Shown here: positions 1 through 64,000 of the stretch, piece after piece
How the letters are laid out: every line of letters starts with the position of its first letter
How positions within the stretch are numbered: position 1 is the stretch's first letter
Assembly (NCBI GenBank): GCA_002798255.1
Contig: NWQQ01000006.1
Span: forward strand, 1 to 64,000
Origin: Lysobacteraceae bacterium NML95-0200
Lineage (GTDB): Bacteria; Pseudomonadota; Gammaproteobacteria; Xanthomonadales; Xanthomonadaceae
Length of the DNA: 64,000 bases
Direction: 5' to 3'
Made by a program: the position numbers and the translations under genes
The notes under the pieces: model-generated
Told to the model about the DNA's origin: nothing
The model's input: only the letters and a program-made list of their open reading frames with translations
Databases searched by the model: none

Positions 1-237
1 ATGGCAAACAGACGCAAAAGACGTCGAAACTTGGCCTTACTGATTTTTGAGTGACGGTAATATCTATTTTTGCTTGGCATTTCAAGAAGTTAGCATGTGG
101 TCAACACATGTTTGCTTCCTAAGCCCCGGAATAAAAAGTACTCTACAAAGGAGAGCCAAGGCCTTCAAAAAGCGCCCCAAGACACCCATAGCTCCGCCCT
201 TGGTGGTCTTGCTTATATACCTCTATAGTCTTGCCTC
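1..237. other. Upstream region of slt; no supported gene
   Basis: This stretch is visibly more A+T rich than the genes that follow. It has short open frames (a 17-codon frame from position 1 and a 64-codon frame at 47-241), but neither shows coding character or a recognisable product. It contains an inverted repeat, CATGTG-N5-CACATG, at 94-110 that could be an operator. A possible promoter is TTGGTG at 200-205, 18 bp, then TATAGT at 224-229. That would start transcription almost at the slt ATG. Confidence 0.4.
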
Positions 238-2220
238 ATGAATATCCGCACTTCCAGCCTGCCCTTGTTGCTCATCCTGACCGCCTGTGCCGGTCAGGGC
301 GATACCCAGCCGCCGTTGCGCGGCAGCGCCGCCACGCCGCGGGTCACCGCCCACGACGCCCACCTGCGCGCGCAGGATGCCGATTTCAGCGCGGCACTGG
401 CCGCTGCCGAAGGCGGGCAATGGCAGGCCGACAAATTTGCCGCGCTCGCCCGCCATCCGGCGCATGGCTGGCTGGAATATGCCGCCCTGCGTCGCAGCAT
501 CGACACCCTGGACATCACCCGCGCCGAGGATTTTCTGGCGCGTCACGGGCAAACTGCGGCAGGCGGGCGTTTTCGCAATGAATGGCTCACCGCTCTTGGC
601 AAGCGTGGCGAGTGGGCTGCCATCATCCGCAGCTGGCAGCCCGGTATCGAGCGCCCGGCGCTGCGCTGCATCTGGCTGGAAGCCCGCAGGCAGCAGGGGC
701 AAACCGATAGCGCATGGATGCAGGATGCACACGCATTATGGCTGACCGAAAAGCCGCTGCCTGCCGCCTGCCAAAGCGTCATCGGCCACTGGCAGCAGCA
801 AGGCGGGCTGGATGATGCGCTGCGCTGGCAGCGTATTGACCTGGCCATTGCCGCCAATCAGCCTGCCACCCTCAACGAGGTCGCAGCGGGCTTTACCCCC
901 GCCACGGCCACGCTGGTACGCAGCTATGCAGCGGCGCTCTCCAGCGGCAAGCCCGATGACAGCCAGCGCTGGCCCCAAGATGCGCGCAGCCGTCAGGTCG
1001 TTTCCGCCGCACTGGCCGTCATGGCGAAAAAGTCCGCCGATGCCGCTGAAGCCGCCCTGCCCGACTATCAGCGCCGCTTCGATTTGAACGAGGCAGAACG
1101 TGGCCGCGTACTGTACGAAATCGCCCTGCAAACAGCCGCTTCTTATCTGCCCGAGTCCGCCCGCCGTCTGGCTGCCGTACCGCCAGCAAGCCGCGATGAG
1201 CGCCTCCATCAATTGGCACTGCGCGAAGCATTGGCGCGCCGCGCCTGGGCAGAAGCCTTGCAGATTGTTGAAAACTTTCCGCAGGCATTGCGCGAAAAAC
1301 CGCAGAATCTTTACTTTCGCGCACGGCTGATGGAAATCACCGGCAAAACCGGCGCCCATGCCCTGTACCAACAGGCCGCCCGCTCCCCGGAATTTCACGG
1401 CTTTCTGGCGGCCGACCGCTTGCAGGCGCCCTATCCGCTGTGCCCGTGGACGCTCGAAGCACAGCCCGCGCTTGAAAGCAATCCCGGCCTGCAAAGCGCG
1501 TTTGCGCTGTACCGGATTGGCCGCCGCGAATGGGCAAACGCGCAGTGGAACCACACCCTGAAAACCCTGGACGATGCCGAGCGCCATATCGCCGTTGCCC
1601 AGGCACAGCAACATGGCTGGTTCGACCGCGCGGTGTTTTCCTTGGCACGCGAAAACCGCGACGAACTGCGCCTGTATGCGCTGCGCTTTCCGCTGGCCTA
1701 CCGGGAAATCATCGAGGGCGAAGCGAAAAAGCACGCGCTTGACCCGGCCTGGATTGCTGCCGAGATCCGCGCCGAGAGCCTGTTCGACACCCAGGCGCGC
1801 TCGCAGGCCAATGCCATCGGCCTGATGCAGGTGCTGCCCGCCACCGGCGAAGCTACCGCCGCACGCGCCGGCATCCCCTGGCAGGGCGTACAAACCCTGT
1901 ATCAGCCCGAAACCAATATCGCCATCGGCAGTGCCTACCTGCGCGAGATGAAAAACCGCTGGAGCCATCTGCCTGCCGCCATCGCCGCCTACAACGCCGG
2001 CCCCACGCCCACCAGCCGCTGGCAACAGCAGCGCCCGGATTTTGATGCCGATTTCTGGATTGAAACCATCAGCTACCGCGAAACCCGCGAATATGTCCCC
2101 CGGGTGCTGGCCTTCAGCGTGATTTACGACTGGCGCCTGCGTGGCGATGCCCTGCGCATCAGCGACCGCATCGCCGGAAATACCCAGGGGAAGCGGGTCA
2201 GCTTCCATTGTCCCGAATAG
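238..2220 (+). CDS. slt: Soluble-type lytic murein transglycosylase (Slt70 family), predicted lipoprotein
   Basis: This 660-aa protein would cleave the MurNAc-GlcNAc bond of peptidoglycan to leave 1,6-anhydro ends, acting in the periplasm. The N terminus is a short lipoprotein signal with a lipobox ending LTAC (Cys17), so it is probably lipid-anchored, unlike E. coli Slt70. A long alpha-helical superhelix region (about 30-480) precedes a C-terminal SLT domain. The catalytic glutamate is E513 in the ES pair, followed by AIGLMQVLP and later AAYNAGP, all signatures of the family. The ATG at 238 has no clear Shine-Dalgarno, but it gives a sensible signal peptide. The PH-domain gene and cca follow closely on the same strand. 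Confidence 0.93.
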   Translation: MNIRTSSLPLLLILTACAGQGDTQPPLRGSAATPRVTAHDAHLRAQDADFSAALAAAEGGQWQADKFAALARHPAHGWLEYAALRRSIDTLDITRAEDFLARHGQTAAGGRFRNEWLTALGKRGEWAAIIRSWQPGIERPALRCIWLEARRQQGQTDSAWMQDAHALWLTEKPLPAACQSVIGHWQQQGGLDDALRWQRIDLAIAANQPATLNEVAAGFTPATATLVRSYAAALSSGKPDDSQRWPQDARSRQVVSAALAVMAKKSADAAEAALPDYQRRFDLNEAERGRVLYEIALQTAASYLPESARRLAAVPPASRDERLHQLALREALARRAWAEALQIVENFPQALREKPQNLYFRARLMEITGKTGAHALYQQAARSPEFHGFLAADRLQAPYPLCPWTLEAQPALESNPGLQSAFALYRIGRREWANAQWNHTLKTLDDAERHIAVAQAQQHGWFDRAVFSLARENRDELRLYALRFPLAYREIIEGEAKKHALDPAWIAAEIRAESLFDTQARSQANAIGLMQVLPATGEATAARAGIPWQGVQTLYQPETNIAIGSAYLREMKNRWSHLPAAIAAYNAGPTPTSRWQQQRPDFDADFWIETISYRETREYVPRVLAFSVIYDWRLRGDALRISDRIAGNTQGKRVSFHCPE

Positions 2221-2251
2221 ACTTGGCCAACCCCAAACGGAGACTTGCACC

Positions 2252-2629
2252 ATGGGCATCATCGACACCTTGCTGGGGCATGCCGGAGAAGCACCGGCGG
2301 CGCAGGTCGAGCAAGAGCTACAGGCGCTGCTGGCCGATGGTGAACGCGTGGAATGTGCATTCGCCTTTGTGCGCGATGTCATCGCCTTCACCAACCTGCG
2401 CCTGATTCTGGTCAACAAACAGGGCGTGAGCGCCAAAAAAGTGGAATACCGCAGCATCCCCTATCGCAGCATCGTCATGCACAGCCTGGAAACCGCCGGG
2501 CATTTCGACCTGGATTCCGACCTCAAGCTCTGGCTTTCCGGCCAGCCCGACCCTATCTGCCTGAAGCTCGGGCGCGGCAAGGCCGCCACCCGACTGGTCG
2601 CGCTACTGGCACAGCAGGCGCCGAGGTGA
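2252..2629 (+). CDS. Bacterial PH-domain protein (bPH_1 family)
   Basis: This 125-aa protein has no signal peptide. It matches the bacterial pleckstrin-homology family typified by the motifs [25 protein letters not shown] and [15 protein letters not shown]. Members are small, probably oligomeric beta-barrel proteins of unknown cellular role. The start ATG at 2252 follows a purine-rich GGAGACTTG. It lies 31 nt after slt and its stop is 2 nt before the cca start, so it is probably co-transcribed with both. The family call is firm; the function is not known. Confidence 0.85.
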
Positions 2630-2631
2630 AT

Positions 2632-3855
2632 ATGCAGGTTTTTCTGGTCGGCGGTGCCGTGCGTGATGAGCTGCTCGGGCAGCCTGCCGGCGACCGCGAT
2701 TACGTGGTGGTCGGCGCAACTCCGGCGCAGATGCTGGCCGCAGGTTTTACCCAGGTGGGGCGTGATTTCCCGGTGTTCTTGCATCCGCAAACCCATGAGG
2801 AATACGCACTGGCACGTACCGAGCGCAAAACCGGCAGCGGCCATCTGGGCTTTGTGGTGCATGCGGCAGCAGACGTCACCCTGGCCGAAGACCTTGAACG
2901 GCGCGATTTCACCATCAATGCCATCGCCCGCGACCTTGAAAGCGGCGCGCTGATTGACCCTTTCAATGGCGTGGCCGACCTCAATGCCCGCCTGCTGCGT
3001 CATGTCGGCCCGGCATTTGTGGAAGACCCGCTGCGGGTGCTGCGCGCCGCGCGCTTTCTGGCGCGGCTGGCGCCGCTTGGCTTTCGCCTTGCCGATGAAA
3101 CCCGGCAACTGATGCAACACATGAGCGCCAGCGGCGAGCTGGCCAGCCTGCCGGCCGAGCGCATCTGGCAGGAAATGGCAAAGGCATTGCGCAGCAGCAA
3201 GCCCTCCGCCTTTTTGCGCTGCCTGCATGAATGTGGCGCACTGGCGGCGCTGCTGCCGGAAGTGGATGCGCTCTATGGCGTGCCGCAGCGCGCCGAATAT
3301 CACCCGGAAATCGACACTGGCCTGCATATCGAAATGGTCTGCGACATGGCCGCCCGCCTTGCCCCTGGAGATGACCTGATTGGTTTTGCCGCCCTCTGCC
3401 ACGACCTTGGCAAGGCACTCACGCCACCAGAACAACTGCCACGCCATCTCCTGCACGAGCAGCACGGCATCGCACCGCTGGAAAAGCTCGGTGCCCGGCT
3501 GAAAGTGCCCAACGAGCATCTGGCCGTGGCGAAACTCGTCTGCCGCCAGCATCTGAATGTGCACCGCATTGCCGAACTCAAACCCGCCACCGTGCTGAAA
3601 CTCATCGAGTCCGTAGACGGCTTCCGCAAACCCGAGCGCATCCGGCAACTGGTCATGGTCTGCGAGGCCGATGCCCGTGGACGTGGCGGCGCCGCAGAAA
3701 AACCCTACCCGCAGACCGGACGCTTGCTCCGCGCCTTCGATGCTGCCCGCAGCGTGAAAGCGGCAGATGTTGCCGCCCATCTGCGCGGCCCCGCCGTGGG
3801 CGAAGCCCTGCGCCGTGCCCGTATTCGTGCGATTGCGGCAATACTCGACACTTGA
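2632..3855 (+). CDS. cca: CCA-adding tRNA nucleotidyltransferase
   Basis: This 407-aa enzyme adds or repairs the 3'-CCA end of tRNAs without a template. The class II polymerase head is clear: GGAVRD at residues 7-12, the GDRDYVVVG metal-binding Asp pair, then [11 protein letters not shown]-terminal HD phosphohydrolase domain carries H257-D258 in HDLGK, so this is the multifunctional gammaproteobacterial form with 2',3'-cyclic phosphodiesterase and phosphatase activities. Length is close to the E. coli enzyme (412 aa). The start at 2632 lies 2 nt after the preceding stop. A longer frame opens upstream but runs inside the PH-domain gene and is not used. Confidence 0.96.
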
Positions 3856-3874
3856 GAGCCTGTTCAAAGGCTCT
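3855..3874. terminator. Weak stem-loop between convergent cca and pirin genes
   Basis: AGAGCCT and AGGCTCT form a 7-bp stem with a 6-nt loop, starting at the last base of the cca stop codon. There is no T tract on either strand, so terminator function is only a guess. Confidence 0.3.
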
Positions 3875-3883
3875 GAGATAGCC

Positions 3884-4561
3884 TCAGCCGCAACCCGGCA
3901 GGGCAAGCAGCATCAGCTTTGCCTCGCCCTCGCCAAGTGCACTGATTTCAAGCGCGCAGGCTTCATCCTGCCAAGCCAGTGCGTCGCCGCTTTCGAGCCG
4001 CTTGCCGCAGACCTCGACCTCGCCCTGCAAGATTTGCAGCCAGTAGCGCCGCGCGTTTTGCAATGCAGCTTTCAGGCTCTGCCCACCGGCCAGTTGCGCC
4101 CATTGCAGTTGCCCATCCTGGCGCAGAGCAAGCGGCAAAGAAGTCCATCCCGTGACAGATGCAGGCAACTGCGTCAGGCTGATGTGCGGTGCGGCATTCA
4201 CTTGATTGGGCTGTATCCAGAGCTGCCAGAAGTGCGCATCGTCTGCGGCGCGCTGCGCATATTCCACACCCCGCCCGGCCGACAGGCATTGCACTTGCCC
4301 CGCCTCAAGACGGCTTTCCGTGCCATCGGCATGACGCTGCAACAGGCTGCCTTTCAGCAGCAGGGTGACGATGTCCATATTCGCGCGGCGCAACGGCTGC
4401 CATTCCCCGCCTGCCACAAGGCGGGTTTCATTCAGTACCCGCAGTGCGCCAAAGCCGAGCTTGTCCGGGGCGAAGTAGTCGCCAAAACAAAAAGCATGAC
4501 GGCTTTTTTCGCCGCCATGCTCGGTTTGTCCCCAGGTGTTGGCCGGGTATGCCAACATCAT
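3884..4561 (-). CDS. Pirin-like bicupin protein, YhaK type, without metal ligands
   Basis: This 225-aa protein aligns to the pirin family through FCFGDYFAPDKLGFGALRVLNE, GQVQCLSAGRG and HFWQLWIQPNQ. In catalytic pirins the metal is held by two His of an HPHRDMEI motif and by His and Glu of a THSE motif. Here the matching stretches read PLRRANMDI and VEYAQ, so all four ligands are missing. That matches E. coli YhaK, a pirin relative known not to bind metal. A quercetinase role is therefore unlikely; a redox-sensing or regulatory role is inference. Its start overlaps the yceI-like stop by 4 bp (ATGA), so the two are translationally coupled. Confidence 0.85.
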   Translation of the reverse strand: MMLAYPANTWGQTEHGGEKSRHAFCFGDYFAPDKLGFGALRVLNETRLVAGGEWQPLRRANMDIVTLLLKGSLLQRHADGTESRLEAGQVQCLSAGRGVEYAQRAADDAHFWQLWIQPNQVNAAPHISLTQLPASVTGWTSLPLALRQDGQLQWAQLAGGQSLKAALQNARRYWLQILQGEVEVCGKRLESGDALAWQDEACALEISALGEGEAKLMLLALPGCG

Positions 4562-5142
4562 GGCTTGTCTGCGTGCGCTTCCACGGTGATGCGCAACTGG
4601 ATTTCATCGCCCACCACCGGCACGAACTTGTCGATGCCAAAATCGCTGCGCTTGAAGCTGCCGACGGCATCAAAGCCAATAGCCGGGACTTTCTTCATCG
4701 GATGCTCGCCCTGCCCGTTCAGCACGACATTCAGCGTGACCGGACGGGTCACACCACGCAGCTGCAGATTGCCTTGCACTTGCAGACGGTTTTCGCCCAG
4801 CGCCTTGACTTGGGTGCTGGTAAAGACCGCCTTTGGAAACTGCGCCACATCGAAATAATCCTTGCCCTTCAGCTCCGTATCCAGCGCCGGCACAAAGCTT
4901 TGCAGCGACTGCATCGGGATTTCCACGCGCACCGTGGAAGCGGCCGGATTGGCGCTGTCATACACCAACTTGCCGCTGGCATCGGCAAAGTTCGCCATCG
5001 GGTTGGAAAAACCCATGTGATTCCAGCTGGCGATAATCATGGTGTGGGTAGGGTCGATGTTGTATTCGGTTTTTTCGGCAAACGCATTGCCGCTGGCAAC
5101 GGCCAGCAGTGCGGCAAACAGGCTGTGTTTGATGGGTTTCAT
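4558..5142 (-). CDS. YceI-family periplasmic lipid-binding protein
   Basis: This 194-aa protein starts MKPIKHSLF and has a cleavable signal peptide (cleavage probably after NAFA). The YceI lipocalin-like domain follows: YNIDPTHT near the mature N terminus, GFSNPMANF, then LQLRGVTRPVTL and GDEIQLRITVEA. Relatives bind polyisoprenoid lipids or quinones in the periplasm. The start at 5142 is chosen over a longer frame because it begins the signal peptide and has purine-rich sequence upstream (GAGAGGAAA). It sits 14 nt after the RutE-like gene and overlaps the pirin start. Confidence 0.9.
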   Translation of the reverse strand: MKPIKHSLFAALLAVASGNAFAEKTEYNIDPTHTMIIASWNHMGFSNPMANFADASGKLVYDSANPAASTVRVEIPMQSLQSFVPALDTELKGKDYFDVAQFPKAVFTSTQVKALGENRLQVQGNLQLRGVTRPVTLNVVLNGQGEHPMKKVPAIGFDAVGSFKRSDFGIDKFVPVVGDEIQLRITVEAHADKP

Positions 5143-5156
5143 GATTTTCCTCTCAC

Positions 5157-5744
5157 TCAAAGAATTTGGCAGGCTTCGGCAAACGGCAGGCGCGGGCTGC
5201 GCGGGAAGATGGTGGCGGCATCGCCCTTGCCGAGGTTGACCAGCATGCTGGACTTCCACTGTGTGCCGGCAAAGAATTCAGCATCCACCTTGGCGCTGTC
5301 AAAGCCGGTCATCGGCCCGGTATCCAGTCCCAGTGCGCGCGCGGCCAAAATCAGATAAGCCGCTTGCAGGCTGCTGTTCAATACCGCAGGCTGCACCCGG
5401 CCTTCGCGCGGGCCATCGAACCAGCTTTTGGCATCGGTATGCGGAAACAGCACCGGCAGCTTTTCATGAAAATCCAGGTCATAGGCCACAATGACCGTGA
5501 CCGGCGCAGACATCGTTTTGGCAAGATTGCCTTCGGCCAGCGCCGGTGCAAGGCGCGCCTTGGCCTCACTCGAGCGCAGGAACACAAACCGCGCCGGGCT
5601 GCTGTTGGCGCCGGTCGGGCCAAACTTCACAAGCTCGTACAGGCGCTGCAAGGTGGCATCGTCAATTTCACCGGAAAACCCGTTGTAAGTCCGCGCACTG
5701 CGGAACAACTGGTCAAGGGCGACATCATCAACTGCGGCAAACAT
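5157..5744 (-). CDS. RutE/HadB-type nitroreductase-family oxidoreductase
   Basis: This 195-aa flavoprotein belongs to the nitroreductase superfamily, in the subfamily of RutE (malonic semialdehyde reductase). Supporting stretches are [11 protein letters not shown] at the N terminus, [17 protein letters not shown] (FMN-binding) and [24 protein letters not shown]. No other rut pyrimidine-degradation genes are nearby, so the substrate is open; a quinone, nitro or aldehyde reductase role is equally possible. It is first of a three-gene minus-strand run with the YceI and pirin-like genes. Confidence 0.85.
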
Positions 5745-5789
5745 GGTTATCCTTCTTGGCTATCAGAATGCACAGTGTAAAGTGCCGCC

Positions 5790-6752
5790 ATGCCTGAGCA
5801 CGCCCCATCTTTGCAACAGTCTGTCGCAACGCCCCTGCTGCTCAGTGACGGCCATGCCGGAAACAAGCGCCAGGCCGAGGCGCTGGCGCGCGCGCTGGGA
5901 CATGCCGATGCCCCGCATCTCACCGTAACCGCCAATGCGCTTGCCAAACTTTTCGCGCCCAGGTCTTTTCCCTCGGCAAGCCGAGCACTTGGGCAGGACT
6001 TTGCGCAATGCCTGCAACAGCCGCCGCCGCTGGCGATTGGCTGCGGCAGGCAGGCAGCACTGGCCACCCGGCTGTTACGCGCACGCGGCAGCTTTACGGT
6101 GCAAATACTCGACCCGCGCCTTGCCCCGCAACACTGGGATGCGGTGATTGCCCCGCGCCATGATGGCCTTGCTGGCACCAATGTCATTCAAGTCGATGGC
6201 AGCCTGCACAGCGTGGATGATGCCTGGCTGGCCGCTGCACGCAATGATTTTGCAGAACTCGCCATACTGCCCGCCCCGCGCGTGGCACTGCTGCTGGGCG
6301 GGGTCAGCAAGCATTGGCCGATGCCGACCGAAGCCCTGCTGGGCGCGCTGAACCTGCTTTCACAAGCCGTGGCTGCCCAGCAAGGCACACTGCTGATCAC
6401 GACCTCCCGCCGCACACCGGTGGCCTGGCAGAAGCTCTTGCCGATGCTGCGCCCGGCGCTGCTCTGGCGCGATGAGCGCGATGGCCGCAACCCCTATCCC
6501 GGCCTGCTGGCCTGGGCAGATGTCATTGTCTGCAGCGCCGATTCGGTCAATATGCTCTCTGAAGCAGCCGCCACCTGTGCGCCGCTGTACGTACTGGGCA
6601 GCGAATACCTGCAAGGCCGCCCGGCACGGTTTCTGCAATATTTGCAGGCGCAAGGCCGTATCCGCGCCTTTGATGGCAGCCTGGCCCCGTTTGCCATCAC
6701 TCCACTGCGCGAAACCGTGCGCGTTGCTGCGCAGCTATCGGCAATGATGTGA
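5790..6752 (+). CDS. ELM1/GtrOC1-family putative glycosyltransferase
   Basis: This 320-aa soluble protein resembles the family (formerly DUF1022) of plant mitochondrial fission factor ELM1 and bacterial GtrOC1-type proteins. Diagnostic stretches are LLLSDGHAGNKRQAEALA near the N terminus, LLLGGVSKHW, TTSRRTP and the GT-B-like end VICSADSVNMLSEAAATCAPLYVLG. The fold suggests a nucleotide-sugar transferase, but bacterial members are poorly characterised. It is transcribed away from the RutE-like gene and converges on gpsA with an 11-bp gap. Confidence 0.8.
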   Translation: MPEHAPSLQQSVATPLLLSDGHAGNKRQAEALARALGHADAPHLTVTANALAKLFAPRSFPSASRALGQDFAQCLQQPPPLAIGCGRQAALATRLLRARGSFTVQILDPRLAPQHWDAVIAPRHDGLAGTNVIQVDGSLHSVDDAWLAAARNDFAELAILPAPRVALLLGGVSKHWPMPTEALLGALNLLSQAVAAQQGTLLITTSRRTPVAWQKLLPMLRPALLWRDERDGRNPYPGLLAWADVIVCSADSVNMLSEAAATCAPLYVLGSEYLQGRPARFLQYLQAQGRIRAFDGSLAPFAITPLRETVRVAAQLSAMM

Positions 6753-6763
6753 ATTAAAGAGCT

Positions 6764-7798
6764 TCAGGAAAACAGCGTGCGCGGGTATTCGGGTTTTTGC
6801 TCGCGGGCAAGCAGTTGCCGCAGCCCTTCCTCGGGCGTTACCTCGCCATGCAGCACTTGCTGTACGGCGCGCGAGATGGGCAGCTCCACGCCGTGTTTTT
6901 CTGCCTGGCGCATCACTTCGTCGGCGGTCTGGACGGATTCCACCACCTGGCCGATTTCACGCACCGCCTCGTCAATACTCTGCCCACGGCCAAGCGCCAG
7001 CCCCAGCCTGCGATTGCGCGACAAATCGCCGGTGCAGGTCAGTACCAGGTCGCCAAGACCCGCCAGCCCCATCAGGGTTTCCGGTTTGGCGCCAATGGCC
7101 TGTGCCAGCCGCAGCACTTCGTTGAGACCCCGGGTAATCAGACCCGCACGGGCATTCAGCCCCAGCTCCATGCCATCGGCGACGCCCGTGGCGACCGCCA
7201 GCACGTTCTTCATCGCCCCGCCGAGCTCTGCGCCGGCCATATCGCTGCCGGTATAGGCGCGGAAAGTCGGGCCGTGCATGGCCTCGGCCACGGTCTGTGC
7301 AAACGCGACATTGTCCGAGTGCACGGTCAGGGCGGTAGGCAAGCCCAGGGCGACTTCCTTGGCGAATGAGGGGCCGGTGACCACGGCAAGCGGCACATCC
7401 GAACCCAGGATTTGGGCTGCCACTTCATGCAGGAAGCGGCCAGAGCCAGGCTCAAAGCCCTTAGTCGCCCAGGCCACCCCGGCTGCCTGCGGGCGCAGGG
7501 GCGCCAATTTTTGCAGGGTTTGCGCAAAGGCATGCGATGGCGTCACCACCAGCACCCAGGCGGCGCCTTCCAGGGCGGCGGCCAGGTCAGTGGTGGCGCG
7601 CAGGGTGTCCGGCAGGGCAATGCCGGGCAGATAGCGGGGGTTTTCATGGTCACGACCGATGGCAGCGGCGACTTTTTCATCGCGCCCCCACAACGTAACC
7701 TCATGACCGTGGCGCGCCAGGAGCGCCGCCAGCGCCGTCCCCCATGAGCCTGCGCCAAGAACGGCTACAGGCTCTTTTTCAGCGGCCGCTTGCCTCAA
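6764..7798 (-). CDS. gpsA: NAD(P)-dependent glycerol-3-phosphate dehydrogenase
   Basis: This 344-aa cytoplasmic enzyme reduces dihydroxyacetone phosphate to sn-glycerol-3-phosphate for phospholipid synthesis. The Rossmann motif [12 protein letters not shown] begins at about residue 13. The family stretches [21 protein letters not shown] and [13 protein letters not shown] follow, and the C-terminal domain has [20 protein letters not shown]. It lies 14 nt after secB, a pairing common in gammaproteobacteria, and the two are likely one operon. Confidence 0.97.
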
Positions 7799-7812
7799 GC
7801 AGATGCTTCCTC

Positions 7813-8343
7813 TCAGGCGTTGCCAGCGGTTTCGCTGGACTGGCTGAGTTCGCCCTGCTGCTCTTGCTGCTGGGCAAGACGCTGGCGCAGGCCTTCGGCA
7901 TACAGGGCTTCAAAGTTGATGGGCTGCAACTGGAACGGGGGGAAGCCGCCATTGCTGATGAGTTCGCTGATAGCCGAGCGCGCATAGGGGTACAGAATCG
8001 ACGGGCAGTGCGCGCCGAGCATGGCATCCAGGCCAGCCGGGTCAAAGCCGGAGAGGCCAAACACGCCAGCCTGCTGCACATCGGCCAGATAAGCGGTCTT
8101 ATCGCCCAGCTTGCAGGTCAGGGTCACGCCCAGAATGACTTCAAATGCGGTGTCATTGAGCTGGGTGACACGCTGGTTGAGGTTCATCGACAACTCGGGC
8201 TGGCCTTGTTCGTTGAACATGGCCGGGGCATTGGGCGATTCAAACGAAACATCGCGGGTATAGATTTTCTCGACCGAGAAGCTGGCGCCCTGCTGTTGGG
8301 GCTGTTCGGTAGCGGCGGCGCCGTTGGCGGTATCTTCGGCCAT
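7813..8343 (-). CDS. secB: Protein-export chaperone SecB
   Basis: This 176-aa protein holds precursor proteins unfolded and delivers them to SecA. The SecB core is evident in [44 protein letters not shown] and [19 protein letters not shown]. An N-terminal polar tail and a Q/E-rich C-terminal tail extend it slightly beyond E. coli SecB (155 aa). The grxC gene that sits between rhodanese and secB in pseudomonads is absent; the 83-bp gap holds no gene. Confidence 0.97.
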
Positions 8344-8426
8344 GGTGAACTCCGTATGTTGGGTGAGTGGATTGGGTGGAAATGGGGATTATCGCACGGC
8401 CATGCAAGAGCCCTGCCATGTTTTTT

Positions 8427-8858
8427 TCAATGCTTGCCCTTGACCAGCGGCAGGCTGGCCTGCTCCCAGGCGCTGATGCCGCCATCGAGCACATAGACCT
8501 TTTCAAAACCGGCCTTGACCAGACGCTTGGCCGCACCGACCGCGCTCATGCCGGTCTTGCAGACCACCACCACCGGCAATGATTTGGCTGCGGCCAGTTG
8601 CTTGTTTTCCGGGTCGAACTGGCTCATCAGCACGTTTTTGGCACCGGCGATATGGCCTTGCTGAAAATCATTGATGGCGCGGATATCCACCAGCAGGGCA
8701 TTTTCACGGTTCACCAGCGCGGTGAGTTCGGCAGGCTTGAGCGTCTTGAAGCCCTGCCAGAAGCGTGCCAACTCGGTGTAAATCAGTGCCAGGGTAATCC
8801 CCGCCAATGCCAGCGAGAGCAGCGGGTGGCGGGAAAAAAAAGCAAACAGCTCGGTCAC
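8427..8858 (-). CDS. Membrane-anchored rhodanese-like protein (YibN type)
   Basis: This 143-aa protein has one N-terminal membrane segment (about 12-32, LLSLALAGITLALIY) and then a rhodanese domain. The active-site loop reads CKTGMSAVGA with the catalytic Cys, so sulfurtransferase chemistry is possible. The ending YVLDGGISAWEQASLPL is typical of single-domain rhodaneses. Its position upstream of secB and gpsA on the same strand matches the yibN-secB-gpsA neighbourhood of other gammaproteobacteria. The physiological sulfur donor and acceptor are unknown. Confidence 0.9.
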   Translation of the reverse strand: MTELFAFFSRHPLLSLALAGITLALIYTELARFWQGFKTLKPAELTALVNRENALLVDIRAINDFQQGHIAGAKNVLMSQFDPENKQLAAAKSLPVVVVCKTGMSAVGAAKRLVKAGFEKVYVLDGGISAWEQASLPLVKGKH

Positions 8859-8916
8859 GGCAGGAATCCGTTAATGCAATGAAAGCGGACGATTTTGACA
8901 CAGTGCCGGGCAAGAC

Positions 8917-9336
8917 TCACTGCCCGGCCCACAAATCCGGCAGGCCGGAAGTCAAAAACCAGCTCTTGCTGGCCGCATCCCAGCGCCAGATTTCCTGATA
9001 GCGCAGCTGGCGCTCGGTCATGGTATGCCGGTTGGCAACACCGATTTCAATCATGCGCACTGCGCCTCCGCCGGGTGCCGCCTCGCTGCTCAATACCCGG
9101 TAGCTGGTGATCTGGATCTGCTTCCAGCGATTGCGCTCGATTTCGTTCATTTCGCCCTTGGCGCGCAATTCCGGGGCAAGCTGTGCCCAGGCGCCATCCA
9201 GGTCACCCCAGCGTATCGCCGCCGAATAAGCATATTGCGCGCGCTCTAAAGCACTGGCCTGACTGCCATTGCTGGCACAAGCAGCCAGCCCGGCAGACAG
9301 CATGGACAGCAATATCAATACAAGGATTTTCTTCAT
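8917..9336 (-). CDS. Small predicted lipoprotein, unknown function
   Basis: This 139-aa protein starts MKKILVLILLSML and has a lipoprotein signal ending LAAC (Cys20). The rest is hydrophilic and rich in W/R/E (GDLDGAWAQLAPELRAK, RQLRYQEIWRWDAASKSWFL). It looks like a small alpha+beta lipoprotein of the kind found in xanthomonads without assigned function. The start at 9336 is preferred over a frame opening 99 nt upstream because it begins the signal peptide; a GGGGAAGCTG sequence lies just before it. No partner genes suggest a role. Confidence 0.75.
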   Translation of the reverse strand: MKKILVLILLSMLSAGLAACASNGSQASALERAQYAYSAAIRWGDLDGAWAQLAPELRAKGEMNEIERNRWKQIQITSYRVLSSEAAPGGGAVRMIEIGVANRHTMTERQLRYQEIWRWDAASKSWFLTSGLPDLWAGQ

Positions 9337-9388
9337 TTTCAGCTTCCCCAGGGCAAGGCTGTTGATTGTGTCATGTCCGCGTGGCGGT

Positions 9389-9856
9389 TCAAGCGTTGGC
9401 CGCCGCTTCGCGCCGCAATGCCACATAACGGGCACTCAAGGTACAGGCCGGCGTGCCATCGGCAAGCACAATCGAAACCTGCAACTGGATGCGTGCCTTG
9501 CCGCGCGCCGCAAACGTGTCGATAAAGGCTTGCATCGCCTGTGGCGACTGTGCCGTGGCATGCGCCAGCAAGTCGGTTTTTACCGGGTGCAGATATTTCA
9601 CCTCACTATCGGCCACATAGACATCGGCCTCGAAACCCGCGCGCAAGAGTTGCGCTGAGGCCAGCGCCCAGCCGGCCAATGTCATCAGCGCCACCAGCGA
9701 GCCGCCAAAGGCGCTGTCCTTGTCATTGAGATTGGCCGCCAGCGGCGCAGACAGGCTCAAATCGTCAACGCCGATATCGGCGATGGACATCTGCATCATG
9801 GCAACCGGTGGCATGGCCGCCATCTTGCTTTGTAGCCAAGCGTGAATATCGCGCAT
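9389..9856 (-). CDS. YiiD C-terminal-type (hotdog) thioesterase
   Basis: This 155-aa protein has a hotdog fold like the C-terminal domain of YiiD. NLNDKDSAFGGSLVALMTLAGW is the characteristic helix region and VADSEVKYLHPVKTDLLAHA the following strands. It is predicted to hydrolyse an acyl thioester; the substrate is unknown. ATG 9856 with GGGGA seven bases upstream is preferred to a GTG two codons earlier. It is divergent from hemD. Confidence 0.8.
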   Translation of the reverse strand: MRDIHAWLQSKMAAMPPVAMMQMSIADIGVDDLSLSAPLAANLNDKDSAFGGSLVALMTLAGWALASAQLLRAGFEADVYVADSEVKYLHPVKTDLLAHATAQSPQAMQAFIDTFAARGKARIQLQVSIVLADGTPACTLSARYVALRREAAANA

Positions 9857-9928
9857 GAGCACTTCCCCAAAAAGCTGCAGATGGTAATGGCTCTTTCATT
9901 TCCTGCCGTCACAGCGTCCAATATCGCC

Positions 9929-10693
9929 ATGAGCGATACCGCCTTTTTGCTGATTTCACTGCGCCCGCGCGGCGAGCACCAGCCGCTGCGAGATGCGGCC
10001 AGACGCCGTGGCGGGCAGGTTTTGGCGCTCTCACCCTGGCAGATTGAACAGTTAGCCGATGCGCCTGCGCGCACCGCACTGACCCGGGCAATGGCCTGCC
10101 CGCAGGTGATTTTTACAAGTCCTGCCGCCGTCAAGGCCGCTGCGGCGCTGGCGGCGTTCAGCCCGCCCTGCCGGACGCAATGCCTGGCCGTAGGCGAAGG
10201 CACACGCCGCGCCCTGCTGCGCGCGGGCCTGCAGGATGCCATCGCCCCGGCACGGATGGACAGCGAAGGTTTACTGGCACTGCCTGCGCTTGCCGGATTG
10301 GGCGCAGGCGCGCAGGTTGGGCTGGTCACCGCCCCCGGTGGTCGTGGTGAAATCCTGCGCCAGTTGCAGGCGCGCGGCATCGGCGTGCAGCGTGCCGATA
10401 TCTACCGGCGCAAACCGCTGCCGCTGTCCGCACGCGATCACGCACGCCTTGCCCAAGGCCTGAACGCAGACAGGCTGCAGTATCTGGCGCTTTCCAGTGG
10501 CGAGGCGTTTGAACATATCCTTGCCCTGCTGCCCGATACACTCTTGTCAACATTGCGCGAGAAGGTCGGCATCATCGCTGCCAGCGCACGCCTTGCCGAG
10601 CTTGCCCGCCAACAAGGCTTCACTGTCCACGCCATTGCTGCAAGCGCCCGCCCCGGCGATTTGCTTGCTGCGCTCCAACACCCGGAAAATTGA
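9929..10693 (+). CDS. hemD: Uroporphyrinogen-III synthase
   Basis: This 254-aa enzyme closes hydroxymethylbilane with D-ring inversion to uroporphyrinogen III in tetrapyrrole synthesis. Sequence conservation in the family is weak, but the layout is typical: LLISLRPRGEHQPL at the start, FTSPAAVKA, AVGEGTRRALLRAG, QVGLVTAPGGRGEILRQLQARG and a final IAASARLAELARQQGF. ATG 9929 (MSDTAF) is chosen rather than a frame opening at 9842. The stop TGA shares its last base with the polA ATG, so the two are coupled. No hemC lies upstream here. Confidence 0.88.
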   Translation: MSDTAFLLISLRPRGEHQPLRDAARRRGGQVLALSPWQIEQLADAPARTALTRAMACPQVIFTSPAAVKAAAALAAFSPPCRTQCLAVGEGTRRALLRAGLQDAIAPARMDSEGLLALPALAGLGAGAQVGLVTAPGGRGEILRQLQARGIGVQRADIYRRKPLPLSARDHARLAQGLNADRLQYLALSSGEAFEHILALLPDTLLSTLREKVGIIAASARLAELARQQGFTVHAIAASARPGDLLAALQHPEN

Positions 10694-13434
10694 TGAAAAA
10701 ACTGGTTCTGATTGATGGCTCGTCCTATCTGTATCGTGCCTTCCATGCCCTGCCGCCGCTGAGCAATGCCGCAGGCGAACCGACCGGCGCGCTGTTTGGC
10801 GTGGTCAACATGCTGCGCAGCCATATCAAAGAGGCGCCCGATTACATCGCCTTTGTGATGGATGCGCCCGGGCCGACCTTCCGCGATGCGCTGGATGCCC
10901 AGTACAAGGCCAACCGCCCGCCGATGCCGGAGGATTTGCGCGCGCAGATCGAGCCGCTGATGGCAATCGTCGCCGCACTGGGGTTGCCAATTCTGCGCCA
11001 GGGCGGGGTCGAGGCCGATGATGTCATCGGCACCTTGGCGCAGCAGGCCGCCGAAACCGGCGTAGCGGTCATCATCTCCACCGGCGACAAAGACATGGCG
11101 CAACTGGTACGCCCCGGCGTGGCGCTGGTCAACACCATGACCGGCAGCCGCATGGACAGCCGCGAGGCGGTGATGGACAAGTTCGGCGTGCCGCCCGAGC
11201 GCATCGTCGATTATCTGTCGCTGATGGGCGACAAGGTGGACAACATCCCCGGCGTGGACAAATGCGGGCCGAAAACCGCCGCCAAATGGCTGGCCGAATA
11301 CGGCTCGCTCGATGGCGTCATCGAAAACGCGGCCAATATCAAGGGCAAGGTCGGCGACAACCTGCGTGCGGTGCTCGCGCGGCTACCCCTGAACCGCAAG
11401 CTTGCCACCATCCGCACCGATGTGGAGCTGCCGCAGCGCTTTGATGCGCTTACCCCGGGCGCCGCCGATGAAACGGCGCTGCGCGCGCTGTACAGCCGCT
11501 ATGGCTTCAATCAGGCGCTGAAAGAGCTGAACGGCGCAAGCTCTGCCCACAGCGGCAAAGCCGCCACTGGCAACATCCGCATGCCGGCAGAAAAGCCAGC
11601 CAGCGCCATCGACCCCGCACTCAGCGTCAAAGGCCACTACCAGACCGTGTTGCGCCGGGAGGAGCTGGATGCCTGGCTTGCAAAACTTGAGCTCGCCACG
11701 CGCTTTGCCTTCGATACCGAAACCGACAGCCTGGATGCCATGCAGGCCAATCTTGTCGGCATCAGTCTTGCCACCACGGTGGGCGAAGCCTGCTATATCC
11801 CGCTGGCGCATCAATATCCCGGTGCACCAGCGCAATTGCCGATGAGCGAAGTACTCGATGCGCTGCGGCCGTTTTTTGCCGATGCCGGCAAACAGAAAAT
11901 CGCCCAGAATGGCAAATACGACCTGCATGTGCTGCGCCGCCACGGCGTTGAGGTGACAGGTCTTGCCGATGACAGCCTGCTGCAAAGTTTCGTGCTCGAT
12001 TCCACCCAGCGACACGATATGGACAGCCTGGCCAAGCGCCTGCTGGGCATCGACACCATTGCTTACAGCGATGTCGCCGGCAAGGGTGCCAAGCAAATCT
12101 CGTTTGCCGAAGTGCCGTTGGAGGCAGCCACCCAATATGCTGCCGAAGATGCCGACATCACCCTGCGACTTGCACAGGCACAGACGACGCAGCTGGCCGA
12201 AGCGCCCGCGCTTGCCCGGGTGTACCGGGAAATCGAAATGCCGCTGCTGCCGGTACTGGCGCGTGTCGAGGCGCATGGCGTACTGATTGACAGCGAGGAG
12301 CTGCGCCGCCAATCAGCCGATCTTGGCCGGCGCATGCTTGATGCCCAGCAGCGCGCCACGGACATCGCCGGACGCAGCCTCAACATGGATTCGCCCAAGC
12401 AAATCGGCGCCCTGCTGTATGACGAGCTGAAACTGCCAGTATTGGTGAAAACCCCGGGCGGCGCGCCCTCCACCAACGAAGAGGCCCTGGAGGCCATTGC
12501 CGATCAACACGAGCTGCCACGCATCATTCTGGAATATCGCGCCCTGACCAAATTGCGCAATACCTATACCGACAAACTGCCGGGCATGATCAACCCGGAT
12601 ACCGGCCGGGTGCATACCAGTTACAACCAGGCCGGCGCCGCCACCGGGCGGCTGGCCTCCTCCGACCCCAACCTGCAAAACATCCCGATTCGCAGCGAGG
12701 ATGGCCGCCGTATCCGTCGCGCCTTCATCGCTGCCCCCGGCTGCCAGTTGCTGGCCTGCGACTACTCGCAAATCGAGCTGCGCATCATGGCACATCTGTC
12801 CGAAGACCCGGCCCTGATTGCCGCCTTTGAAAAAGGCGCGGACATCCACCGCGCCACCGCCGCCGAAGTGTTCGGCAAGCCCATGGATGAAATCAACAGC
12901 GATGAACGCCGCGCCGCCAAAGCCATCAACTTCGGCCTGATTTACGGCATGAGCGCCTTTGGCCTGGCGCGCCAGTTGGGCGTTAGCCGCGGCCAGGCAC
13001 AGGACTATATCGCGCTGTATTTCAGCCGCTATCCCGGCGTGCGCGATTACATGGAGCGAAGCCGCGAGCAAGCCCGCGGCCAGGGCTTTGTGGAGACCGT
13101 ATTTGGCCGCCGCCTGTATCTGCCGTATATCCACTCACGCAACCAGGCACAGCGCGCCGGTGCCGAACGCGCCGCCATCAACGCACCGATGCAAGGCACG
13201 GCAGCGGACATCATCAAGCGCGCGATGATTTCAATTGACGACTGGCTGCAAGGCCAGGCGCAACGCGCACGGATGATCATGCAGGTGCATGACGAACTGG
13301 TATTCGAGGTGGAAAATGACTTCCTGCCCGAACTGACCGCCGAGGTCAGCCGCCGCATGAGCGCCGCTGCCGAGCTGCGCGTGCCACTGATTGTGGACTG
13401 CGGCAACGGGCAAAACTGGGACGAAGCTCACTAA
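10693..13434 (+). CDS. polA: DNA polymerase I
   Basis: This 913-aa enzyme has all three domains. The 5'-3' exonuclease runs from about 1 to 290 (LIDGSSYLYRAFHALPPL, DYLSLMGDKVDNIPG). The 3'-5' proofreading exonuclease is intact, with D341 and E343 in FDTETDSL. The polymerase has motif A DYSQIELR (D690), the O-helix around KAINFGLIYG and motif C VHDELVFE (D867). It removes RNA primers and fills gaps in repair and lagging-strand synthesis. The ATG overlaps the hemD stop by 1 nt. A putative sRNA gene lies directly downstream. Confidence 0.98.
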   Translation: MKKLVLIDGSSYLYRAFHALPPLSNAAGEPTGALFGVVNMLRSHIKEAPDYIAFVMDAPGPTFRDALDAQYKANRPPMPEDLRAQIEPLMAIVAALGLPILRQGGVEADDVIGTLAQQAAETGVAVIISTGDKDMAQLVRPGVALVNTMTGSRMDSREAVMDKFGVPPERIVDYLSLMGDKVDNIPGVDKCGPKTAAKWLAEYGSLDGVIENAANIKGKVGDNLRAVLARLPLNRKLATIRTDVELPQRFDALTPGAADETALRALYSRYGFNQALKELNGASSAHSGKAATGNIRMPAEKPASAIDPALSVKGHYQTVLRREELDAWLAKLELATRFAFDTETDSLDAMQANLVGISLATTVGEACYIPLAHQYPGAPAQLPMSEVLDALRPFFADAGKQKIAQNGKYDLHVLRRHGVEVTGLADDSLLQSFVLDSTQRHDMDSLAKRLLGIDTIAYSDVAGKGAKQISFAEVPLEAATQYAAEDADITLRLAQAQTTQLAEAPALARVYREIEMPLLPVLARVEAHGVLIDSEELRRQSADLGRRMLDAQQRATDIAGRSLNMDSPKQIGALLYDELKLPVLVKTPGGAPSTNEEALEAIADQHELPRIILEYRALTKLRNTYTDKLPGMINPDTGRVHTSYNQAGAATGRLASSDPNLQNIPIRSEDGRRIRRAFIAAPGCQLLACDYSQIELRIMAHLSEDPALIAAFEKGADIHRATAAEVFGKPMDEINSDERRAAKAINFGLIYGMSAFGLARQLGVSRGQAQDYIALYFSRYPGVRDYMERSREQARGQGFVETVFGRRLYLPYIHSRNQAQRAGAERAAINAPMQGTAADIIKRAMISIDDWLQGQAQRARMIMQVHDELVFEVENDFLPELTAEVSRRMSAAAELRVPLIVDCGNGQNWDEAH

Positions 13435-13490
13435 ATGAGAAATTCATGCCGAATCCGGCGTTCAAATTCAGCCTGTATCCATGTCCATCG

Positions 13491-13499
13491 TGTTTAACT
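13491..13499 (+). promoter_or_regulatory. Candidate extended -10 promoter of the polA-downstream sRNA
   Basis: TG-T-TTAACT has the extended -10 form and lies 7 bp before the first stem of the putative sRNA. No good -35 is visible. Confidence 0.35.
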
Positions 13500-13505
13500 A
13501 GCGCC

Positions 13506-13630
13506 CGTCAGATGCAATGTCTGACGCAGATCACTCCCTCTCCCCTGGAGTCGATCTTGGCGCGGCACCCCTCCCCAAGATGCCGCGTTCTCCTCCGCCC
13601 CGCCCGGCTCCCCCTCCGGCGGGGCTTTTT
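13506..13630 (+). ncRNA. Putative sX13-like small RNA with three C-rich loops and intrinsic terminator
   Basis: The region between polA and metF folds into four consecutive hairpins. Stem 1 is CGTCAGA/TCTGACG (13506-13526). Stem 2 is GATC-ACTCC/GGAGT-GATC with one bulged C (13529-13556), loop CTCTCCCCT. Stem 3 is CGCGGCA/TGCCGCG (13561-13587), loop CCCCTCCCCAAGA. Stem 4 is GCCCCGCC/GGCGGGGC followed by TTTTT (13597-13630), loop CGGCTCCCCCTCC, a textbook intrinsic terminator. Three pyrimidine-only or C-rich loops in a row, about 120 nt in all, just after polA, match what I recall of Xanthomonas sX13, which pairs its C-rich loops with G-rich mRNA leaders. Identity is inferred from structure and position, not alignment. 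Confidence 0.75.
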
Positions 13631-13706
13631 AATGCCCAAACCCATAAAATCACATTTATCTTGATAAAGCGATACAATTGCCGCCTTTCTCAATCAGGCC
13701 GCCGCG

Positions 13707-14531
13707 ATGCTCCCCATCAGCTTTGAAATCTATCCCCCCAAAAACGATGCGCAGCACGCCCAACTGCAACGCACCCTGGAAAAGCTCAAGCCCTACCGGC
13801 CGCAATTCATCTCCTGCACCTATGGCGCAGGCGGCTCAACCCGCGAACACACTGCCGAAACCGTGCAGCTGCTGAGCAGCGAGCATGGGCTGGAGGGCGT
13901 ACCGCACCTGACCTGCATCGGCAGCACCCGCGAGGAAATCATCGCGCTGCTGGCGCACTATCAGCAACAAGGCGTGCGCCGTATCGTCGCGCTACGCGGC
14001 GACATGCCTTCGGGCATGCTCGCCCCGGGCGAGCTGCGCCATGCCAGTGACCTGGTGGCGCTTATCCGCGACGCATTTGGCCAGCACTTCCATATCGAAG
14101 TCGCCGCCTATCCGGAAACCCACCCGCAGGCCCGCGATGCTCTGGCTGATATCGAAAACTTCAAGCGCAAGGTCGATGCCGGTGCCGACAGCGCCATCAC
14201 CCAATACTTTTACAATGCCGATGCCTATTTCCGCTTTGTCGATGATGTACGCGCCCTCGGCGTGAAAGTGCCGGTAGTGCCCGGCATCATGCCGATTTCC
14301 AACTTCAGCCAGCTGCAACGCTTTTCCGAAAGCTGCGGCGCGGAAATCCCGCGCTGGGTGGTGCAGCGGATGCGCGCCTTCGGGGATGATGGCAGCGCAA
14401 TCCGCGAGTTCGCCGCTGACCTGGTCGCCTCACTCTGCCAGCGTCTGCTTGCCGGTGGCGCACCGGCATTACACTTCTACACACTGAACCTTGCCCGCCC
14501 GGTGAGCAATATTTTGAAGCGTTTGCAGTAA
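13707..14531 (+). CDS. metF: 5,10-methylenetetrahydrofolate reductase
   Basis: This 274-aa flavoprotein reduces 5,10-methylene-THF to 5-methyl-THF for methionine synthesis. The family signature is clear: SFEIYPPK at the N terminus, ISCTYGAGGSTREHT, HLTCIG, RRIVALRGDMP, VAAYPETHP and FKRKVDAGADSAITQYFYN. Length is slightly below E. coli MetF (296 aa) but the domain is complete. No SAH or SAM riboswitch is recognisable upstream; that space is taken by the putative sRNA and about 75 bp of leader. Confidence 0.97.
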   Translation: MLPISFEIYPPKNDAQHAQLQRTLEKLKPYRPQFISCTYGAGGSTREHTAETVQLLSSEHGLEGVPHLTCIGSTREEIIALLAHYQQQGVRRIVALRGDMPSGMLAPGELRHASDLVALIRDAFGQHFHIEVAAYPETHPQARDALADIENFKRKVDAGADSAITQYFYNADAYFRFVDDVRALGVKVPVVPGIMPISNFSQLQRFSESCGAEIPRWVVQRMRAFGDDGSAIREFAADLVASLCQRLLAGGAPALHFYTLNLARPVSNILKRLQ

Positions 14532-14543
14532 ATTGCCGGGGTG

Positions 14544-15122
14544 ATGACTCGCCTTGCCACCGTCTTGCTACTCGCCCTGGCCTTCAATGCCAATGCGCAA
14601 ACCATCCGTCGCTGCACCGCAGCCGATGGCACGCTGGTATTGACTGACAAACATTGCCAATCCATTGGCGCCACCGAGCGTATTCCGCGCCCCCTGCCCA
14701 GCACCCGTCCCTCCGGACGCACCGGCACGGCGCTGCGCCCGGGCAGGCCAGCACCGCTGCGTGATAGCTGTATCCGCCATCTGGAGGAACTGCGCGGTGA
14801 AGTCGCTGCCGCCATTGACCTGAAGGATGCCAATCGTCTGTCCGGGGTTTATCACTGGCCGGGGCAAACCCACCGCAGTGGCGAAGCCATCCTGCAACGG
14901 CTGGAAACCATCGTGCAGCGTCCGCTGATTGATATTGTTGCCGTTGGCGGCGGCGAATCAGAACCGCAATGGCAGGAAAACGCCGAGGGCGAGCTGGTTC
15001 CGGTACCTGGCAAGCGTCGTACACCCACTGGACTGCGCGTATTGCAGTCCAATGGCTTTGGCAGCTCTGCGGTGACTTTCGGCCTGCGCCGCCATATGGG
15101 CTGCCTGTGGATCAGCCTGTAA
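14544..15122 (+). CDS. Secreted protein with DUF4124-like N terminus
   Basis: This 192-aa protein has a signal peptide (MTRLATVLLLALAFNANA) and then IRRCTAADGTLVLTDKHC, a short Cys-paired motif reminiscent of DUF4124. A Pro/Arg-rich linker (60-80) leads to a C-terminal region beginning DSCIRHLEELRGEVAAAI. Such proteins are common in xanthomonads and have no assigned function. The ATG at 14544 is used rather than the GTG just before it. It follows metF by 12 nt and may be co-transcribed by read-through only. Confidence 0.75.
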   Translation: MTRLATVLLLALAFNANAQTIRRCTAADGTLVLTDKHCQSIGATERIPRPLPSTRPSGRTGTALRPGRPAPLRDSCIRHLEELRGEVAAAIDLKDANRLSGVYHWPGQTHRSGEAILQRLETIVQRPLIDIVAVGGGESEPQWQENAEGELVPVPGKRRTPTGLRVLQSNGFGSSAVTFGLRRHMGCLWISL

Positions 15123-15178
15123 ATTTGCTGCCCTGACGATTGCAGGCGAAAATGCGCCTCCACTCACAGGAGCCGCAT

Positions 15179-16090
15179 ATGAACTACCCCGATTGGATCT
15201 GGCACAACGGACAAATCAAACCCTGGGCCGAAGCCACCACGCATGTCATGGCACATGCCCTGCATTACGGCTCGTCGGTGTTTGAAGGCGTGCGCAGTTA
15301 TGACACGCCCAATGGCCCGGCCATTTTCCGCCTGACCGATCACAACAAGCGACTGTTTGCCTCGGCACGCATTTACGACATGCCGATGCCGTACTCACTG
15401 GAGGAAATAAACGCCGCCTGCCGTGAGGTGTTGAAGAAGAACGGCTTTACCGCTGCCTATCTGCGTCCCTTCGCGTTCCGCGGGCTGGGCGGCTTTGGCC
15501 TGTCGGCCGACACCCCTGTGGACATGTCGGTGGCAGCCTGGAAGATGGGCGCCTATCTGGGCGAGGGCGTGCTGGAAAACGGTATTGATGCCTGCGTTTC
15601 CAGCTGGCAGCGTTTTGCCCCGAACACCATCCCCGCAGGCGCCAAGGCTGGCGGCAACTATCTTTCCGGTCAGCTGGTCGCGCGCGAAGCCCGCCGCCTC
15701 GGTTTTGGCGAAGGCATTGCGCTGGCCGCCACCGGCCTGCTCAGTGAAGGCGCAGGTGAAAACCTGTTCTTGGTGTTCAATGGCGAGCTGCATACCACCC
15801 CGGTCAGCGCCGCGCTTTTGAACGGCATCACCCGCAATACCATCATCACCCTGGCGCAGAAAGCAGGCATCAAGGTGGTGGAGCGCGATCTGCCGCGTGA
15901 ATACCTGTATCTGTGCGATGAGCTGTTCATGTGCGGCACGGCAGCGGAAATCACGCCGATCCGCTCGGTCGATGGCCGCGTGATTGGCGAGGGCGTGGCC
16001 GGCCCCATCACCCGGCAGATGCAAAAACTGTTCTTTGGCCTGTTCGACGGCACCACGCCAGACGAGCACGGCTGGCTGGAATACGTCTGA
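15179..16090 (+). CDS. ilvE: Branched-chain amino acid aminotransferase
   Basis: This 303-aa fold-type IV PLP enzyme interconverts Leu, Ile and Val with their 2-oxo acids. Signatures are HALHYGSSVFEGVRSY near the N terminus, the PLP lysine in AGAKAGGNYLSGQL, SEGAGENLFLV, LNGITRNTI and FMCGTAAEITPI. Length matches E. coli IlvE (309 aa). The start at 15179 is preceded by CAGGAG; a longer in-frame ATG at 15140 lacks one. No other ilv genes are nearby. It ends about 40 bp before a bidirectional terminator shared with creD. Confidence 0.95.
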   Translation: MNYPDWIWHNGQIKPWAEATTHVMAHALHYGSSVFEGVRSYDTPNGPAIFRLTDHNKRLFASARIYDMPMPYSLEEINAACREVLKKNGFTAAYLRPFAFRGLGGFGLSADTPVDMSVAAWKMGAYLGEGVLENGIDACVSSWQRFAPNTIPAGAKAGGNYLSGQLVAREARRLGFGEGIALAATGLLSEGAGENLFLVFNGELHTTPVSAALLNGITRNTIITLAQKAGIKVVERDLPREYLYLCDELFMCGTAAEITPIRSVDGRVIGEGVAGPITRQMQKLFFGLFDGTTPDEHGWLEYV

Positions 16091-16132
16091 ATCCAGAACA
16101 TTACAGGCCACTTCTTTGCCAAGAATGAAAAC

Positions 16133-16158
16133 AACCGGCGGGCTTTTGCCCGCCGGTT
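16133..16158. terminator. Bidirectional terminator between ilvE and creD
   Basis: An 11-bp perfect stem, AACCGGCGGGC/GCCCGCCGGTT, has a TTTT loop. On the minus strand it is followed by GTTTTCATTC, so it best serves creD; ilvE also runs into it. Confidence 0.75.
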
Positions 16159-16216
16159 GGCCATCACTATGTCAATATTGCTGTACTGACACGAGGCTTC
16201 TGCCTGTCTGTATCCG

Positions 16217-17515
16217 TTAGCGTCCTCCACCCTGACCCAGGGCATACCAGTCCACTTTGCGGGTGACGGTCATGATGGCGGCAAGAATCAGGAACAAAAG
16301 ACCCGAGCCCACCACCAGCGCATTGTCTTCCAGAATCAAAAGCCCATACAGCGCGCCATAAAGCGTGGCGAGCATCGCGGCAAAGCCCATGCCGCCGGTG
16401 ACGCTTTTCAGCACTGCGCTCAAATAGAAGCCTATCAGGCCGGTACAGGCCAGCGCAGCCAGCAGATAGGCAAGACCGAAGGCAATATGCTCGGAGAGGC
16501 TGAGCAGCAACAGGAAGAAAATCGCGATCGCAAGCCCCACCAAGCCATACTGAATGGGATGAACGCGAATCTGGCGGATCAGTTCAAACATGAAGAACCC
16601 GGCAAAGGTCAGCACCACGAACAACACCCCATATTTGGTGGCACGCTCGGCCAGCAGATAAGGATTGACCGGATCCAGCAGCGCCACTCGCGCCACATCC
16701 TGATCCATATAACTGCCACTTTGCCAATGCTTGCGCGCATCGGTCGCCAGCGCATCAATCTGCCAGTGCGCCTCGAAACCCTGCTGGGTGACATCGTGCT
16801 GCGGCAGGATGCCGGAGAAGCTCGGATGCGGCCAGTTGGACTTGAGCCGGATGTCATTGCTGTCTGCAAGCGGCAGGATGCCGAAACCTTCCGTACCGGC
16901 CAGGGTCATGACGATACGGGTTTCCAGCTGCAGCCTTTGCCGCCCCTCAATCTCCGGCAGCAATACATGCAAACCCGTCTTGCCGGACAAACCTGCCCCC
17001 TGCTGAATCTTCAGCCTGTTGCCGTTGACCTGTACCTGTGGTGTCCCGCGCAAGCCACGCACGTCGCTGATACCAAAGGCGATAAACGGCTGCCCAAATG
17101 TGTATTGCCCATCCGCTTGTTTTGGCGAAATTTCCGCATCGAAGCTGGCACTGAGCTCACCCTGCCAGTCATACACCCGCACCTCGTGCATCCCGCGCTT
17201 GCGCACCGATGGGCTCAAAATGCCTTCGGCCTTGAAGCTATCGGGATAGAAATACCAATGCCCGGTTTCTCTCTGCAGACCACGGCGAATTTCGCCATTT
17301 CCATCGGCCACATCCTTTTCCACGATACGGGTATAGGGCAGCACCAGCACCGGCGCCTGCACTTGCTGCTCTGCCCCCACATGGCTGGCGATATCGCGGA
17401 TCGCTTCTTGTCGGTAACTCTTGCGCCCCTGGATCACGCCAAAAATCATCATCAGCGGCACCAAAATGGCGATGGTCATGGCCATCACCACGATGGCCTT
17501 CACCCATAGTTTCAT
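16217..17515 (-). CDS. creD: Inner-membrane protein CreD
   Basis: This 432-aa protein has the CreD layout: one N-terminal membrane helix (AIVVMAMTIAILVPLMMIF), a large periplasmic domain of about 250 residues, and a cluster of C-terminal helices from about residue 290 (YGVLFVVLTFAGFFMFEL onward). CreD is a target of the CreBC two-component system and is linked to envelope stress and colicin/beta-lactam phenotypes, though its biochemistry is unclear. A near-perfect cre-tag lies about 70 bp upstream. creB and creC are not in this window. Confidence 0.93.
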   Translation of the reverse strand: MKLWVKAIVVMAMTIAILVPLMMIFGVIQGRKSYRQEAIRDIASHVGAEQQVQAPVLVLPYTRIVEKDVADGNGEIRRGLQRETGHWYFYPDSFKAEGILSPSVRKRGMHEVRVYDWQGELSASFDAEISPKQADGQYTFGQPFIAFGISDVRGLRGTPQVQVNGNRLKIQQGAGLSGKTGLHVLLPEIEGRQRLQLETRIVMTLAGTEGFGILPLADSNDIRLKSNWPHPSFSGILPQHDVTQQGFEAHWQIDALATDARKHWQSGSYMDQDVARVALLDPVNPYLLAERATKYGVLFVVLTFAGFFMFELIRQIRVHPIQYGLVGLAIAIFFLLLLSLSEHIAFGLAYLLAALACTGLIGFYLSAVLKSVTGGMGFAAMLATLYGALYGLLILEDNALVVGSGLLFLILAAIMTVTRKVDWYALGQGGGR

Positions 17516-17585
17516 TGCACACCTCGCATCTGTTTTGCAATGCGTGCATATTCACACCGGCATGTGCAGGGACGATGTGTTGAAT

Positions 17586-17601
17586 ATGAAGTGAGGGTGA
17601 A
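17586..17601 (-). promoter_or_regulatory. CreB-binding cre-tag upstream of creD
   Basis: Read on the minus strand this is TTCAC-CCTCAC-TTCAT, one base from the cre/blr-tag consensus TTCAC-N6-TTCAC. It lies 71 bp before the creD start, the expected place for activation by a CreB-type response regulator. Confidence 0.65.
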
Positions 17602-17644
17602 GTGCGCAAAGCCCGCCAGACAGTCGAAACTTCAGAATACGGGC

Positions 17645-19057
17645 TCAACTGCGCCCGTAAACATCCTCCAGCCGCTCAATATCGTCTTCGCCAAGATAAC
17701 TGCCGGACTGCACTTCAATCAGCTCCACCGGGGTATCCGTGGCATTGCGCAGGCGATGGATGCTGCCCTGCGGGATGTAAGTGCTCTGGTTCTCGCGCAG
17801 CTCGAATACGCGCTCGTCGCAAGTGACCTCGGCCACGCCGGACACCACAATCCAGTGCTCGGCACGGTGCTGGTGACGTTGCAAGCTGAGCGAAGCACCC
17901 GGCTTGACCACGATACGCTTGACCTGGAAACACTCGCCCATTGCCAATGAGTCATAGCTGCCCCAGGGGCGATACACCTTGCGATGATGCAGATGCTCGG
18001 TGCGGCCTTCGGCTTTGAGCGTGTCCACCAGTTTCTTGACATCCTGCACGCGCTCGCGATGCGCCACCAGCACCGCATCGGCAGTATCGACCACAATCAA
18101 GTCTTCCACCCCCAGTGCCGCCAGCAAACGCTCATCGGCCGCTTGCAGATAGGTATTGCGGCTGTCGATGGCGATGGTATCACCCAGCTGCACATTACCC
18201 ATCGAGTCACGCGCGGCGACGCTCCATAGCGATGACCAGGAGCCGACATCACTCCAGCCGCAATCCACCGGCACCACGGCGGCCTGTTGCACGCGCTCCA
18301 TCACCGCATAGTCGATGGAGTCATCCGGGCTTTGCGCAAAGGCATCCTTGTCCACACGGATGAAGTCCAGATCGCGCCGGGCAAGCTGCCATGCCTTGCG
18401 CGCAGCGGCGGCAATCGCCGGGGCATGCGTCTGCAATGCCGCAAGATAGCTATCGGCACGGAACAGGAACATGCCGGAATTCCAGAGATATTCGCCGCTT
18501 TCAAGATATTGGCGGGCGCGCTCGGCATCGGGCTTTTCCACAAACGCGGCGATGCGCTGCACGCTGTCACCCAGTGACTCGCCACTGCGGATATAGCCAT
18601 AGCCGGTTTCCGGGTATTCCGGCCGGATGCCGAAGGTCACCAGCAGCCCTTGCTGCGCCTTCGGCAAACCTGTTGCCACCGCTGCATGAAAAGCCGCCTG
18701 GTTGCGAATCAGATGGTCGGCAGGCAATACCAACAGAATCCCTTCTGCATCCTGTGCCAGCACCTGCAAGGCGGCCAGGGCAATGGCCGGTGCGGTATTA
18801 CGTGCCACCGGCTCCAGCACGATACCACCGCTTTCAAGGCCGATTTGCTGCAATTGCTCGCCCACCATGAAGCGATGGTCATCGGCACAGATGGTCAGCA
18901 CGGGACGGGCACCGGGCAGGCTCGCCACGCGCCGGGCGGTGGCCTGGAACAAGGTGTCATCGCCCGTCAGCGGCAAGAACTGCTTGGGGGTATTGCTGCG
19001 CGAGCGCGGCCACAGCCGGGTACCGCTGCCACCGCTCAAAATCACCGGATGAATCAT
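17645..19057 (-). CDS. xanB: Mannose-1-phosphate guanylyltransferase / mannose-6-phosphate isomerase
   Basis: This 470-aa bifunctional enzyme isomerises fructose-6-P to mannose-6-P and makes GDP-mannose from mannose-1-P. The nucleotidyltransferase head has VILSGGSGTRLWPRSRS (from about residue 5) and VLPADHLI; the C-terminal cupin isomerase has RPWGSYDSL, LSLQRHQHRAEHWIVV and IPQGSIHRLRN. The start at 19057 is taken rather than a frame 7 codons earlier because it gives the standard family N terminus (MIHPVILSGG). As in Xanthomonas it lies beyond rmlD; here cysD and cysNC intervene, with a 34-nt gap after cysNC. The xanA partner is not adjacent. Confidence 0.95.
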   Translation of the reverse strand: MIHPVILSGGSGTRLWPRSRSNTPKQFLPLTGDDTLFQATARRVASLPGARPVLTICADDHRFMVGEQLQQIGLESGGIVLEPVARNTAPAIALAALQVLAQDAEGILLVLPADHLIRNQAAFHAAVATGLPKAQQGLLVTFGIRPEYPETGYGYIRSGESLGDSVQRIAAFVEKPDAERARQYLESGEYLWNSGMFLFRADSYLAALQTHAPAIAAAARKAWQLARRDLDFIRVDKDAFAQSPDDSIDYAVMERVQQAAVVPVDCGWSDVGSWSSLWSVAARDSMGNVQLGDTIAIDSRNTYLQAADERLLAALGVEDLIVVDTADAVLVAHRERVQDVKKLVDTLKAEGRTEHLHHRKVYRPWGSYDSLAMGECFQVKRIVVKPGASLSLQRHQHRAEHWIVVSGVAEVTCDERVFELRENQSTYIPQGSIHRLRNATDTPVELIEVQSGSYLGEDDIERLEDVYGRS

Positions 19058-19091
19058 GCGTAATGATGCGTGGTGCAAGATACTGGCAAGA

Positions 19092-20996
19092 TTACCTCAA
19101 GGAGCCCGCATCCGACGGACTATCTGCCTCAATATTCGCCAACAAGTCCAGCACCACTTGAGCTGCTTCTGAGGGCGAAAGCCGATCTGTGGCAATCCTC
19201 AGCTCAGGGGACTCCGGAGCTTCATAGGGTGAATCAATACCGGTGAAATTCGGCAGCTGACCAGCACGCGCCTTGGCATACAACCCTTTGACATCACGCG
19301 CTTCCGCTATCGCAAGTGGTACATCCACATAAACTTCCAGAAAGTCACCCGGTGCAAACAACTCACGCGCCATCTGCCGGTCGGCGCGAAATGGCGAAAT
19401 AAAGCTCACCAATACCACCAAGCCGGCATCCACCATCAATTTTGCCACCTCAGCTACTCGACGGATGTTCTCCACCCGGTCGGCATCAGTAAATCCCAGG
19501 TCGCGGTTCAGACCATGCCGGATATTGTCCCCATCCAGCAAAATCGTATGCATGCCGCGCGCATTGAGCTGAACCTCGACCTGATCGGCAATGGTCGATT
19601 TACCCGCACCGGACAAGCCAGTAAACCAGATGCAGCGTGGCGCATGTCCTTTTATTCGGCTACGCGCAGTGCGGCTTACCTGTAAAGGCTGCCGGTGCAA
19701 ATTACCCGCACGACGCAATGGATAATCAATCACGCCTGCAGCCACTGTGGCATTGGTGAAGCGATCGATCAGAATGAACGCCCCCAGCTCACGGCTATCG
19801 GCAAATGCCGTAAAAGCCAGCGCGCGATCCAGTTGCAGATTGCATATGCCAATCTCGTTGAGCTCAAGCTGCCTGGCGGCCAACGGCTCCAATGTCTCCG
19901 AGTCCAGCCGGTGCTTGAGTGCAGTCACACGTGCCAGCGTACTGGCCGTCGCCAACTGCAGTTGGTAGCTACGACCGGGTATCAAGGCATCTTCATGCAT
20001 CCACAACAGGTGTGCAGCAAACTGGTCTGCCACTTCAACCGCCACACCTTCGCCGGCTGCGAGCACATCCCCACGCGCCACATCGCACTCACGATCAAGC
20101 AATACCGTCACTGCTTCCCCCGCTTGCGCGGCCATTGCCTCACCACGCGCACTCAGGATTTGACGCACTTGTGCCTGCTGCCCTCCCGGGAAAATCCGAA
20201 CACTATCACCACAGGCAAGACGGCCAGAAGCCAGATTGCCGCAATACCCACGAAAATCCTGATGCGGACGATTGACCCACTGCACCGGCAAAATCATGGC
20301 CGCAGAGTTGAGCTGTGCATCTTTGCCTTGTGCGCTCTCCAGAAGCTGCAACAAACTCGGCCCCTGATACCAAGGCATTCGCAGCGAAGGCTCGACTACG
20401 TTATCGCCATGCAGTGCTGATAACGGAACCGCCTGCACCGAGGCAATCCCAAGCCGCTGTGCAAGCTGTGCATATGCTCCGGCAATGTCATCAAAGACTT
20501 CCTGCGCATGAGCCACGCAGTCCATCTTGTTGACTGCCAATATCAGCTGACGCACGCCAAACAACGACACAATCAGGCTATGCCGGCGAGTTTGCGGCAG
20601 TAAACCCTTGCGGGCGTCAACCAACACTACCGCCAAATCTGCGGTGGATGCCCCCGTTGCCATATTGCGGGTGTACTGCACATGCCCCGGACAATCAGCA
20701 ACGATAAAGCGACGCGCAGGCGTGGCAAAGTATCGATAGGCCACATCAATGGTGATGCCTTGGCTACGCTCATCTTCCAGCCCATCAAGCAGCAAAGCGT
20801 AATCCAGCGCCGCCCCCTGCGTCCCCATACGTGCACTGTCACGACGCAATACCAACATCTGGTCGTCCTTGAGTGCACCACAGTCATACAGCAAGCGACC
20901 AATCAGGGTACTTTTGCCATCATCGACGCTACCACAAGTAATGAAGCGCAACAGTCCAGCCACCTGCCGGGTACCTGACTCAGCTTGGGCGGCCAT
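19092..20996 (-). CDS. cysNC: Bifunctional sulfate adenylyltransferase GTPase subunit / APS kinase (CysNC, RaxQ/NodQ type)
   Basis: This 634-aa fusion activates sulfate. The CysN GTPase part has [18 protein letters not shown] (about 18-35), [12 protein letters not shown] and NKMD. The CysC part begins at about 450 with the P-loop [11 protein letters not shown] (about 457-466), then [16 protein letters not shown]. With CysD it makes APS from ATP and sulfate, then phosphorylates it to PAPS. In Xanthomonas the homologous pair is called RaxP/RaxQ and feeds sulfotransferases. The ATG overlaps the cysD stop by 1 nt. No reductive genes (cysH, I, J) are nearby. Confidence 0.96.
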
Positions 20997-21895
20997 CAGA
21001 AATACCCCTCTCGTTTTTTCTTTTCCATCGATGCTGACGGGTCATGGTCAATCACACGCCCTTGGCGCTCGGAGTTTCGCGCCATGCGCATTTCCTCAAT
21101 CACTTCATCAAGCGTGGCTGCCGTGGAATCAACCGCACCCGTCAACGGATAGCAACCCAAGGTGCTGAAACGAACTTGCCGTTGCTGCCAGTATTCTCCC
21201 GGACGCAGCTGCAAGCGCTCATCATCACGCAAGATCAAATGACCATCTCGCTCCACCACTTCACGCCAGCGAGCAAAATACAGCTCGGGCACTTCAATTG
21301 ATTCCCGCCGGATGTACTCCCACACATCCAGCTCCGTCCAGTTGGACAACGGAAACACGCGCACACTTTCACCGGCATGAATGCGGGTATTGAACAGATG
21401 CCAGAACTCCAGACGCTGTCGGCGCGGATCCCAGTGATGCTGATGATTACGGAAGGAAAAGATCCGCTCCTTGGCACGAGAAGCCTCTTCATCACGCCGC
21501 GCCCCACCGATGACCGCATCAAAGCCATGCGCATCCAAGGCCTGACGCAATGCCTGGGTTTTCATGACATCGGTATGGACGGTTGCGCCATGGGTCAGCG
21601 GCCCAATACCGGCTGCTACACCTTCCGGATTGCGGTATATGTGTAAAGTCAAGCCGGTCTGTGCTGCACGCCGGTCGCGCAAGGCAATCATTTCCCGGAA
21701 CTTCCAGCCAGTATCCACATGCAACAACGGGATTGTCGGACGTGCAGGCGCAAAAGCCTTGAGCAAAAGGTGTAGCAACACCGCACTGTCTTTACCGATG
21801 GAGTACAGCAGTACCGGATTGCGGAAGCAGGCCGCCACCTCCCGCAAGATAAACAGGCTTTCGTCTTCCAGCGCGTCCAGATAGTGGCGGCTCAA
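20996..21895 (-). CDS. cysD: Sulfate adenylyltransferase catalytic subunit CysD (RaxP/NodP type), TTG start
   Basis: This 299-aa PP-loop ATP sulfurylase subunit has [20 protein letters not shown] (SGKDS-type loop as SIGKDS), [22 protein letters not shown] and [13 protein letters not shown]. No ATG lies at a sensible place: the open frame runs back into rmlD, and the first internal ATG would remove the ATP loop. A TTG at 21895 gives [15 protein letters not shown], matching the usual CysD N terminus and length (about 302 aa). It has GGAG and AGG just upstream inside the rmlD end, and lies 1 nt after the rmlD stop. Translation is therefore probably coupled to rmlD. Confidence 0.92.
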
Positions 21896-21896
21896 C

Positions 21897-22796
21897 CTAC
21901 CCTGCTCCGTGCCGTATCGCAGCCAATCGCTCCAGCGTGGCGGCAAGCCCGCTGCGCCAATCCGGCAGAGTCAGCGCAAAGTCATGCTCAAGGCAAGTCA
22001 CATCCAGCACCGAATAGGCCGGGCGCCTGGCCGGGGTCGGAAAATCTGCCGTAGTGATGGGGCGCACCGGCGTTTTCTTGGCAAGCAAGCCTTGTGCATG
22101 CGCGCCTTCGACAATGGCCTCGGCAAAACCATGCCATGTGGTGCTGCCAGTCGGGGTCAGATGCCAGGTGCCGCTGGGGCGTTCGGTTTTTGCAAGGATG
22201 TGGGCAGTGACATCGGCAATCAGAGCCGCCGGGGTGGGCGTGCCGTATTGATCGGCGACCACGCGCAATTCATCGCGCTCGGCAGCCAGCCGCAGCATGG
22301 TGAGCAGGAAGTTCTTGCCGTGATGCGCATACACCCAGGCAGTGCGCAAGATGGCGTGCTCGCAGCCACTGGCTCGAATCGCCTCTTCGCCAGCCAGCTT
22401 GCTTTGGCCGTAAACGCCCAATGGCGCGGTGGCATCTTCTGGCCGGTACGGACGTTGCCCCTGCCCATCAAAAACGTAGTCGGTGGAGTAATGCAGCAGA
22501 TAAGCCCCCTGCGCCTTGCAGGCTTCGGCCAGCACGCGCGGGCCTTCGGCATTGACCAAAAACGCCGCATCAGGCTCGCTTTCAGCCTTGTCCACTGCCG
22601 TGTAGGCGGCGGCATTCACCACCACATCCGGGGCAGTCTCCTGCACCAGCGTGCGCAGGGTTTCCGGGGTGCTGAAGTCCGCCGCTACGCCATGCTCACC
22701 GGCACGGGTGGCGACAATCAATTCCCCAAGGCCAGCCAGTGCACGGCGGCATTCCGTACCGACCTGACCATTGCCGCCCAAGAGCAGAATCTTCAT
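21897..22796 (-). CDS. rmlD: dTDP-4-dehydrorhamnose reductase
   Basis: This 299-aa SDR enzyme carries out the last step of dTDP-L-rhamnose synthesis, reducing dTDP-4-keto-L-rhamnose. It has [16 protein letters not shown] (dinucleotide site), [16 protein letters not shown], the STDYVFDG motif and [13 protein letters not shown] with the catalytic Tyr and Lys. The start overlaps the rmlC stop by 4 bp, and cysD starts 1 nt after its stop, so the three genes are tightly coupled. Confidence 0.97.
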
Positions 22797-23350
22797 GGTT
22801 GATACACCGGCAGGCGCTCGGCGGGGATATCGGCCAGGAATGGCGCAGCACTATCCTTGGGTGAGAGCTGCGGCGCCGACACCGGCCAGTCAATCGCAAG
22901 CTGGCCATCGTTCCAGGCGATATTGGCATCGGCGGCAGCATCGTAGGTTTCCGTGCACAAATAAGTAAACAGCGCACGTTCGCTCAGCACCACAAAGCCA
23001 TGCGCCAAGCCCTCGGGTATCCAGAAGTGCCGCTTGTTTTCTGCACTCAATAGCGCCGCGACCCATCGCCCGAAGGTCGGCGAGCCACGACGGATATCTA
23101 CGGCCACATCCCACACTTCGCCTTCAAGCACCGAAACCAGCTTGCCCTGCGGCTTGGGCCACTGGTAATGCAGGCCGCGCAGCACGCCTTTGGCCGAGCA
23201 CGAAACATTACCCTGCTTGAAATTCAGCGGCAGATCATGCCCGGTCAGCTTGTCGGCATTGAAGGATTCGTAGAAAAAGCCACGCTCATCGGCAAATACC
23301 CGTGGCTCAAAAATCAAACAGCCGGGCAGATCTGTTTCAATGATTTTCAC
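22793..23350 (-). CDS. rmlC: dTDP-4-dehydrorhamnose 3,5-epimerase
   Basis: This 185-aa cupin epimerase inverts C3 and C5 of dTDP-4-keto-6-deoxyglucose. Signatures: [38 protein letters not shown] with the catalytic His, [15 protein letters not shown] and [15 protein letters not shown]. It overlaps both neighbours by 4 bp (rmlA stop and rmlD start). Confidence 0.97.
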
Positions 23351-24231
23351 GGCACATAACCTCGCTCAGGCAAGCTCATCAGATAGCGTCCATAACCGTT
23401 CTTGAGCAGCGGTTTGGCAAGTTTTTCCAGCTGCACTGCATCAATCCAGTCGTTCATAAAGGCAATTTCTTCCGGGCAACATACCCGCAACCCCTGACGC
23501 GCCTCAATGGTTTCGATGTAGTTCGCCGCTTCCAGCAAGGACTGGTGCGTACCGGTATCCAGCCAGGCATAGCCGCGCCCCAGTCGCTCCAGATGCAGCG
23601 CGCCTTCCTGCAAATAGATTTTATTAAGATCGGTGATTTCCAGCTCGCCACGCGGTGAAGGTTTGAGATTGGCAGCCAATTCCGGCGCGCGGCCATCATA
23701 GAAATACAGGCCGGTCACCGCGTAATTGGAGCGCGGATTCTGCGGCTTTTCTTCCAGGCCAATCACCCGGCCATCGGCATCGAATTCGGCCACGCCATAA
23801 CGCTCCGGGTTCTGCACCCAGTAGCCGAACACCGTCGCCCCCTCACTGCGGGCATCGGCACGCTTCAGCATCGCGGTCAGGCCCGGGCCGTGGAAGATGT
23901 TGTCGCCCAGCACCAGACAGCTCGGTGCGCCATCCAGAAACTCCGCACCAATGGTGAACGCCTGCGCCAGGCCATCAGGGCTGGGCTGCACCGCATATTC
24001 AAACTTCATCCCCCATTGCGCGCCATCGCCCAGCAGGCTCTTGAACAGCGTCTGCTCGTGCGGGGTGTTGATAATCAGCACTTCACGAATCCCGGCCAGC
24101 ATCAGCACGCTGAGCGGGTAATAAATCATCGGTTTGTCATATACCGGCAGCAGCTGCTTGCTGATGCCCTGGGTGATGGGATACAGCCGGGTGCCGGAAC
24201 CGCCGGCGAGAATAATGCCTTTGCGTTGCAT
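23347..24231 (-). CDS. rmlA: Glucose-1-phosphate thymidylyltransferase
   Basis: This 294-aa enzyme makes dTDP-glucose from dTTP and glucose-1-P, the entry step to dTDP-rhamnose. It shows [20 protein letters not shown] at the N terminus, [29 protein letters not shown] and [19 protein letters not shown] 122-nt gap separates it from rmlB; AGAGGAA precedes the start. Confidence 0.98.
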
Positions 24232-24353
24232 ATTGTTTTAAGTTCCTCTGCTGTTTCGTGCCATTCATGGCGTGGCTTTATCCAGACTTTGCAAGCCCTG
24301 CCCGGCCATCCTTGGGCGGGCGTTGCGTCCCTCAAAAGTTCTGCAACCGGCGG
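24232..24353 (-). other. 122-nt spacer in the rml operon
   Basis: The spacer contains an imperfect GC-rich palindrome around 24296-24317 (GCCCGGCC-N6-GGGCGGGC) and a short inverted repeat TGCCAT-TC-ATGGCG near 24259. No T tract follows, so read-through to rmlA is expected. The hairpins could be mRNA-stabilising or REP-like. I see no gene. Confidence 0.35.
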
Positions 24354-25406
24354 TCATTCACCGCCCATGCGCTCCAGCCGGTAGCTGCCATCCAACACCC
24401 GCTGTACCCACGCCTGGTTGTCCAGATACCAGCGCACGGTATCGGCAATGCCCTGTTCAAAGGTATGCGCCGGCTCCCAGTCGAGCTCGCGCTTGAGCTT
24501 GGAAGCATCAATCGCATAACGGCGGTCATGGCCGGGACGGTCGCGCACATAGGTGATCTGCGCTTGATATTTCTGGCCGTCGATACGTGGGCGCAATTCA
24601 TCCAGCAGGGCACAGATGGTAGTCACCACTTCGATGTTCTGACGCTCGGCATTGCCACCGACGTTATAGGTCTCGCCCACCCGGCCCTTGGCAAGCACCG
24701 CGCGAATCGCCGCGCAGTGGTCGCCCACATACAGCCAGTCACGCACGTTCTTGCCATCGCCATAAATCGGCAGCGGCTCACCGGCCAGCGCCCGGGCAAT
24801 GATCAGTGGAATCAGCTTCTCCGGAAACTGGTACGGCCCGTAATTATTGGAGCAATTGGTGGTCAGCACCGGCAGCCCATAGGTATGGTGGAAGGCACGC
24901 ACCAGATGGTCGGACGCGGCCTTGGAGGCCGAGTACGGCGAATTCGGCGCATAGGCGGTCTCTTCGGTAAACAGGCCGGTGTCGCCCAGCGAGCCGTACA
25001 CCTCGTCGGTGGACACATGCAGGAAGCGGAATGCCGCCTGACCTGCCTCATCCAGACTGCGCCAGTAATCGCGCGTGGCTTCCAGCAAGCCCAGCGTCCC
25101 CACCACATTGGTGTGCACAAACGCTGCCGGGCCATCGATGGAGCGATCCACATGGCTTTCGGCCGCGAAATTGATCACCGCATCCGGGCGGTGCTCGGCA
25201 AGCAAGTCTGCCACCAGCGCGCAATCACCGATATCACCCTTGACGAATACATGATTGGTATTCCCGGAAAGCTCGGCCAAAGTGTCGAGATTCCCGGCAT
25301 AGGTCAGCAGATCCAGGTTCACCACCTTGACCCCGGCCTTGACCGCCTCCAGCACGAAATTGCTGCCAATAAAGCCGGCGCCGCCTGTGACCAACCAAGT
25401 TTTCAT
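24354..25406 (-). CDS. rmlB: dTDP-glucose 4,6-dehydratase
   Basis: This 350-aa SDR enzyme converts dTDP-glucose to dTDP-4-keto-6-deoxyglucose. It has [30 protein letters not shown], the catalytic [13 protein letters not shown] with the Thr-Asp-Glu triad, and [14 protein letters not shown] with Tyr and Lys. It is the first rml gene and lies 68 nt downstream of the glycosyltransferase gene, so it may share that gene's promoter as well as having its own. Confidence 0.98.
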
Positions 25407-25474
25407 TGCACGTTTTCCATATTCACAAACAAGTCGAAATTATAAGCACTCAACCAGTCCCATCCCAAGCCCCA

Positions 25475-27745
25475 TCAAAAACGCGGCGGAAATGCGATCA
25501 TAAACTCCTGCTGCAGCTGCAAGGATAGATTTGGATTGTAGAAAGGATCATAGTTCAGAGAATCTCCATAACGAGCCTTCATAAACTCAATTTCTCCAGC
25601 AAATCTAGCTTGCTTTTCAGGATTATCATCACGCCCACGCGAGGCAGACTCATGATGATACAGCTCAGCAAATGGAGTCCATATATTCCTGTAACCTGCA
25701 TCCCTCAGTCGCAAGCAAAAATCTACATCATTGAAAGCCACTGCCAATCGCTCATCCAGCCCGGAAACAGCTTCAAAAGCGCTGCGACTTACAACGAGAC
25801 ACGCACCCGTAACTATACTCACCACCTGCGTCAATCGCCCCCTACAAAAATAACCATCAAAACCACGCGGCGCACAGCTGTAAATATGACCTGCAACGCC
25901 CCCCAACCCACTCACAACCCCTGCATGCTGAATGGTGTCATCTGGATAATAAAGCATCGCTCCAACAGCACCCACACCAGGCTTTAAGGCATGCGAAACC
26001 ATTTCATCAAGCCACCCCTCAGAAATCACCTCAATATCATTATTAACAAGCCCTAGAACTTCACCTCTCGCAATCGACGCAGCATAATTATTGATTGCTG
26101 AATAATTAAATTCAGCATCATAGGAAACCACCCTAACCCTAAAATCATCTTGTATAAATCTAAAATAATCTAACGTCCCAGACTCTACAGAACCATTATC
26201 AACAATTATAATATCAAAATTTTCATACTTAGTCTTTTCAATAATGCTGCCAACACAAACCTTGAGCAAATCCACCTTATCACGAGTCGGAACAATAAGA
26301 CTAACCAAGGGCTTCCGCTCCGGCAGAATTATTTCTGACCTAATATAGCCATCATTTCCACCCACCACATTCGCCATTACACCAATCCTTTCAAAGTGCT
26401 GAATAACTGCACTTTCCGCCGCAACAGCTGCGTAGCTCTTTTCATGAACCCCCATTGAAGTCGAACCTGGAATGGTTCTCCAGTGATAAAGAACCTTAGG
26501 AATATGAATAATCTGTGACGATTTAATTTTCTCAATACAGCGCAATGCCAAATCCCAATCCTGAGAACCTTCCATCCCCACTCTAAAACCACCGACTTCA
26601 CGAACCAGGCCAGCCTCATAGACACCTAGATGAGAAATGCAATTCTGACCAAGAAGCAGCTCGTAATTCCAATCCGTCTTGAAGTAAGGGCCAAACCTAA
26701 CTCCATCCTCGTCAATTTTATCCTCATCACTGTAAATTATTTTTGCATCTGGATTCTTACCCAATGCTTCGGCCACACACAATAAAGCCTCGGGATGTAA
26801 CTCATCATCGTGATCGAGCAACACCAAAAAATCCCCTCGGGCAATTTCCAGCGCAGAATTTGACGCTTCAGATATATGCCCATTTTTATTTCTGGAAATG
26901 TATTTTACCCGTCCATCCTTACTTGAATATTCCTCCAGAACCTTCAACACATGCCTCTCGGTAGAGGCATCATCCGCAACACAAATTTCCCAATTCTCAT
27001 AAACCTGCGCCAAGACACTATCCAGCGCCCTCCTGAACCATTTTTCCGGAGGATTATAAACAGGCATAATTACAGAAAAAAGAGGCCGCCCTGACAACCC
27101 CCTTTTACGCTCCTCCAGCTCCCGAGAGCGCCACTCAACCGGAGGATCATAAATTCTTACCCACCCCTGATAACTTGAGCAAACATTCGAGAATTTACTC
27201 AAATAATTTATCCTCAACTCCGCGACTGCCTGCCGTACACCTTGCCGCTTTGCCACAAAAAAGAGACTTCTTATAAAAGCATACCAAACACTACCAGTCT
27301 GCCCTCCCCTGCTTTCACAAACAGAGCTTATCATCCCCCAATAAGCAGCCACCCTAGGAATACGACGAACAAAGGCATCCCCAAGCGAGAAAAACGCCTT
27401 ACGAACAGTAGGATCAAACCTCAATGACTTTGCAGGCTTTATCAAGACAATAATGCAGTCAATCTTATCCTCATCCTGACGATACCAAAGAGGCACTATA
27501 TTTATTTCACCAAACCCCCCTCCATAGTCAGGGTATATACAAGGACCTACAATCCCCCCAGGCTCCCCGGTCAGCTGAATTTGCAAGTGATACCACCCCT
27601 GCTCCCAATCACCCTCTTCTTCTTTGCAAATCAAGAATTGAGGATCATTGTCCACTGATTGCCACCTACTCCACCCATCCTCTCCCCCATCCTCTCGACA
27701 CAGGCCCAACAAAGGATTAAAACCAATTTTAATTTTTTTCATCAT
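25475..27745 (-). CDS. Large two-domain family 2 glycosyltransferase, low G+C
   Basis: This 756-aa protein has an N-terminal region of about 215 residues with no clear family, then two GT2 domains. The first (about 222-460) has SVIMPVYNPPEKW, CVADDASTE and the metal-binding DHDDELHPEA (311-320). The second (about 479-735) has SLIVPTRDKVDLL, IIVDNGS, LVNNDIEV and FNDVDFCLRLRDAGY. Such tandem GT2 proteins assemble O-antigen or capsule glycans, often adding rhamnose. The gene is about 40% G+C in sampled lines, some near 27%, against about 60% for neighbours, so it was probably acquired. It reads into rmlB. The acceptor and sugar cannot be told from sequence. Confidence 0.88.
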   Translation of the reverse strand: MMKKIKIGFNPLLGLCREDGGEDGWSRWQSVDNDPQFLICKEEEGDWEQGWYHLQIQLTGEPGGIVGPCIYPDYGGGFGEINIVPLWYRQDEDKIDCIIVLIKPAKSLRFDPTVRKAFFSLGDAFVRRIPRVAAYWGMISSVCESRGGQTGSVWYAFIRSLFFVAKRQGVRQAVAELRINYLSKFSNVCSSYQGWVRIYDPPVEWRSRELEERKRGLSGRPLFSVIMPVYNPPEKWFRRALDSVLAQVYENWEICVADDASTERHVLKVLEEYSSKDGRVKYISRNKNGHISEASNSALEIARGDFLVLLDHDDELHPEALLCVAEALGKNPDAKIIYSDEDKIDEDGVRFGPYFKTDWNYELLLGQNCISHLGVYEAGLVREVGGFRVGMEGSQDWDLALRCIEKIKSSQIIHIPKVLYHWRTIPGSTSMGVHEKSYAAVAAESAVIQHFERIGVMANVVGGNDGYIRSEIILPERKPLVSLIVPTRDKVDLLKVCVGSIIEKTKYENFDIIIVDNGSVESGTLDYFRFIQDDFRVRVVSYDAEFNYSAINNYAASIARGEVLGLVNNDIEVISEGWLDEMVSHALKPGVGAVGAMLYYPDDTIQHAGVVSGLGGVAGHIYSCAPRGFDGYFCRGRLTQVVSIVTGACLVVSRSAFEAVSGLDERLAVAFNDVDFCLRLRDAGYRNIWTPFAELYHHESASRGRDDNPEKQARFAGEIEFMKARYGDSLNYDPFYNPNLSLQLQQEFMIAFPPRF

Positions 27746-27956
27746 AAATCACATCCAAGATAAATCTTATTAAAGTTTAGTTATATATAAAAATAATTCG
27801 ACACCTCAACAAAGACCCGTTCTTCCCCATTCAAATAACACCCTACGTCTTAGCAAGCAGATGCAATCCATGTTCAATAACCTCACTCTTCCGGACTTTA
27901 GTCTGTAGAATACTACTCCCTACAATCCGCGTTTTCCCAATAAGGTAGCCCTCCAG
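27746..27956. other. A+T-rich divergent intergenic region
   Basis: This 211-bp gap between the glycosyltransferase and etfB holds no gene. The glycosyltransferase half is very A+T rich. A TAGAAT at 27906-27911 could be a -10 for etfB, without a convincing -35. It marks the boundary between acquired and resident DNA. Confidence 0.4.
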
Positions 27957-28703
27957 ATGAAGATTCTTGTTGCATACAAGCGGGTCATCGATTCCGATGT
28001 CCGCGTACAGGTCAAGCCGGATAACAGCGGTGTCGTCAGTGAAGGCGTCAAACTCTCGGCCAACCCGTTCGACGATATCGCCCTGGAAGAAGCCCTGCGC
28101 CTGCGCGACAAAGGCATCGCCAGCGAAGTGGTGGTTGCGACCATCGCCCCGGCCGATGCCCAACCGCATCTGCGCAATGGTTTGGCCATGGGCGCCAACC
28201 GCGCCGTGCATGTGGTGTCCGACCAGCCAGTACAGCCACTGACTGCCGCGCGCGTACTGCTGAAGCTGGTCGAAAAAGAACAACCCGACATCGTGCTGAT
28301 GGGCAAGCAGGCGATTGACGATGACGCCAGCCAGACCGGGCAGATGCTGGCCACCCTATGGCAGCGCCCGCAGGCCACTTTTGCCAGTCAGGTGGCAGTC
28401 GCCGATGGCAAGGCCACCGTGGTGCGCGAAGTCGATGCCGGCCTGGAAACCTTGGAAGTCGATCTGCCGGCGGTCATCACCACCGACCTGCGCCTCAACA
28501 AGCCGCGCTTCATCAAGCTACCGGACATCATGAAGGCCAAAAGCAAGCCACTGGAAACCATCGCCCTGGCCGACCTTGGCGTGAGCAGCGCCGATACACT
28601 GAAGACCACCCACTATGCCGCGCCCGCACAGCGCAGCCGTGGTGTGATGGTCAAAGACGCCGCAGAACTTGTCGCCAAACTCAAAGAAAAGGGGTTGCTG
28701 TAA
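27957..28703 (+). CDS. etfB: Electron transfer flavoprotein beta subunit
   Basis: This 248-aa subunit pairs with EtfA to carry electrons from acyl-CoA dehydrogenases (such as the FadE in this window) to the quinone pool through ETF:quinone oxidoreductase. Signatures: ILVAYKRVIDSDVRVQVKPD, NPFDDIALEEALRLRD, VLMGKQAIDDDASQTGQMLA and the C-terminal LETIALADLGV. The stop TAA shares its last base with the etfA ATG. Confidence 0.97.
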   Translation: MKILVAYKRVIDSDVRVQVKPDNSGVVSEGVKLSANPFDDIALEEALRLRDKGIASEVVVATIAPADAQPHLRNGLAMGANRAVHVVSDQPVQPLTAARVLLKLVEKEQPDIVLMGKQAIDDDASQTGQMLATLWQRPQATFASQVAVADGKATVVREVDAGLETLEVDLPAVITTDLRLNKPRFIKLPDIMKAKSKPLETIALADLGVSSADTLKTTHYAAPAQRSRGVMVKDAAELVAKLKEKGLL

Positions 28704-29662
28704 TGAGCAAGGTATTGATTATTGCCGAACATCTGGATGGACAACTGAATGCCGCCACCGGTAAATGCGTCAGCGCTGCCAGGGCACTGAACCCCGAAGC
28801 CATCGACATCGTGGTACTGGCGGCCGACCCGGCTGTCGTGGCCGCACAAGCTGCGCAAATCGAGGGCGTCAGCCGCGTACTGGCGATTGCCAATCCGGCC
28901 AACCAAAACGCCATTGCACAGGTGCTGGCACCACAAGTGGCCGAAGTGGCCAAGAGCTATAGCCATGTGTTTGGCCCCAGCACCACCTTCGGCAAAGACC
29001 TGATGCCCTGTGTTGCGGCTCTGCTTGGCGTGGCACAAGTCTCCGACCTGATGGCGGTGGACGGCTCCTACCGCTTCAAGCGCCCGATGTATGCCGGCAA
29101 CGCCATTGTCAGCGTCGAAGCCCCGGCCGACCAAATTTTGGTCGCCACCGTGCGCACCGCCTCCTGGCCTGCCGCTGCCCAAGGTGGCAGTGCTGCGGTT
29201 GAAACCGTCAGCGTGAATACCGCCCTGCCCAGCCACACCCGCTTTGTAAAACTTGAAAGCGGCGCATCCGACCGCCCCGACCTGCAAAGCGCCCGCCGCG
29301 TAGTGTCTGGTGGTCGCGGCGTCGGCTCGGAGGAAAACTTCCGCGTCATCTATGCGCTTGCCGACAAACTTGGCGCCGCCGTTGGTGCCTCGCGCGCTGC
29401 CGTCGATGCAGGCTATGTCCCCAATGACATGCAGGTCGGCCAAACCGGAAAAATCATCGCCCCTGAACTGTACATCGCCGTGGGCATCTCCGGCGCCATC
29501 CAGCATGTCACCGGAATCAAGGATGCAGGCACCATCGTCGCCATCAACAAAGACCCCGACGCGCCCATCTTTGAAATCGCCGATGTTGGTCTGGTAGGGG
29601 ATTTGTTCCAAATTTTGCAAGAGCTGGAGGTGCAAATCCAAAAAGAACTCAACCCCCAATAA
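28703..29662 (+). CDS. etfA: Electron transfer flavoprotein alpha subunit
   Basis: This 319-aa subunit binds FAD. The C-terminal FAD domain is complete: [50 protein letters not shown] and [19 protein letters not shown]. The start at 28703 overlaps etfB by 1 nt. In Xanthomonas the LPS O-antigen cluster begins beyond etfA; here an IS5-family element starts 26 bp after the etfA stop. Confidence 0.97.
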
Positions 29663-29688
29663 GAAGGGCTCGTCATCAAATCAAGTTA

Positions 29689-30563
29689 GAGCGTGTTATG
29701 CACTTTTCCGAGTGATGGATTGGGTTTTGGGTACAGTACCGACATGTCCCGCAAGCCTTACCCCAGTGATGTCAGCGACGAAGAATGGAGCTTTGTCGCA
29801 CCCTACCTCATCTTGATGGCTCAAGATGCGCCGCAGCGTCAGCACGATCTGCGTGAAGTGTTCAATGCGCTGCGTTGGTTGGTACGTGCAGGCGCCCCCT
29901 GGCGCATGCTGCCCAATGACCTGCCACCGTGGGAAGCTGTGTATCAGCAAAGCAGGCGCTGGCTGGATGCAGGTTGTTTCGAAGCCATCGTCTCGGATCT
30001 GCGCTCCATCATTCGAGTCGCCCAAGGTCGGCAGGGGCAGCCAAGCGCTATGGCCATCGATGGCCGCACCCTGCAATCCAGTTGCGAGAGTGGAGCTCGG
30101 GCTGGCTATGACGGCTACAAGCGCCGCAAAGGCTCCAAGGTGCACATGGCTGTGGACACGCTGGGGCATTTGCTGGCCTTGCATGTCACGCCCGCCAACG
30201 CGCAGGAGCGCGATCAAGTCGATGCGCTGTGCCAGGCGGTGCAACAGGCAACGGGAAAGCGCGTGCGCAAGGCTTGGGCAGATCAAGGCTACACGGGGCA
30301 AAAAGCCCGGGATGCGGCGGCGCAAAACGGCATTGCCCTGGAGGTGGTGAAGTTGCGCGAAGCGAAAAAGGGGTTTGTTCTGCTGCCAAGGCGCTGGGTG
30401 GTGGAACGCAGCTTTGGCTGGCTTGCCCGCTTCAGGCGCCTGTCCCGTGATTACGAACGATTGCCGGACGTGCTGGGGGGATTGCACTTTGTGGTCTTCG
30501 CCATTCTCATGTTACCCAATGCCATGCCCTTGATTCGATTGGCACAAAGTTCATAACACGCTC
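29689..30563 (+). mobile_element. IS5-family insertion sequence, 875 bp, intact
   Basis: Terminal inverted repeats start GAGCGTGTTATG at both ends (left 29689-29706, right 30546-30563) and match at 17 of 18 positions. A TA dinucleotide flanks each end (29687-29688 and 30564-30565), the likely target duplication. One uninterrupted transposase frame lies inside. The right end falls on the stop codon of the neighbouring L,D-transpeptidase gene. Both repeats are nearly identical and the frame is open, so the copy is probably recent and active. Confidence 0.92.
29744..30556 (+). CDS. IS5-family DDE transposase
   Basis: This 270-aa transposase (ATG at 29744; a GTG at 29693 would add 17 residues) begins MSRKPYPSDVSDEEW, typical of IS5 members. 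The DDE residues are visible: first Asp in AMAIDGRT, second in WADQGYTG and Glu in RRWVVERSFGW, followed by the usual R-rich end. It catalyses cut-and-paste movement of the element. The stop codon lies in the right inverted repeat. Confidence 0.93.
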   Translation: MSRKPYPSDVSDEEWSFVAPYLILMAQDAPQRQHDLREVFNALRWLVRAGAPWRMLPNDLPPWEAVYQQSRRWLDAGCFEAIVSDLRSIIRVAQGRQGQPSAMAIDGRTLQSSCESGARAGYDGYKRRKGSKVHMAVDTLGHLLALHVTPANAQERDQVDALCQAVQQATGKRVRKAWADQGYTGQKARDAAAQNGIALEVVKLREAKKGFVLLPRRWVVERSFGWLARFRRLSRDYERLPDVLGGLHFVVFAILMLPNAMPLIRLAQSS

Positions 30564-31705
30564 TAAGGAATCAAGCTCACCGGGGTACCTTGTGAAACGG
30601 CACTGGACACTTGCAGTACCGACCAGTTGGTCATGCGGATGCAGCCATTGGAGTGGCTCTTGCTGATGTTACCGGGTTCGGGGGTGCCGTGAATGCCGTA
30701 GTGCGGTTTGGACAGTCCCATCCACATCACTCCGACCGGGCTGTTGGGGCCGGGCGGCAGGGTGGCACGCGGGCCGGGGGCGGCGCCTTTGAACAGCGCC
30801 GGGTTGTAGTTGTAATGCGGGTTGCGCGCCACGCTGCGCAGTTCCCACTGGCCGATGGGCAGCGGGTCGCGCTCGCTGCCGGTGCTGACCGGGAACTGGG
30901 CATAGACCTTGCCCTCGTGGTTGATGAGCATCAGCAGTTTGGCCGCATCCGACACCACAATCCGGGTGGCCTGCGGCAGTGCCGGAATATCCAGCACATT
31001 CGGCACGATGATTTGCGCGCCCGCGCGGCTCATGTCCACACCGGGGTTCAATGCTTGCAGGGCGGCGGGGCGGATGTGGAATTTCTCGCCCAGGGCTTCC
31101 AGCACGTTGTTATAGGACAGTGCCGGGAGTTTGGCCTTGCCATACATGCTGCCCGGAATCGGGCGGAACGGGCCCTTCACATCCTGCTCAGTCAGCACAT
31201 AGTGCTGCAAGGCCGGGCCATATTTTTCCAGCGCCGCCCAGGTGTCTTCATCCAGCCGCCCGCTTACCGGCAACCCGGCAAGCCGCTGGAAGCCGCCAAT
31301 GGCGCGCACGGTATTGGTGCCGCTGCGGCCATCTATTTCGCCGGGCGATACCCAGGCTCTATCCATCAATACCTGCGCCCGCAGCAGGCCGATAAAGCCT
31401 TCGCGTTCATTGCGGATGTCTGCCGCCATCGGCACTGGCGGTGGCAGTGGCGGCTCGGCCTGTTGCAGCGATTGCGCATCACGCTCAGGCAGCGGCACCT
31501 CGTCCTGGGAGAGCACCTGCGCCTCAGGCTCGGGCGCCACGGCATCTTCGGGCGGCAGCGGCTCGGGCTCTGGCTCCGGTTCGGACGGCAGCGATGGCGG
31601 CGGCATTGGCTGCATCGGAACCGGGGTTTGTGCAGCCGCCGGAAGCTGCGGCGAGGCCAGCAGCGCCGCCAGTGCCACGCTGAAAATACGGATGAATGAA
31701 AACAT
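30563..31705 (-). CDS. L,D-transpeptidase (YkuD domain) with Pro/Glu-rich linker
   Basis: This 380-aa exported enzyme would form 3-3 peptidoglycan cross-links or anchor proteins to the wall. A signal peptide (MFSFIRIFSVALAALLA) is followed by a Pro/Glu-rich low-complexity stretch (about 25-90), a peptidoglycan-binding-like segment (IDGRSGTNTVRAIGGFQ) and a YkuD domain. The active-site motif is SNGCIRM with Cys355, after HYGIHGTPEP. The start at 31705 has GGAGAGGG upstream. Its TAG stop is formed by the IS end plus the TA target; without the IS it would be TAA, so the protein is unchanged. Confidence 0.92.
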   Translation of the reverse strand: MFSFIRIFSVALAALLASPQLPAAAQTPVPMQPMPPPSLPSEPEPEPEPLPPEDAVAPEPEAQVLSQDEVPLPERDAQSLQQAEPPLPPPVPMAADIRNEREGFIGLLRAQVLMDRAWVSPGEIDGRSGTNTVRAIGGFQRLAGLPVSGRLDEDTWAALEKYGPALQHYVLTEQDVKGPFRPIPGSMYGKAKLPALSYNNVLEALGEKFHIRPAALQALNPGVDMSRAGAQIIVPNVLDIPALPQATRIVVSDAAKLLMLINHEGKVYAQFPVSTGSERDPLPIGQWELRSVARNPHYNYNPALFKGAAPGPRATLPPGPNSPVGVMWMGLSKPHYGIHGTPEPGNISKSHSNGCIRMTNWSVLQVSSAVSQGTPVSLIP

Positions 31706-31832
31706 CAAGTCCCTCTCCAAGGATAGGCATCCTGCCAGGCAGTTGATGCGAATGATACGGCGAAAACGGATTTGTCGGCCAAGGCCGCGCGCCGTATCCT
31801 GTCACGCAGTTTGACTACTGAATCTGAACGCC

Positions 31833-32069
31833 ATGTCCGACACCCCACCCGACCGTCTCAGCAACGACCCGCGCAGCAAGTTTTACGATTCGTCCCTGCT
31901 GGAGCGCGGCATTGGCATCCGTTTCAACGGTGAGGAGCGCAACAATGTCGAGGAATACTGCATCAGCGAGGGCTGGATTCGCGTCGCCGCTGGCCGTGCA
32001 CTGGATCGTCGTGGCCAGCCGATGACCCTCAAGCTCAGGGGTACGGTAGAGGCTTATTTTCGTAGCTGA
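31833..32069 (+). CDS. DUF3297 family small protein
   Basis: This 78-aa soluble protein begins MSDTPPDRLSNDPRSKFYD and contains GIGIRFNGEERNNVEEYC and RRGQPMTLKLRGTVEAYF, the whole length of the DUF3297 family. The function is unknown; the family is widespread in proteobacteria. It is convergent with xerC, the stops being 1 bp apart. Confidence 0.88.
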   Translation: MSDTPPDRLSNDPRSKFYDSSLLERGIGIRFNGEERNNVEEYCISEGWIRVAAGRALDRRGQPMTLKLRGTVEAYFRS

Positions 32070-32070
32070 T

Positions 32071-32961
32071 TCAATCGGCACCTGATTTCTTGCGGCGCGC
32101 GCGCGGATGCGCGCCGTCGTAAACCCTGGACAGGTGCTGAAAGTCCAGATGGGTATAAATCTGGGTGGCGGCAATATCCGCATGCCCCAGCAGTTCTTGC
32201 ACGCCACGCAAATCACCGGAGGACTCCAGCACATGCGTGGCAAAGCTATGCCGCAGCAAATGCGGATGCACGCGCTTGTAAATGCCCTGACGCGGCGCCA
32301 GTTGCTTGATGCGCAGCTGCACCGCGCGCTGGCTGATGGGCTTGCCAGCATTGCGCCCTGGAAAAACCGGATTATCCGGCGCGCCTTGCGATTCGGCCTG
32401 CCATTGCTGCAAAGCCTTGCAGGCATAAGAGCCGACCGGCACGATGCGCTCACGGCTGCCTTTGCCCAGCACTTGCACAAGACCCTGGGCAAAATCCAGA
32501 TCACGCCAGCGCAGCGCGCACAATTCCGAAAGGCGCAGGCCGGAGGAATAAAACAGCTCCAGCATCGCCCGGTCTCGCGTGCCCAGCGGCGCATCCTGTG
32601 GCACTTCCACCAGCTTCATCGCCTCGTCCACATCCAGCACCTGCGGCAGTTTGCGCGCCGCCTTGGGGGCGCGAATGCCGGCTGCCGGATTGCGCGCCAG
32701 ATGGCCGTTTTTCAGCATCCATGCAAAAAAGCTGCGACAGGCCGAGAGCCTTCTCTGCACGCTTCTGGCGGAAAGCCCGTGACGATGCTGGTGGGCGATA
32801 AAGGCGCGGATATGCTCGCCATCAAGCGCCGCCACATCGCTGATGGATTGCTGCTCGCACCACTGCTGCAAGGCCGCCAGGTCATGGCGATAGGCATCCA
32901 GCGTATGTACCGACATGCGCCGCTCGACTTCCAGATGCGCAAGGAAACTGGCGATATTCAT
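32071..32961 (-). CDS. xerC: Tyrosine recombinase XerC
   Basis: This 296-aa recombinase resolves chromosome dimers at dif together with XerD. The N-terminal core-binding domain begins FLAHLEVERRMS; the catalytic domain has LFYSSGLRLSELCALRW (first Arg), HLLRHSFATHVLES (His-x-x-Arg), LLGHADIAATQIY with nucleophile Tyr269. Location after lptM-dapF-DUF484 identifies it as XerC rather than XerD. It lies 18 nt after the DUF484 gene. Confidence 0.96.
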   Translation of the reverse strand: MNIASFLAHLEVERRMSVHTLDAYRHDLAALQQWCEQQSISDVAALDGEHIRAFIAHQHRHGLSARSVQRRLSACRSFFAWMLKNGHLARNPAAGIRAPKAARKLPQVLDVDEAMKLVEVPQDAPLGTRDRAMLELFYSSGLRLSELCALRWRDLDFAQGLVQVLGKGSRERIVPVGSYACKALQQWQAESQGAPDNPVFPGRNAGKPISQRAVQLRIKQLAPRQGIYKRVHPHLLRHSFATHVLESSGDLRGVQELLGHADIAATQIYTHLDFQHLSRVYDGAHPRARRKKSGAD

Positions 32962-32979
32962 GACCCGGGTTGCAAACCC

Positions 32980-33660
32980 TTATGCCGCCGCCTGCCATCT
33001 GCCCAGCGCCGCCGCAAAGGCCTCGCCCATCATCCGCAAGAACAGCGTGCCCATGCCGGGGAAAAAGCGGTTAGGCTCACGGCTGCCAACGGCAATCAGG
33101 CCAATCCCCGGCAAGGCCAGCAGGGCGCTGGACTGCACTTCGCCCGCCGCATCGGCATACAGCAGCTTGTTTTTATCCGGGTTCAGCCGTCCGCATAGAG
33201 GCTCGCCACTGGCCAGCACATCGCGGAAGGGTTGCAGCGCCTCGTCACTTTCTGGCAGATAGCGCAGCCATTCGCTTTCCTGCAAATCCTCCACTCTGGA
33301 GAACAGCACCAAGCGCACCAGGTCGCCCTGAAAATCTTCGGTAAGACTGGCCGCCATCGCCTGCACGGTGTCGGCGGCACTGCGCTGCGCCATCAAGGCC
33401 AGCGTGAGCTGATGGGTACGCACCGCCAGGCGCTCGTTTTCTTGCGCATTGGCAAACAGCTCATGCAGACGGCGGTTCAACTCGCGGTTCTTGTCGCGCA
33501 GCACATCCAGCTGGTAGCTGGCCAGCGAGGCCGTACCGCCATTTTGCCGCGGCACGGTCAGAATCATGGCAAGGTCAGGAAACTGGCGCAGAAAATCAGG
33601 ATGGCGGCGCAACCAGGCGGCGACTTCATGACCGCCGGACTTTTCTTCTTGATGACTCAT
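32980..33660 (-). CDS. DUF484 family protein
   Basis: This 226-aa protein has the DUF484 arrangement: an N-terminal EVAAWLRRHPDFLRQFPDL, a coiled-coil-like stretch (LDVLRDKNRELNRRLHELF) and a GAF-like C-terminal domain. The function is not known, but it is almost always found between dapF and xerC. The start at 33660 (MSHQEEK) overlaps the dapF stop (ATGA), so a longer frame running into dapF is rejected. Confidence 0.92.
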   Translation of the reverse strand: MSHQEEKSGGHEVAAWLRRHPDFLRQFPDLAMILTVPRQNGGTASLASYQLDVLRDKNRELNRRLHELFANAQENERLAVRTHQLTLALMAQRSAADTVQAMAASLTEDFQGDLVRLVLFSRVEDLQESEWLRYLPESDEALQPFRDVLASGEPLCGRLNPDKNKLLYADAAGEVQSSALLALPGIGLIAVGSREPNRFFPGMGTLFLRMMGEAFAAALGRWQAAA

Positions 33661-34511
33661 GCAGCAACAGACTCCATAAAACGGGCATCGGTGACACCCT
33701 GATAAACAAATGTGGCCGGGCCTTGCATCAAAATCCCGCTGCAAGCATCCGGCCACTCGATATGCAATAGGCCGCCGGGCAAATCCACCTGCACGCGACG
33801 CGCAATACGCCCGCGCCGCATCAGGATGGCCGCCGCCGCGCAGGCGCCACTGCCGCAGGCCAGGGTTTCTCCGGCACCGCGCTCGTAAACGCGCAGGGCG
33901 ATATGCGCCGGGCTCAATACTTCAGCAAAACCGACATTGACCGAATCCGGAAAGTAATCGCTAGCCTGCAAGGCATGTGCAGTGGGCGCGATATCCAGAC
34001 ACGCAAGCCCGGTGACTTCCAGCAAGGCATGCGGGTTGCCCATCGAGGCGGCGCCAATGCGGTAACTTGCGCCGCCGATTTCGAGCGCATATTCATGCGC
34101 GGCATTCGCAAAGCCCTGCAGCGGAATATCCGCGGGTGCAAAACGCGGAACGCCCATGTCGATACGCCACTGCCCATCGGCCATGCGCTCAGCCCGATGC
34201 AGGCCGGCGGGGGATTCCAGCAGCAACGCTGTAGCGGCCGTGCCGGTTTGCCGTGCATACCACGCGGCCACACAGCGCGCGCCATTGCCGCACTGCCCGG
34301 CCAGGCTGCCATCGGCATTCCAGATGCGATAGCGCACATCCGCTTTGGGCGATGTCGGCGGCTCGATGGTCAGAATCTGGTCACAGCCCACGCCACGCTG
34401 CCGGTCGGCCAGCATGCGGCAAAACGCAGCACCAGGTTCAGCTTGACCGGCGCGCAAGTCCAGCACGACAAAATCATTGCCCGCGCCGTGCATTTTGCAA
34501 AAAGCCTGCAT
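33657..34511 (-). CDS. dapF: Diaminopimelate epimerase
   Basis: This 284-aa enzyme converts LL- to meso-diaminopimelate for lysine and peptidoglycan. Both catalytic cysteines are present: GQCGNGARCVAAW and ETLACGSGACAAAA. The N terminus CKMHGAGNDFVVLDLR is standard. It overlaps DUF484 by 4 bp and starts 3 nt after the lptM stop. Confidence 0.97.
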   Translation of the reverse strand: MQAFCKMHGAGNDFVVLDLRAGQAEPGAAFCRMLADRQRGVGCDQILTIEPPTSPKADVRYRIWNADGSLAGQCGNGARCVAAWYARQTGTAATALLLESPAGLHRAERMADGQWRIDMGVPRFAPADIPLQGFANAAHEYALEIGGASYRIGAASMGNPHALLEVTGLACLDIAPTAHALQASDYFPDSVNVGFAEVLSPAHIALRVYERGAGETLACGSGACAAAAILMRRGRIARRVQVDLPGGLLHIEWPDACSGILMQGPATFVYQGVTDARFMESVAA

Positions 34512-34514
34512 GGC

Positions 34515-34682
34515 TTAGCGGCCATCCTCATCCTGGCCGGCGGCGCTATCCGGCGCGGGCGCCTGCTCTGCAGGGGCTTCCACCGGCACCGGCTTTTGCG
34601 GCAGGGTCAGCGGGCCTTTGTTGCCGCAAGCAGGCAGAACGAAAATCAGGGCGAAAGGTACAAGGCGGAAAATCTTTTTCAT
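34515..34682 (-). CDS. lptM: LptM (YifL) small lipoprotein
   Basis: A 55-codon gene easily missed by length filters. It reads MKKIFRLVPFALIFVLPAC and then GNKGPLTLPQKP, the LptM/YifL hallmark of a lipobox followed at once by CGxKGPL. The tail is Pro/Ala/Asp-rich. In E. coli LptM helps the LptD outer-membrane LPS translocon reach its correct disulfide state. Cys19 is the lipidation site. Position directly before dapF is the conserved one, and the stop is 3 nt from the dapF start. Confidence 0.92.
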   Translation of the reverse strand: MKKIFRLVPFALIFVLPACGNKGPLTLPQKPVPVEAPAEQAPAPDSAAGQDEDGR

Positions 34683-34706
34683 ATGCAGATGGTACTCAAA
34701 GCCGCC

Positions 34707-34997
34707 TTACTCGGGGCGATGCCAAAGCCAAACCGCCACAACCGCCATCACCGCAATACCGGGCAAAGCGTGCAATGGCTTGGGCAGGAGGAGCAGCATC
34801 AGCAGGGCAGAGAGCGACATCATCAACACTGCCAGCCACTTGGCTCGCCGACTGATGCGCCCCCCATCCTGCCAGTCGCGAAGAGCAGGACAAACGGCAC
34901 GGTGGGCAGGCCGGGCAGGAAGATGCCGATGATGAAGGCCAAGACTCAAATAGGCCAGCAACCACCAAAACGGGCGTGTGATGCAAGGCCGTGGCAT
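34707..34997 (-). pseudogene. ybaN: Decayed DUF454 (YbaN-type) inner-membrane protein gene
   Basis: The open frame gives RPFWWLLAYLSLGL, then out-of-family residues, then RDWQDGGRISRRAKWL and two hydrophobic helices. The missing middle appears in another minus-strand frame: positions 34878-34937 encode 20 residues including IFLPGLPTVPF, the most conserved DUF454 stretch. So a frameshift lies near 34936-34941 and frame is regained near 34876-34880. About 25 residues (the SPR..HRWL..H..FG section) are deleted at the second junction. Rejoined length is about 98 against about 120 for intact members. A working protein is unlikely. Confidence 0.82.
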
Positions 34998-35164
34998 GCG
35001 ACTCCGGGAAATACCAGCAAAGGGATGCCATTTTCACCGATTCCGGGCAGTGCGGATGCGATGAAAGCGCCGGGCGCGTCCCTCACACGGTCATCTTGCG
35101 CAAAGTCGCAACCAAAGCCCGTCACCCTGCGCGTAGTCGCTTAGGTCTTTGCGGGCGCCGCAAG

Positions 35165-35473
35165 AGATTCTGCGACGGCGCTACGCTTGCGCAGAATGAC
35201 AGGGCGATTTTGCTATTGCTCTTGCTTTTGCTTTCCTCCCTGTTCGGACGCGCCGAGTACCACAGCGACCAATGGAAGAAGGCTGGGCTTTGTTTGAGCA
35301 GCGCGAAGCGATGCGAGCTTGCTCTGCCGCCATTGGTCGCGAGGAACGCAGGGCACCTTGCGCAGCAAGGCGCGGGAACCAGGGCTGTTTTCTTTGCTTC
35401 ATCTTTGCCAACAAAGAAAGTAAGTGCGCCGCCGGGCGCAGTCCCGGCATTGAACAAACAACAGAAGCTCAAA
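35165..35473. repeat. Tandem repeat unit 1 (309 bp)
   Basis: This unit runs from the AGATTCTGCG start to the next copy. It is the more diverged of the two full units: the inner palindrome is degraded (CTTTGCCAACAAAG with unequal arms near 35405), and the leading hairpin loop differs (GACGGCGCTACGCTTG). Confidence 0.8.
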
Positions 35474-35783
35474 AGATTCTGCGATTACGCTTCGCTTGCG
35501 CAGAATGACGGCTGCCTTTGCTCTTGCTTTTGCTTTTGTCTTCCGCCCTGTTCGGACGCGCCGAGTACCGCAGCGGCCAATGGGAGAAGGCTGGGCTTTG
35601 TTTGAGCAACGCACAGCGATGCGAGTTTGCCCTGCCGCCATTGGTCGCGAGGAACGCAGGGCACCTTGCGCAGCAAGGCGCGGGAGCCAGGGCTGGTTTC
35701 TTTGCCTCCTTTCTTTGCCAGCAAAGAAAGGAGGTGCGCTGCCGGGCGCAGTCCCGGCGTTGAGAAAACATCGAAAACCCCGA
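35474..35783. repeat. Tandem repeat unit 2 (310 bp)
   Basis: This unit has an intact leading inverted repeat at 35476-35483 and 35499-35506, and the perfect 14-bp-arm palindrome at 35705-35734. The central part (GCCGAGTACC...CCAATGG...AGAAGGCTGGGCTTTG) matches unit 1 closely. Confidence 0.8.
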
Positions 35784-35963
35784 AGATTCTGCGATTACGC
35801 TTCACTTGCGCAGAATGACAGGGTGATTTTTCAGATTCGACAAGCCCCGTCGCCTTGCGCAAGCCACACCCACAACCCGTCACCCTGCGCGAAGTCGCAG
35901 GGTCTATGCAAGCTGCAAGAAAGCTCTGCAATTACTCGGCTTGGGCAGAATGCCCGCCATTTG

Positions 35964-35990
35964 AAACGCCGGGCATAAAGCCCGGCGTTT
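35964..35990 (-). terminator. Terminator after the oligopeptidase B-like gene
   Basis: An 11-bp perfect stem, AAACGCCGGGC/GCCCGGCGTTT, has a 5-nt loop. It lies 18 bp beyond the stop of the minus-strand peptidase gene. The T tract is short (TTT), so efficiency is uncertain. Confidence 0.7.
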
Positions 35991-36008
35991 GGGTCTTGCA
36001 AGGCGGCC

Positions 36009-38174
36009 TTACTTCACACCCAGCTGATCGAGCATGAAGGCGTACATTTCCGCTTGCTCGCGGTAGCGGCGGAAGCGACCGGATTTGCCGCCGTGGCCGG
36101 CTTCCATATTGGTGCGGAACACCACCGGGTGGCTGGAGGTATTCACATCGCGCAGGCGGGCAACGTATTTGGCCGGTTCCCAATACTGCACTTGCGAATC
36201 CCAAAGGCCGGTGCCGACAAACATCGCCGGGTAGGCTTTCTTTTCCAGATTGTCATACGGCGAGTAGCTCAGCATGTAGTCGTAGCTCTCGCGGCTCTTT
36301 TCCGGGTTGCCCCATTCGTCGTATTCGTTGGTGGTGAGCGGAATCGAGGCATCGAGCATGGTGGTCACCACATCCACGAATGGCACCTGCGAGAGAATCA
36401 CGCGGTAGTCCTGGGGCGCCATATTGCTGATCGCGCCCATCAACAGGCCACCGGCGCTGCCGCCATAGGCCGCCACGCGGTCTTTGCTGGCATAGCCGTT
36501 TGCCACCAGATAGCGGGTGACATCAATGAAGTCGGTGAAGGTGTTCTTCTTGTTGAACATCTTGCCGTCCTCATACCACTGCCGCCCCATCTCCTGACCA
36601 CCACGGATATGCGCCAGGGCATACACCATGCCGCGGTCAAGCAGGCTGACGGTGGTGGACGAGAAGCCCGGATCCATGGAGGAGCCATAGCTGCCATAGG
36701 CGTATTGCAGCATCGCTGCGCTGCCATCGCGCTTGAAGTCGTTGCGGTACACCAGGCTCACCGGGATGCGGGTCTTGCCATCACGCGCCGGCACCCAGAC
36801 GCGCTCGGTGGTATAGCGCGAGGCGTCATAGCCCGGCACCGGCTGTTGCTTGAGCTGGCGGCGCTCGCCGGTCTTGAGATTGACTTCATAGGTGATGGCC
36901 GGGGTGGTCAGCGAGGTATAGCTATAGCGCAGCCAGTCGCTATCGGCCTCGGAATTGACCGAAAGCCCCATCGAATAGGCGCTTTCATCAGCCTTGACGT
37001 ATTCGCTGCTGCCGTCATTTTTCAGCACGCGGATGCGCTCCAGCCCTTCGGAACGCTCGGCCACGGCCATGAAATCATTGAACACTTCAAAGCCTTCCAC
37101 AAATACGGCCGGCTCATGCGCCACCAGGTCTTTCCAGTCGGCGCGGCTACGGCTGTTGCTGGCGGCGGTGACAATCTTGAAGTTCTGCGCACCATCGGCA
37201 TTGGTGCGAATCAGCCAGCGGCCATTGAAATGGTCGGCGCTGTATTCCACATCGCGCTCGCGTGCGGCAAGCACGGTGAACTGCGACGGGTCATTGGCCG
37301 GGGCGTAGCGGGTTTCATCCGATACCGTGCTGGACACGCCGATGGTCAGGTATTTGTCATCGCGGGTGCGCCCCAGCCCCATGTAGAAGCTGTCGTCTTT
37401 TTCTTCATACACCAGCGCGTCGCGGGCGCTGTCGGTACCGAGCACATGGCGCTTGACGCGCTTGGTGAGCAGGGTTTCGGGGTCGTTTTCCACATACAGG
37501 AAGCTGTGGCCGTCATCGACCCATTCGGCATCGGCGCTGGTGCCGGTGATGACATCGGGCAGCAGCTCGCCGGTTTCAAGATTGCTCACCCGCAGTGTGT
37601 ACTGGCGACGGCCATTGGTATCGAAGGCCCACACCATCAGGCGGCCATCCTGGCTGATGCTCACCGGATAGGCGGCGTAATAGTCATGGCCTTCGGCCAG
37701 TTTGTTGACATCCAAGAGCACCACTTCGCCAGCAAAATCACCGCGGGCATTGGCGGCCTGGATGGTCTGGGCATCGACGCCTGCGCCATCCTTGCGGCGG
37801 GCATGGATGGGATAGTCCTGGCCGGTGACAAAACGGCTGTAATACCACCAGCCCTTGTCACGGTACGGCACCGAGGCATCATCCTGCTTGATGCGGGCAA
37901 CGATTTCCTGATACAGCGTATCTTCAACCGGCTTCAGCCCTTTCAGCAAGGCATCGGCATAGGCGTTCTCGGCATTGAGATAGGCCAGCATTTCCGGGTT
38001 TTCGCGCTTGTCATCGCGCAGCCAGTAATACTCGTCCTGACGCTCGGCGCCATGCGGGGCTTTCACCGTATGCGGTTTCTTCGCCACATCAGGCGGGGTG
38101 GGCAGGTCGGCGGCGTGGCTGGTGGTCACAGTCATGGCAAGTGCAAGGGCTACGGCAAACGGGTTCATTTTCAT
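36009..38174 (-). CDS. ptrB: S9A peptidase, oligopeptidase B-like, exported
   Basis: This 721-aa serine peptidase has a signal peptide (MKMNPFAVALALAMTVTTSHA), a seven-bladed propeller domain and a C-terminal alpha/beta hydrolase. The propeller begins with DEYYWLRDDKRENPEMLAYL, the prolyl-oligopeptidase N-domain. The nucleophile lies in GGSAGGLLMG, and the His in MEAGHGGKSGR. Oligopeptidase B prefers Lys/Arg at P1; the RGGQEMGRQWYEDGK loop fits that group. A periplasmic location differs from cytosolic E. coli PtrB. The start at 38174 is chosen for the signal peptide. A second S9 gene precedes it with a 57-nt gap. Confidence 0.92.
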   Translation of the reverse strand: MKMNPFAVALALAMTVTTSHAADLPTPPDVAKKPHTVKAPHGAERQDEYYWLRDDKRENPEMLAYLNAENAYADALLKGLKPVEDTLYQEIVARIKQDDASVPYRDKGWWYYSRFVTGQDYPIHARRKDGAGVDAQTIQAANARGDFAGEVVLLDVNKLAEGHDYYAAYPVSISQDGRLMVWAFDTNGRRQYTLRVSNLETGELLPDVITGTSADAEWVDDGHSFLYVENDPETLLTKRVKRHVLGTDSARDALVYEEKDDSFYMGLGRTRDDKYLTIGVSSTVSDETRYAPANDPSQFTVLAARERDVEYSADHFNGRWLIRTNADGAQNFKIVTAASNSRSRADWKDLVAHEPAVFVEGFEVFNDFMAVAERSEGLERIRVLKNDGSSEYVKADESAYSMGLSVNSEADSDWLRYSYTSLTTPAITYEVNLKTGERRQLKQQPVPGYDASRYTTERVWVPARDGKTRIPVSLVYRNDFKRDGSAAMLQYAYGSYGSSMDPGFSSTTVSLLDRGMVYALAHIRGGQEMGRQWYEDGKMFNKKNTFTDFIDVTRYLVANGYASKDRVAAYGGSAGGLLMGAISNMAPQDYRVILSQVPFVDVVTTMLDASIPLTTNEYDEWGNPEKSRESYDYMLSYSPYDNLEKKAYPAMFVGTGLWDSQVQYWEPAKYVARLRDVNTSSHPVVFRTNMEAGHGGKSGRFRRYREQAEMYAFMLDQLGVK

Positions 38175-38231
38175 GGGGTTTTCCTTGGCAAAAGGCAAGC
38201 GCCCCGCAAACGTCACGGGGCGCACGCCGGT

Positions 38232-40361
38232 TTATTTTTTGCTGAGAGCATTCCACAGGAAGGCATACACCAGCGCGGTCATATGCGCGCGCTGCGCATT
38301 ATTGGCCGCACCGCCGTGGCCGCCTTCGATGTTCTCATAATACAGCACGTTTTTGTTGGCACTCTCCATCAGCGCCGCCATCTTGCGGGCATGCCCCGGA
38401 TGCACGCGGTCATCGCGGGTCGAGGTGGTAATCAGCACCGGCGGGTAGTTCCTGGACGCATCAAACAGGTGATAGGGCGAGAATTTCTGGATATACGCCC
38501 ATTCCTCCGGCTTGTCGGGATTGCCGTATTCGGCCATCCACGAAGCGCCAGCGAGCAACTGGTTGTAGCGGCGCATGTCCAGCAGCGGCACCTGAATCAC
38601 CACCGCGCCAAACAGCTCCGGGTACTGGGTCAGCATATTGCCGGTCAAAAGGCCGCCATTGCTGCCGCCCTGTACGCCCAGATGCGCAGGACGGGTGATA
38701 TTGCGGGCAACCAAATCCTGTGCCACAGCGGCGAAATCTTCATACGCCTTGTGGCGGTTCTGCTTGAGTGCGGCCTGATGCCAGCGCGGGCCGTATTCAC
38801 CGCCACCGCGGATATTGGCAACCACATACACGCCGCCCTTCTCCAGCCAGCCCTTGCCGATGGTGCCGGAATAACCGGGGGTGAGCGAGATTTCAAAGCC
38901 GCCATAGCCATACAGCAGGGTCGGATTGCGGCCATCGAGCGCCATACCCTGCTTGTGCACGATGAAGTACGGCACGCGGGTACCGTCCTTGCTGGTGGCA
39001 AAATGCTGCTCAACCTGCAAGTCATCGGCATTGAAGAAGCGCGGCATGGTTTTCAGGGCTTCGGGCTGCTTGCCGATTTCGGCCAGATACAGCGTGGTCG
39101 GTGTGGTATAGCCCGAAGCGGTCATCCACAGCGCGTCGGACTCATCGCTGTCCACCGCGCCGACATTGACCGTGCCGATGTCCGGTGCGCCAACAAAGGC
39201 CGAACGCTGCCAGCCATTGGCCGTGGGCGTGAGCACGGTCAGCTTGTTTTTCACATCTTCCAGCACATTCAGCACCAGATGGTTGCGCGTCCATACCGCG
39301 CTTGCCAGCGAGCTGTTCTCGCTCGGCTCAAACAGCACCACAGGCTCGCGCTTGCCTGCCATCCAGTCATTGAAATTGGCCACCAGATAGCTGCCCGCCT
39401 TGTAAGTCTTGCCGCCGACCGTCCAATCCTGCCGCGGCTCCAGCGTCAGCCACTCACGATGCACGCCTTTTTCCACCGAATTGGGCACATCCACCTTGGT
39501 GAGGCTGCCATCCTGACCGCGCAGGTACAGCTCGTTGTTGTAGAAGGCGACGGTATTGCTGACGAAATCACGCTCATAGCCCGGCGTGTCATCGCGGAAG
39601 GCGGAGATATACATATCGGTCGGCTTGCCTTCAAACACCAATTCGGCGCTGGCCAACGGCGTGCCGCGCTTCCAGATTTTGGTCTGCCGCGGATAGCCCG
39701 AATCGGTCAGGCTGCCGGCGCCAAAATCGGTCTGCACAAAAACCGTGTTTTCGTCAATCCAGCCCAGCGAACCCTTGGCCTCGGGTCGGAAGAAGCCGCC
39801 TTCAACAAAGGTCTTGCTGGCCAGGTCAAATTCGCGCGTCACGTCCGCATCCGCGCCGCCGCGCGAGAGCGCAATCAGGCAGCGGGTATAGGCCGGGCGC
39901 AGGCAGGAAGCCCCATGCCACACCCAGTTTTCGCCCTCGGCTCTGTTCAGCGCATCCAGATCCAGCACGGTTTCCCACTGCGGGTTGGGCTTGCGGTACT
40001 CGGCCAGCGTCGTGCGCCGCCAGATGCCGCGCTCGTGCTGCTTGTCCTGCCAGAAGTTGTAGTAGTAATCGCCCATCTTGTAGACGCCGGGAATCTTGGC
40101 GTCGGAATTCAGGATGGCGAGCAGGTCGGCCTCAAGCTGGCGAAACTCGGCATTATCAGCCAGCGCCTTGTTGGATACGGCATTGCGCTCGCGCACCCAG
40201 GCCAGCTGCCGCTCGCCTTCCACATCTTCCAGCCACTGATGCGCATCGACAGGGGTGGGGGCAGACATGGCAGGCTCCTTGGCAGATTGGGCAGCGGCAG
40301 GCATCAGGGCGCCCATGGCAAGCACGGCAGCCACGGCGGCAGATAGCGGCAAGACTTTCAT
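38232..40361 (-). CDS. S9A prolyl oligopeptidase-family peptidase, exported
   Basis: This 709-aa protein has a signal peptide (MKVLPLSAAVAAVLAMGALMPAAA), then PVDAHQWLEDVEGERQLAWV at the propeller entry. The hydrolase domain has GYGGFEISLTPGYS, the nucleophile in QGGSNGGLLTG and the His in IEGGHGGAANN. The RGGGEYGPRWHQAALK segment is typical of proteobacterial prolyl oligopeptidase-like enzymes. It is similar in build to the downstream gene but differs across most positions, so they are old paralogues. Both probably digest peptides in the periplasm. Confidence 0.92.
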   Translation of the reverse strand: MKVLPLSAAVAAVLAMGALMPAAAQSAKEPAMSAPTPVDAHQWLEDVEGERQLAWVRERNAVSNKALADNAEFRQLEADLLAILNSDAKIPGVYKMGDYYYNFWQDKQHERGIWRRTTLAEYRKPNPQWETVLDLDALNRAEGENWVWHGASCLRPAYTRCLIALSRGGADADVTREFDLASKTFVEGGFFRPEAKGSLGWIDENTVFVQTDFGAGSLTDSGYPRQTKIWKRGTPLASAELVFEGKPTDMYISAFRDDTPGYERDFVSNTVAFYNNELYLRGQDGSLTKVDVPNSVEKGVHREWLTLEPRQDWTVGGKTYKAGSYLVANFNDWMAGKREPVVLFEPSENSSLASAVWTRNHLVLNVLEDVKNKLTVLTPTANGWQRSAFVGAPDIGTVNVGAVDSDESDALWMTASGYTTPTTLYLAEIGKQPEALKTMPRFFNADDLQVEQHFATSKDGTRVPYFIVHKQGMALDGRNPTLLYGYGGFEISLTPGYSGTIGKGWLEKGGVYVVANIRGGGEYGPRWHQAALKQNRHKAYEDFAAVAQDLVARNITRPAHLGVQGGSNGGLLTGNMLTQYPELFGAVVIQVPLLDMRRYNQLLAGASWMAEYGNPDKPEEWAYIQKFSPYHLFDASRNYPPVLITTSTRDDRVHPGHARKMAALMESANKNVLYYENIEGGHGGAANNAQRAHMTALVYAFLWNALSKK

Positions 40362-40501
40362 TTATGACTCCGGTCAGGGGATTGCAGCCGGTCAAACTAC
40401 CACAGCCACCAGCAACAATCCCGACCCGAAAGTCATGGGTGCATTTCCAAGCCATGCGTGATTCCGATACGCTTGCGGCTTCATTTGCCTTGAGCCCCCG
40501 C

Positions 40502-41719
40502 ATGAACACGCCCGCACTTGCCACCCGCCACCGCCTTGCCGAAGTCCGCTACGAAATCCGCGGCGAGCTGGCGCGCCGGGCGCGCGAGCTGGAGACGCAG
40601 GGGCACACGCTGGTCAAGCTCAATATCGGCAACCCCGGCGCATTCGGCTTCCGTGCCCCGGCGCATTTGCAACGGGCGATTGCCGACCATATCCACGACA
40701 CCGATCCCTATACCCATCAGCAAGGGCTGCCCAAGGCGCGCGAGGCGATTGCGCTGTTTCACCGCCAGCGCGGCACCCCTAATGCCGACGCCTCGCGGAT
40801 TTTCATCGGCAACGGGGTCAGCGAGCTGATCGACATCGCGCTACGGGCGCTGCTCAATCCCGGCGATGAAGTGCTGCTGCCCTCGCCCGACTATCCACTG
40901 TGGTCGGCCGCCACCATCCTCAATGATGGCCGCCCGGTGTATTACCCGTGCCGACCGGAAAACGATTTTCTGCCCGACCCGGCAGAAATCGAAAAGCTGA
41001 TCTCCAGCCGTACCCGCGCACTGGTGCTGATCAACCCCAACAACCCGACCGGTGCCAGCTACCCGCGCGAGCTGCTGGAGCGCATTGTCGCCATCGCCCG
41101 CAAATACCGCCTGCTGTTGATGGCCGACGAAATCTACGACCACATCCTGTATGACGATGCCCGCTTCGAGCCGCTGGCGCCGCTGGCTGGCGACCTGCCC
41201 TGCCTGTCGTTTGGCGGACTCTCCAAAGTGCATCGCGCCTGTGGCTGGCGCGTGGGCTGGGCGGTGCTCTCCGGCGAGGCGGCACAAGTCACCCCCTATC
41301 AGCACGCACTGGATTTGTTGAGCGCGCTACGGCTGTGCGCGAATGTGCCGGGACAATTCGCCATCCACGCCGCACTGCATGGCGGCGATACCATCAGCGC
41401 GTTGACGGCACCGGGCGGCCGGCTGCACGAAACCCGGCGCGCCCTGATTGAATGCTGCCAGGCCAGTCCGCATCTGCAGCTCAGCACTCCGGCTGCGGCG
41501 CTGTACGGCTTTCCGCGCGTAGTCGGCAAGGCCGTCGAAAATTTTGATGACCACCGCTTTGCACTCGACTTGCTGGAGCAAGAAGGCGTGCTGATCGTGC
41601 CCGGCTCCAGCTTCAATGTGCCGTATCGTGACCACTTCCGCGTCACCCTGCTGCCCGAGGCCGAGGTGCTGCGCGAAGTGTTTGCCCGCATCGACCGGGT
41701 GCTGGCAGGCTATTGCTGA
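40502..41719 (+). CDS. alaA: AlaA-type alanine/glutamate-pyruvate aminotransferase
   Basis: This 405-aa fold-type I PLP enzyme is the same length as E. coli AlaA and aligns throughout: VRYEIRGELARRARELE, KLNIGNPGAFGFRAP, GNGVSELIDIALRALLNPGDEVLLPSPDYPLW, INPNNPTGASY, ADEIYDHILYDD and the PLP-lysine loop SFGGLSKVHRACGWRVGW. It interconverts pyruvate plus glutamate with alanine plus 2-oxoglutarate. The start at 40502 gives the family N terminus; in-frame ATGs up to 138 nt upstream are less likely. Confidence 0.93.
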   Translation: MNTPALATRHRLAEVRYEIRGELARRARELETQGHTLVKLNIGNPGAFGFRAPAHLQRAIADHIHDTDPYTHQQGLPKAREAIALFHRQRGTPNADASRIFIGNGVSELIDIALRALLNPGDEVLLPSPDYPLWSAATILNDGRPVYYPCRPENDFLPDPAEIEKLISSRTRALVLINPNNPTGASYPRELLERIVAIARKYRLLLMADEIYDHILYDDARFEPLAPLAGDLPCLSFGGLSKVHRACGWRVGWAVLSGEAAQVTPYQHALDLLSALRLCANVPGQFAIHAALHGGDTISALTAPGGRLHETRRALIECCQASPHLQLSTPAAALYGFPRVVGKAVENFDDHRFALDLLEQEGVLIVPGSSFNVPYRDHFRVTLLPEAEVLREVFARIDRVLAGYC

Positions 41720-41739
41720 TGACGCTTGCGGAGACTGCC

Positions 41740-42354
41740 ATGACACTTTCTTATCTTGCACTCGGTGACAGCTATACCATCGGCGAAGGCGTCGCCGAGG
41801 CCGAGCGCTGGCCCATGCAACTGGCCGCCGCACTACTCGCAGAGGGCTTTGAACTTGAGTCACGCATCATCGCCCGTACCGGCTGGACCACCGACGAGCT
41901 GGCGCACGCCATGGACGAGGCTCGACTGACCGATGGCCAATACGATCTGGTCACGCTGCTGATTGGCGTCAATGACCAATATCGCCAGCGCCCGCTCGCG
42001 GAGTTTGCCACCGGCTTTGATGCGCTGCTGCATCGCGCCATCGGGCTTGCCAAACGTGGTGTGCAGGGCGTGATGGTGCTCGGCATTCCCGACTGGGGCA
42101 TGACCCCCTATGCGCAGCGCGAAGGCCGTGATGCGGCTCAGGTGGCGCATCAAATCGACGCCTACAACGCTCATATCCACACCGTTTGCCAAGCACAGCA
42201 AGTGGCGCTAGTGGATGTCACCGCCATCAGCCGCACTTGCGGCGCCGGTGAAAACGCACTGGTCGCAGATCGCCTGCACCCTTCCGCTGCGCAGTACCGG
42301 CAGTGGACCGTACAGGCGCTGCCCATCGCGCAGCAGCTTTTGAAGCTCGCATAA
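41740..42354 (+). CDS. SGNH/GDSL-family hydrolase
   Basis: This 204-aa cytoplasmic hydrolase has the GDSL block YLALGDSYTIGEG with Ser (nucleophile), block III LLIGVNDQYR with Asn, and the terminal ADRLHPSAAQY with the Asp/His pair. Esterase or lipase activity on a small acyl ester is likely; the natural substrate is unknown. No signal peptide is present. The start at 41740 has GCGGAG upstream and lies 20 nt after alaA. Confidence 0.9.
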   Translation: MTLSYLALGDSYTIGEGVAEAERWPMQLAAALLAEGFELESRIIARTGWTTDELAHAMDEARLTDGQYDLVTLLIGVNDQYRQRPLAEFATGFDALLHRAIGLAKRGVQGVMVLGIPDWGMTPYAQREGRDAAQVAHQIDAYNAHIHTVCQAQQVALVDVTAISRTCGAGENALVADRLHPSAAQYRQWTVQALPIAQQLLKLA

Positions 42355-42383
42355 CCCCCACTCTCACTCATTTGGAGTACGCC

Positions 42384-43307
42384 ATGTCCCTTGATCCCGC
42401 CCTGCGCCAGCGCATCAGCGAAATTCTTGCCGCCCAACGCGTCGTATTGTTCATGAAAGGCGAGCCTGCCGCTCCGCAATGCGGTTTCTCTGCACAGGCC
42501 TCAGGCACCCTGCGCGATTTGGAGGTCGAATTTGCCCATGTCGATGTCCTGACCGACCCGGAAATCCGCGAGGGCATCAAACTCTATGGCGATTGGCCGA
42601 CCATCCCGCAGCTCTATATCGACGGCGAGCTGGTGGGCGGCAGTGACATCATCACCCAGATGGCCGCCAGCGGCGAGCTGCAAGCGGCACTTGGCCTGCC
42701 CGAGCCTGACCGCACGCCGCCTGCCATCACCATCACCCCGGCAGCGCAGGCCATGCTCAAGCAAGCTATTGCCGATGCCGGTGAGGAGATGGTGGTGGAG
42801 ATTGCCATTGACCGTCAGTTCCGCACCCGCCTGCATCTGGTGCAGCCCAATCCGCACGCGATTGCCGTTACCGTCGATGGCGTACCGCTGCAGTTCCCGC
42901 TCAATGATGCCCGCCGCGCCGATGGTCTTAAACTGGATTTTGCCGATGATGCACGTGGCAAGGGTCTGGTGATTGAAAACCCGAATGCGCCCAAGCCGGT
43001 ACGGGATATTTCCGTGCAAGAGGCGGCCGAGCGTATCGCCGCAGGCAGGCTGACCCTGATTGACGTGCGCCCGCACGCTGAGCGCGCTCTGGCGGCAGCG
43101 CCGGTGGCGTATTTGCATTTCGACGACGGCCAGGCAGCGATTGAAGCGCTGGACAAATCCACGCCAATTGCCTTCCTCTGCCACCACGGTGGACGCAGCC
43201 GCCAGGCCGCCGAGCACTATCGGCGTTTGGGCTTTAATGATGTTTACAACATTGAAGGCGGCATCGACGCCTGGGCTGCCATCAACCCGGAGATTCCGCG
43301 TTATTGA
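42384..43307 (+). CDS. Three-domain fusion: Grx4 monothiol glutaredoxin + degenerate A-type scaffold + rhodanese
   Basis: This 307-aa protein has three parts. Residues 1-107 are a monothiol glutaredoxin with CGFS (Cys33), PTIPQLYIDGELVGG and SDIITQM, the class that carries [2Fe-2S] clusters. Residues about 113-210 resemble HesB/IscA A-type proteins (ITPAAQAMLKQAI, LKLDFADDARGKGLVIENPN) but have none of the three ligand cysteines. Residues about 215-307 are a rhodanese with CHHGGRS (Cys266). Xanthomonads carry this architecture, usually annotated as Grx4. A role in iron-sulfur or sulfur trafficking is inferred. TTTGGAG precedes the ATG. Confidence 0.9.
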   Translation: MSLDPALRQRISEILAAQRVVLFMKGEPAAPQCGFSAQASGTLRDLEVEFAHVDVLTDPEIREGIKLYGDWPTIPQLYIDGELVGGSDIITQMAASGELQAALGLPEPDRTPPAITITPAAQAMLKQAIADAGEEMVVEIAIDRQFRTRLHLVQPNPHAIAVTVDGVPLQFPLNDARRADGLKLDFADDARGKGLVIENPNAPKPVRDISVQEAAERIAAGRLTLIDVRPHAERALAAAPVAYLHFDDGQAAIEALDKSTPIAFLCHHGGRSRQAAEHYRRLGFNDVYNIEGGIDAWAAINPEIPRY

Positions 43308-43326
43308 TGCTTGATGCCTCCAACAA

Positions 43327-43353
43327 AAACGGCCTGCCAATGGCAGGCCGTTT
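43327..43353. terminator. Bidirectional terminator between the Grx fusion and pckG
   Basis: A 12-bp perfect stem, AAACGGCCTGCC/GGCAGGCCGTTT, has a 3-nt loop. TTTGTTT follows on the plus strand and TTTTTGTTG on the minus strand, so it serves both convergent genes. Confidence 0.85.
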
Positions 43354-43373
43354 GTTTGAGCGCCTGTTGCCGC

Positions 43374-45125
43374 TCAACTCAAGGCCTCGTGGATGCGTTG
43401 CTGTTCGGCCTTCAGTGCTTCAGGCATGCGCGGGCCGTATTCCTCAAGGTATTCGCCGATGCTGGCAAATTCTGCCGCCCAGCCTGCGCGATCGTAGTCG
43501 AACAGTTTCTGCATGGCCTCATCACCCAACTCAAGGCCGTCGAGGTTGATGTCGGCGGGATTGGGCAAATGACCAATCGGGGTTTCCTGGCTGCCCACGC
43601 TGCCAGCCACGCGCTTTAGCATCCACTCCAGCACGCGCATATTGTCGCCAAAGCCCGGCCACAGGAAGTCGCCGCCATCGCCCTTGCGGAACCAGTTGAC
43701 GTGGAAGATTTTCGGCAACTTGGCACCGGCCTTGTCGAACGACAGCCAGTGAGTGAAGTAATCGGCAAAGTTGTAGCCGCAGAACGGTTTCATCGCCATC
43801 GGGTCGCGGCGCATCACGCCCACGGCGCCGGTGGCCGCTGCGGTGGTTTCCGAGCCCATCGCCGCGCCAATCAGCACGCCATGCGTCCAGTCGCGGGCTT
43901 CGAACACCAGCGGCACCAGTGAGGCGCGACGACCGCCAAAGACAATGGCGGAAATCGGCACACCTTGCGGCGCTTCGGCTTCCGGCGAGTAGCTGGGGCA
44001 TTGTTTGGCGCTGACGGTAAAGCGCGAATTGGGGTGTGCAGCCGGTGTGCCCGCCTCGGCGTTGAACGGGTTGCCCTTCCAATCGGTGACCGGCACGCGC
44101 GCATCCAGCCCCTCCCACCACGGCTGGTTGTCGTCAGTCACTGCCACATTGGTGAAGATGGTATTGCGCTGGATGGAAGCCAGGGCATTGGGGTTGGACT
44201 TGGCCGAGGTGCCCGGCGCCACGCCGAAGAAGCCGGCCTCGGGATTGATGGCATACAGGCGGCCATCCTTGCCCGGGCGCATCCAGCAAATGTCATCGCC
44301 GATGGTGGTGATTTTCCAGCCCTCGCGCACATAGCCTTCGGGCGGAATCAGCATGGCCAGATTGGTCTTGCCGCAGGCGCTGGGGAAGGCGGCAGCGATG
44401 TAGTGCTTCTCGCCCTGCGGGTTTTCGATGCCGAGAATCAGCATATGCTCGGCCAGCCAGCCTTCGCTGCGCGCCTGATGGCTGGCGATGCGCAGTGCGT
44501 GGCACTTCTTGCCCAGAAGCGCATTGCCACCGTAGCCGGAGCCAAACGACTGGATTTCGAGAGACTCGGGGAAGTGCATGATGAAGCGACGCTCCGGGTT
44601 CAAGTCGCCGGTGGAGTGCAGCCCCTTGACGAACTGGCCTTCGCGCTCGATGCGCGCCAGTGCGGCCTGCCCCATGCGGGTCATGATGCGCATGTTCGCC
44701 ACCACATACGGCGAGTCGGTGATTTCCACCCCGCAGCGCGACAGCGGCGAATCAATCGGCCCCATGCAGTACGGCACCACATACAGGGTGCGACCCTTCA
44801 TGCAACCGGCAAACAGCGCGCGCATCTTGGCGCGCGCCTCATCCGGCGCCATCCAGTGGTTATTGGGGCCGGCATCTTCACGCTCGGTGGTGCAAACAAA
44901 GGTCAGATGCTCCACGCGCGCCACATCGTCCGGGTGCGAGCGATGCAGATAGCTTTCCGGGTGCGTGCTTTCATTGAGTTTCAGCAAAGTGCCATCAGCC
45001 AGCATCTGCTCGATGAGTTGGGTATTTTCGGCATCCGAGCCATCGCACCAGTGGATATGGTCGGGCTGGGTGAGCTGGGCGATTTCTGCAACCCACTGGT
45101 TCAGGGCGGGCAGTTGGCTGGTCAT
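43374..45125 (-). CDS. pckG: Phosphoenolpyruvate carboxykinase (GTP)
   Basis: This 583-aa enzyme converts oxaloacetate and GTP to PEP in gluconeogenesis. It is the GTP-dependent type: AAAFPSACGKTNLAML (P-loop with active-site Cys), YGGNALLGKKCHALRIAS, FFGVAPGTS, and NWFRKGDGGDFLWPGFGDN. The start at 45125 (MTSQLPALNQW) has the GGAGTG region upstream and is preferred to a frame 12 codons longer. It is 28 nt downstream of the TetR gene on the same strand and may be co-transcribed, pairing fatty-acid use with gluconeogenesis. Confidence 0.97.
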   Translation of the reverse strand: MTSQLPALNQWVAEIAQLTQPDHIHWCDGSDAENTQLIEQMLADGTLLKLNESTHPESYLHRSHPDDVARVEHLTFVCTTEREDAGPNNHWMAPDEARAKMRALFAGCMKGRTLYVVPYCMGPIDSPLSRCGVEITDSPYVVANMRIMTRMGQAALARIEREGQFVKGLHSTGDLNPERRFIMHFPESLEIQSFGSGYGGNALLGKKCHALRIASHQARSEGWLAEHMLILGIENPQGEKHYIAAAFPSACGKTNLAMLIPPEGYVREGWKITTIGDDICWMRPGKDGRLYAINPEAGFFGVAPGTSAKSNPNALASIQRNTIFTNVAVTDDNQPWWEGLDARVPVTDWKGNPFNAEAGTPAAHPNSRFTVSAKQCPSYSPEAEAPQGVPISAIVFGGRRASLVPLVFEARDWTHGVLIGAAMGSETTAAATGAVGVMRRDPMAMKPFCGYNFADYFTHWLSFDKAGAKLPKIFHVNWFRKGDGGDFLWPGFGDNMRVLEWMLKRVAGSVGSQETPIGHLPNPADINLDGLELGDEAMQKLFDYDRAGWAAEFASIGEYLEEYGPRMPEALKAEQQRIHEALS

Positions 45126-45153
45126 GACGTGGCACTCCGGGTTGGGTGGAAAA

Positions 45154-45744
45154 TCAGGCATGCTGCGGAATCAGCGTAGCCATCATATGGGCGACATAGT
45201 CGTCGAATTCTTCGCGCTGCATATCGCGCTGGCCAAGTTGCAGGTTGAGCTGCAAAAAGCCGACATAGGCCGCATAGGCAAGCCGGGCGCGATGCTGGGC
45301 AGCGATGGTATCCAGACCCGCCTGGCGGAAAGCCGCGGTCAAATAATCCATGCGGCGCTTGGAAACCCGGTTCATCACCGGCTGCACGGCGGGGTTGTCC
45401 AGCGACTTCAGCAGCTCGCTGTAAATCACATGCGACTGCACTTCGTTGGCCACCAGCCTGAATAGCGCCCCCAGGCGCTCGGCGGGGTTGTCCAGCGCCT
45501 CCAGCGGGGCAAACACGACTGCCTGCTCATGGGTTTCCCAGCGTTCCAGCGCCGCTTGCAGCAGCGCATCACGGGAAGGGAAGTGCCAGTAGAAGCTGCC
45601 CTTGGTCACGCCCAGGCGACGGGCAAGCGGCTCAACCGCCACCGCAGACACACCCTGCTCGGCAATTTGCTCCAATGCGGCAGTGGCCCAGTCATCGGCA
45701 CTCAGGCGACCATTGCGCTCGGCTTTTGGCGATGTTTCATTCAT
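45154..45744 (-). CDS. TetR-family regulator, divergent from fadE
   Basis: This 196-aa protein has an N-terminal helix-turn-helix (about 15-60, WATAALEQIAEQGVSAVAVEPL and RLGVTKGSFYWHFPSRDALL) and a ligand domain that ends LQLGQRDMQREEFDDYVAHMM. Its position facing fadE across a 174-bp gap containing a palindrome over the fadE promoter suggests it represses fadE, perhaps relieved by acyl-CoA. pckG lies directly downstream. The ligand is inference. Confidence 0.88.
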   Translation of the reverse strand: MNETSPKAERNGRLSADDWATAALEQIAEQGVSAVAVEPLARRLGVTKGSFYWHFPSRDALLQAALERWETHEQAVVFAPLEALDNPAERLGALFRLVANEVQSHVIYSELLKSLDNPAVQPVMNRVSKRRMDYLTAAFRQAGLDTIAAQHRARLAYAAYVGFLQLNLQLGQRDMQREEFDDYVAHMMATLIPQHA

Positions 45745-45816
45745 GTTTCAATTAAACCATACGCAGGGGTCGCAAACTGCTTGACTCGGGTCTGGTTTTC
45801 ATTCCCGCAGTGCAGC

Positions 45817-45845
45817 TTGACAGCCCCCCAAGTCATCCATACCTT
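45817..45845 (+). promoter_or_regulatory. fadE promoter (-35 TTGACA, -10 TACCTT)
   Basis: A perfect TTGACA at 45817-45822 is 17 bp from TACCTT at 45840-45845, on the plus strand. It places transcription start near 45852, giving a leader of about 65 nt before fadE. Confidence 0.65.
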
Positions 45846-45854
45846 CGCGTATGG
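45837..45854. promoter_or_regulatory. Candidate TetR operator over the fadE -10
   Basis: CCATAC-CTTCGC-GTATGG is a 6-bp inverted repeat with a 6-bp spacer covering the -10 element. A half site CCATACG recurs at 45757, close to the TetR gene start, as expected if the regulator also controls itself. Confidence 0.6.
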
Positions 45855-45887
45855 AAACGCAGTCCTGATTTGCAGCCGCGTTTCCAT
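45851..45887 (+). promoter_or_regulatory. Inverted repeat in the fadE leader
   Basis: ATGGAAACGC and GCGTTTCCAT form perfect 10-bp arms, 17 nt apart, between the promoter and ribosome-binding site. It could be an RNA hairpin or a second protein site. It partly overlaps the upstream operator. Confidence 0.55.
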
Positions 45888-45918
45888 TCGCTGATAACTG
45901 CCCGTGCCGGAGTGCCCC

Positions 45919-48372
45919 ATGAGCATCGCCATCCCCTTTCTCGTGATTCTGCTTGCCGCCGCCCTGTCGGCCTATCACCGCTGGCGTCTGGCGGTGTGGG
46001 CGGCACTGACTGCCACGGCCCTGGTGGCCTGCTGGCTGCTGGGGGCGCACCCGGCTGCCACACTCACCGCCAGCCTCCTGACCGCACTCATCGCGCTGCC
46101 GCTGTTGATTGCGCCGCTGCGCAAGGCGCTGATTACTTCACCACTTCTGAAGTTCTATACACGCATCCTGCCGCCGCTGTCCGATACCGAGCGCACCGCA
46201 CTGGAATCGGGCACGGTCGGGTTCGAGGGCGAGCTGTTTTCCGGCATGCCCGACTGGCAGGCGCTGCTGGCGCAGCCCAAGCCCGAGCTGACCGCAGAAG
46301 AACAAGCCTTTCTCGACGGCCCCACCGAGACGCTCTGCCAGATGGTCAATAACTGGGAAATCGACCATGTACGCGCCGACCTGCCGCCCGAGCTTTGGGA
46401 CTACATCAAGCGCAACAAGTTCTTCGGCCTCAACATCCCCAGGGAATACGGCGGCCTGGGCTTTTCTGCGCTGATGAACCACAAGGTGATTCAAAAGCTG
46501 GCCTCCATCAGCTCGGTGGTCAGCTCCACGGTGGGCGTGCCCAATTCGCTGGGGCCTGCCGAGCTTTTGATGCACTACGGCACCGAGGCACAAAAACGCT
46601 ATTACCTGCCGCGCCTGGCCGATGGCCGTGAGGTGCCCTGCTTCGCCCTGACCGGCCCGTTTGCAGGCTCGGATGCAACCTCCATCCCCGACTACGGCAT
46701 CGTCTGCGAAGGCAACTGGAACGGCGCCAAAGTGGTGGGCATCCGCCTGACCCTCAACAAACGCTATATCACCCTGGCGCCGGTAGCGACGCTGATTGGC
46801 GTGGCCTTCCGCATGTATGACCCGGATGGCCTGTTGGGCGATGTCAAGGACATCGGCATCTCGCTGGCACTGGTGCCGCGCGATACCCCGGGGCTGGAAA
46901 TTGGCCGCCGCCACTTCCCGCTGAATTCACCGTTCCAGAACGGCCCCATCAAGGGGCGCGATGTATTCGTGCCGCTATCGCAATTGATTGGTGGCGAAGA
47001 CTACGCCGGACAAGGCTGGCGCATGCTGATGGAATGCCTGTCGATTGGTCGCTCCATCACCCTGCCTTCCACCGCCAGCGGCGGCGCCAAGATGGGCGCG
47101 GTCACGGTCGGCAGTTATGCACGCATCCGCAAGCAGTTCGGCCTGTCCATCGGCCGCTTTGAAGGCGTGGAAGAAGCCCTCGCCCGCATCGGTGGTCATG
47201 CGTTCGCCATCAGCGCCTTGTCCGAGGCCACCGCCGCTGCCGTGGCGCGCGGCGAAAACCCGGCGGTGCCCTCCACCATCTCCAAATACCACTGCACCGA
47301 AATGGGGCGGATTGTCGCCAAGGATGTGATGGATATCGTCGGCGGCAAGGGCATTATTCTCGGGCCGCGCAATTTTGCCGGTCGCGCCTGGCAGGCCTCA
47401 CCGATTGCCATCACCGTGGAAGGCGCCAACATCATGACCCGTTCGCTGATGATTTTCGGCCAGGGCGCCATCCTCTGCCATCCCTGGGTGATGAAGGAAA
47501 TGCGCGCGGTGCAATTGCAAGACCCCGCCGGGCGACTGGATGCATTCGACAATGCCTTGTTCGGGCATATCGGCTATGCCATTTCCAATGCCGTGCGCAG
47601 CTGGTGGTTTGGCCTGACCGGCGCCCGCATCGGTGCTGCACCGGGCGATGCCTATACCCGGCGCTATTTCCGCAAGCTCAACCGCTATTCGGCCAACCTC
47701 GCCCTGATGGCCGATGTGTCGATGCTGCTCTTGGGCGGCAAGCTGAAGTTCAAGGAGTCGCTGTCCGGCCGGCTGGGCGATGTGCTCAGCCAGCTGTATA
47801 TCGTCAGCAGCATGCTGAAGCGCCATCAGGATGCAGGCTACCCGGAAACCGACCAGCCGCTGCTGGCCTGGGCGGTGCATGATGCAGTCAACAAGATTGA
47901 AACCGCCCTGTCCACCGCGCTGCGCAACTTCCCGGTGCGTCCGGTGGCCTGGCTGCTGTGGCCGATTATCTTCCCCTGGGGGCGCCGCGCCCAGGCGCCT
48001 TCCGACCGTCTGGGTCACAAGGTCGCCAGCATCCTGATGAACCCCGGCGATGCCCGCGAGCGCCTGGCCCAAGGCGTATTCACCACCCCCGGCGAAAACA
48101 ACCCGGCCGGGCGCATCGTCAGCTATCTGCCGGACTTTGTGGCTGCCGAGCCTATCGAACGCAAGTTCATGAAGGCACTGAAAAACAGCGATATTGAGGC
48201 CCTGGAGTTTGAAGACCAGCTTGAAGAAGGCGTGAACGAAGGCTGGATTACCCTGGATGAAGCCCGCCAGCTCTACCAGCTGCGCCAGCTCACCCTCGAT
48301 ACCATCATGGTGGATGACTTCGACCCCGAAGAACTGCGCTCAGCCAGCTTTACCGCACGCCAGGCACCATGA
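45919..48372 (+). CDS. fadE: Acyl-CoA dehydrogenase FadE
   Basis: This 817-aa enzyme catalyses the first oxidation of beta-oxidation and passes electrons to ETF. Length is close to E. coli FadE (814 aa). Two N-terminal membrane helices (IPFLVILLAAALSAYH; LTATALVACWLLG) precede the dehydrogenase core: FFGLNIPREYGGLGFSA, FALTGPFAGSDATSIPD and ITVEGANIMTRSLMIFGQGA. A long C-terminal region ends FDPEELRSASF. The start at 45919 follows CCGGAG. An overlapping TetR-controlled promoter lies upstream. Confidence 0.96.
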   Translation: MSIAIPFLVILLAAALSAYHRWRLAVWAALTATALVACWLLGAHPAATLTASLLTALIALPLLIAPLRKALITSPLLKFYTRILPPLSDTERTALESGTVGFEGELFSGMPDWQALLAQPKPELTAEEQAFLDGPTETLCQMVNNWEIDHVRADLPPELWDYIKRNKFFGLNIPREYGGLGFSALMNHKVIQKLASISSVVSSTVGVPNSLGPAELLMHYGTEAQKRYYLPRLADGREVPCFALTGPFAGSDATSIPDYGIVCEGNWNGAKVVGIRLTLNKRYITLAPVATLIGVAFRMYDPDGLLGDVKDIGISLALVPRDTPGLEIGRRHFPLNSPFQNGPIKGRDVFVPLSQLIGGEDYAGQGWRMLMECLSIGRSITLPSTASGGAKMGAVTVGSYARIRKQFGLSIGRFEGVEEALARIGGHAFAISALSEATAAAVARGENPAVPSTISKYHCTEMGRIVAKDVMDIVGGKGIILGPRNFAGRAWQASPIAITVEGANIMTRSLMIFGQGAILCHPWVMKEMRAVQLQDPAGRLDAFDNALFGHIGYAISNAVRSWWFGLTGARIGAAPGDAYTRRYFRKLNRYSANLALMADVSMLLLGGKLKFKESLSGRLGDVLSQLYIVSSMLKRHQDAGYPETDQPLLAWAVHDAVNKIETALSTALRNFPVRPVAWLLWPIIFPWGRRAQAPSDRLGHKVASILMNPGDARERLAQGVFTTPGENNPAGRIVSYLPDFVAAEPIERKFMKALKNSDIEALEFEDQLEEGVNEGWITLDEARQLYQLRQLTLDTIMVDDFDPEELRSASFTARQAP

Positions 48373-48605
48373 CCGCCGATACCGCCGTCCTGCTACCGGA
48401 GCCACATGGCTTTGTGACTGCCCTGTTCCACCTGGCATTGTGCAAGCTGCTTGTCTGAGCATGCAGCTTGCAGTGCTGCCGTTCGCACCATCATCCAGAT
48501 ACTTAAAGAATCCCGGTAAAATCCGGCCTCTGCCAGCTGCAGACTTTCATCAGGCAAAACAAAACGGGGGAGCCAAGCTCCCCCGTTTCCGATACAGGCA
48601 GCGGT
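48373..48605. other. Gap after fadE with hairpin and a 29-codon frame
   Basis: A frame of 29 codons (MTADTAVLLPEPHGF...) starts at 48369, overlapping the fadE stop by ATGA; it has no family resemblance I recognise and may be chance. A 10-bp perfect stem TGCAAGCTGC/GCAGCTTGCA with a 12-nt loop lies at 48441-48472. Nothing else gene-like is seen before the terminator. Confidence 0.35.
48562..48588. terminator. Terminator between fadE region and the M16 peptidase gene
   Basis: A 12-bp perfect stem, AAACGGGGGAGC/GCTCCCCCGTTT, has a CAA loop. The minus strand continues into GTTTTGTTTTG, so the peptidase gene terminates here; the plus side has only TTT. Confidence 0.8.
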
Positions 48606-51458
48606 TTATTGCTTCGCCGCCACCGGCTTGCCGTCGGCATCAAGGATGGTGACTTCGCCAAGGTTCAGGGCGCGCACCGGGGCTTCAATCTTGCCCAGGT
48701 CGCCGACCACCACCCAGACCAGATTGTCCGGGTTGAAGCTGGCGGCGGCGGTGTTGGCATCGGCCACGCTGAAGGCGCCGACCTCGGCATTGCGCAGCGC
48801 CACCCAGTTGTCCGGGCGGCCATAGCGGACGATGCCGTTGATGGTGCCCATCACTGCCCTGCCGGTTTCGTAGGCGCCGGGCTGGCTGCGCAGTTCGTTA
48901 TTGACCACCTTGGTGACTTCTTCCTGACGCGCCGGTGCCTTGCCGCTGGCGTATTCGGCAAACTCGCGCCGGATTTCGGCCAGTGACTCGGCGGTCTTGT
49001 CAATCTGTACCGGGGCGCTGGTCAGCCACGGGCGCTGGCCGAGGGCGCTGACCAGGAAGGTACGGGCACCATACGACCAGTGCTTGTCTTCACGCAGGTT
49101 CATGTTGAGCCGCGAGGTGAAGGTGCCGCCGATGATGTCATTGCTCATTTCAAGACGGGTAGCGCCAGCATCGGTGCTGGCAGGCACCAGTTTGCCGACC
49201 ATGATGTTGGCCTGAATGGCACCGGGCTGGTCAATCAGGTACACCCGTGCCTGTTTTGGCGCGGCCACCTGCGGCAAGGCCACCGGCTGTGCCACGGCGC
49301 CTTCGCCCTTCCAGTCGCCCAGGTGCTTGTTCAAAAGCGGCACGATTTCTTCAAGCGTGGTATCGCCGACCACCAGCAGGGTGGCCGCTTCCGGGCGCAG
49401 CCAGGTTTGCTGATAGGCCAACAGGTCATCGCGGCTCAAGGCCTTGATGGCATCTTCCGTGCCGCTGCCGGTGAACGGGATGGCATACGGGTGACCCTCG
49501 CCGTACAGCAGCGGCGGCAGCACGCGCTGCGCCACACTGCCGGGATTGGCTTTTTCCTGTGCGATTTTGGCCAGCCACTGCGCGCGTACGCGCTCAATAT
49601 CGGCGACATTGAAGGCCGGGCGGCGCAGCATGTCGGCATACAGCGCCAGCGAAGCATCCAGGTTCGACTTCAGTGCCGAGAGTGAAGCACTGCTGCCATC
49701 CAGGCTGGCACTGGCGCCCAGTTGTGCGCCCAGCGATTCAGCCCGCGCCTTGAAGGCCAGCGAGTCCAGTTCGCCCGCGCCCTCGTCCAGCATGCCCATG
49801 GCGAAGCTGGCGCGACCCAGCTTGCCACCGGCATCGGACGCATAGCCGCCGTGGAACTGGTAGCTCATCTGCACCACCGGGATGTCATGGCGCTCGGCCA
49901 GCACCACGGTGCTGCCATTGGCAAGCGTGGCGCGCTGTAGCGCCGGGAACTTCAGTGCAGGGAAATCATTTACCTGCGGCACGCCCTGGCTGCGATCGAC
50001 CTGTGTCGCGGTGGTGCGGTATTTGCGATCGGGCGCGGGCAGATTGAACGGAGCCGGCTGCACGCTGGGATCTTCCGTCAATTCAGCGCGCTCGCCCGGT
50101 GCGATGACAAAAGTATGGCTGGGGGCGGCCAGCCAACGCTGTGCGCTCTGCCGCACGCTGGCCGGTGTTGCTGCAGCAATGGTGCGCTGGCTCTCATCCA
50201 AACAGCCGGGCTTGCCGGTGTAGATGGTGCAGGAGGCCAGAATATCGGCCTTGCCGCCAAATCCGCCGATGCGCTCCATGCCGCGCACCAGCGCCGCATT
50301 ATGGTCGGTCTTGGCACGTGCCAGTTCTTCGGCCGTGGGGCCTTCGCGCAGCAGCTTTTGCAGCTCCTCATCAATCGCCGCTTCCACTTTGGCGATGTCC
50401 ACGCCGGGCTTGACCATCGCCTGAATCATGAACAGCCCCGCCAGCTGGCTGCTCATATTGCTGGTGCTGATGCTGTCCACCAGTTGTTCCTGATACACCA
50501 GACGGCGATCCAGCCGCGAGGTGCTGCTGCCCCCCAGCACTTCACTGAAAAGGTCGAGCACATCGCTTTCATTGCTGGTGTTCTGCGGCACATGCCAGAC
50601 CCGCGCCAGCAGCGTCTGCGGCACCTTGTCCTGCATTTCGGTACGGCCGCTGGCCACCATCTGCGGCACATTCACTGCCGGCTGCGCCAGGGTCGGGCCG
50701 GCGGGAATATGGCCGAAGTATCTGGCGACTTTTTCCCTGGCAGTGGCGACATCAATATCCCCGGCCAGCACCAGCACGGCGTTGTTCGGGCCATACCAGG
50801 CACGGAACCAGTTTTTCACATCCTCCAGGGTGGCGGCATTGAGGTCGTTCATCGAGCCGATGACGGTGTGGTGATACGGATGCCCCTTGGGATACATCTT
50901 GCGCAGCATGGTTTCATAGAACTGCCCATAGGGACGGTTCTCGCCCTGACGCTTCTCGTTCTGCACCACGCCGCGCTGCTCGTCCAGGGTTTTCTGGTCA
51001 ATCGCGCCCAACATATGCCCCATGCGGTCGGATTCCATCCACAGCGCCATGTCCAGCGCGGTGGTCGGCACATTCTGGAAGTAATTGGTGCGGTCGCTGT
51101 TGGTGGTGCCGTTCATGTCGGTGGCCCCCACCTGCTCGAACGGCCCGAAGTATTCGTCACGGTGGTTTTCCGAGCCGTTGAACATCAGATGCTCGAACAG
51201 ATGCGCAAAGCCGGTACGCCCGGCCGGCTCGTCCTTGCTGCCGACGTGATACCAGACATTCACCGCCACAATCGGCGCCTTGCGGTCGGTATGCACCACC
51301 ACGCGCAGGCCATTGGGCAGGGTGAAGGTTTCATAGGGCAGATTTACCTGCGTCGCCGGCTTGGCCGCCTGTGCAGGCGCAGGCATAAAACTGCCGCCCA
51401 GGGCAGTGGCAAGCGCGAGTGCCAATGTGGCCATGCGTGGAGCAGACTTGAACATCAT
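48606..51458 (-). CDS. M16-family zinc metalloprotease, exported
   Basis: This protein of about 950 residues has a signal peptide (ATLALALATALGGSFMPAPAQA) and two M16 halves. The active half has the inverted zinc motif HLFEH within RTGFAHLFEHLMFNGSENH, followed by the ligand Glu region VVQNEKRQGENRPYGQ. The second half (from about residue 510) begins LQRATLANGSTVVLAERHDIPVVQMSY and lacks HxxEH, as usual. It should act as a periplasmic peptidase. ATG 51458 has AGGA at a good distance; an ATG 9 nt upstream lacks it. Confidence 0.92.
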   Translation of the reverse strand: MMFKSAPRMATLALALATALGGSFMPAPAQAAKPATQVNLPYETFTLPNGLRVVVHTDRKAPIVAVNVWYHVGSKDEPAGRTGFAHLFEHLMFNGSENHRDEYFGPFEQVGATDMNGTTNSDRTNYFQNVPTTALDMALWMESDRMGHMLGAIDQKTLDEQRGVVQNEKRQGENRPYGQFYETMLRKMYPKGHPYHHTVIGSMNDLNAATLEDVKNWFRAWYGPNNAVLVLAGDIDVATAREKVARYFGHIPAGPTLAQPAVNVPQMVASGRTEMQDKVPQTLLARVWHVPQNTSNESDVLDLFSEVLGGSSTSRLDRRLVYQEQLVDSISTSNMSSQLAGLFMIQAMVKPGVDIAKVEAAIDEELQKLLREGPTAEELARAKTDHNAALVRGMERIGGFGGKADILASCTIYTGKPGCLDESQRTIAAATPASVRQSAQRWLAAPSHTFVIAPGERAELTEDPSVQPAPFNLPAPDRKYRTTATQVDRSQGVPQVNDFPALKFPALQRATLANGSTVVLAERHDIPVVQMSYQFHGGYASDAGGKLGRASFAMGMLDEGAGELDSLAFKARAESLGAQLGASASLDGSSASLSALKSNLDASLALYADMLRRPAFNVADIERVRAQWLAKIAQEKANPGSVAQRVLPPLLYGEGHPYAIPFTGSGTEDAIKALSRDDLLAYQQTWLRPEAATLLVVGDTTLEEIVPLLNKHLGDWKGEGAVAQPVALPQVAAPKQARVYLIDQPGAIQANIMVGKLVPASTDAGATRLEMSNDIIGGTFTSRLNMNLREDKHWSYGARTFLVSALGQRPWLTSAPVQIDKTAESLAEIRREFAEYASGKAPARQEEVTKVVNNELRSQPGAYETGRAVMGTINGIVRYGRPDNWVALRNAEVGAFSVADANTAAASFNPDNLVWVVVGDLGKIEAPVRALNLGEVTILDADGKPVAAKQ

Positions 51459-51625
51459 GTTGAGCATCCTGTGGTTTGGGAACGGTTAATGTTAAGCCCT
51501 GCCCCTGCCCCCTGCACGGGCCGGAAGTCATGACCAGCATGGCAGGCACGTATCTGCATATCCCTGCACACTTGACCTTGCCCGCTTCTGCGCCAACATA
51601 GGCAGCCCTTCCACTGGAGCCTGTC

Positions 51626-52297
51626 ATGGCCAATATCCTCATCACCGGCGCCAATCGCGGCATCGGCCTTGCACTGACCCGGCTATACCGTGAGCGCGGC
51701 GATACGGTATATGCCGTCTGCCGTAGCAGCAGCCCGGCGCTGGAGGCCAGTGGCGCCCAAATCATCGACGGCACCGACATGCGCGATGCCGCCAGCATCG
51801 CCCGCCTGCCGGAAGTGCTGGCCGGGGTGCGGCTGGATACGGTGATTCTCAATGCCGGAATTTTCAGCAATGAAACGCTGGACAAGCTGGATGATGCCGC
51901 ACTGGATGCCATCCGCCAGCAGTTTGAAGTCAATACCCTGGGGCCGCTGCTGACCGCCCATGCCATACTTGCGCAACTGGGCGAAGGCAGCAAGCTCGCC
52001 ATCATCACCAGCCGCATGGGCTCGGTAGCCGACAACGGCTCCGGAGGGTATTACGGCTATCGCGCCTCCAAGGCGGCGGTGAATGCCGTGGGCAAGTCGC
52101 TGGCAGTGGACTTGGCGCCGCGCGGCATCGCCGTCTGTCTGCTGCATCCGGGTCTTGTGGCGACCGAGATGGTCGGCGGCCAGGGCGATGTCAGCCCGGA
52201 GCAGGCCGCAGAAGGTCTGGCCGCGCGCGTGGATGCGCTGAGCCTTGCCAATACCGGCAGCTTCTGGCACGCCAATGGCAGCCCGCTGCCCTGGTAA
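51626..52297 (+). CDS. Short-chain dehydrogenase/reductase
   Basis: This 223-aa classical SDR has the nucleotide-binding ILITGANRGIGLALT at the N terminus, LNAGI (NAG motif) and the catalytic YGYRASKAAVN (Tyr-x-x-x-Lys), with Ser in IITSRMGS. It resembles the C-factor-like SDR group. The substrate is unknown. GGAG precedes the ATG at 10 bp. trmL starts 8 nt downstream. Confidence 0.9.
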   Translation: MANILITGANRGIGLALTRLYRERGDTVYAVCRSSSPALEASGAQIIDGTDMRDAASIARLPEVLAGVRLDTVILNAGIFSNETLDKLDDAALDAIRQQFEVNTLGPLLTAHAILAQLGEGSKLAIITSRMGSVADNGSGGYYGYRASKAAVNAVGKSLAVDLAPRGIAVCLLHPGLVATEMVGGQGDVSPEQAAEGLAARVDALSLANTGSFWHANGSPLPW

Positions 52298-52305
52298 ACA
52301 GCGGC

Positions 52306-52773
52306 GTGTTCCACATCATCCTGCACCAGCCGGAAATCCCGCCCAATACCGGCAATGTGATTCGTCTTGCCGCCAATACCGGCTGCCAGCTGCATCTGGT
52401 CAAGCCCCTGGGGTTTTCACTGGATGACAAGCAACTGCGTCGCGCCGGGCTGGACTATCACGAATACGCCACGCTCTGCCTGCATGAAACCTTGGCCGAC
52501 GCGCTGGCAGCAGTGGCGCCCGGACGGGTGTTCGCACTTTCCACCCGCGGCACGGTGCGCCATGACCAGGTGGACTACCAGCCCGGCGATGCCTTCCTGT
52601 TTGGCAGTGAAACCGCCGGACTGCCACAGGCGGTGCTGGACGCCATCCCGGCTATACAACGCCTGCGGCTGCCGATGCGTCCGGACAACCGCAGCCTGAA
52701 TCTTTCCAATGCCGTTGCCGTGGTGGTGTTCGAGGCCTGGCGGCAGACGGGGTTTATGGGCGCGGCGGGATAA
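52306..52773 (+). CDS. trmL: tRNA (cytidine/uridine-34 2'-O)-methyltransferase, GTG start
   Basis: This 155-aa SPOUT methyltransferase modifies the wobble base of tRNA-Leu. The trefoil-knot motifs are clear: FHIILHQPEIPPNTGNVIRL, LFGSETAGLP and MRPDNRSLNLSNAVAVVVFEAW. The start is a GTG at 52306, giving the exact family N terminus; no ATG lies nearby. It is convergent with the TetR gene, 14 bp apart. Confidence 0.95.
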   Translation: MFHIILHQPEIPPNTGNVIRLAANTGCQLHLVKPLGFSLDDKQLRRAGLDYHEYATLCLHETLADALAAVAPGRVFALSTRGTVRHDQVDYQPGDAFLFGSETAGLPQAVLDAIPAIQRLRLPMRPDNRSLNLSNAVAVVVFEAWRQTGFMGAAG

Positions 52774-52787
52774 GCCGGTGTGGGCAG

Positions 52788-53420
52788 TCAGTCGCCCATC
52801 AGGCGCGGCAGCAGGTCTTGCAGCATGGCCTCGACGACGGCCATGTCCATGTCCGGCTCGCGCACCAGCCGTTGTTTCAGGCCGTCCATCAGGGCACGCA
52901 GGGCGAGGCTGCGGGCGGCGATTTTGGCCGCTGGTACGGCAAAGCCGCCTTCGGCCTGCGGGCGGCTCAGCCACTGGGCAATCGCGGCATCAATCTGCTG
53001 GTTGAAGCGGGTCAGCACTTCGGCAATCAAGGGGTCACGGCGTGACTCGGCGGTGATTTCCAGCATCAGCGTCGGTGCCAACGGCATATCACCATCACAC
53101 TCTGCTGAATGGCAGGACTGGCCGAGAATTTCCATCACGCATGGCACAGGTGGCCGGGTGTCTTGCTGGCGCGCCTTGATGTCGGCGGCCAGGGCCTGCA
53201 TCTGCGCCTCGACGATGCCGTGAATCAGCTCGGACTTGCTGCTGAAATAGCGGTAGATGAGGCCGGTGCTGATATCGGCGGTTTCGGCGATTTGCGCCAT
53301 GCTGGCGGCATGGAAGCCGCGTTCGGCAAAGCATTGCCGGGCGGCATCGAGGATGCGCTGACGTTGTGCCTGGCTATGTGCTGCCCGGCGGCTGCGGGCA
53401 GTCTGGCTGGGCCTGTTCAT
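52788..53420 (-). CDS. TetR-family regulator, last gene of the RND efflux operon
   Basis: This 210-aa protein has a typical AcrR-like DNA-binding head (RILDAARQCFAERGFHAASMAQIAETADISTG and LIYRYFSSKSELI). Its start overlaps the outer-membrane channel stop by 4 bp (ATGA), so it is made from the efflux mRNA. It is the obvious candidate to bind the AGTGAATG-AA-CATTCACT palindrome in the operon promoter, making a negative feedback loop. Ligand not predictable. Confidence 0.9.
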   Translation of the reverse strand: MNRPSQTARSRRAAHSQAQRQRILDAARQCFAERGFHAASMAQIAETADISTGLIYRYFSSKSELIHGIVEAQMQALAADIKARQQDTRPPVPCVMEILGQSCHSAECDGDMPLAPTLMLEITAESRRDPLIAEVLTRFNQQIDAAIAQWLSRPQAEGGFAVPAAKIAARSLALRALMDGLKQRLVREPDMDMAVVEAMLQDLLPRLMGD

Positions 53421-54808
53421 GGGGGGCTGTCTGCTTCCACGCCGCCGCCCAGCACCTGGTACAGAGTGATGCGGTTGGCTTGCTGGGCAAGGCGGACGGT
53501 GATGGCTGCCTGCTCGGCGGCATAGCGGGTGCGCTGCGCATCAAGCAAGGTGAGGTAGCTGTCACGACCGGCATCGCGCCGCGCCGTGGAAAGCTGCTCG
53601 GCCTGGCGCGCTGCTTGCAGCAGGTTTTCTGCCGCTGCACGGCGCTCGTTCAGCGCTTGCTCCTGCACCAGCGCATCGGCAACTTCGCGGAAACCGCTCT
53701 GGATGGCTTTTTCGTAAGCCGCCAGCGCCATATCACGGTTGGCCTCGGCCACTTTCAGGTTGGCGCGCAATGCCCCGCCCTGAAAAATCGGGATATTGAT
53801 TTGCGGCATGAAGCGCCAGAAGCGGGTTCCGGCATCAAACAGGCCGGAGAGTTCACCGCTCTGCGTCCCGGCACTACCGGTCAGGCGAATGGAGGGGAAA
53901 AACGCCGCACGCGCCGCACCGATATGGGCGTTGGCGGCCAGCAGGCTGTGTTCGGCCGCACGGATATCGGGACGGCGCAACAGCACTTCCGAAGCCAGCC
54001 CGGCAGGCACGGGGCTAAGGGCGATATCGGTATCGCGCAGCCCCTGTGGCAAGTCGGCTGCGGCCAGCGGCGTGCCTGCCAGCAAGTCCAAGGCATTGCG
54101 GTCAAGCTGTACCTGCGCCGCATAGCGCGCCACATCGCCCCGGGCAGTTTCCACCTGCGCGCGCATCTGCGCCAGCTCCAGGCCGCTGACGGCGCCCAGC
54201 TCATGACGACGCTCGGTCAGGCGCAGGGTTTCCTGATAGGCATGCAAGGTGTCCTCGGCAATGGCGTGCAGGCTTTGGTCGGCCGCCAGGGTCAGCCAGG
54301 CGCGGCTGACTTCGGCCATCAGACTCAGCTGCGCGACGCGGCGGTTTTCTTGCTGTGCAAAAAACTGCTGCACGGCCGCTTGGCTCAAATTGCGCACCCG
54401 ACCGAACAAATCCAGCTCAAAGCTGGCCAACCCCAGCGATGCACTGTGGCTCTCGGTGACGGGCGCATCGCCGCCGGTACGGGTTTGCTCAAGATTGCCG
54501 CCCACTGAAGGCAGGCGCTCGGCGCGGCTGATGCGGTATTGGGCGCGGGCACGCTCGACATTCAGCACTGCCACGCGCAGGTCGCGGTTATGGGCAAGGG
54601 CTTGCTCGACCACGCGCTGCAGGCGCGCGTCCTGCAACACGCTGCGCCAGTCAAGGGCGCTGACATCGCCGATCTGCCGGCCTTCGATGCCCTGCCATTG
54701 CGCCGGGATGCCTGCTTCAGCGGCCGGCGTAGCCGGTACCAGGGTGGCGCAGCCTGCGCTGGCAAGCGCGGCCATAAGCGCCAGTGTCAGGCCATGAGGC
54801 TTAAACAT
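53417..54808 (-). CDS. RND efflux outer-membrane channel (OprM/NodT family)
   Basis: This 463-aa lipoprotein (lipobox SAGC, Cys20) forms the TolC-like trimeric exit duct. Features: [28 protein letters not shown] near the N terminus, [21 protein letters not shown] and [20 protein letters not shown], all OprM signatures. The start at 54808 lies 8 bp inside the pump gene. An upstream extension runs in the pump reading region and is rejected. Confidence 0.95.
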
Positions 54809-57800
54809 GGGAAATATCTCCTTGGTCGGCGGCCGGTTTTTTATTGCGGGCAAACAGCCGCACCACCACCAGATAGAACAGCGGGATAAAGAAAATGCCG
54901 AGTACCGTGCCGACAATCATGCCGCCGAGCACGCCGGTGCCAATGGCGCGCTGCGCCGCCGAGCCAGCGCCGCTGGCCAGCGCCAGTGGCAGCACGCCAA
55001 AGCCGAATGCCAGCGAGGTCATGACGATGGGGCGCAGGCGGTCACGCACTGCCATCATGATGGCTTTGACCAGCTCGGTGCCCGATTCGTAATACTGCTT
55101 GGCAAACTCGATAATCAGCACGGCGTTCTTGCTGGTCAGCCCCACGGTGGTGAGCAAGCCCACCTGGAAGTACACATCGCGGTCGAGGCCGCGCAGGCCG
55201 GTAAACAGCGCCGCGCCCAGCACCCCCAGCGGTACCACCAGCAATACTGCGGTCGGTACCGACCAGCTTTCATACAGCGCCGCCAGACACAGGAACACGA
55301 TCAGGAGCGACAGCGAGTACAGCAGCACGATTTGGCCGCCTGCTTCGCGCTCCTGATAGGAGGCCGCCGTCCATTCCAGCCCGACGCCTTCGGGCAGCTG
55401 TGCAACCAGCCGCTCGACCTCGGCCATCGCCTCGCCAGAGCTGACGCCGGGCTTGGCCGTGCCTTCCAGCGACATGGCGCCGGCACCGTTGTAGCGTTGC
55501 AGGCTGGGCGAGCCAAATTCCCAGTGCGAACTGGCAAATGCCGAGAACGGCACCATCTGCCCCTGGTTATTGCGTACCGACCAGCGCAGGAAGTCATCCG
55601 GCGTCATGCGGAACGGCGCATCGGCCTGCACATACACGCGCTTGACCCGGCCGCGGTCGATGAAGTCGTCGATATAACTGCCGCCCCAGGCGGTGGCCAG
55701 GGTGCTGTTGATGGTGGCGGGGGAAAGCCCCAGCGCCTGCGCCTTGGCCTGATCCACCACCACGCGCAGCTGCGGGGCATCTTCCATGCCATTGGGGCGC
55801 AGGCTGCCGATATAGCCTTGCTCCTTGGCCGCAGCCATGCCCAGCAACTGGTTGCGCGCTGCCAGCAGCCCTTCATGCCCCAGCCCGCCGTTGTCGGTGA
55901 GATAGAACGAAAAGCCCGAGCCGGTACCCAGCCCCATGATGGCGGGCGGCGCAATCGGAATCATGAAGGCATCGCGGATTTGACCAAGCCCTGCCCAGGC
56001 GCGCCCAACAATAGCCGGGACTTTGTCTTTCTCGTCAGTGCGCTCGCTCCAGTCTTTCAGGCGCACAAAGCCCATGCCCATGTTCTGCCCCTGGCCGGCA
56101 AAGCTGAAGCCGGTGACGGTGAATACCGATTTCACCACGTCCTTCTCGTTTTCAAGGAAGTACTGTTCCAGCTGCTTGATGGACTCAAGCGTGCGCTCCT
56201 GGGTAGAACCCACCGGCGCCTGCGCCAGCACCATCACCATGCCCTGATCTTCTTCAGGCAGGAAACTGGTGGGCAGGCGCAGAAACAACCAGCCGCCCAG
56301 GGTGCTGATGACCGCAAATACCAGCATGAAGCGCCCCGGACGCTTCAGTATCCCGGCCACGCCGCGCTGGTATTTTTCGCTGCCCTTGTTGAACAAGCGG
56401 TCAAACCAGGCAAGGAAGCGCTCCACCGGGCCGTTGCCATGATGGTGCGCCTCGCCCTGCTGGACGGGTTTGAGCATGGTGGCGCACAGCGCCGGGGTCA
56501 GCACCATCGCCACCAGCACCGAGAACGCCATGGCGGTGACGATGGTGGCGGTAAATTGCAGATAGATGGTGCCGGTGGAACCGCCCATGAAAGCCATCGG
56601 CACGAACACCGCCGAGAGCACCACGCCGATGCCGACCAGCGCGCCGGTAATCTGCGACATCGACTTTTTCGCCGCCTCCTTGGGCGGCAGGCCCTCCTCG
56701 CGCATCAGCCGCTCGACGTTTTCCACCACCACGATGGCATCGTCCACCAAAAGGCCAATGGCCAGCACCATGGCAAACATGGTCAGCATGTTGATGGTGA
56801 AGCCCAGCGCATACAGCACGGCAAAGGTGCCAAGCAGCACCACTGGCACGGCGATGGTCGGAATCAGCGTGGCGCGGAAATTGCCAAGAAACAGATACAT
56901 CACCAGGAACACCAGCAGTACCGCTTCAAGCAGGGTCTTGATGACGCCATTGATGGACACGCGCACAAACGGCGAGGAATCAAACGGCACTTCCCACTTC
57001 AGCCCTGCCGGGAAGCTGGCTTCCATCCTGGCAAGCTCGGCGCGTACCGCATCCACGGTATCCAGTGCATTGGCGCCGGTGGCGAGGTTCACCGCCATGC
57101 CGCTGGCCGGCTGGCCGTTGTAACGGCTGATGCTGTCATAGCTTTGCGCACCCATTTCCACCCGCGCCACATCGCCCAGGGTCAGGCGCGAGCCATCCAT
57201 GCCACTGCGCAGGATGATGGCGCGGAACTCCTCCGGGGTACTGAGCCTTGACTGCGCAGTGATGGTGGCATTGAGCTGCTGCCCCGGCACCGCCGGCGCC
57301 GCACCGAGCTGCCCCAGTGCGACCTGGGCATTTTGCGCACGCACCGCTGCCGTGACATCCGCCACCGTCAGGCCATAGGTATCGAGCTTGCCGGGGTCAA
57401 GCCAGATACGCATCGCATACTGGGTGCCAAACTGCTGGGTGCCGCCCACCCCCGGCAGGCGAGCGATACGGTCAACCACGTGACTGGAGATGTAATCGCC
57501 AATCTCGTCATTGCTCATGCTGCCGTCTTCGGAGATGAAGCCAATCACCATCAGAAAGCCGCTGCGCCCCTTGCCCACGCTCACCCCCTGCTGCTGCACT
57601 TCCTGCGGCAGCAGCGGCGTAACCGCCTGCAATTTGTTCTGCACCTGCACCTGGGCAATATCCGGGTCGGTGCCGCTGGCAAAGGTGAGATTGATGCTGG
57701 CCGCGCCATTGGCCGAGCTGCTGGAGGTCATGTACAACAGCCCGTCCACGCCACGGATGCCCTGCTCCAGCACCTGGGTGACGGCATCTTCCACCACCTT

Positions 57801-57962
57801 GGCCGAAGCGCCGGGATAGACCGCACTCACCGAGACTTGCGGCGGCGCGATATCCGGGTATTGCTCGATGGGAAGCTGGCGAATCGCCATGCTGCCGGCC
57901 AGCATCAGGATGATGGCAATCACCCAGGCAAAAATCGGCCGGTCAATGAAAAAACGTGCCAT
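54801..57962 (-). CDS. RND multidrug efflux pump, AcrB/MexB type
   Basis: This 1053-aa HAE1-family pump has 12 predicted membrane helices. It begins [17 protein letters not shown]. The proton-relay pair lies in [17 protein letters not shown], and the FxGxxR-type periplasmic loops and [17 protein letters not shown] motif are present. With the adaptor and OprM-type channel it exports hydrophobic drugs from periplasm and inner membrane across the envelope. Substrates are unknown. It follows the adaptor by 15 nt. Confidence 0.97.
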
Positions 57963-57977
57963 CTGCGCGCCTCCCGC

Positions 57978-59186
57978 TTACTTGGCCGCAGCCTGGGCAG
58001 CCGGCTTGTCCGCAGCAGCCGGTGCAGGCGGCTGCACGCCTGCCTCCTGCGGCAGCACTGCGGCGCCCGGGCCAATCTTCTGGAACCCGGCCACAATCAG
58101 CTTGTCACCGGCGGCCAGGCCCGATTCCACCAGCCACTTGTCGCCAATGGCGCGGCTGACCTTGACCGGACGCGGCTCGACCTTGTTTTCGGCATTCACC
58201 ACCAGCGCCGTGGCATTGCCCTTGGCATCACGGCTGATGCCCTGCTGCGGCGCCAACAACGCCCCCTGGCGCTGGGCATTGGTGAGCCGAGCCCTGACAT
58301 ACATGCCCGGCAGCAGCAATTGTTCGGGATTGGGCACCACCACGCGCAGCAAGACGCTGCCGGTGGCCGGATTGACCGTGGCTTCGGCAAAGCGCAACTG
58401 CCCGGTATGCGGAAACACGCTGCCGTCTTCCAGCAGGATGTCCACTGGCACACTGCCGCTGGCCTGCGACTGGCCATCTTCGATTTCCCGGCGCAACTGC
58501 AACAACTCGCTGCTTGATTGCGTCACATCCACATACATCGGGTCAAGCTGCTGGATAGTGGCAAGCGCCGTGCCCTGCGCCGCGGTCACCAGCGCACCGC
58601 GGGTCACCGCCGAATGACTGATGCGGCCACTGATGGGCGCCGTCACACGGCTGAAGCCCAGCGGCACCTCGGCATTACGCAATGCGGCGCGGGCGGCATT
58701 GACATCCGCTTCGGCCTGCCGCAAGGCCGCCTGGGTAGTGTCATCCTCCTGCCGGCTGATGGCATCAATCTTGACCAGCTCTGCCGAACGCGCAGCATTT
58801 TGCCGCGCCACAGCAAGCCCGGCCTCGGCGCGCACCAGACTGGCGCGGGCACTGTCAGCAGCCGCACGGAAAGCGGTCTGGTCGATTTGATACAGCAGCT
58901 GCCCGGCGCGCACCTCACCGCCCTCGACAAACCCCAGCCGCTCAACAATGCCACTGACCTGCGGCCGCACTTCCGCCAGCTGCGAAGCATTGGCGCGCCC
59001 GTCCAGCTCGCGGGTCAAGGCCACGTTTTCGGCCTTCAAGGTCACCACCGTGACCGGCACCGGCGGCGGCGCAGCGTGCTGCTGCTCAGGCGCCTTGCCG
59101 CAGGCGGCCAAGAAAAGAGAGGATGCAATCAACATAGACAGCGCGGTAGCGCGCAGGGTTTTGGAAGCCATGGTTTGCTTGCTCAT
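57978..59186 (-). CDS. RND efflux periplasmic adaptor, AcrA/MexA type
   Basis: This 402-aa lipoprotein (lipobox LAAC, Cys29) links pump and channel. The membrane-fusion domains are visible: a biotinyl-lipoyl strand pair around ELDGRANASQLAEVRPQVSGIV, the coiled coil (ASLVRAEAGLAVARQNAARSA), and APISGRISHSAVTRGALV. It is the first gene of the operon. The start at 59186 (MSKQTMASK) is used, not the TTG before it. The regulated promoter lies about 55-80 bp upstream. Confidence 0.95.
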   Translation of the reverse strand: MSKQTMASKTLRATALSMLIASSLFLAACGKAPEQQHAAPPPVPVTVVTLKAENVALTRELDGRANASQLAEVRPQVSGIVERLGFVEGGEVRAGQLLYQIDQTAFRAAADSARASLVRAEAGLAVARQNAARSAELVKIDAISRQEDDTTQAALRQAEADVNAARAALRNAEVPLGFSRVTAPISGRISHSAVTRGALVTAAQGTALATIQQLDPMYVDVTQSSSELLQLRREIEDGQSQASGSVPVDILLEDGSVFPHTGQLRFAEATVNPATGSVLLRVVVPNPEQLLLPGMYVRARLTNAQRQGALLAPQQGISRDAKGNATALVVNAENKVEPRPVKVSRAIGDKWLVESGLAAGDKLIVAGFQKIGPGAAVLPQEAGVQPPAPAAADKPAAQAAAK

Positions 59187-59238
59187 CAAATGAAAAGAAG
59201 GGGCGCGCCAGCGGCGTGCCCGTCATAAAGGCTAGAAA

Positions 59239-59267
59239 ATAGTGAATGAACATTCACTCATTGTCAA
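59239..59267 (-). promoter_or_regulatory. Efflux operon promoter
   Basis: Read on the minus strand, TTGACA (59267-59262), 17 bp, CACTAT (59244-59239). The -35 is perfect. The spacer holds the palindromic operator, so a bound regulator would block RNA polymerase. Confidence 0.75.
59241..59258. promoter_or_regulatory. TetR-type operator of the RND operon
   Basis: AGTGAATG-AA-CATTCACT is an 18-bp palindrome with perfect 8-bp arms, between the -35 and -10 elements. It resembles sites of AcrR-like repressors of RND pumps. The operon's own TetR is the likely partner. Confidence 0.8.
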
Positions 59268-59321
59268 TCAGCTTCAATAAGGGCTGCGGCTTTTGGTTCC
59301 AAGCCCAAATTTCAGCCACGC

Positions 59322-60293
59322 TTACCTATCGGCGTAATTCGCATATGCCAGACCCAATAGCAGTCTGGCTTGCTCACGCAATGAAACCGGTGCTGTAATC
59401 ACGGCATCGGCACCGTAGTGCAATACATCCATCAATAGCTCGCGTCCATTGCTATAGGGCAATTTCAGCTCATAACGCCCATCAGGCAGAAACCGCCCTT
59501 GTTGCCTGGAGTGCCAACGCTCATCCGCTACCCAACGCGCCGCCCTGGCACTAAACACAATAGTCGCCCAATTTTTTGGCTCGCCAGCAAAAATGCCGTA
59601 GCTGCTCGCAAGATGGCTGTTCAATTGCTCATCCGCCACATCGAGCGCAGCTTCAGCCAGTAATTGTGCTTTCCGGACACGATCTACCGAAAAGCTGCGC
59701 AAGGCCTCACGATCATGATCCCAGGCATCCAGGTACCAATTATCGCGATAGTGCGTGATACGCTGCGGCGATACCCAACGCCGCGTGTCCTGCCCTGTTG
59801 TGCGGGCACAATACTCAAAGCGCAACTGCCTGCGCTCCAGCACTGCCGTTGCCACCGCCCGGAAAATCAACTCGTCCAGCTTGCGGATACGGTGCTGAAT
59901 CACACGCACCCGCTCCAGCGGCCATGGCTTGCCTCCCCTTTGCCCATCCAGCAACGCTTCGATGCGCTGTTGCAGCGGTGCCATCACTTCAGAAAGCACG
60001 CCATTACCAGCACGCGCCAGCAATTGCTGTGCTGCCAGCAGCGCATGCAATTCGCCGGAGCTCAACCATACCCCCGGCAGCTCAAAACGCTCGGACTCTT
60101 GCGGGTCATAACTGAAACCCGTTTCCGAATCTCCCACGACCGGTGCCATCAAGGCATCACGTAGAAAGGCAATCAAGCGATACACCGTGGAGCGCGAGCA
60201 ATTGAGCTCCTGCATGAGTCTTGGCATGGGTACTGCCGTACGCGCGCTTTTCAGCAGGCGGTGCAACGCCGTAATACGTTCATAACGATCCAT
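59322..60293 (-). CDS. HTH-WYL transcriptional regulator (YafY type)
   Basis: This 323-aa protein has an N-terminal HTH_11 domain (RLMQELNCSRSTVYRLIAFLRDAL) and a WYL domain with FRAVATAVLERRQLRFEYCA and the NWYLDAWDHD core. WYL regulators sense single-stranded nucleic acids or nucleotides and include DNA-damage and phage-defence controllers, but no defence genes are nearby. It is divergent from the DUF481 gene. Confidence 0.9.
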   Translation of the reverse strand: MDRYERITALHRLLKSARTAVPMPRLMQELNCSRSTVYRLIAFLRDALMAPVVGDSETGFSYDPQESERFELPGVWLSSGELHALLAAQQLLARAGNGVLSEVMAPLQQRIEALLDGQRGGKPWPLERVRVIQHRIRKLDELIFRAVATAVLERRQLRFEYCARTTGQDTRRWVSPQRITHYRDNWYLDAWDHDREALRSFSVDRVRKAQLLAEAALDVADEQLNSHLASSYGIFAGEPKNWATIVFSARAARWVADERWHSRQQGRFLPDGRYELKLPYSNGRELLMDVLHYGADAVITAPVSLREQARLLLGLAYANYADR

Positions 60294-60467
60294 GCACGCA
60301 ATTATGCGCCCCCTACAAAGCTGTGGTACGCGTCACAAAACAATCTCAATGCATGACAGATGAATAACAATTTCTTTACTAATCGCGCATTCAGCTTTAT
60401 GCAAGCACCATTGCCTGCCCACGCGGCCCAGAGCCGCTTCCATTCCAATAAGAAAGCAAGGAATCCC

Positions 60468-61190
60468 ATGAAAAATCATGTCATTGCCCTGGCTATTGCC
60501 TCACTGCTCGGTGCCCCGGCCATCGCCACTGCCGCCAATAACGCTGACGACCACTGGAGTGGTACTGGCGAACTGGGGCTTGCCATCGCCAAAGGCAATA
60601 CCGACAGCCGCACCCTGGTTGGCAAACTTGCCGCTACCCGTACCCAGGGCGACTGGGCCTATGCTGCCGGTGCAGCCTTTTTGAACGGGAAAAGCAAAGG
60701 CGCTGAAACCGCCTACCGCTATGAAGGCCTGCTGAGTGCTGCCCGCAACCTCGGCCCGCGTAGCTATATCGTTGGTGGCATCCGTACCGAACGCGACCAC
60801 TATGCCAGCTACGAATACCAGAACGTCGCTGCAATCAGCTACGGCTTCCATGCCCTGGATACTGAAGCCACGCAACTGACCTTTGAAATCGGTGCCGGTT
60901 ACCGCTGGAGCAAACTGCAAGACCTGCGCATCCATGAAAATGGTGCCATTGCCCGTGCCGGCATGAAGTTCAAGCACCAGTTCAATGAGAACGTGGCTGT
61001 CTATGACGACCTGTTGGTGGAAGGCAACGGCAACAACACCCTGCTGCGCAACGATCTGGGCGTGCAAGTGAAGATGACCGACGCGCTGGCACTGAAGGCA
61101 GGCCTGGAAACCCGCCACAACACAAATGTACTGCCGGGCGTGAAGAAGACCGATACCCTGACCACCGTCAATGTGGTGTACGGTTTCTGA
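60468..61190 (+). CDS. DUF481/YdiY-family salt-induced outer-membrane protein
   Basis: This 240-aa protein has a signal peptide (MKNHVIALAIASLLGAPAIATA) and a beta-barrel. HWSGTGELGLAIAKGNTDSRTLVGKL is the family start, and the last residue is Phe (VNVVYGF), as in many outer-membrane barrels. The function is not well defined. The start at 60468 has AAGGA nearby; a longer frame from 60360 has no such signal. A terminator follows. Confidence 0.9.
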   Translation: MKNHVIALAIASLLGAPAIATAANNADDHWSGTGELGLAIAKGNTDSRTLVGKLAATRTQGDWAYAAGAAFLNGKSKGAETAYRYEGLLSAARNLGPRSYIVGGIRTERDHYASYEYQNVAAISYGFHALDTEATQLTFEIGAGYRWSKLQDLRIHENGAIARAGMKFKHQFNENVAVYDDLLVEGNGNNTLLRNDLGVQVKMTDALALKAGLETRHNTNVLPGVKKTDTLTTVNVVYGF

Positions 61191-61216
61191 TACTCCCCCC
61201 TCTCGCAGGACAAAAG

Positions 61217-61244
61217 ACGGCATCGGGCAACCGGTGCCGTTTTC
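61217..61244 (+). terminator. Terminator after the DUF481 gene
   Basis: A 10-bp stem (ACGGCATCGG/CCGGTGCCGT, one T-G pair) closes on a GCAA tetraloop and is followed by TTTTC. Confidence 0.8.
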
Positions 61245-61301
61245 TATTGCCTCGCCCAAACAAAGTGTTATCGTTCAGCCATCTGCTGCTTTGAGACAAT
61301 C

Positions 61302-62567
61302 ATGGACATTACTCCCTTTCTCAAACTCATGGTCGAGAAGCATGGCTCGGACATGTTTCTTTCCACCGGTGCCCCCATCCATATCAAGGTGGAAGGCAGG
61401 CTGCATCCGCTTGGCACCACCAACCTGCCCCCCGGTCTTGTCAAGCGCATCGCCTATTCGATGATGGATAAAGACCAAATCAAAGCCTTCGAGCGCGACA
61501 TGGAAATGAACATGGCTGTGTTCATTCCGGATATCGGACGCTTCCGCATCAATGTATTTCAGCAGCGTGGTGAAGTTGGCATGGTCATCCGCGCTATTCG
61601 CACGGAAATCCCCAGCATTGACGAGTTGCAATTGCCGCCGGTGCTGCGCGATATCATCACCAGGCCGCGCGGCCTGGTACTGGTGGTCGGCTCAACCGGC
61701 TCGGGCAAGTCCACCACGCTCGCCTCGATGATTGACCACCGCAACAGCACCATGTCTGGTCACATCCTCACCATCGAGGATCCCATCGAGTTTTTGCACC
61801 GCCACAAACGCTCACTGGTCAATCAGCGCGAAGTCGGCATTGATACCCAAAGCTTTCATAGTGCACTGAAAAACGCCATGCGTGAAGCGCCGGACGTGAT
61901 TCTCATTGGTGAAATCCTGGATGCGGCCACCATGGAGGCGGCCATCGCCTTCTCCGAGACTGGCCACCTGTGCCTTGCCACGCTGCATTCCAACAATGCC
62001 GACCAGGCGCTGGAGCGCATCCTGAACTTCTTCCCGGAATCGGCACATAAAAACATATTGATGAATCTGTCACTAAACCTGCATGCGGTAATTTCCCAGC
62101 GTCTGGTGAAGGGCAAGGATGGCAAGCGCCTGCCTGCCGTAGAGGTGCTCATCAACACCCCATTCGTGCGCGACCTGATGCGCCGTGGTGAAGCGCACAA
62201 AATCAAGCAGGCAATGGAAGAGTCACTGAGCGAGCAAATGCAGACCTTTGACCAGGCGCTATTCAATCTTTACAAACAGGGCAAAATCGAGATGGAGGAG
62301 GCACTGGGTGCGGCCGACTCCCGCGATGGGCTGGAGCTGAAGTTCCGTCTCTCTGAAGGCAATCAGGCCGGACATGACCCTTACGCCGATATATTCATCA
62401 CAAACCCCACACCCGCACCAGCCGTCGCCGCCTCTCCCAGAAGGCCTGATCCGTTCCAGTTCAACGCATTGCCCGACCCGACAGAGAGTCCGGCATTGAT
62501 GGAGGCATTCAGCAAGCCTATTCCTGGCATTACCCAGGGGTTTGATGAGAGCAATTTCAATGGCTGA
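61302..62567 (+). CDS. pilU: Type IV pilus retraction ATPase PilU
   Basis: This 421-aa ATPase is of the PilT/PilU group that powers twitching. It has VEKHGSDMFLSTGAPIHIKVEG (the PilU-like start), Walker A GSTGSGKSTTLA, the Asp box ILTIEDPIEFLH, VILIGEILDAATMEAAIAFSETGH (Walker B region) and TLHSNNADQALERI (His box). The PilT-like core ends about residue 345; an extra C-terminal tail of about 75 residues is Pro-rich and uncharacterised. PilU usually works beside PilT; pilT is not here. Confidence 0.93.
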   Translation: MDITPFLKLMVEKHGSDMFLSTGAPIHIKVEGRLHPLGTTNLPPGLVKRIAYSMMDKDQIKAFERDMEMNMAVFIPDIGRFRINVFQQRGEVGMVIRAIRTEIPSIDELQLPPVLRDIITRPRGLVLVVGSTGSGKSTTLASMIDHRNSTMSGHILTIEDPIEFLHRHKRSLVNQREVGIDTQSFHSALKNAMREAPDVILIGEILDAATMEAAIAFSETGHLCLATLHSNNADQALERILNFFPESAHKNILMNLSLNLHAVISQRLVKGKDGKRLPAVEVLINTPFVRDLMRRGEAHKIKQAMEESLSEQMQTFDQALFNLYKQGKIEMEEALGAADSRDGLELKFRLSEGNQAGHDPYADIFITNPTPAPAVAASPRRPDPFQFNALPDPTESPALMEAFSKPIPGITQGFDESNFNG

Positions 62568-62575
62568 CTGAATCC

Positions 62576-62603
62576 AAAACGCCTCGCATCTGCGAGGCGT
62601 TTT
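62576..62603. terminator. Bidirectional terminator between pilU and maiA
   Basis: A 13-bp palindrome AAAACGCCTCGCA/TGCGAGGCGTTTT is centred on TC. The terminal T run on each strand is part of the stem. Confidence 0.85.
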
Positions 62604-62614
62604 CAGCATTTGAG

Positions 62615-63268
62615 CTATGCCGCATCCGGCTGGTTTTCTGGCCGGGCAGCGGCGAAGGCTGGCAAGGCAAGGCAGCGGCTCTCAATCGCGCTGAGCGTAG
62701 GATATGCCGCCATATCCAGGCCAAAGCGGTGCGCGTTGTAAAGCTGTGGAATCAGGCAGATATCGGCCAGCGTCGGCGTATCGCCATGGCAGAATTCGCC
62801 GGTTTCGGGGCTTTGGACAAGCGCCGCTTCCATCGCGGCAAAACCTTCGCGCATCCAGTGGCGCATCCAGTCTTCTACCGCCGCCTGCTCCAGCGTGTAC
62901 TCAGCCTTCAGATACTGCCCTACGCGCAGATTATTGAGCGGGTGAATATCACAGGCCACCAGTTGCGCCAGTGCACGCACACGGGCGCGGCCTGCGGCAT
63001 CAGCCGGCAACAGCGCGGGGGCTGGATGGATTTCGTCGAGGTATTCCAGAATCGCCAGCGATTGGCTCAGCACCACATTCCCATGCTGCAAGGTGGGCAC
63101 CAGTGCCTGCGGATTCAGCGCGCGATAGGCGGCGCTACGCTGCTCACCGCCATCACGCAGCAAGTGCACGGTGTTTTGCCGATACGGCAGCGATTTCAGA
63201 TTCAGGCCAATGCGCACACGGTAGGCGGCGCTGGAGCGCCAATAGGAATACAAAATCAGCTCGGACAT
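62615..63268 (-). CDS. maiA: Maleylacetoacetate isomerase (zeta-class GST)
   Basis: This 217-aa glutathione-dependent enzyme isomerises maleyl- to fumarylacetoacetate in tyrosine breakdown. Motifs: LYSYWRSSAAYRVRIGLNLK (the SSxxYRVRIAL active-site signature), ALNPQALVPTL, LSQSLAILEYLDE and GDTPTLADICLIPQLYNA. The start at 63268 is the family N terminus (MSELILY). The FAH gene upstream supplies the next pathway enzyme. Confidence 0.95.
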   Translation of the reverse strand: MSELILYSYWRSSAAYRVRIGLNLKSLPYRQNTVHLLRDGGEQRSAAYRALNPQALVPTLQHGNVVLSQSLAILEYLDEIHPAPALLPADAAGRARVRALAQLVACDIHPLNNLRVGQYLKAEYTLEQAAVEDWMRHWMREGFAAMEAALVQSPETGEFCHGDTPTLADICLIPQLYNAHRFGLDMAAYPTLSAIESRCLALPAFAAARPENQPDAA

Positions 63269-63322
63269 GGGGTTGGCTCTCAAAGCAAGCAGGCGCCCAC
63301 CGGGCGCCTGCATCGTGCGTGA

Positions 63323-64000
63323 TTACGGCGCGCTTTGGCGCTCGATGACTTGCTCGATGGCGCCGAAAATATCGCGGCCATCGCGGTCTTTCATTTCAAT
63401 GCGCACCACATCGCCAAACGACATGAACGGCGTGGACGGCTTGCCATCGCGCAGGGTTTCCACGGTGCGCTGCTCGGCAAAGCAGGACGCGCCCTTGGCG
63501 GTATCTTCATTGGCGATGGTGCCGGAGCCAACAATGGTGCCCGCCGACAGCGGCCGGGTCTTGGCGGCATGCGCTACCAATTGCGCGAAATTGAACTGCA
63601 TGTCCACACCGGCTTCCGGTGCGCCGAACCATTTGCCGTTGATATGGGTCAGAAGCGGCAGATGCACCTTGCTGTCCTGCCAGGCATCGCCCAGCTCGTC
63701 TGGAGTGACGAACACCGGCGAGAGCGCCGAACGCGGCTTGGACTGCAAGAAGCCAAAGCCCTTGGCCAGCTCCGGCGGAATCAGATTGCGCAGCGAAACG
63801 TCATTCACCAAACCAATCAACTGGATATGCGCGGCGGCCTGCTCCGGGGTCACGGCCATCGGCACATCGTCGGTGATGATGACGATTTCCGCTTCAAGGT
63901 CGATGCCGTAGTCTTCGCTCACTACCTTGACCGGATCGCGCGGGCCATAAAAACCGGCGCTGACCGCCTGATACATCAGCGGATCGACATAGAAACTGTC
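63323..64000 (-). CDS. Fumarylacetoacetate hydrolase-family protein, 5' end outside the window
   Basis: The visible C-terminal part spans about 225 residues and continues without a stop to the window edge, reading FYVDPLMYQAV then DYGIDLEAEIVIITDDVP, NDVSLRNLIPPELAKGFGFLQSKP and SGTIVGSGTIAN. This is the bacterial FAH group of about 330 residues that splits fumarylacetoacetate to fumarate and acetoacetate. The internal ATG at 63976 is not the start. It is adjacent to maiA (54 nt), as expected for the homogentisate pathway. Confidence 0.92.
   Translation of the reverse strand, partial: DSFYVDPLMYQAVSAGFYGPRDPVKVVSEDYGIDLEAEIVIITDDVPMAVTPEQAAAHIQLIGLVNDVSLRNLIPPELAKGFGFLQSKPRSALSPVFVTPDELGDAWQDSKVHLPLLTHINGKWFGAPEAGVDMQFNFAQLVAHAAKTRPLSAGTIVGSGTIANEDTAKGASCFAEQRTVETLRDGKPSTPFMSFGDVVRIEMKDRDGRDIFGAIEQVIERQSAP

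Follow-up and report, generated by a model that had tools for sequence, protein, structure and literature searches.

The 64,000-nt stretch of DNA analysed here (the window) carries, on its forward strand shortly downstream of polA, a genuine and ordinary member of the sX13 family of small RNAs. The reading that best accounts for the data as a whole, to which we give a probability of about three in four, is that this is a trans-acting sRNA transcribed from its own promoter just after polA, that its C-rich loops repress target mRNAs, and that in much of the family the gene is under ECF-type control. Comparison with relatives suggests, moreover, that the textbook outline of the sX13 family misses the first hairpin. 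The features of the locus are the following:

10690-13434, + strand: polA (DNA polymerase I); open reading frame, NF004397 at 1160 bits (cut-off 720)
13467-13500, + strand: putative promoter region, TTCAGCCTG (13467-13475) and GTTTAACTA (13492-13500); by-eye match to the family block
13506-13630, + strand: predicted transcript of the sX13-family sRNA; match to RF02232 and to family model R1 (see below), fold z
13506-13526, + strand: hairpin 1 (5' hairpin, GCAA loop); covariation, folds in 111/112 family loci
13528-13557, + strand: hairpin 2, loop CUCUCCCCU at 13538-13546; fold, covariation
13559-13589, + strand: hairpin 3, CCCCUCCCCA (13568-13577) in and at the loop; fold, covariation
13597-13630, + strand: hairpin 4, intrinsic terminator with U5 tail; fold, covariation
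13707-14531, + strand: downstream neighbour, methylenetetrahydrofolate reductase gene; open reading frame, TIGR00676 at 339.9 bits (cut-off 293.7)

An Rfam scan matched RF02232 (sX13) over its full length (model positions 1-115) to 13516-13631 with 58.9 bits (E 1.9e-8), and at gathering thresholds this was the only Rfam match within the window. The initial annotation had proposed an sX13-like sRNA after polA and had named a hit of the sX13 covariance model as support; the match obtained exceeds the gathering score of 50 bits, and the polA open reading frame ends at 13434, 71 nt before the first stem and on the same strand. Other marks of sX13 are also present: three stem-loops carry loops with four, four and five C residues, and the host is probably a member of the Xanthomonadaceae, to judge from the closest named relatives of the polA product, those of Lysobacter and Thermomonas (68-69%). 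Across the 2.38-Mb genome from which the window comes, RF02232 gave one match over the cut-off and one other, on contig C2, of 18.5 bits, which resembles a plain terminator and was rejected as a second sX13. A sigma-70-like site (9/12) lies at 13649-13678, past the terminator of the sRNA and ahead of the methylenetetrahydrofolate reductase gene.

The minimum free energy of 13503-13633 was -55.4 kcal/mol compared with a mean of -37.4 (sd 3.09) in 200 dinucleotide shuffles, none of which folded as well (z = -5.83). Folding confirmed the four consecutive hairpins that had been read at 13506-13630, three with C-rich loops and the last a terminator. The loop of hairpin 1 is GCAAU (13514-13518), that of hairpin 3 in the minimum-energy structure is CCCCA (13573-13577) and that of hairpin 4 is CUCCCCCU (13608-13615), the latter within a stem-loop of 13597-13625 followed by U5 at 13626-13630; hairpins 2 to 4 thus expose CUCCCC, CCUCCCC and CUCCCCC. 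Since four hairpins with three CCC loops were also reached by 13 of 500 composition shuffles, the C-rich loops alone are not overwhelming evidence at this base composition. The family comparison is: at least three CCC loops were found in 112/112 family loci and in 3/112 composition shuffles. A simple terminator scan of the + strand from 13300 to 13800 returned no terminator, yet the stem and U5 tract are plain; presumably the stem and loop of hairpin 4 fall outside the pattern of that scan.

RF02232 matched 113 of 119 genomes drawn from the family of the window (E<=1e-3), in 89 of them over the cut-off. From the 117 matches, 112 loci of 108 genomes were examined (G057, G067, G080, G084 and G086 were left out), and polA lay upstream on the same strand in 103 of them. 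Two of the four loci of the window's genus scored under the Rfam cut-off (38.6 and 37.1 bits). RNAalifold run on the first family alignment missed stem 1 and gave only a few pairs of stem 2; both losses were put down to misalignment by MAFFT, and a seed of 18 well-aligned family sequences that include the 5' hairpin was then used for model R1, which in the window locus matches 13502-13632. In an alignment of 101 matches fitted to R1, and so biased towards the structure of the model, 97.1% of cells pair, and two-sided changes are seen at 35 of the 38 pairs in the stems as a whole. The absence of stem covariation among relatives, which the initial annotation had said would count against its proposal, was therefore not what was seen.

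The 5' hairpin was also studied in an alignment that had not been fitted to the model. The stretch from -16 to +14 nt around the Rfam start folds at -8 kcal/mol or below in 111/112 family loci (mean -15.0), a value reached by 29% of composition shuffles of the same stretch. Of the 108 distinct sequences, 99 entered this plain MAFFT alignment, the other nine being omitted as close to retained rows. The 10-bp stem has 93.2% of its cells paired there, whereas shuffles reach 82.8% and slid stems no more than 51.4%; nine of the ten pairs change on both sides, and double-change cells number 121 where shuffles average 36. GCAA at the apex is conserved in 110/112 loci. The hairpin had been described initially as an addition that is not part of sX13; its family-wide folding and covariation contradict this, and on the same grounds we rejected a species-specific fourth hairpin.

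The Rfam model begins with AAcgcc..., inside the loop of hairpin 1, and its 5' arm is absent from the model. According to PMC3771888, sX13 has 115 nt and starts 175 nt after polA, and the Rfam start lies 173 nt after polA in the two top-scoring family genomes, from which we infer that the published RNA also begins inside this loop. The literature thus lacks hairpin 1 because both the Rfam model and, by this inference, the published RNA begin in its loop. In PMC3771888 the 115-nt transcript is described as having an unstructured 5' region and three C-rich loops, and an sX13 shortened by 14 nt from its 5' end is reported to retain complementing activity. On the present interpretation the 14 nt removed correspond to the 3' arm of hairpin 1, whose partner is missing from the 115-nt transcript, and a revised 5' end changes how the "unstructured" region is to be understood. 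The annotated 5' end of sX13 looks either misplaced or the product of processing in the loop.

Upstream of hairpin 1 many family members carry CTTCACGAAC-YATCCATG...TGGTCATATAG, and the window elements TTCAGCCTG and GTTTAACTA were aligned by eye with the family block TTCACGAAC...GGTCATATAG, of which they are a degenerate version. The E. coli RpoE -35 box is GGAACTT and its -10 requires a cytosine (PMC8103513); GGAACTT...TCTA occurs outright in some divergent family members, such as L188. A loose ECF motif (GAAC-N17-19-TC) was present in 78/112 family loci and in 9/448 control windows, while 200 sets of dinucleotide shuffles of the family loci gave a mean of 5.2 and a maximum of 12. The strict form (GAACT-N16-18-TC[AT]) was found in 42/112 loci compared with 0.57 in shuffles and 0/448 control windows. 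These results point to ECF control as a trait of the sX13 family. The loose motif was absent from all four loci of the window's genus, the window included, the nearest approach by eye being CGAA in G079, and ECF control may have been lost in this genus. The genome nevertheless encodes RpoE (278 bits, curated cut-off 236), and upstream of its own rpoE the sequence GGAACTTTT...GTCC, by eye, fits the loose motif but not the strict one. By eye, the conserved -10-like element stops some 6-8 nt short of the foot of hairpin 1 and about 20 nt short of the published 5' end; it would place the transcription start at the foot of hairpin 1, with a predicted 5' end at about 13502-13507. Second family copies of sX13 in G004 and G110 (L176/L303 and L168/L304), with no polA seen nearby, have a clean GAACTA...GTCTGAT block.

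Two other readings of the hairpin run were weighed. A palindrome at the start site is a common operator layout, so that the published 5' end could be the true one and the upstream half-repeat a DNA-only operator; the published RNA is as long as the Rfam model (115 nt), and that model starts in the loop. An operator, however, should keep its letters, whereas these arms change letters and stay complementary, G-U pairs included; the GCAA apex is conserved as well, and the -10-like element is placed for a start at the hairpin foot rather than at the published end. We rejected the operator on the covariation of the 5' hairpin and regard it as improbable. Less credible still is that the run is the 3' UTR or terminator of polA and no independent RNA. 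The hairpins do lie only 71 nt after polA on the same strand, but all stems show double-sided changes, the unpaired C runs are conserved, a conserved promoter-like block separates polA from the RNA, and in copies L301-L305 no polA was seen within about 2 kb. There are in addition the experimental data on sX13 in Xanthomonas (PMC3771888) and its detection in RNA-seq of Xylella cells (PMC12189769). A mere polA terminator was thus rejected on stem covariation, family synteny and the copies away from polA, and an independent sRNA with four hairpins is the reading retained below.

sX13 is stated in PMC3771888 to occur exclusively in Xanthomonadaceae. Searched over 80 named polA loci (623 kb), R1 gave 30 matches at E<=1, of which 29 lay on the + strand downstream of polA; outside L033-L038, eight loci matched at E<=0.01. 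A second model, R2, was built from 33 sequences, of which 18 came from neither L001-L038 nor the family genomes and none from loci titled Pseudomonas or Halopseudomonas. Of its 41 matches at E<=5, 40 lay downstream of polA, and 32/80 loci matched at E<=0.01; the 48 loci with no match at this level include Colwellia, Burkholderiales and Methylomonas. Matches outside its seed included Sedimenticola (L043, 5e-11), L065 (8e-7), a member of the Woeseiaceae (L063, 3e-6) and L079 (6e-6). Among whole genomes of the class, 73 of 168 matched R2 (E<=1e-3; 64 family labels by count), three from the window's family and 70 from outside it, and 95 had no match. The distribution is patchy, since in a phylum-wide draw R2 matched 16/150 genomes (four of the family, one of the order and two others of the class). 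At gathering thresholds Rfam named no such RNA in 16 of 17 loci and identified the remaining one (L112) as ErsA.

Sixty-seven of the 70 non-family matches were examined (G223, G250 and G262 were left out). polA was upstream on the same strand in 38 and engB convergent downstream in 48; one or both lay within the fetched stretch in 60/67, although the search was blind to place. The strict promoter motif, which is outside the model, preceded 45/67, compared with 0.29 in shuffles and 5/264 control windows. The named polA loci other than L033-L038 gave 31 R2 matches, 22 of them with the strict motif (0.19 in shuffles). In the 80 named loci GAACT-N14-18-TCNNA occurred 24 times in the 65.7 kb downstream of polA on the + strand, against 17 times in the 429 kb of preceding + strand and 23 times in the 623 kb of the opposite strand. 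Two or more CCC loops precede the terminator in 54/67 matches, in 10/335 shuffles and in 2/396 control windows, a count that is partly circular because the model favours such loops.

Some loci contain tandem rows of these RNAs. Three copies were seen in Salinisphaera L094 (5744-6296), L038 (5908-6614) and L049 (5807-6371), most of them with their own GAAC block upstream by eye, and four copies in G269 (contig C33, 13149-13905). In L222, L238 and L255 the sX13-like RNA lies between engB and polA on the strand opposite to polA. Second R2 matches in G010, G029 and G071 (L296-L298) lack, by eye, the 5' hairpin and the GAAC block and were discarded as false friends; each is a C-rich double hairpin that closely follows what looks like the end of an ORF, and together they resemble a separate C-rich element of 3'-UTR type.

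How these RNAs relate to known families was examined with a third model, R3, made of 48 sequences from outside the window's family; its seed might include a pseudomonad. R3 matched the window at 47.7 bits (E 1.9e-8), and with the terminator removed the window still scored 13.2 bits in the right place. Eight of ten pseudomonad polA loci were matched (R2, E 3e-5 to 3.5e-3; R3, 3e-6 to 8e-5), and in five of six of these eight, Rfam placed an overlapping RF01719. Of three Spot 42 loci R3 matched two at E 0.006 and all three with filters off, whereas R2 gave 13.8-15.6 bits. With the terminator removed R3 found no match in ErsA locus L112 (with filters off or by default) or in Spot 42 locus L082; as the match vanishes in one locus each, ErsA and Spot 42 were rejected as demonstrated homologues. 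Neither RF01719 (>50 bits) nor RF00021 (>80 bits) matched the window at gathering thresholds or in a permissive scan, which for RF01719 covered 13430-13710.

ErsA (Pseudomon-1, RF01719) shares with sX13 the polA-engB locus, a 5' hairpin and a C-rich terminator loop, and it resembles the sX13 family in promoter type, with GAACTT...GTCAGA upstream in L112; ErsA is reported to be driven by sigma-22 (PMC8575079). It differs in that an unstructured, U-rich domain separates the first stem-loop from the second (PMC8575079), and the window RNA differs from it in lacking an ErsA-type ECF (sigma-22 type) promoter, even in the form of the loose motif. Spot 42 (RF00021) is likewise placed between polA upstream and yihA/engB downstream (PMC3295665) and has a GCCCC...GGGGC terminator, but it has no C-rich loops in L082 and no ECF motif was found in the three loci. 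The link of ErsA to sX13 thus rests on terminator, place and promoter type, and that of Spot 42 on terminator and place. Common descent with sX13 is plausible for ErsA, at about even odds, and for Spot 42 has about one chance in five. The remark in the initial annotation that ErsA too maps beside polA gains from the common locus and promoter type; upstream of the terminator it found no counterpart in the one ErsA locus tested. Among the papers listed from the literature covered, which includes few subscription journals, none was recognised as joining sX13 with ErsA or giving sX13 an ECF promoter.

Outside the class, Rfam scans of four loci identified two as ar14 (RF02344), and L291 and L295 matched no family. 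ar14 resembles the window RNA in its hairpins with C-rich loops and matches the window at 29.6 bits, which is under the RF02344 cut-off of 58.8; no polA was seen in the examined stretches of two ar14 loci. Three ar14 copies stand in a row in L292 (1160-1634), from a genome outside the class, paralleling the rows of sX13-like RNAs. The alphaproteobacterial ar7 also adjoins polA, and its structural likeness to sX13 has been noted (PMC3771888).

The wider comparison bears on two further alternatives. The RNAs elsewhere in the class could be convergent C-rich hairpin RNAs and no relatives of sX13: the models also match ar14 and, at E 1e-6 to 3e-5, the C-rich double hairpins L296-L298, which lie close to the ends of ORFs; the terminator contributes much of the score, and more than half of the class genomes (95/168) have no match. 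Against this, 60 of the 67 matches examined lie by polA or engB although place played no part in the search, and they share a promoter that the models do not contain. R3, built without family sequences, moreover reaches 47.7 bits in the window, with the reservation that R2, whose seed did include family sequences, was used to fit the R3 alignment. We consider convergence unlikely. The same grade of doubt applies to the view that the promoter block is of ordinary sigma-70 type and resembles an ECF promoter by chance. sX13 is described as highly expressed (PMC3771888), and the ECF motif is missing from the window and from the other three loci of its genus; against this stand the strict motif in 45/67 non-family loci, with 0.29 expected by shuffling, and ErsA, which has such a motif at the same locus and is reported to be sigma-22-driven (PMC8575079). 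Relatedness to sX13 and an ECF-type promoter in much of the family are accordingly the readings we prefer.

By comparison with its relatives, the RNA consists of four conserved, covarying hairpins. The first gives it a structured 5' end, and the annotated start of sX13 falls in the loop of this hairpin. Hairpin 1 most likely protects the 5' end of the primary transcript and may be cut in its loop. The C-rich, anti-Shine-Dalgarno-like loops would pair with G-rich ribosome-binding sites and block translation with no need of Hfq, as suggested by work on Xanthomonas, in which GGGG is frequent around the start codon of the mRNAs that sX13 represses, mutations of the loops or of the target G motifs each remove repression, and Hfq is dispensable for sX13 action (PMC3771888). 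In the same report a mutated loop combined with a mutated target did not restore repression, so that direct pairing is likely but unproven. In much of the family, and in the polA-engB RNAs of other Gammaproteobacteria, a promoter of sigma-E (ECF) type would switch the RNA on, and we propose that the RNA is therefore a repressing arm of the envelope-stress response. In the window's genus the promoter appears to have drifted, and sigma-E control is perhaps weakened or lost.

The loops of the window RNA would be complementary to strong Shine-Dalgarno sites. The only known target checked was hfq. With its start called crudely, 12 of 22 relatives have GGGG in the hfq leader; in the window's genome the gene appears to start with GTG after GAGGAACATC, and this leader (L269) has no GGGG, so hfq may not be a target there. 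Compared with sX13 (RF02232) of Xanthomonas campestris pv. vesicatoria, the window RNA has the same locus after polA, three C-rich hairpins and terminator; the published 5' end of the former lies inside the loop of a further hairpin, while in the window's genome the hfq leader lacks GGGG and the promoter is degenerate. By analogy the mechanism of sX13 likely carries over to the window RNA, and the list of targets need not.

sX13 RNA is more abundant at 37 C, in high salt and in minimal medium (PMC3771888), and the sections of that paper covered here do not give its regulator. The presence of an ErsA-type promoter before sX13-like RNAs in many families bears on the control of the virulence-linked sX13. 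Tentatively, and at slightly less than even odds, sX13, ErsA and the unnamed RNAs of some sixty other gammaproteobacterial families may descend from one ancestral sRNA gene that has kept its place between polA and engB under the envelope-stress sigma factor. Many lineages would have lost it, while others multiplied it into tandem rows of up to four copies, and in Spot 42 the C-rich loops would have disappeared and the mode of control changed. A broader model could unite RNAs that are now unnamed or split by Rfam. If this descent is true, they would form an ancient non-coding branch of the sigma-E response with a patchy survival among lineages, known so far only as separate lineage-specific RNAs.
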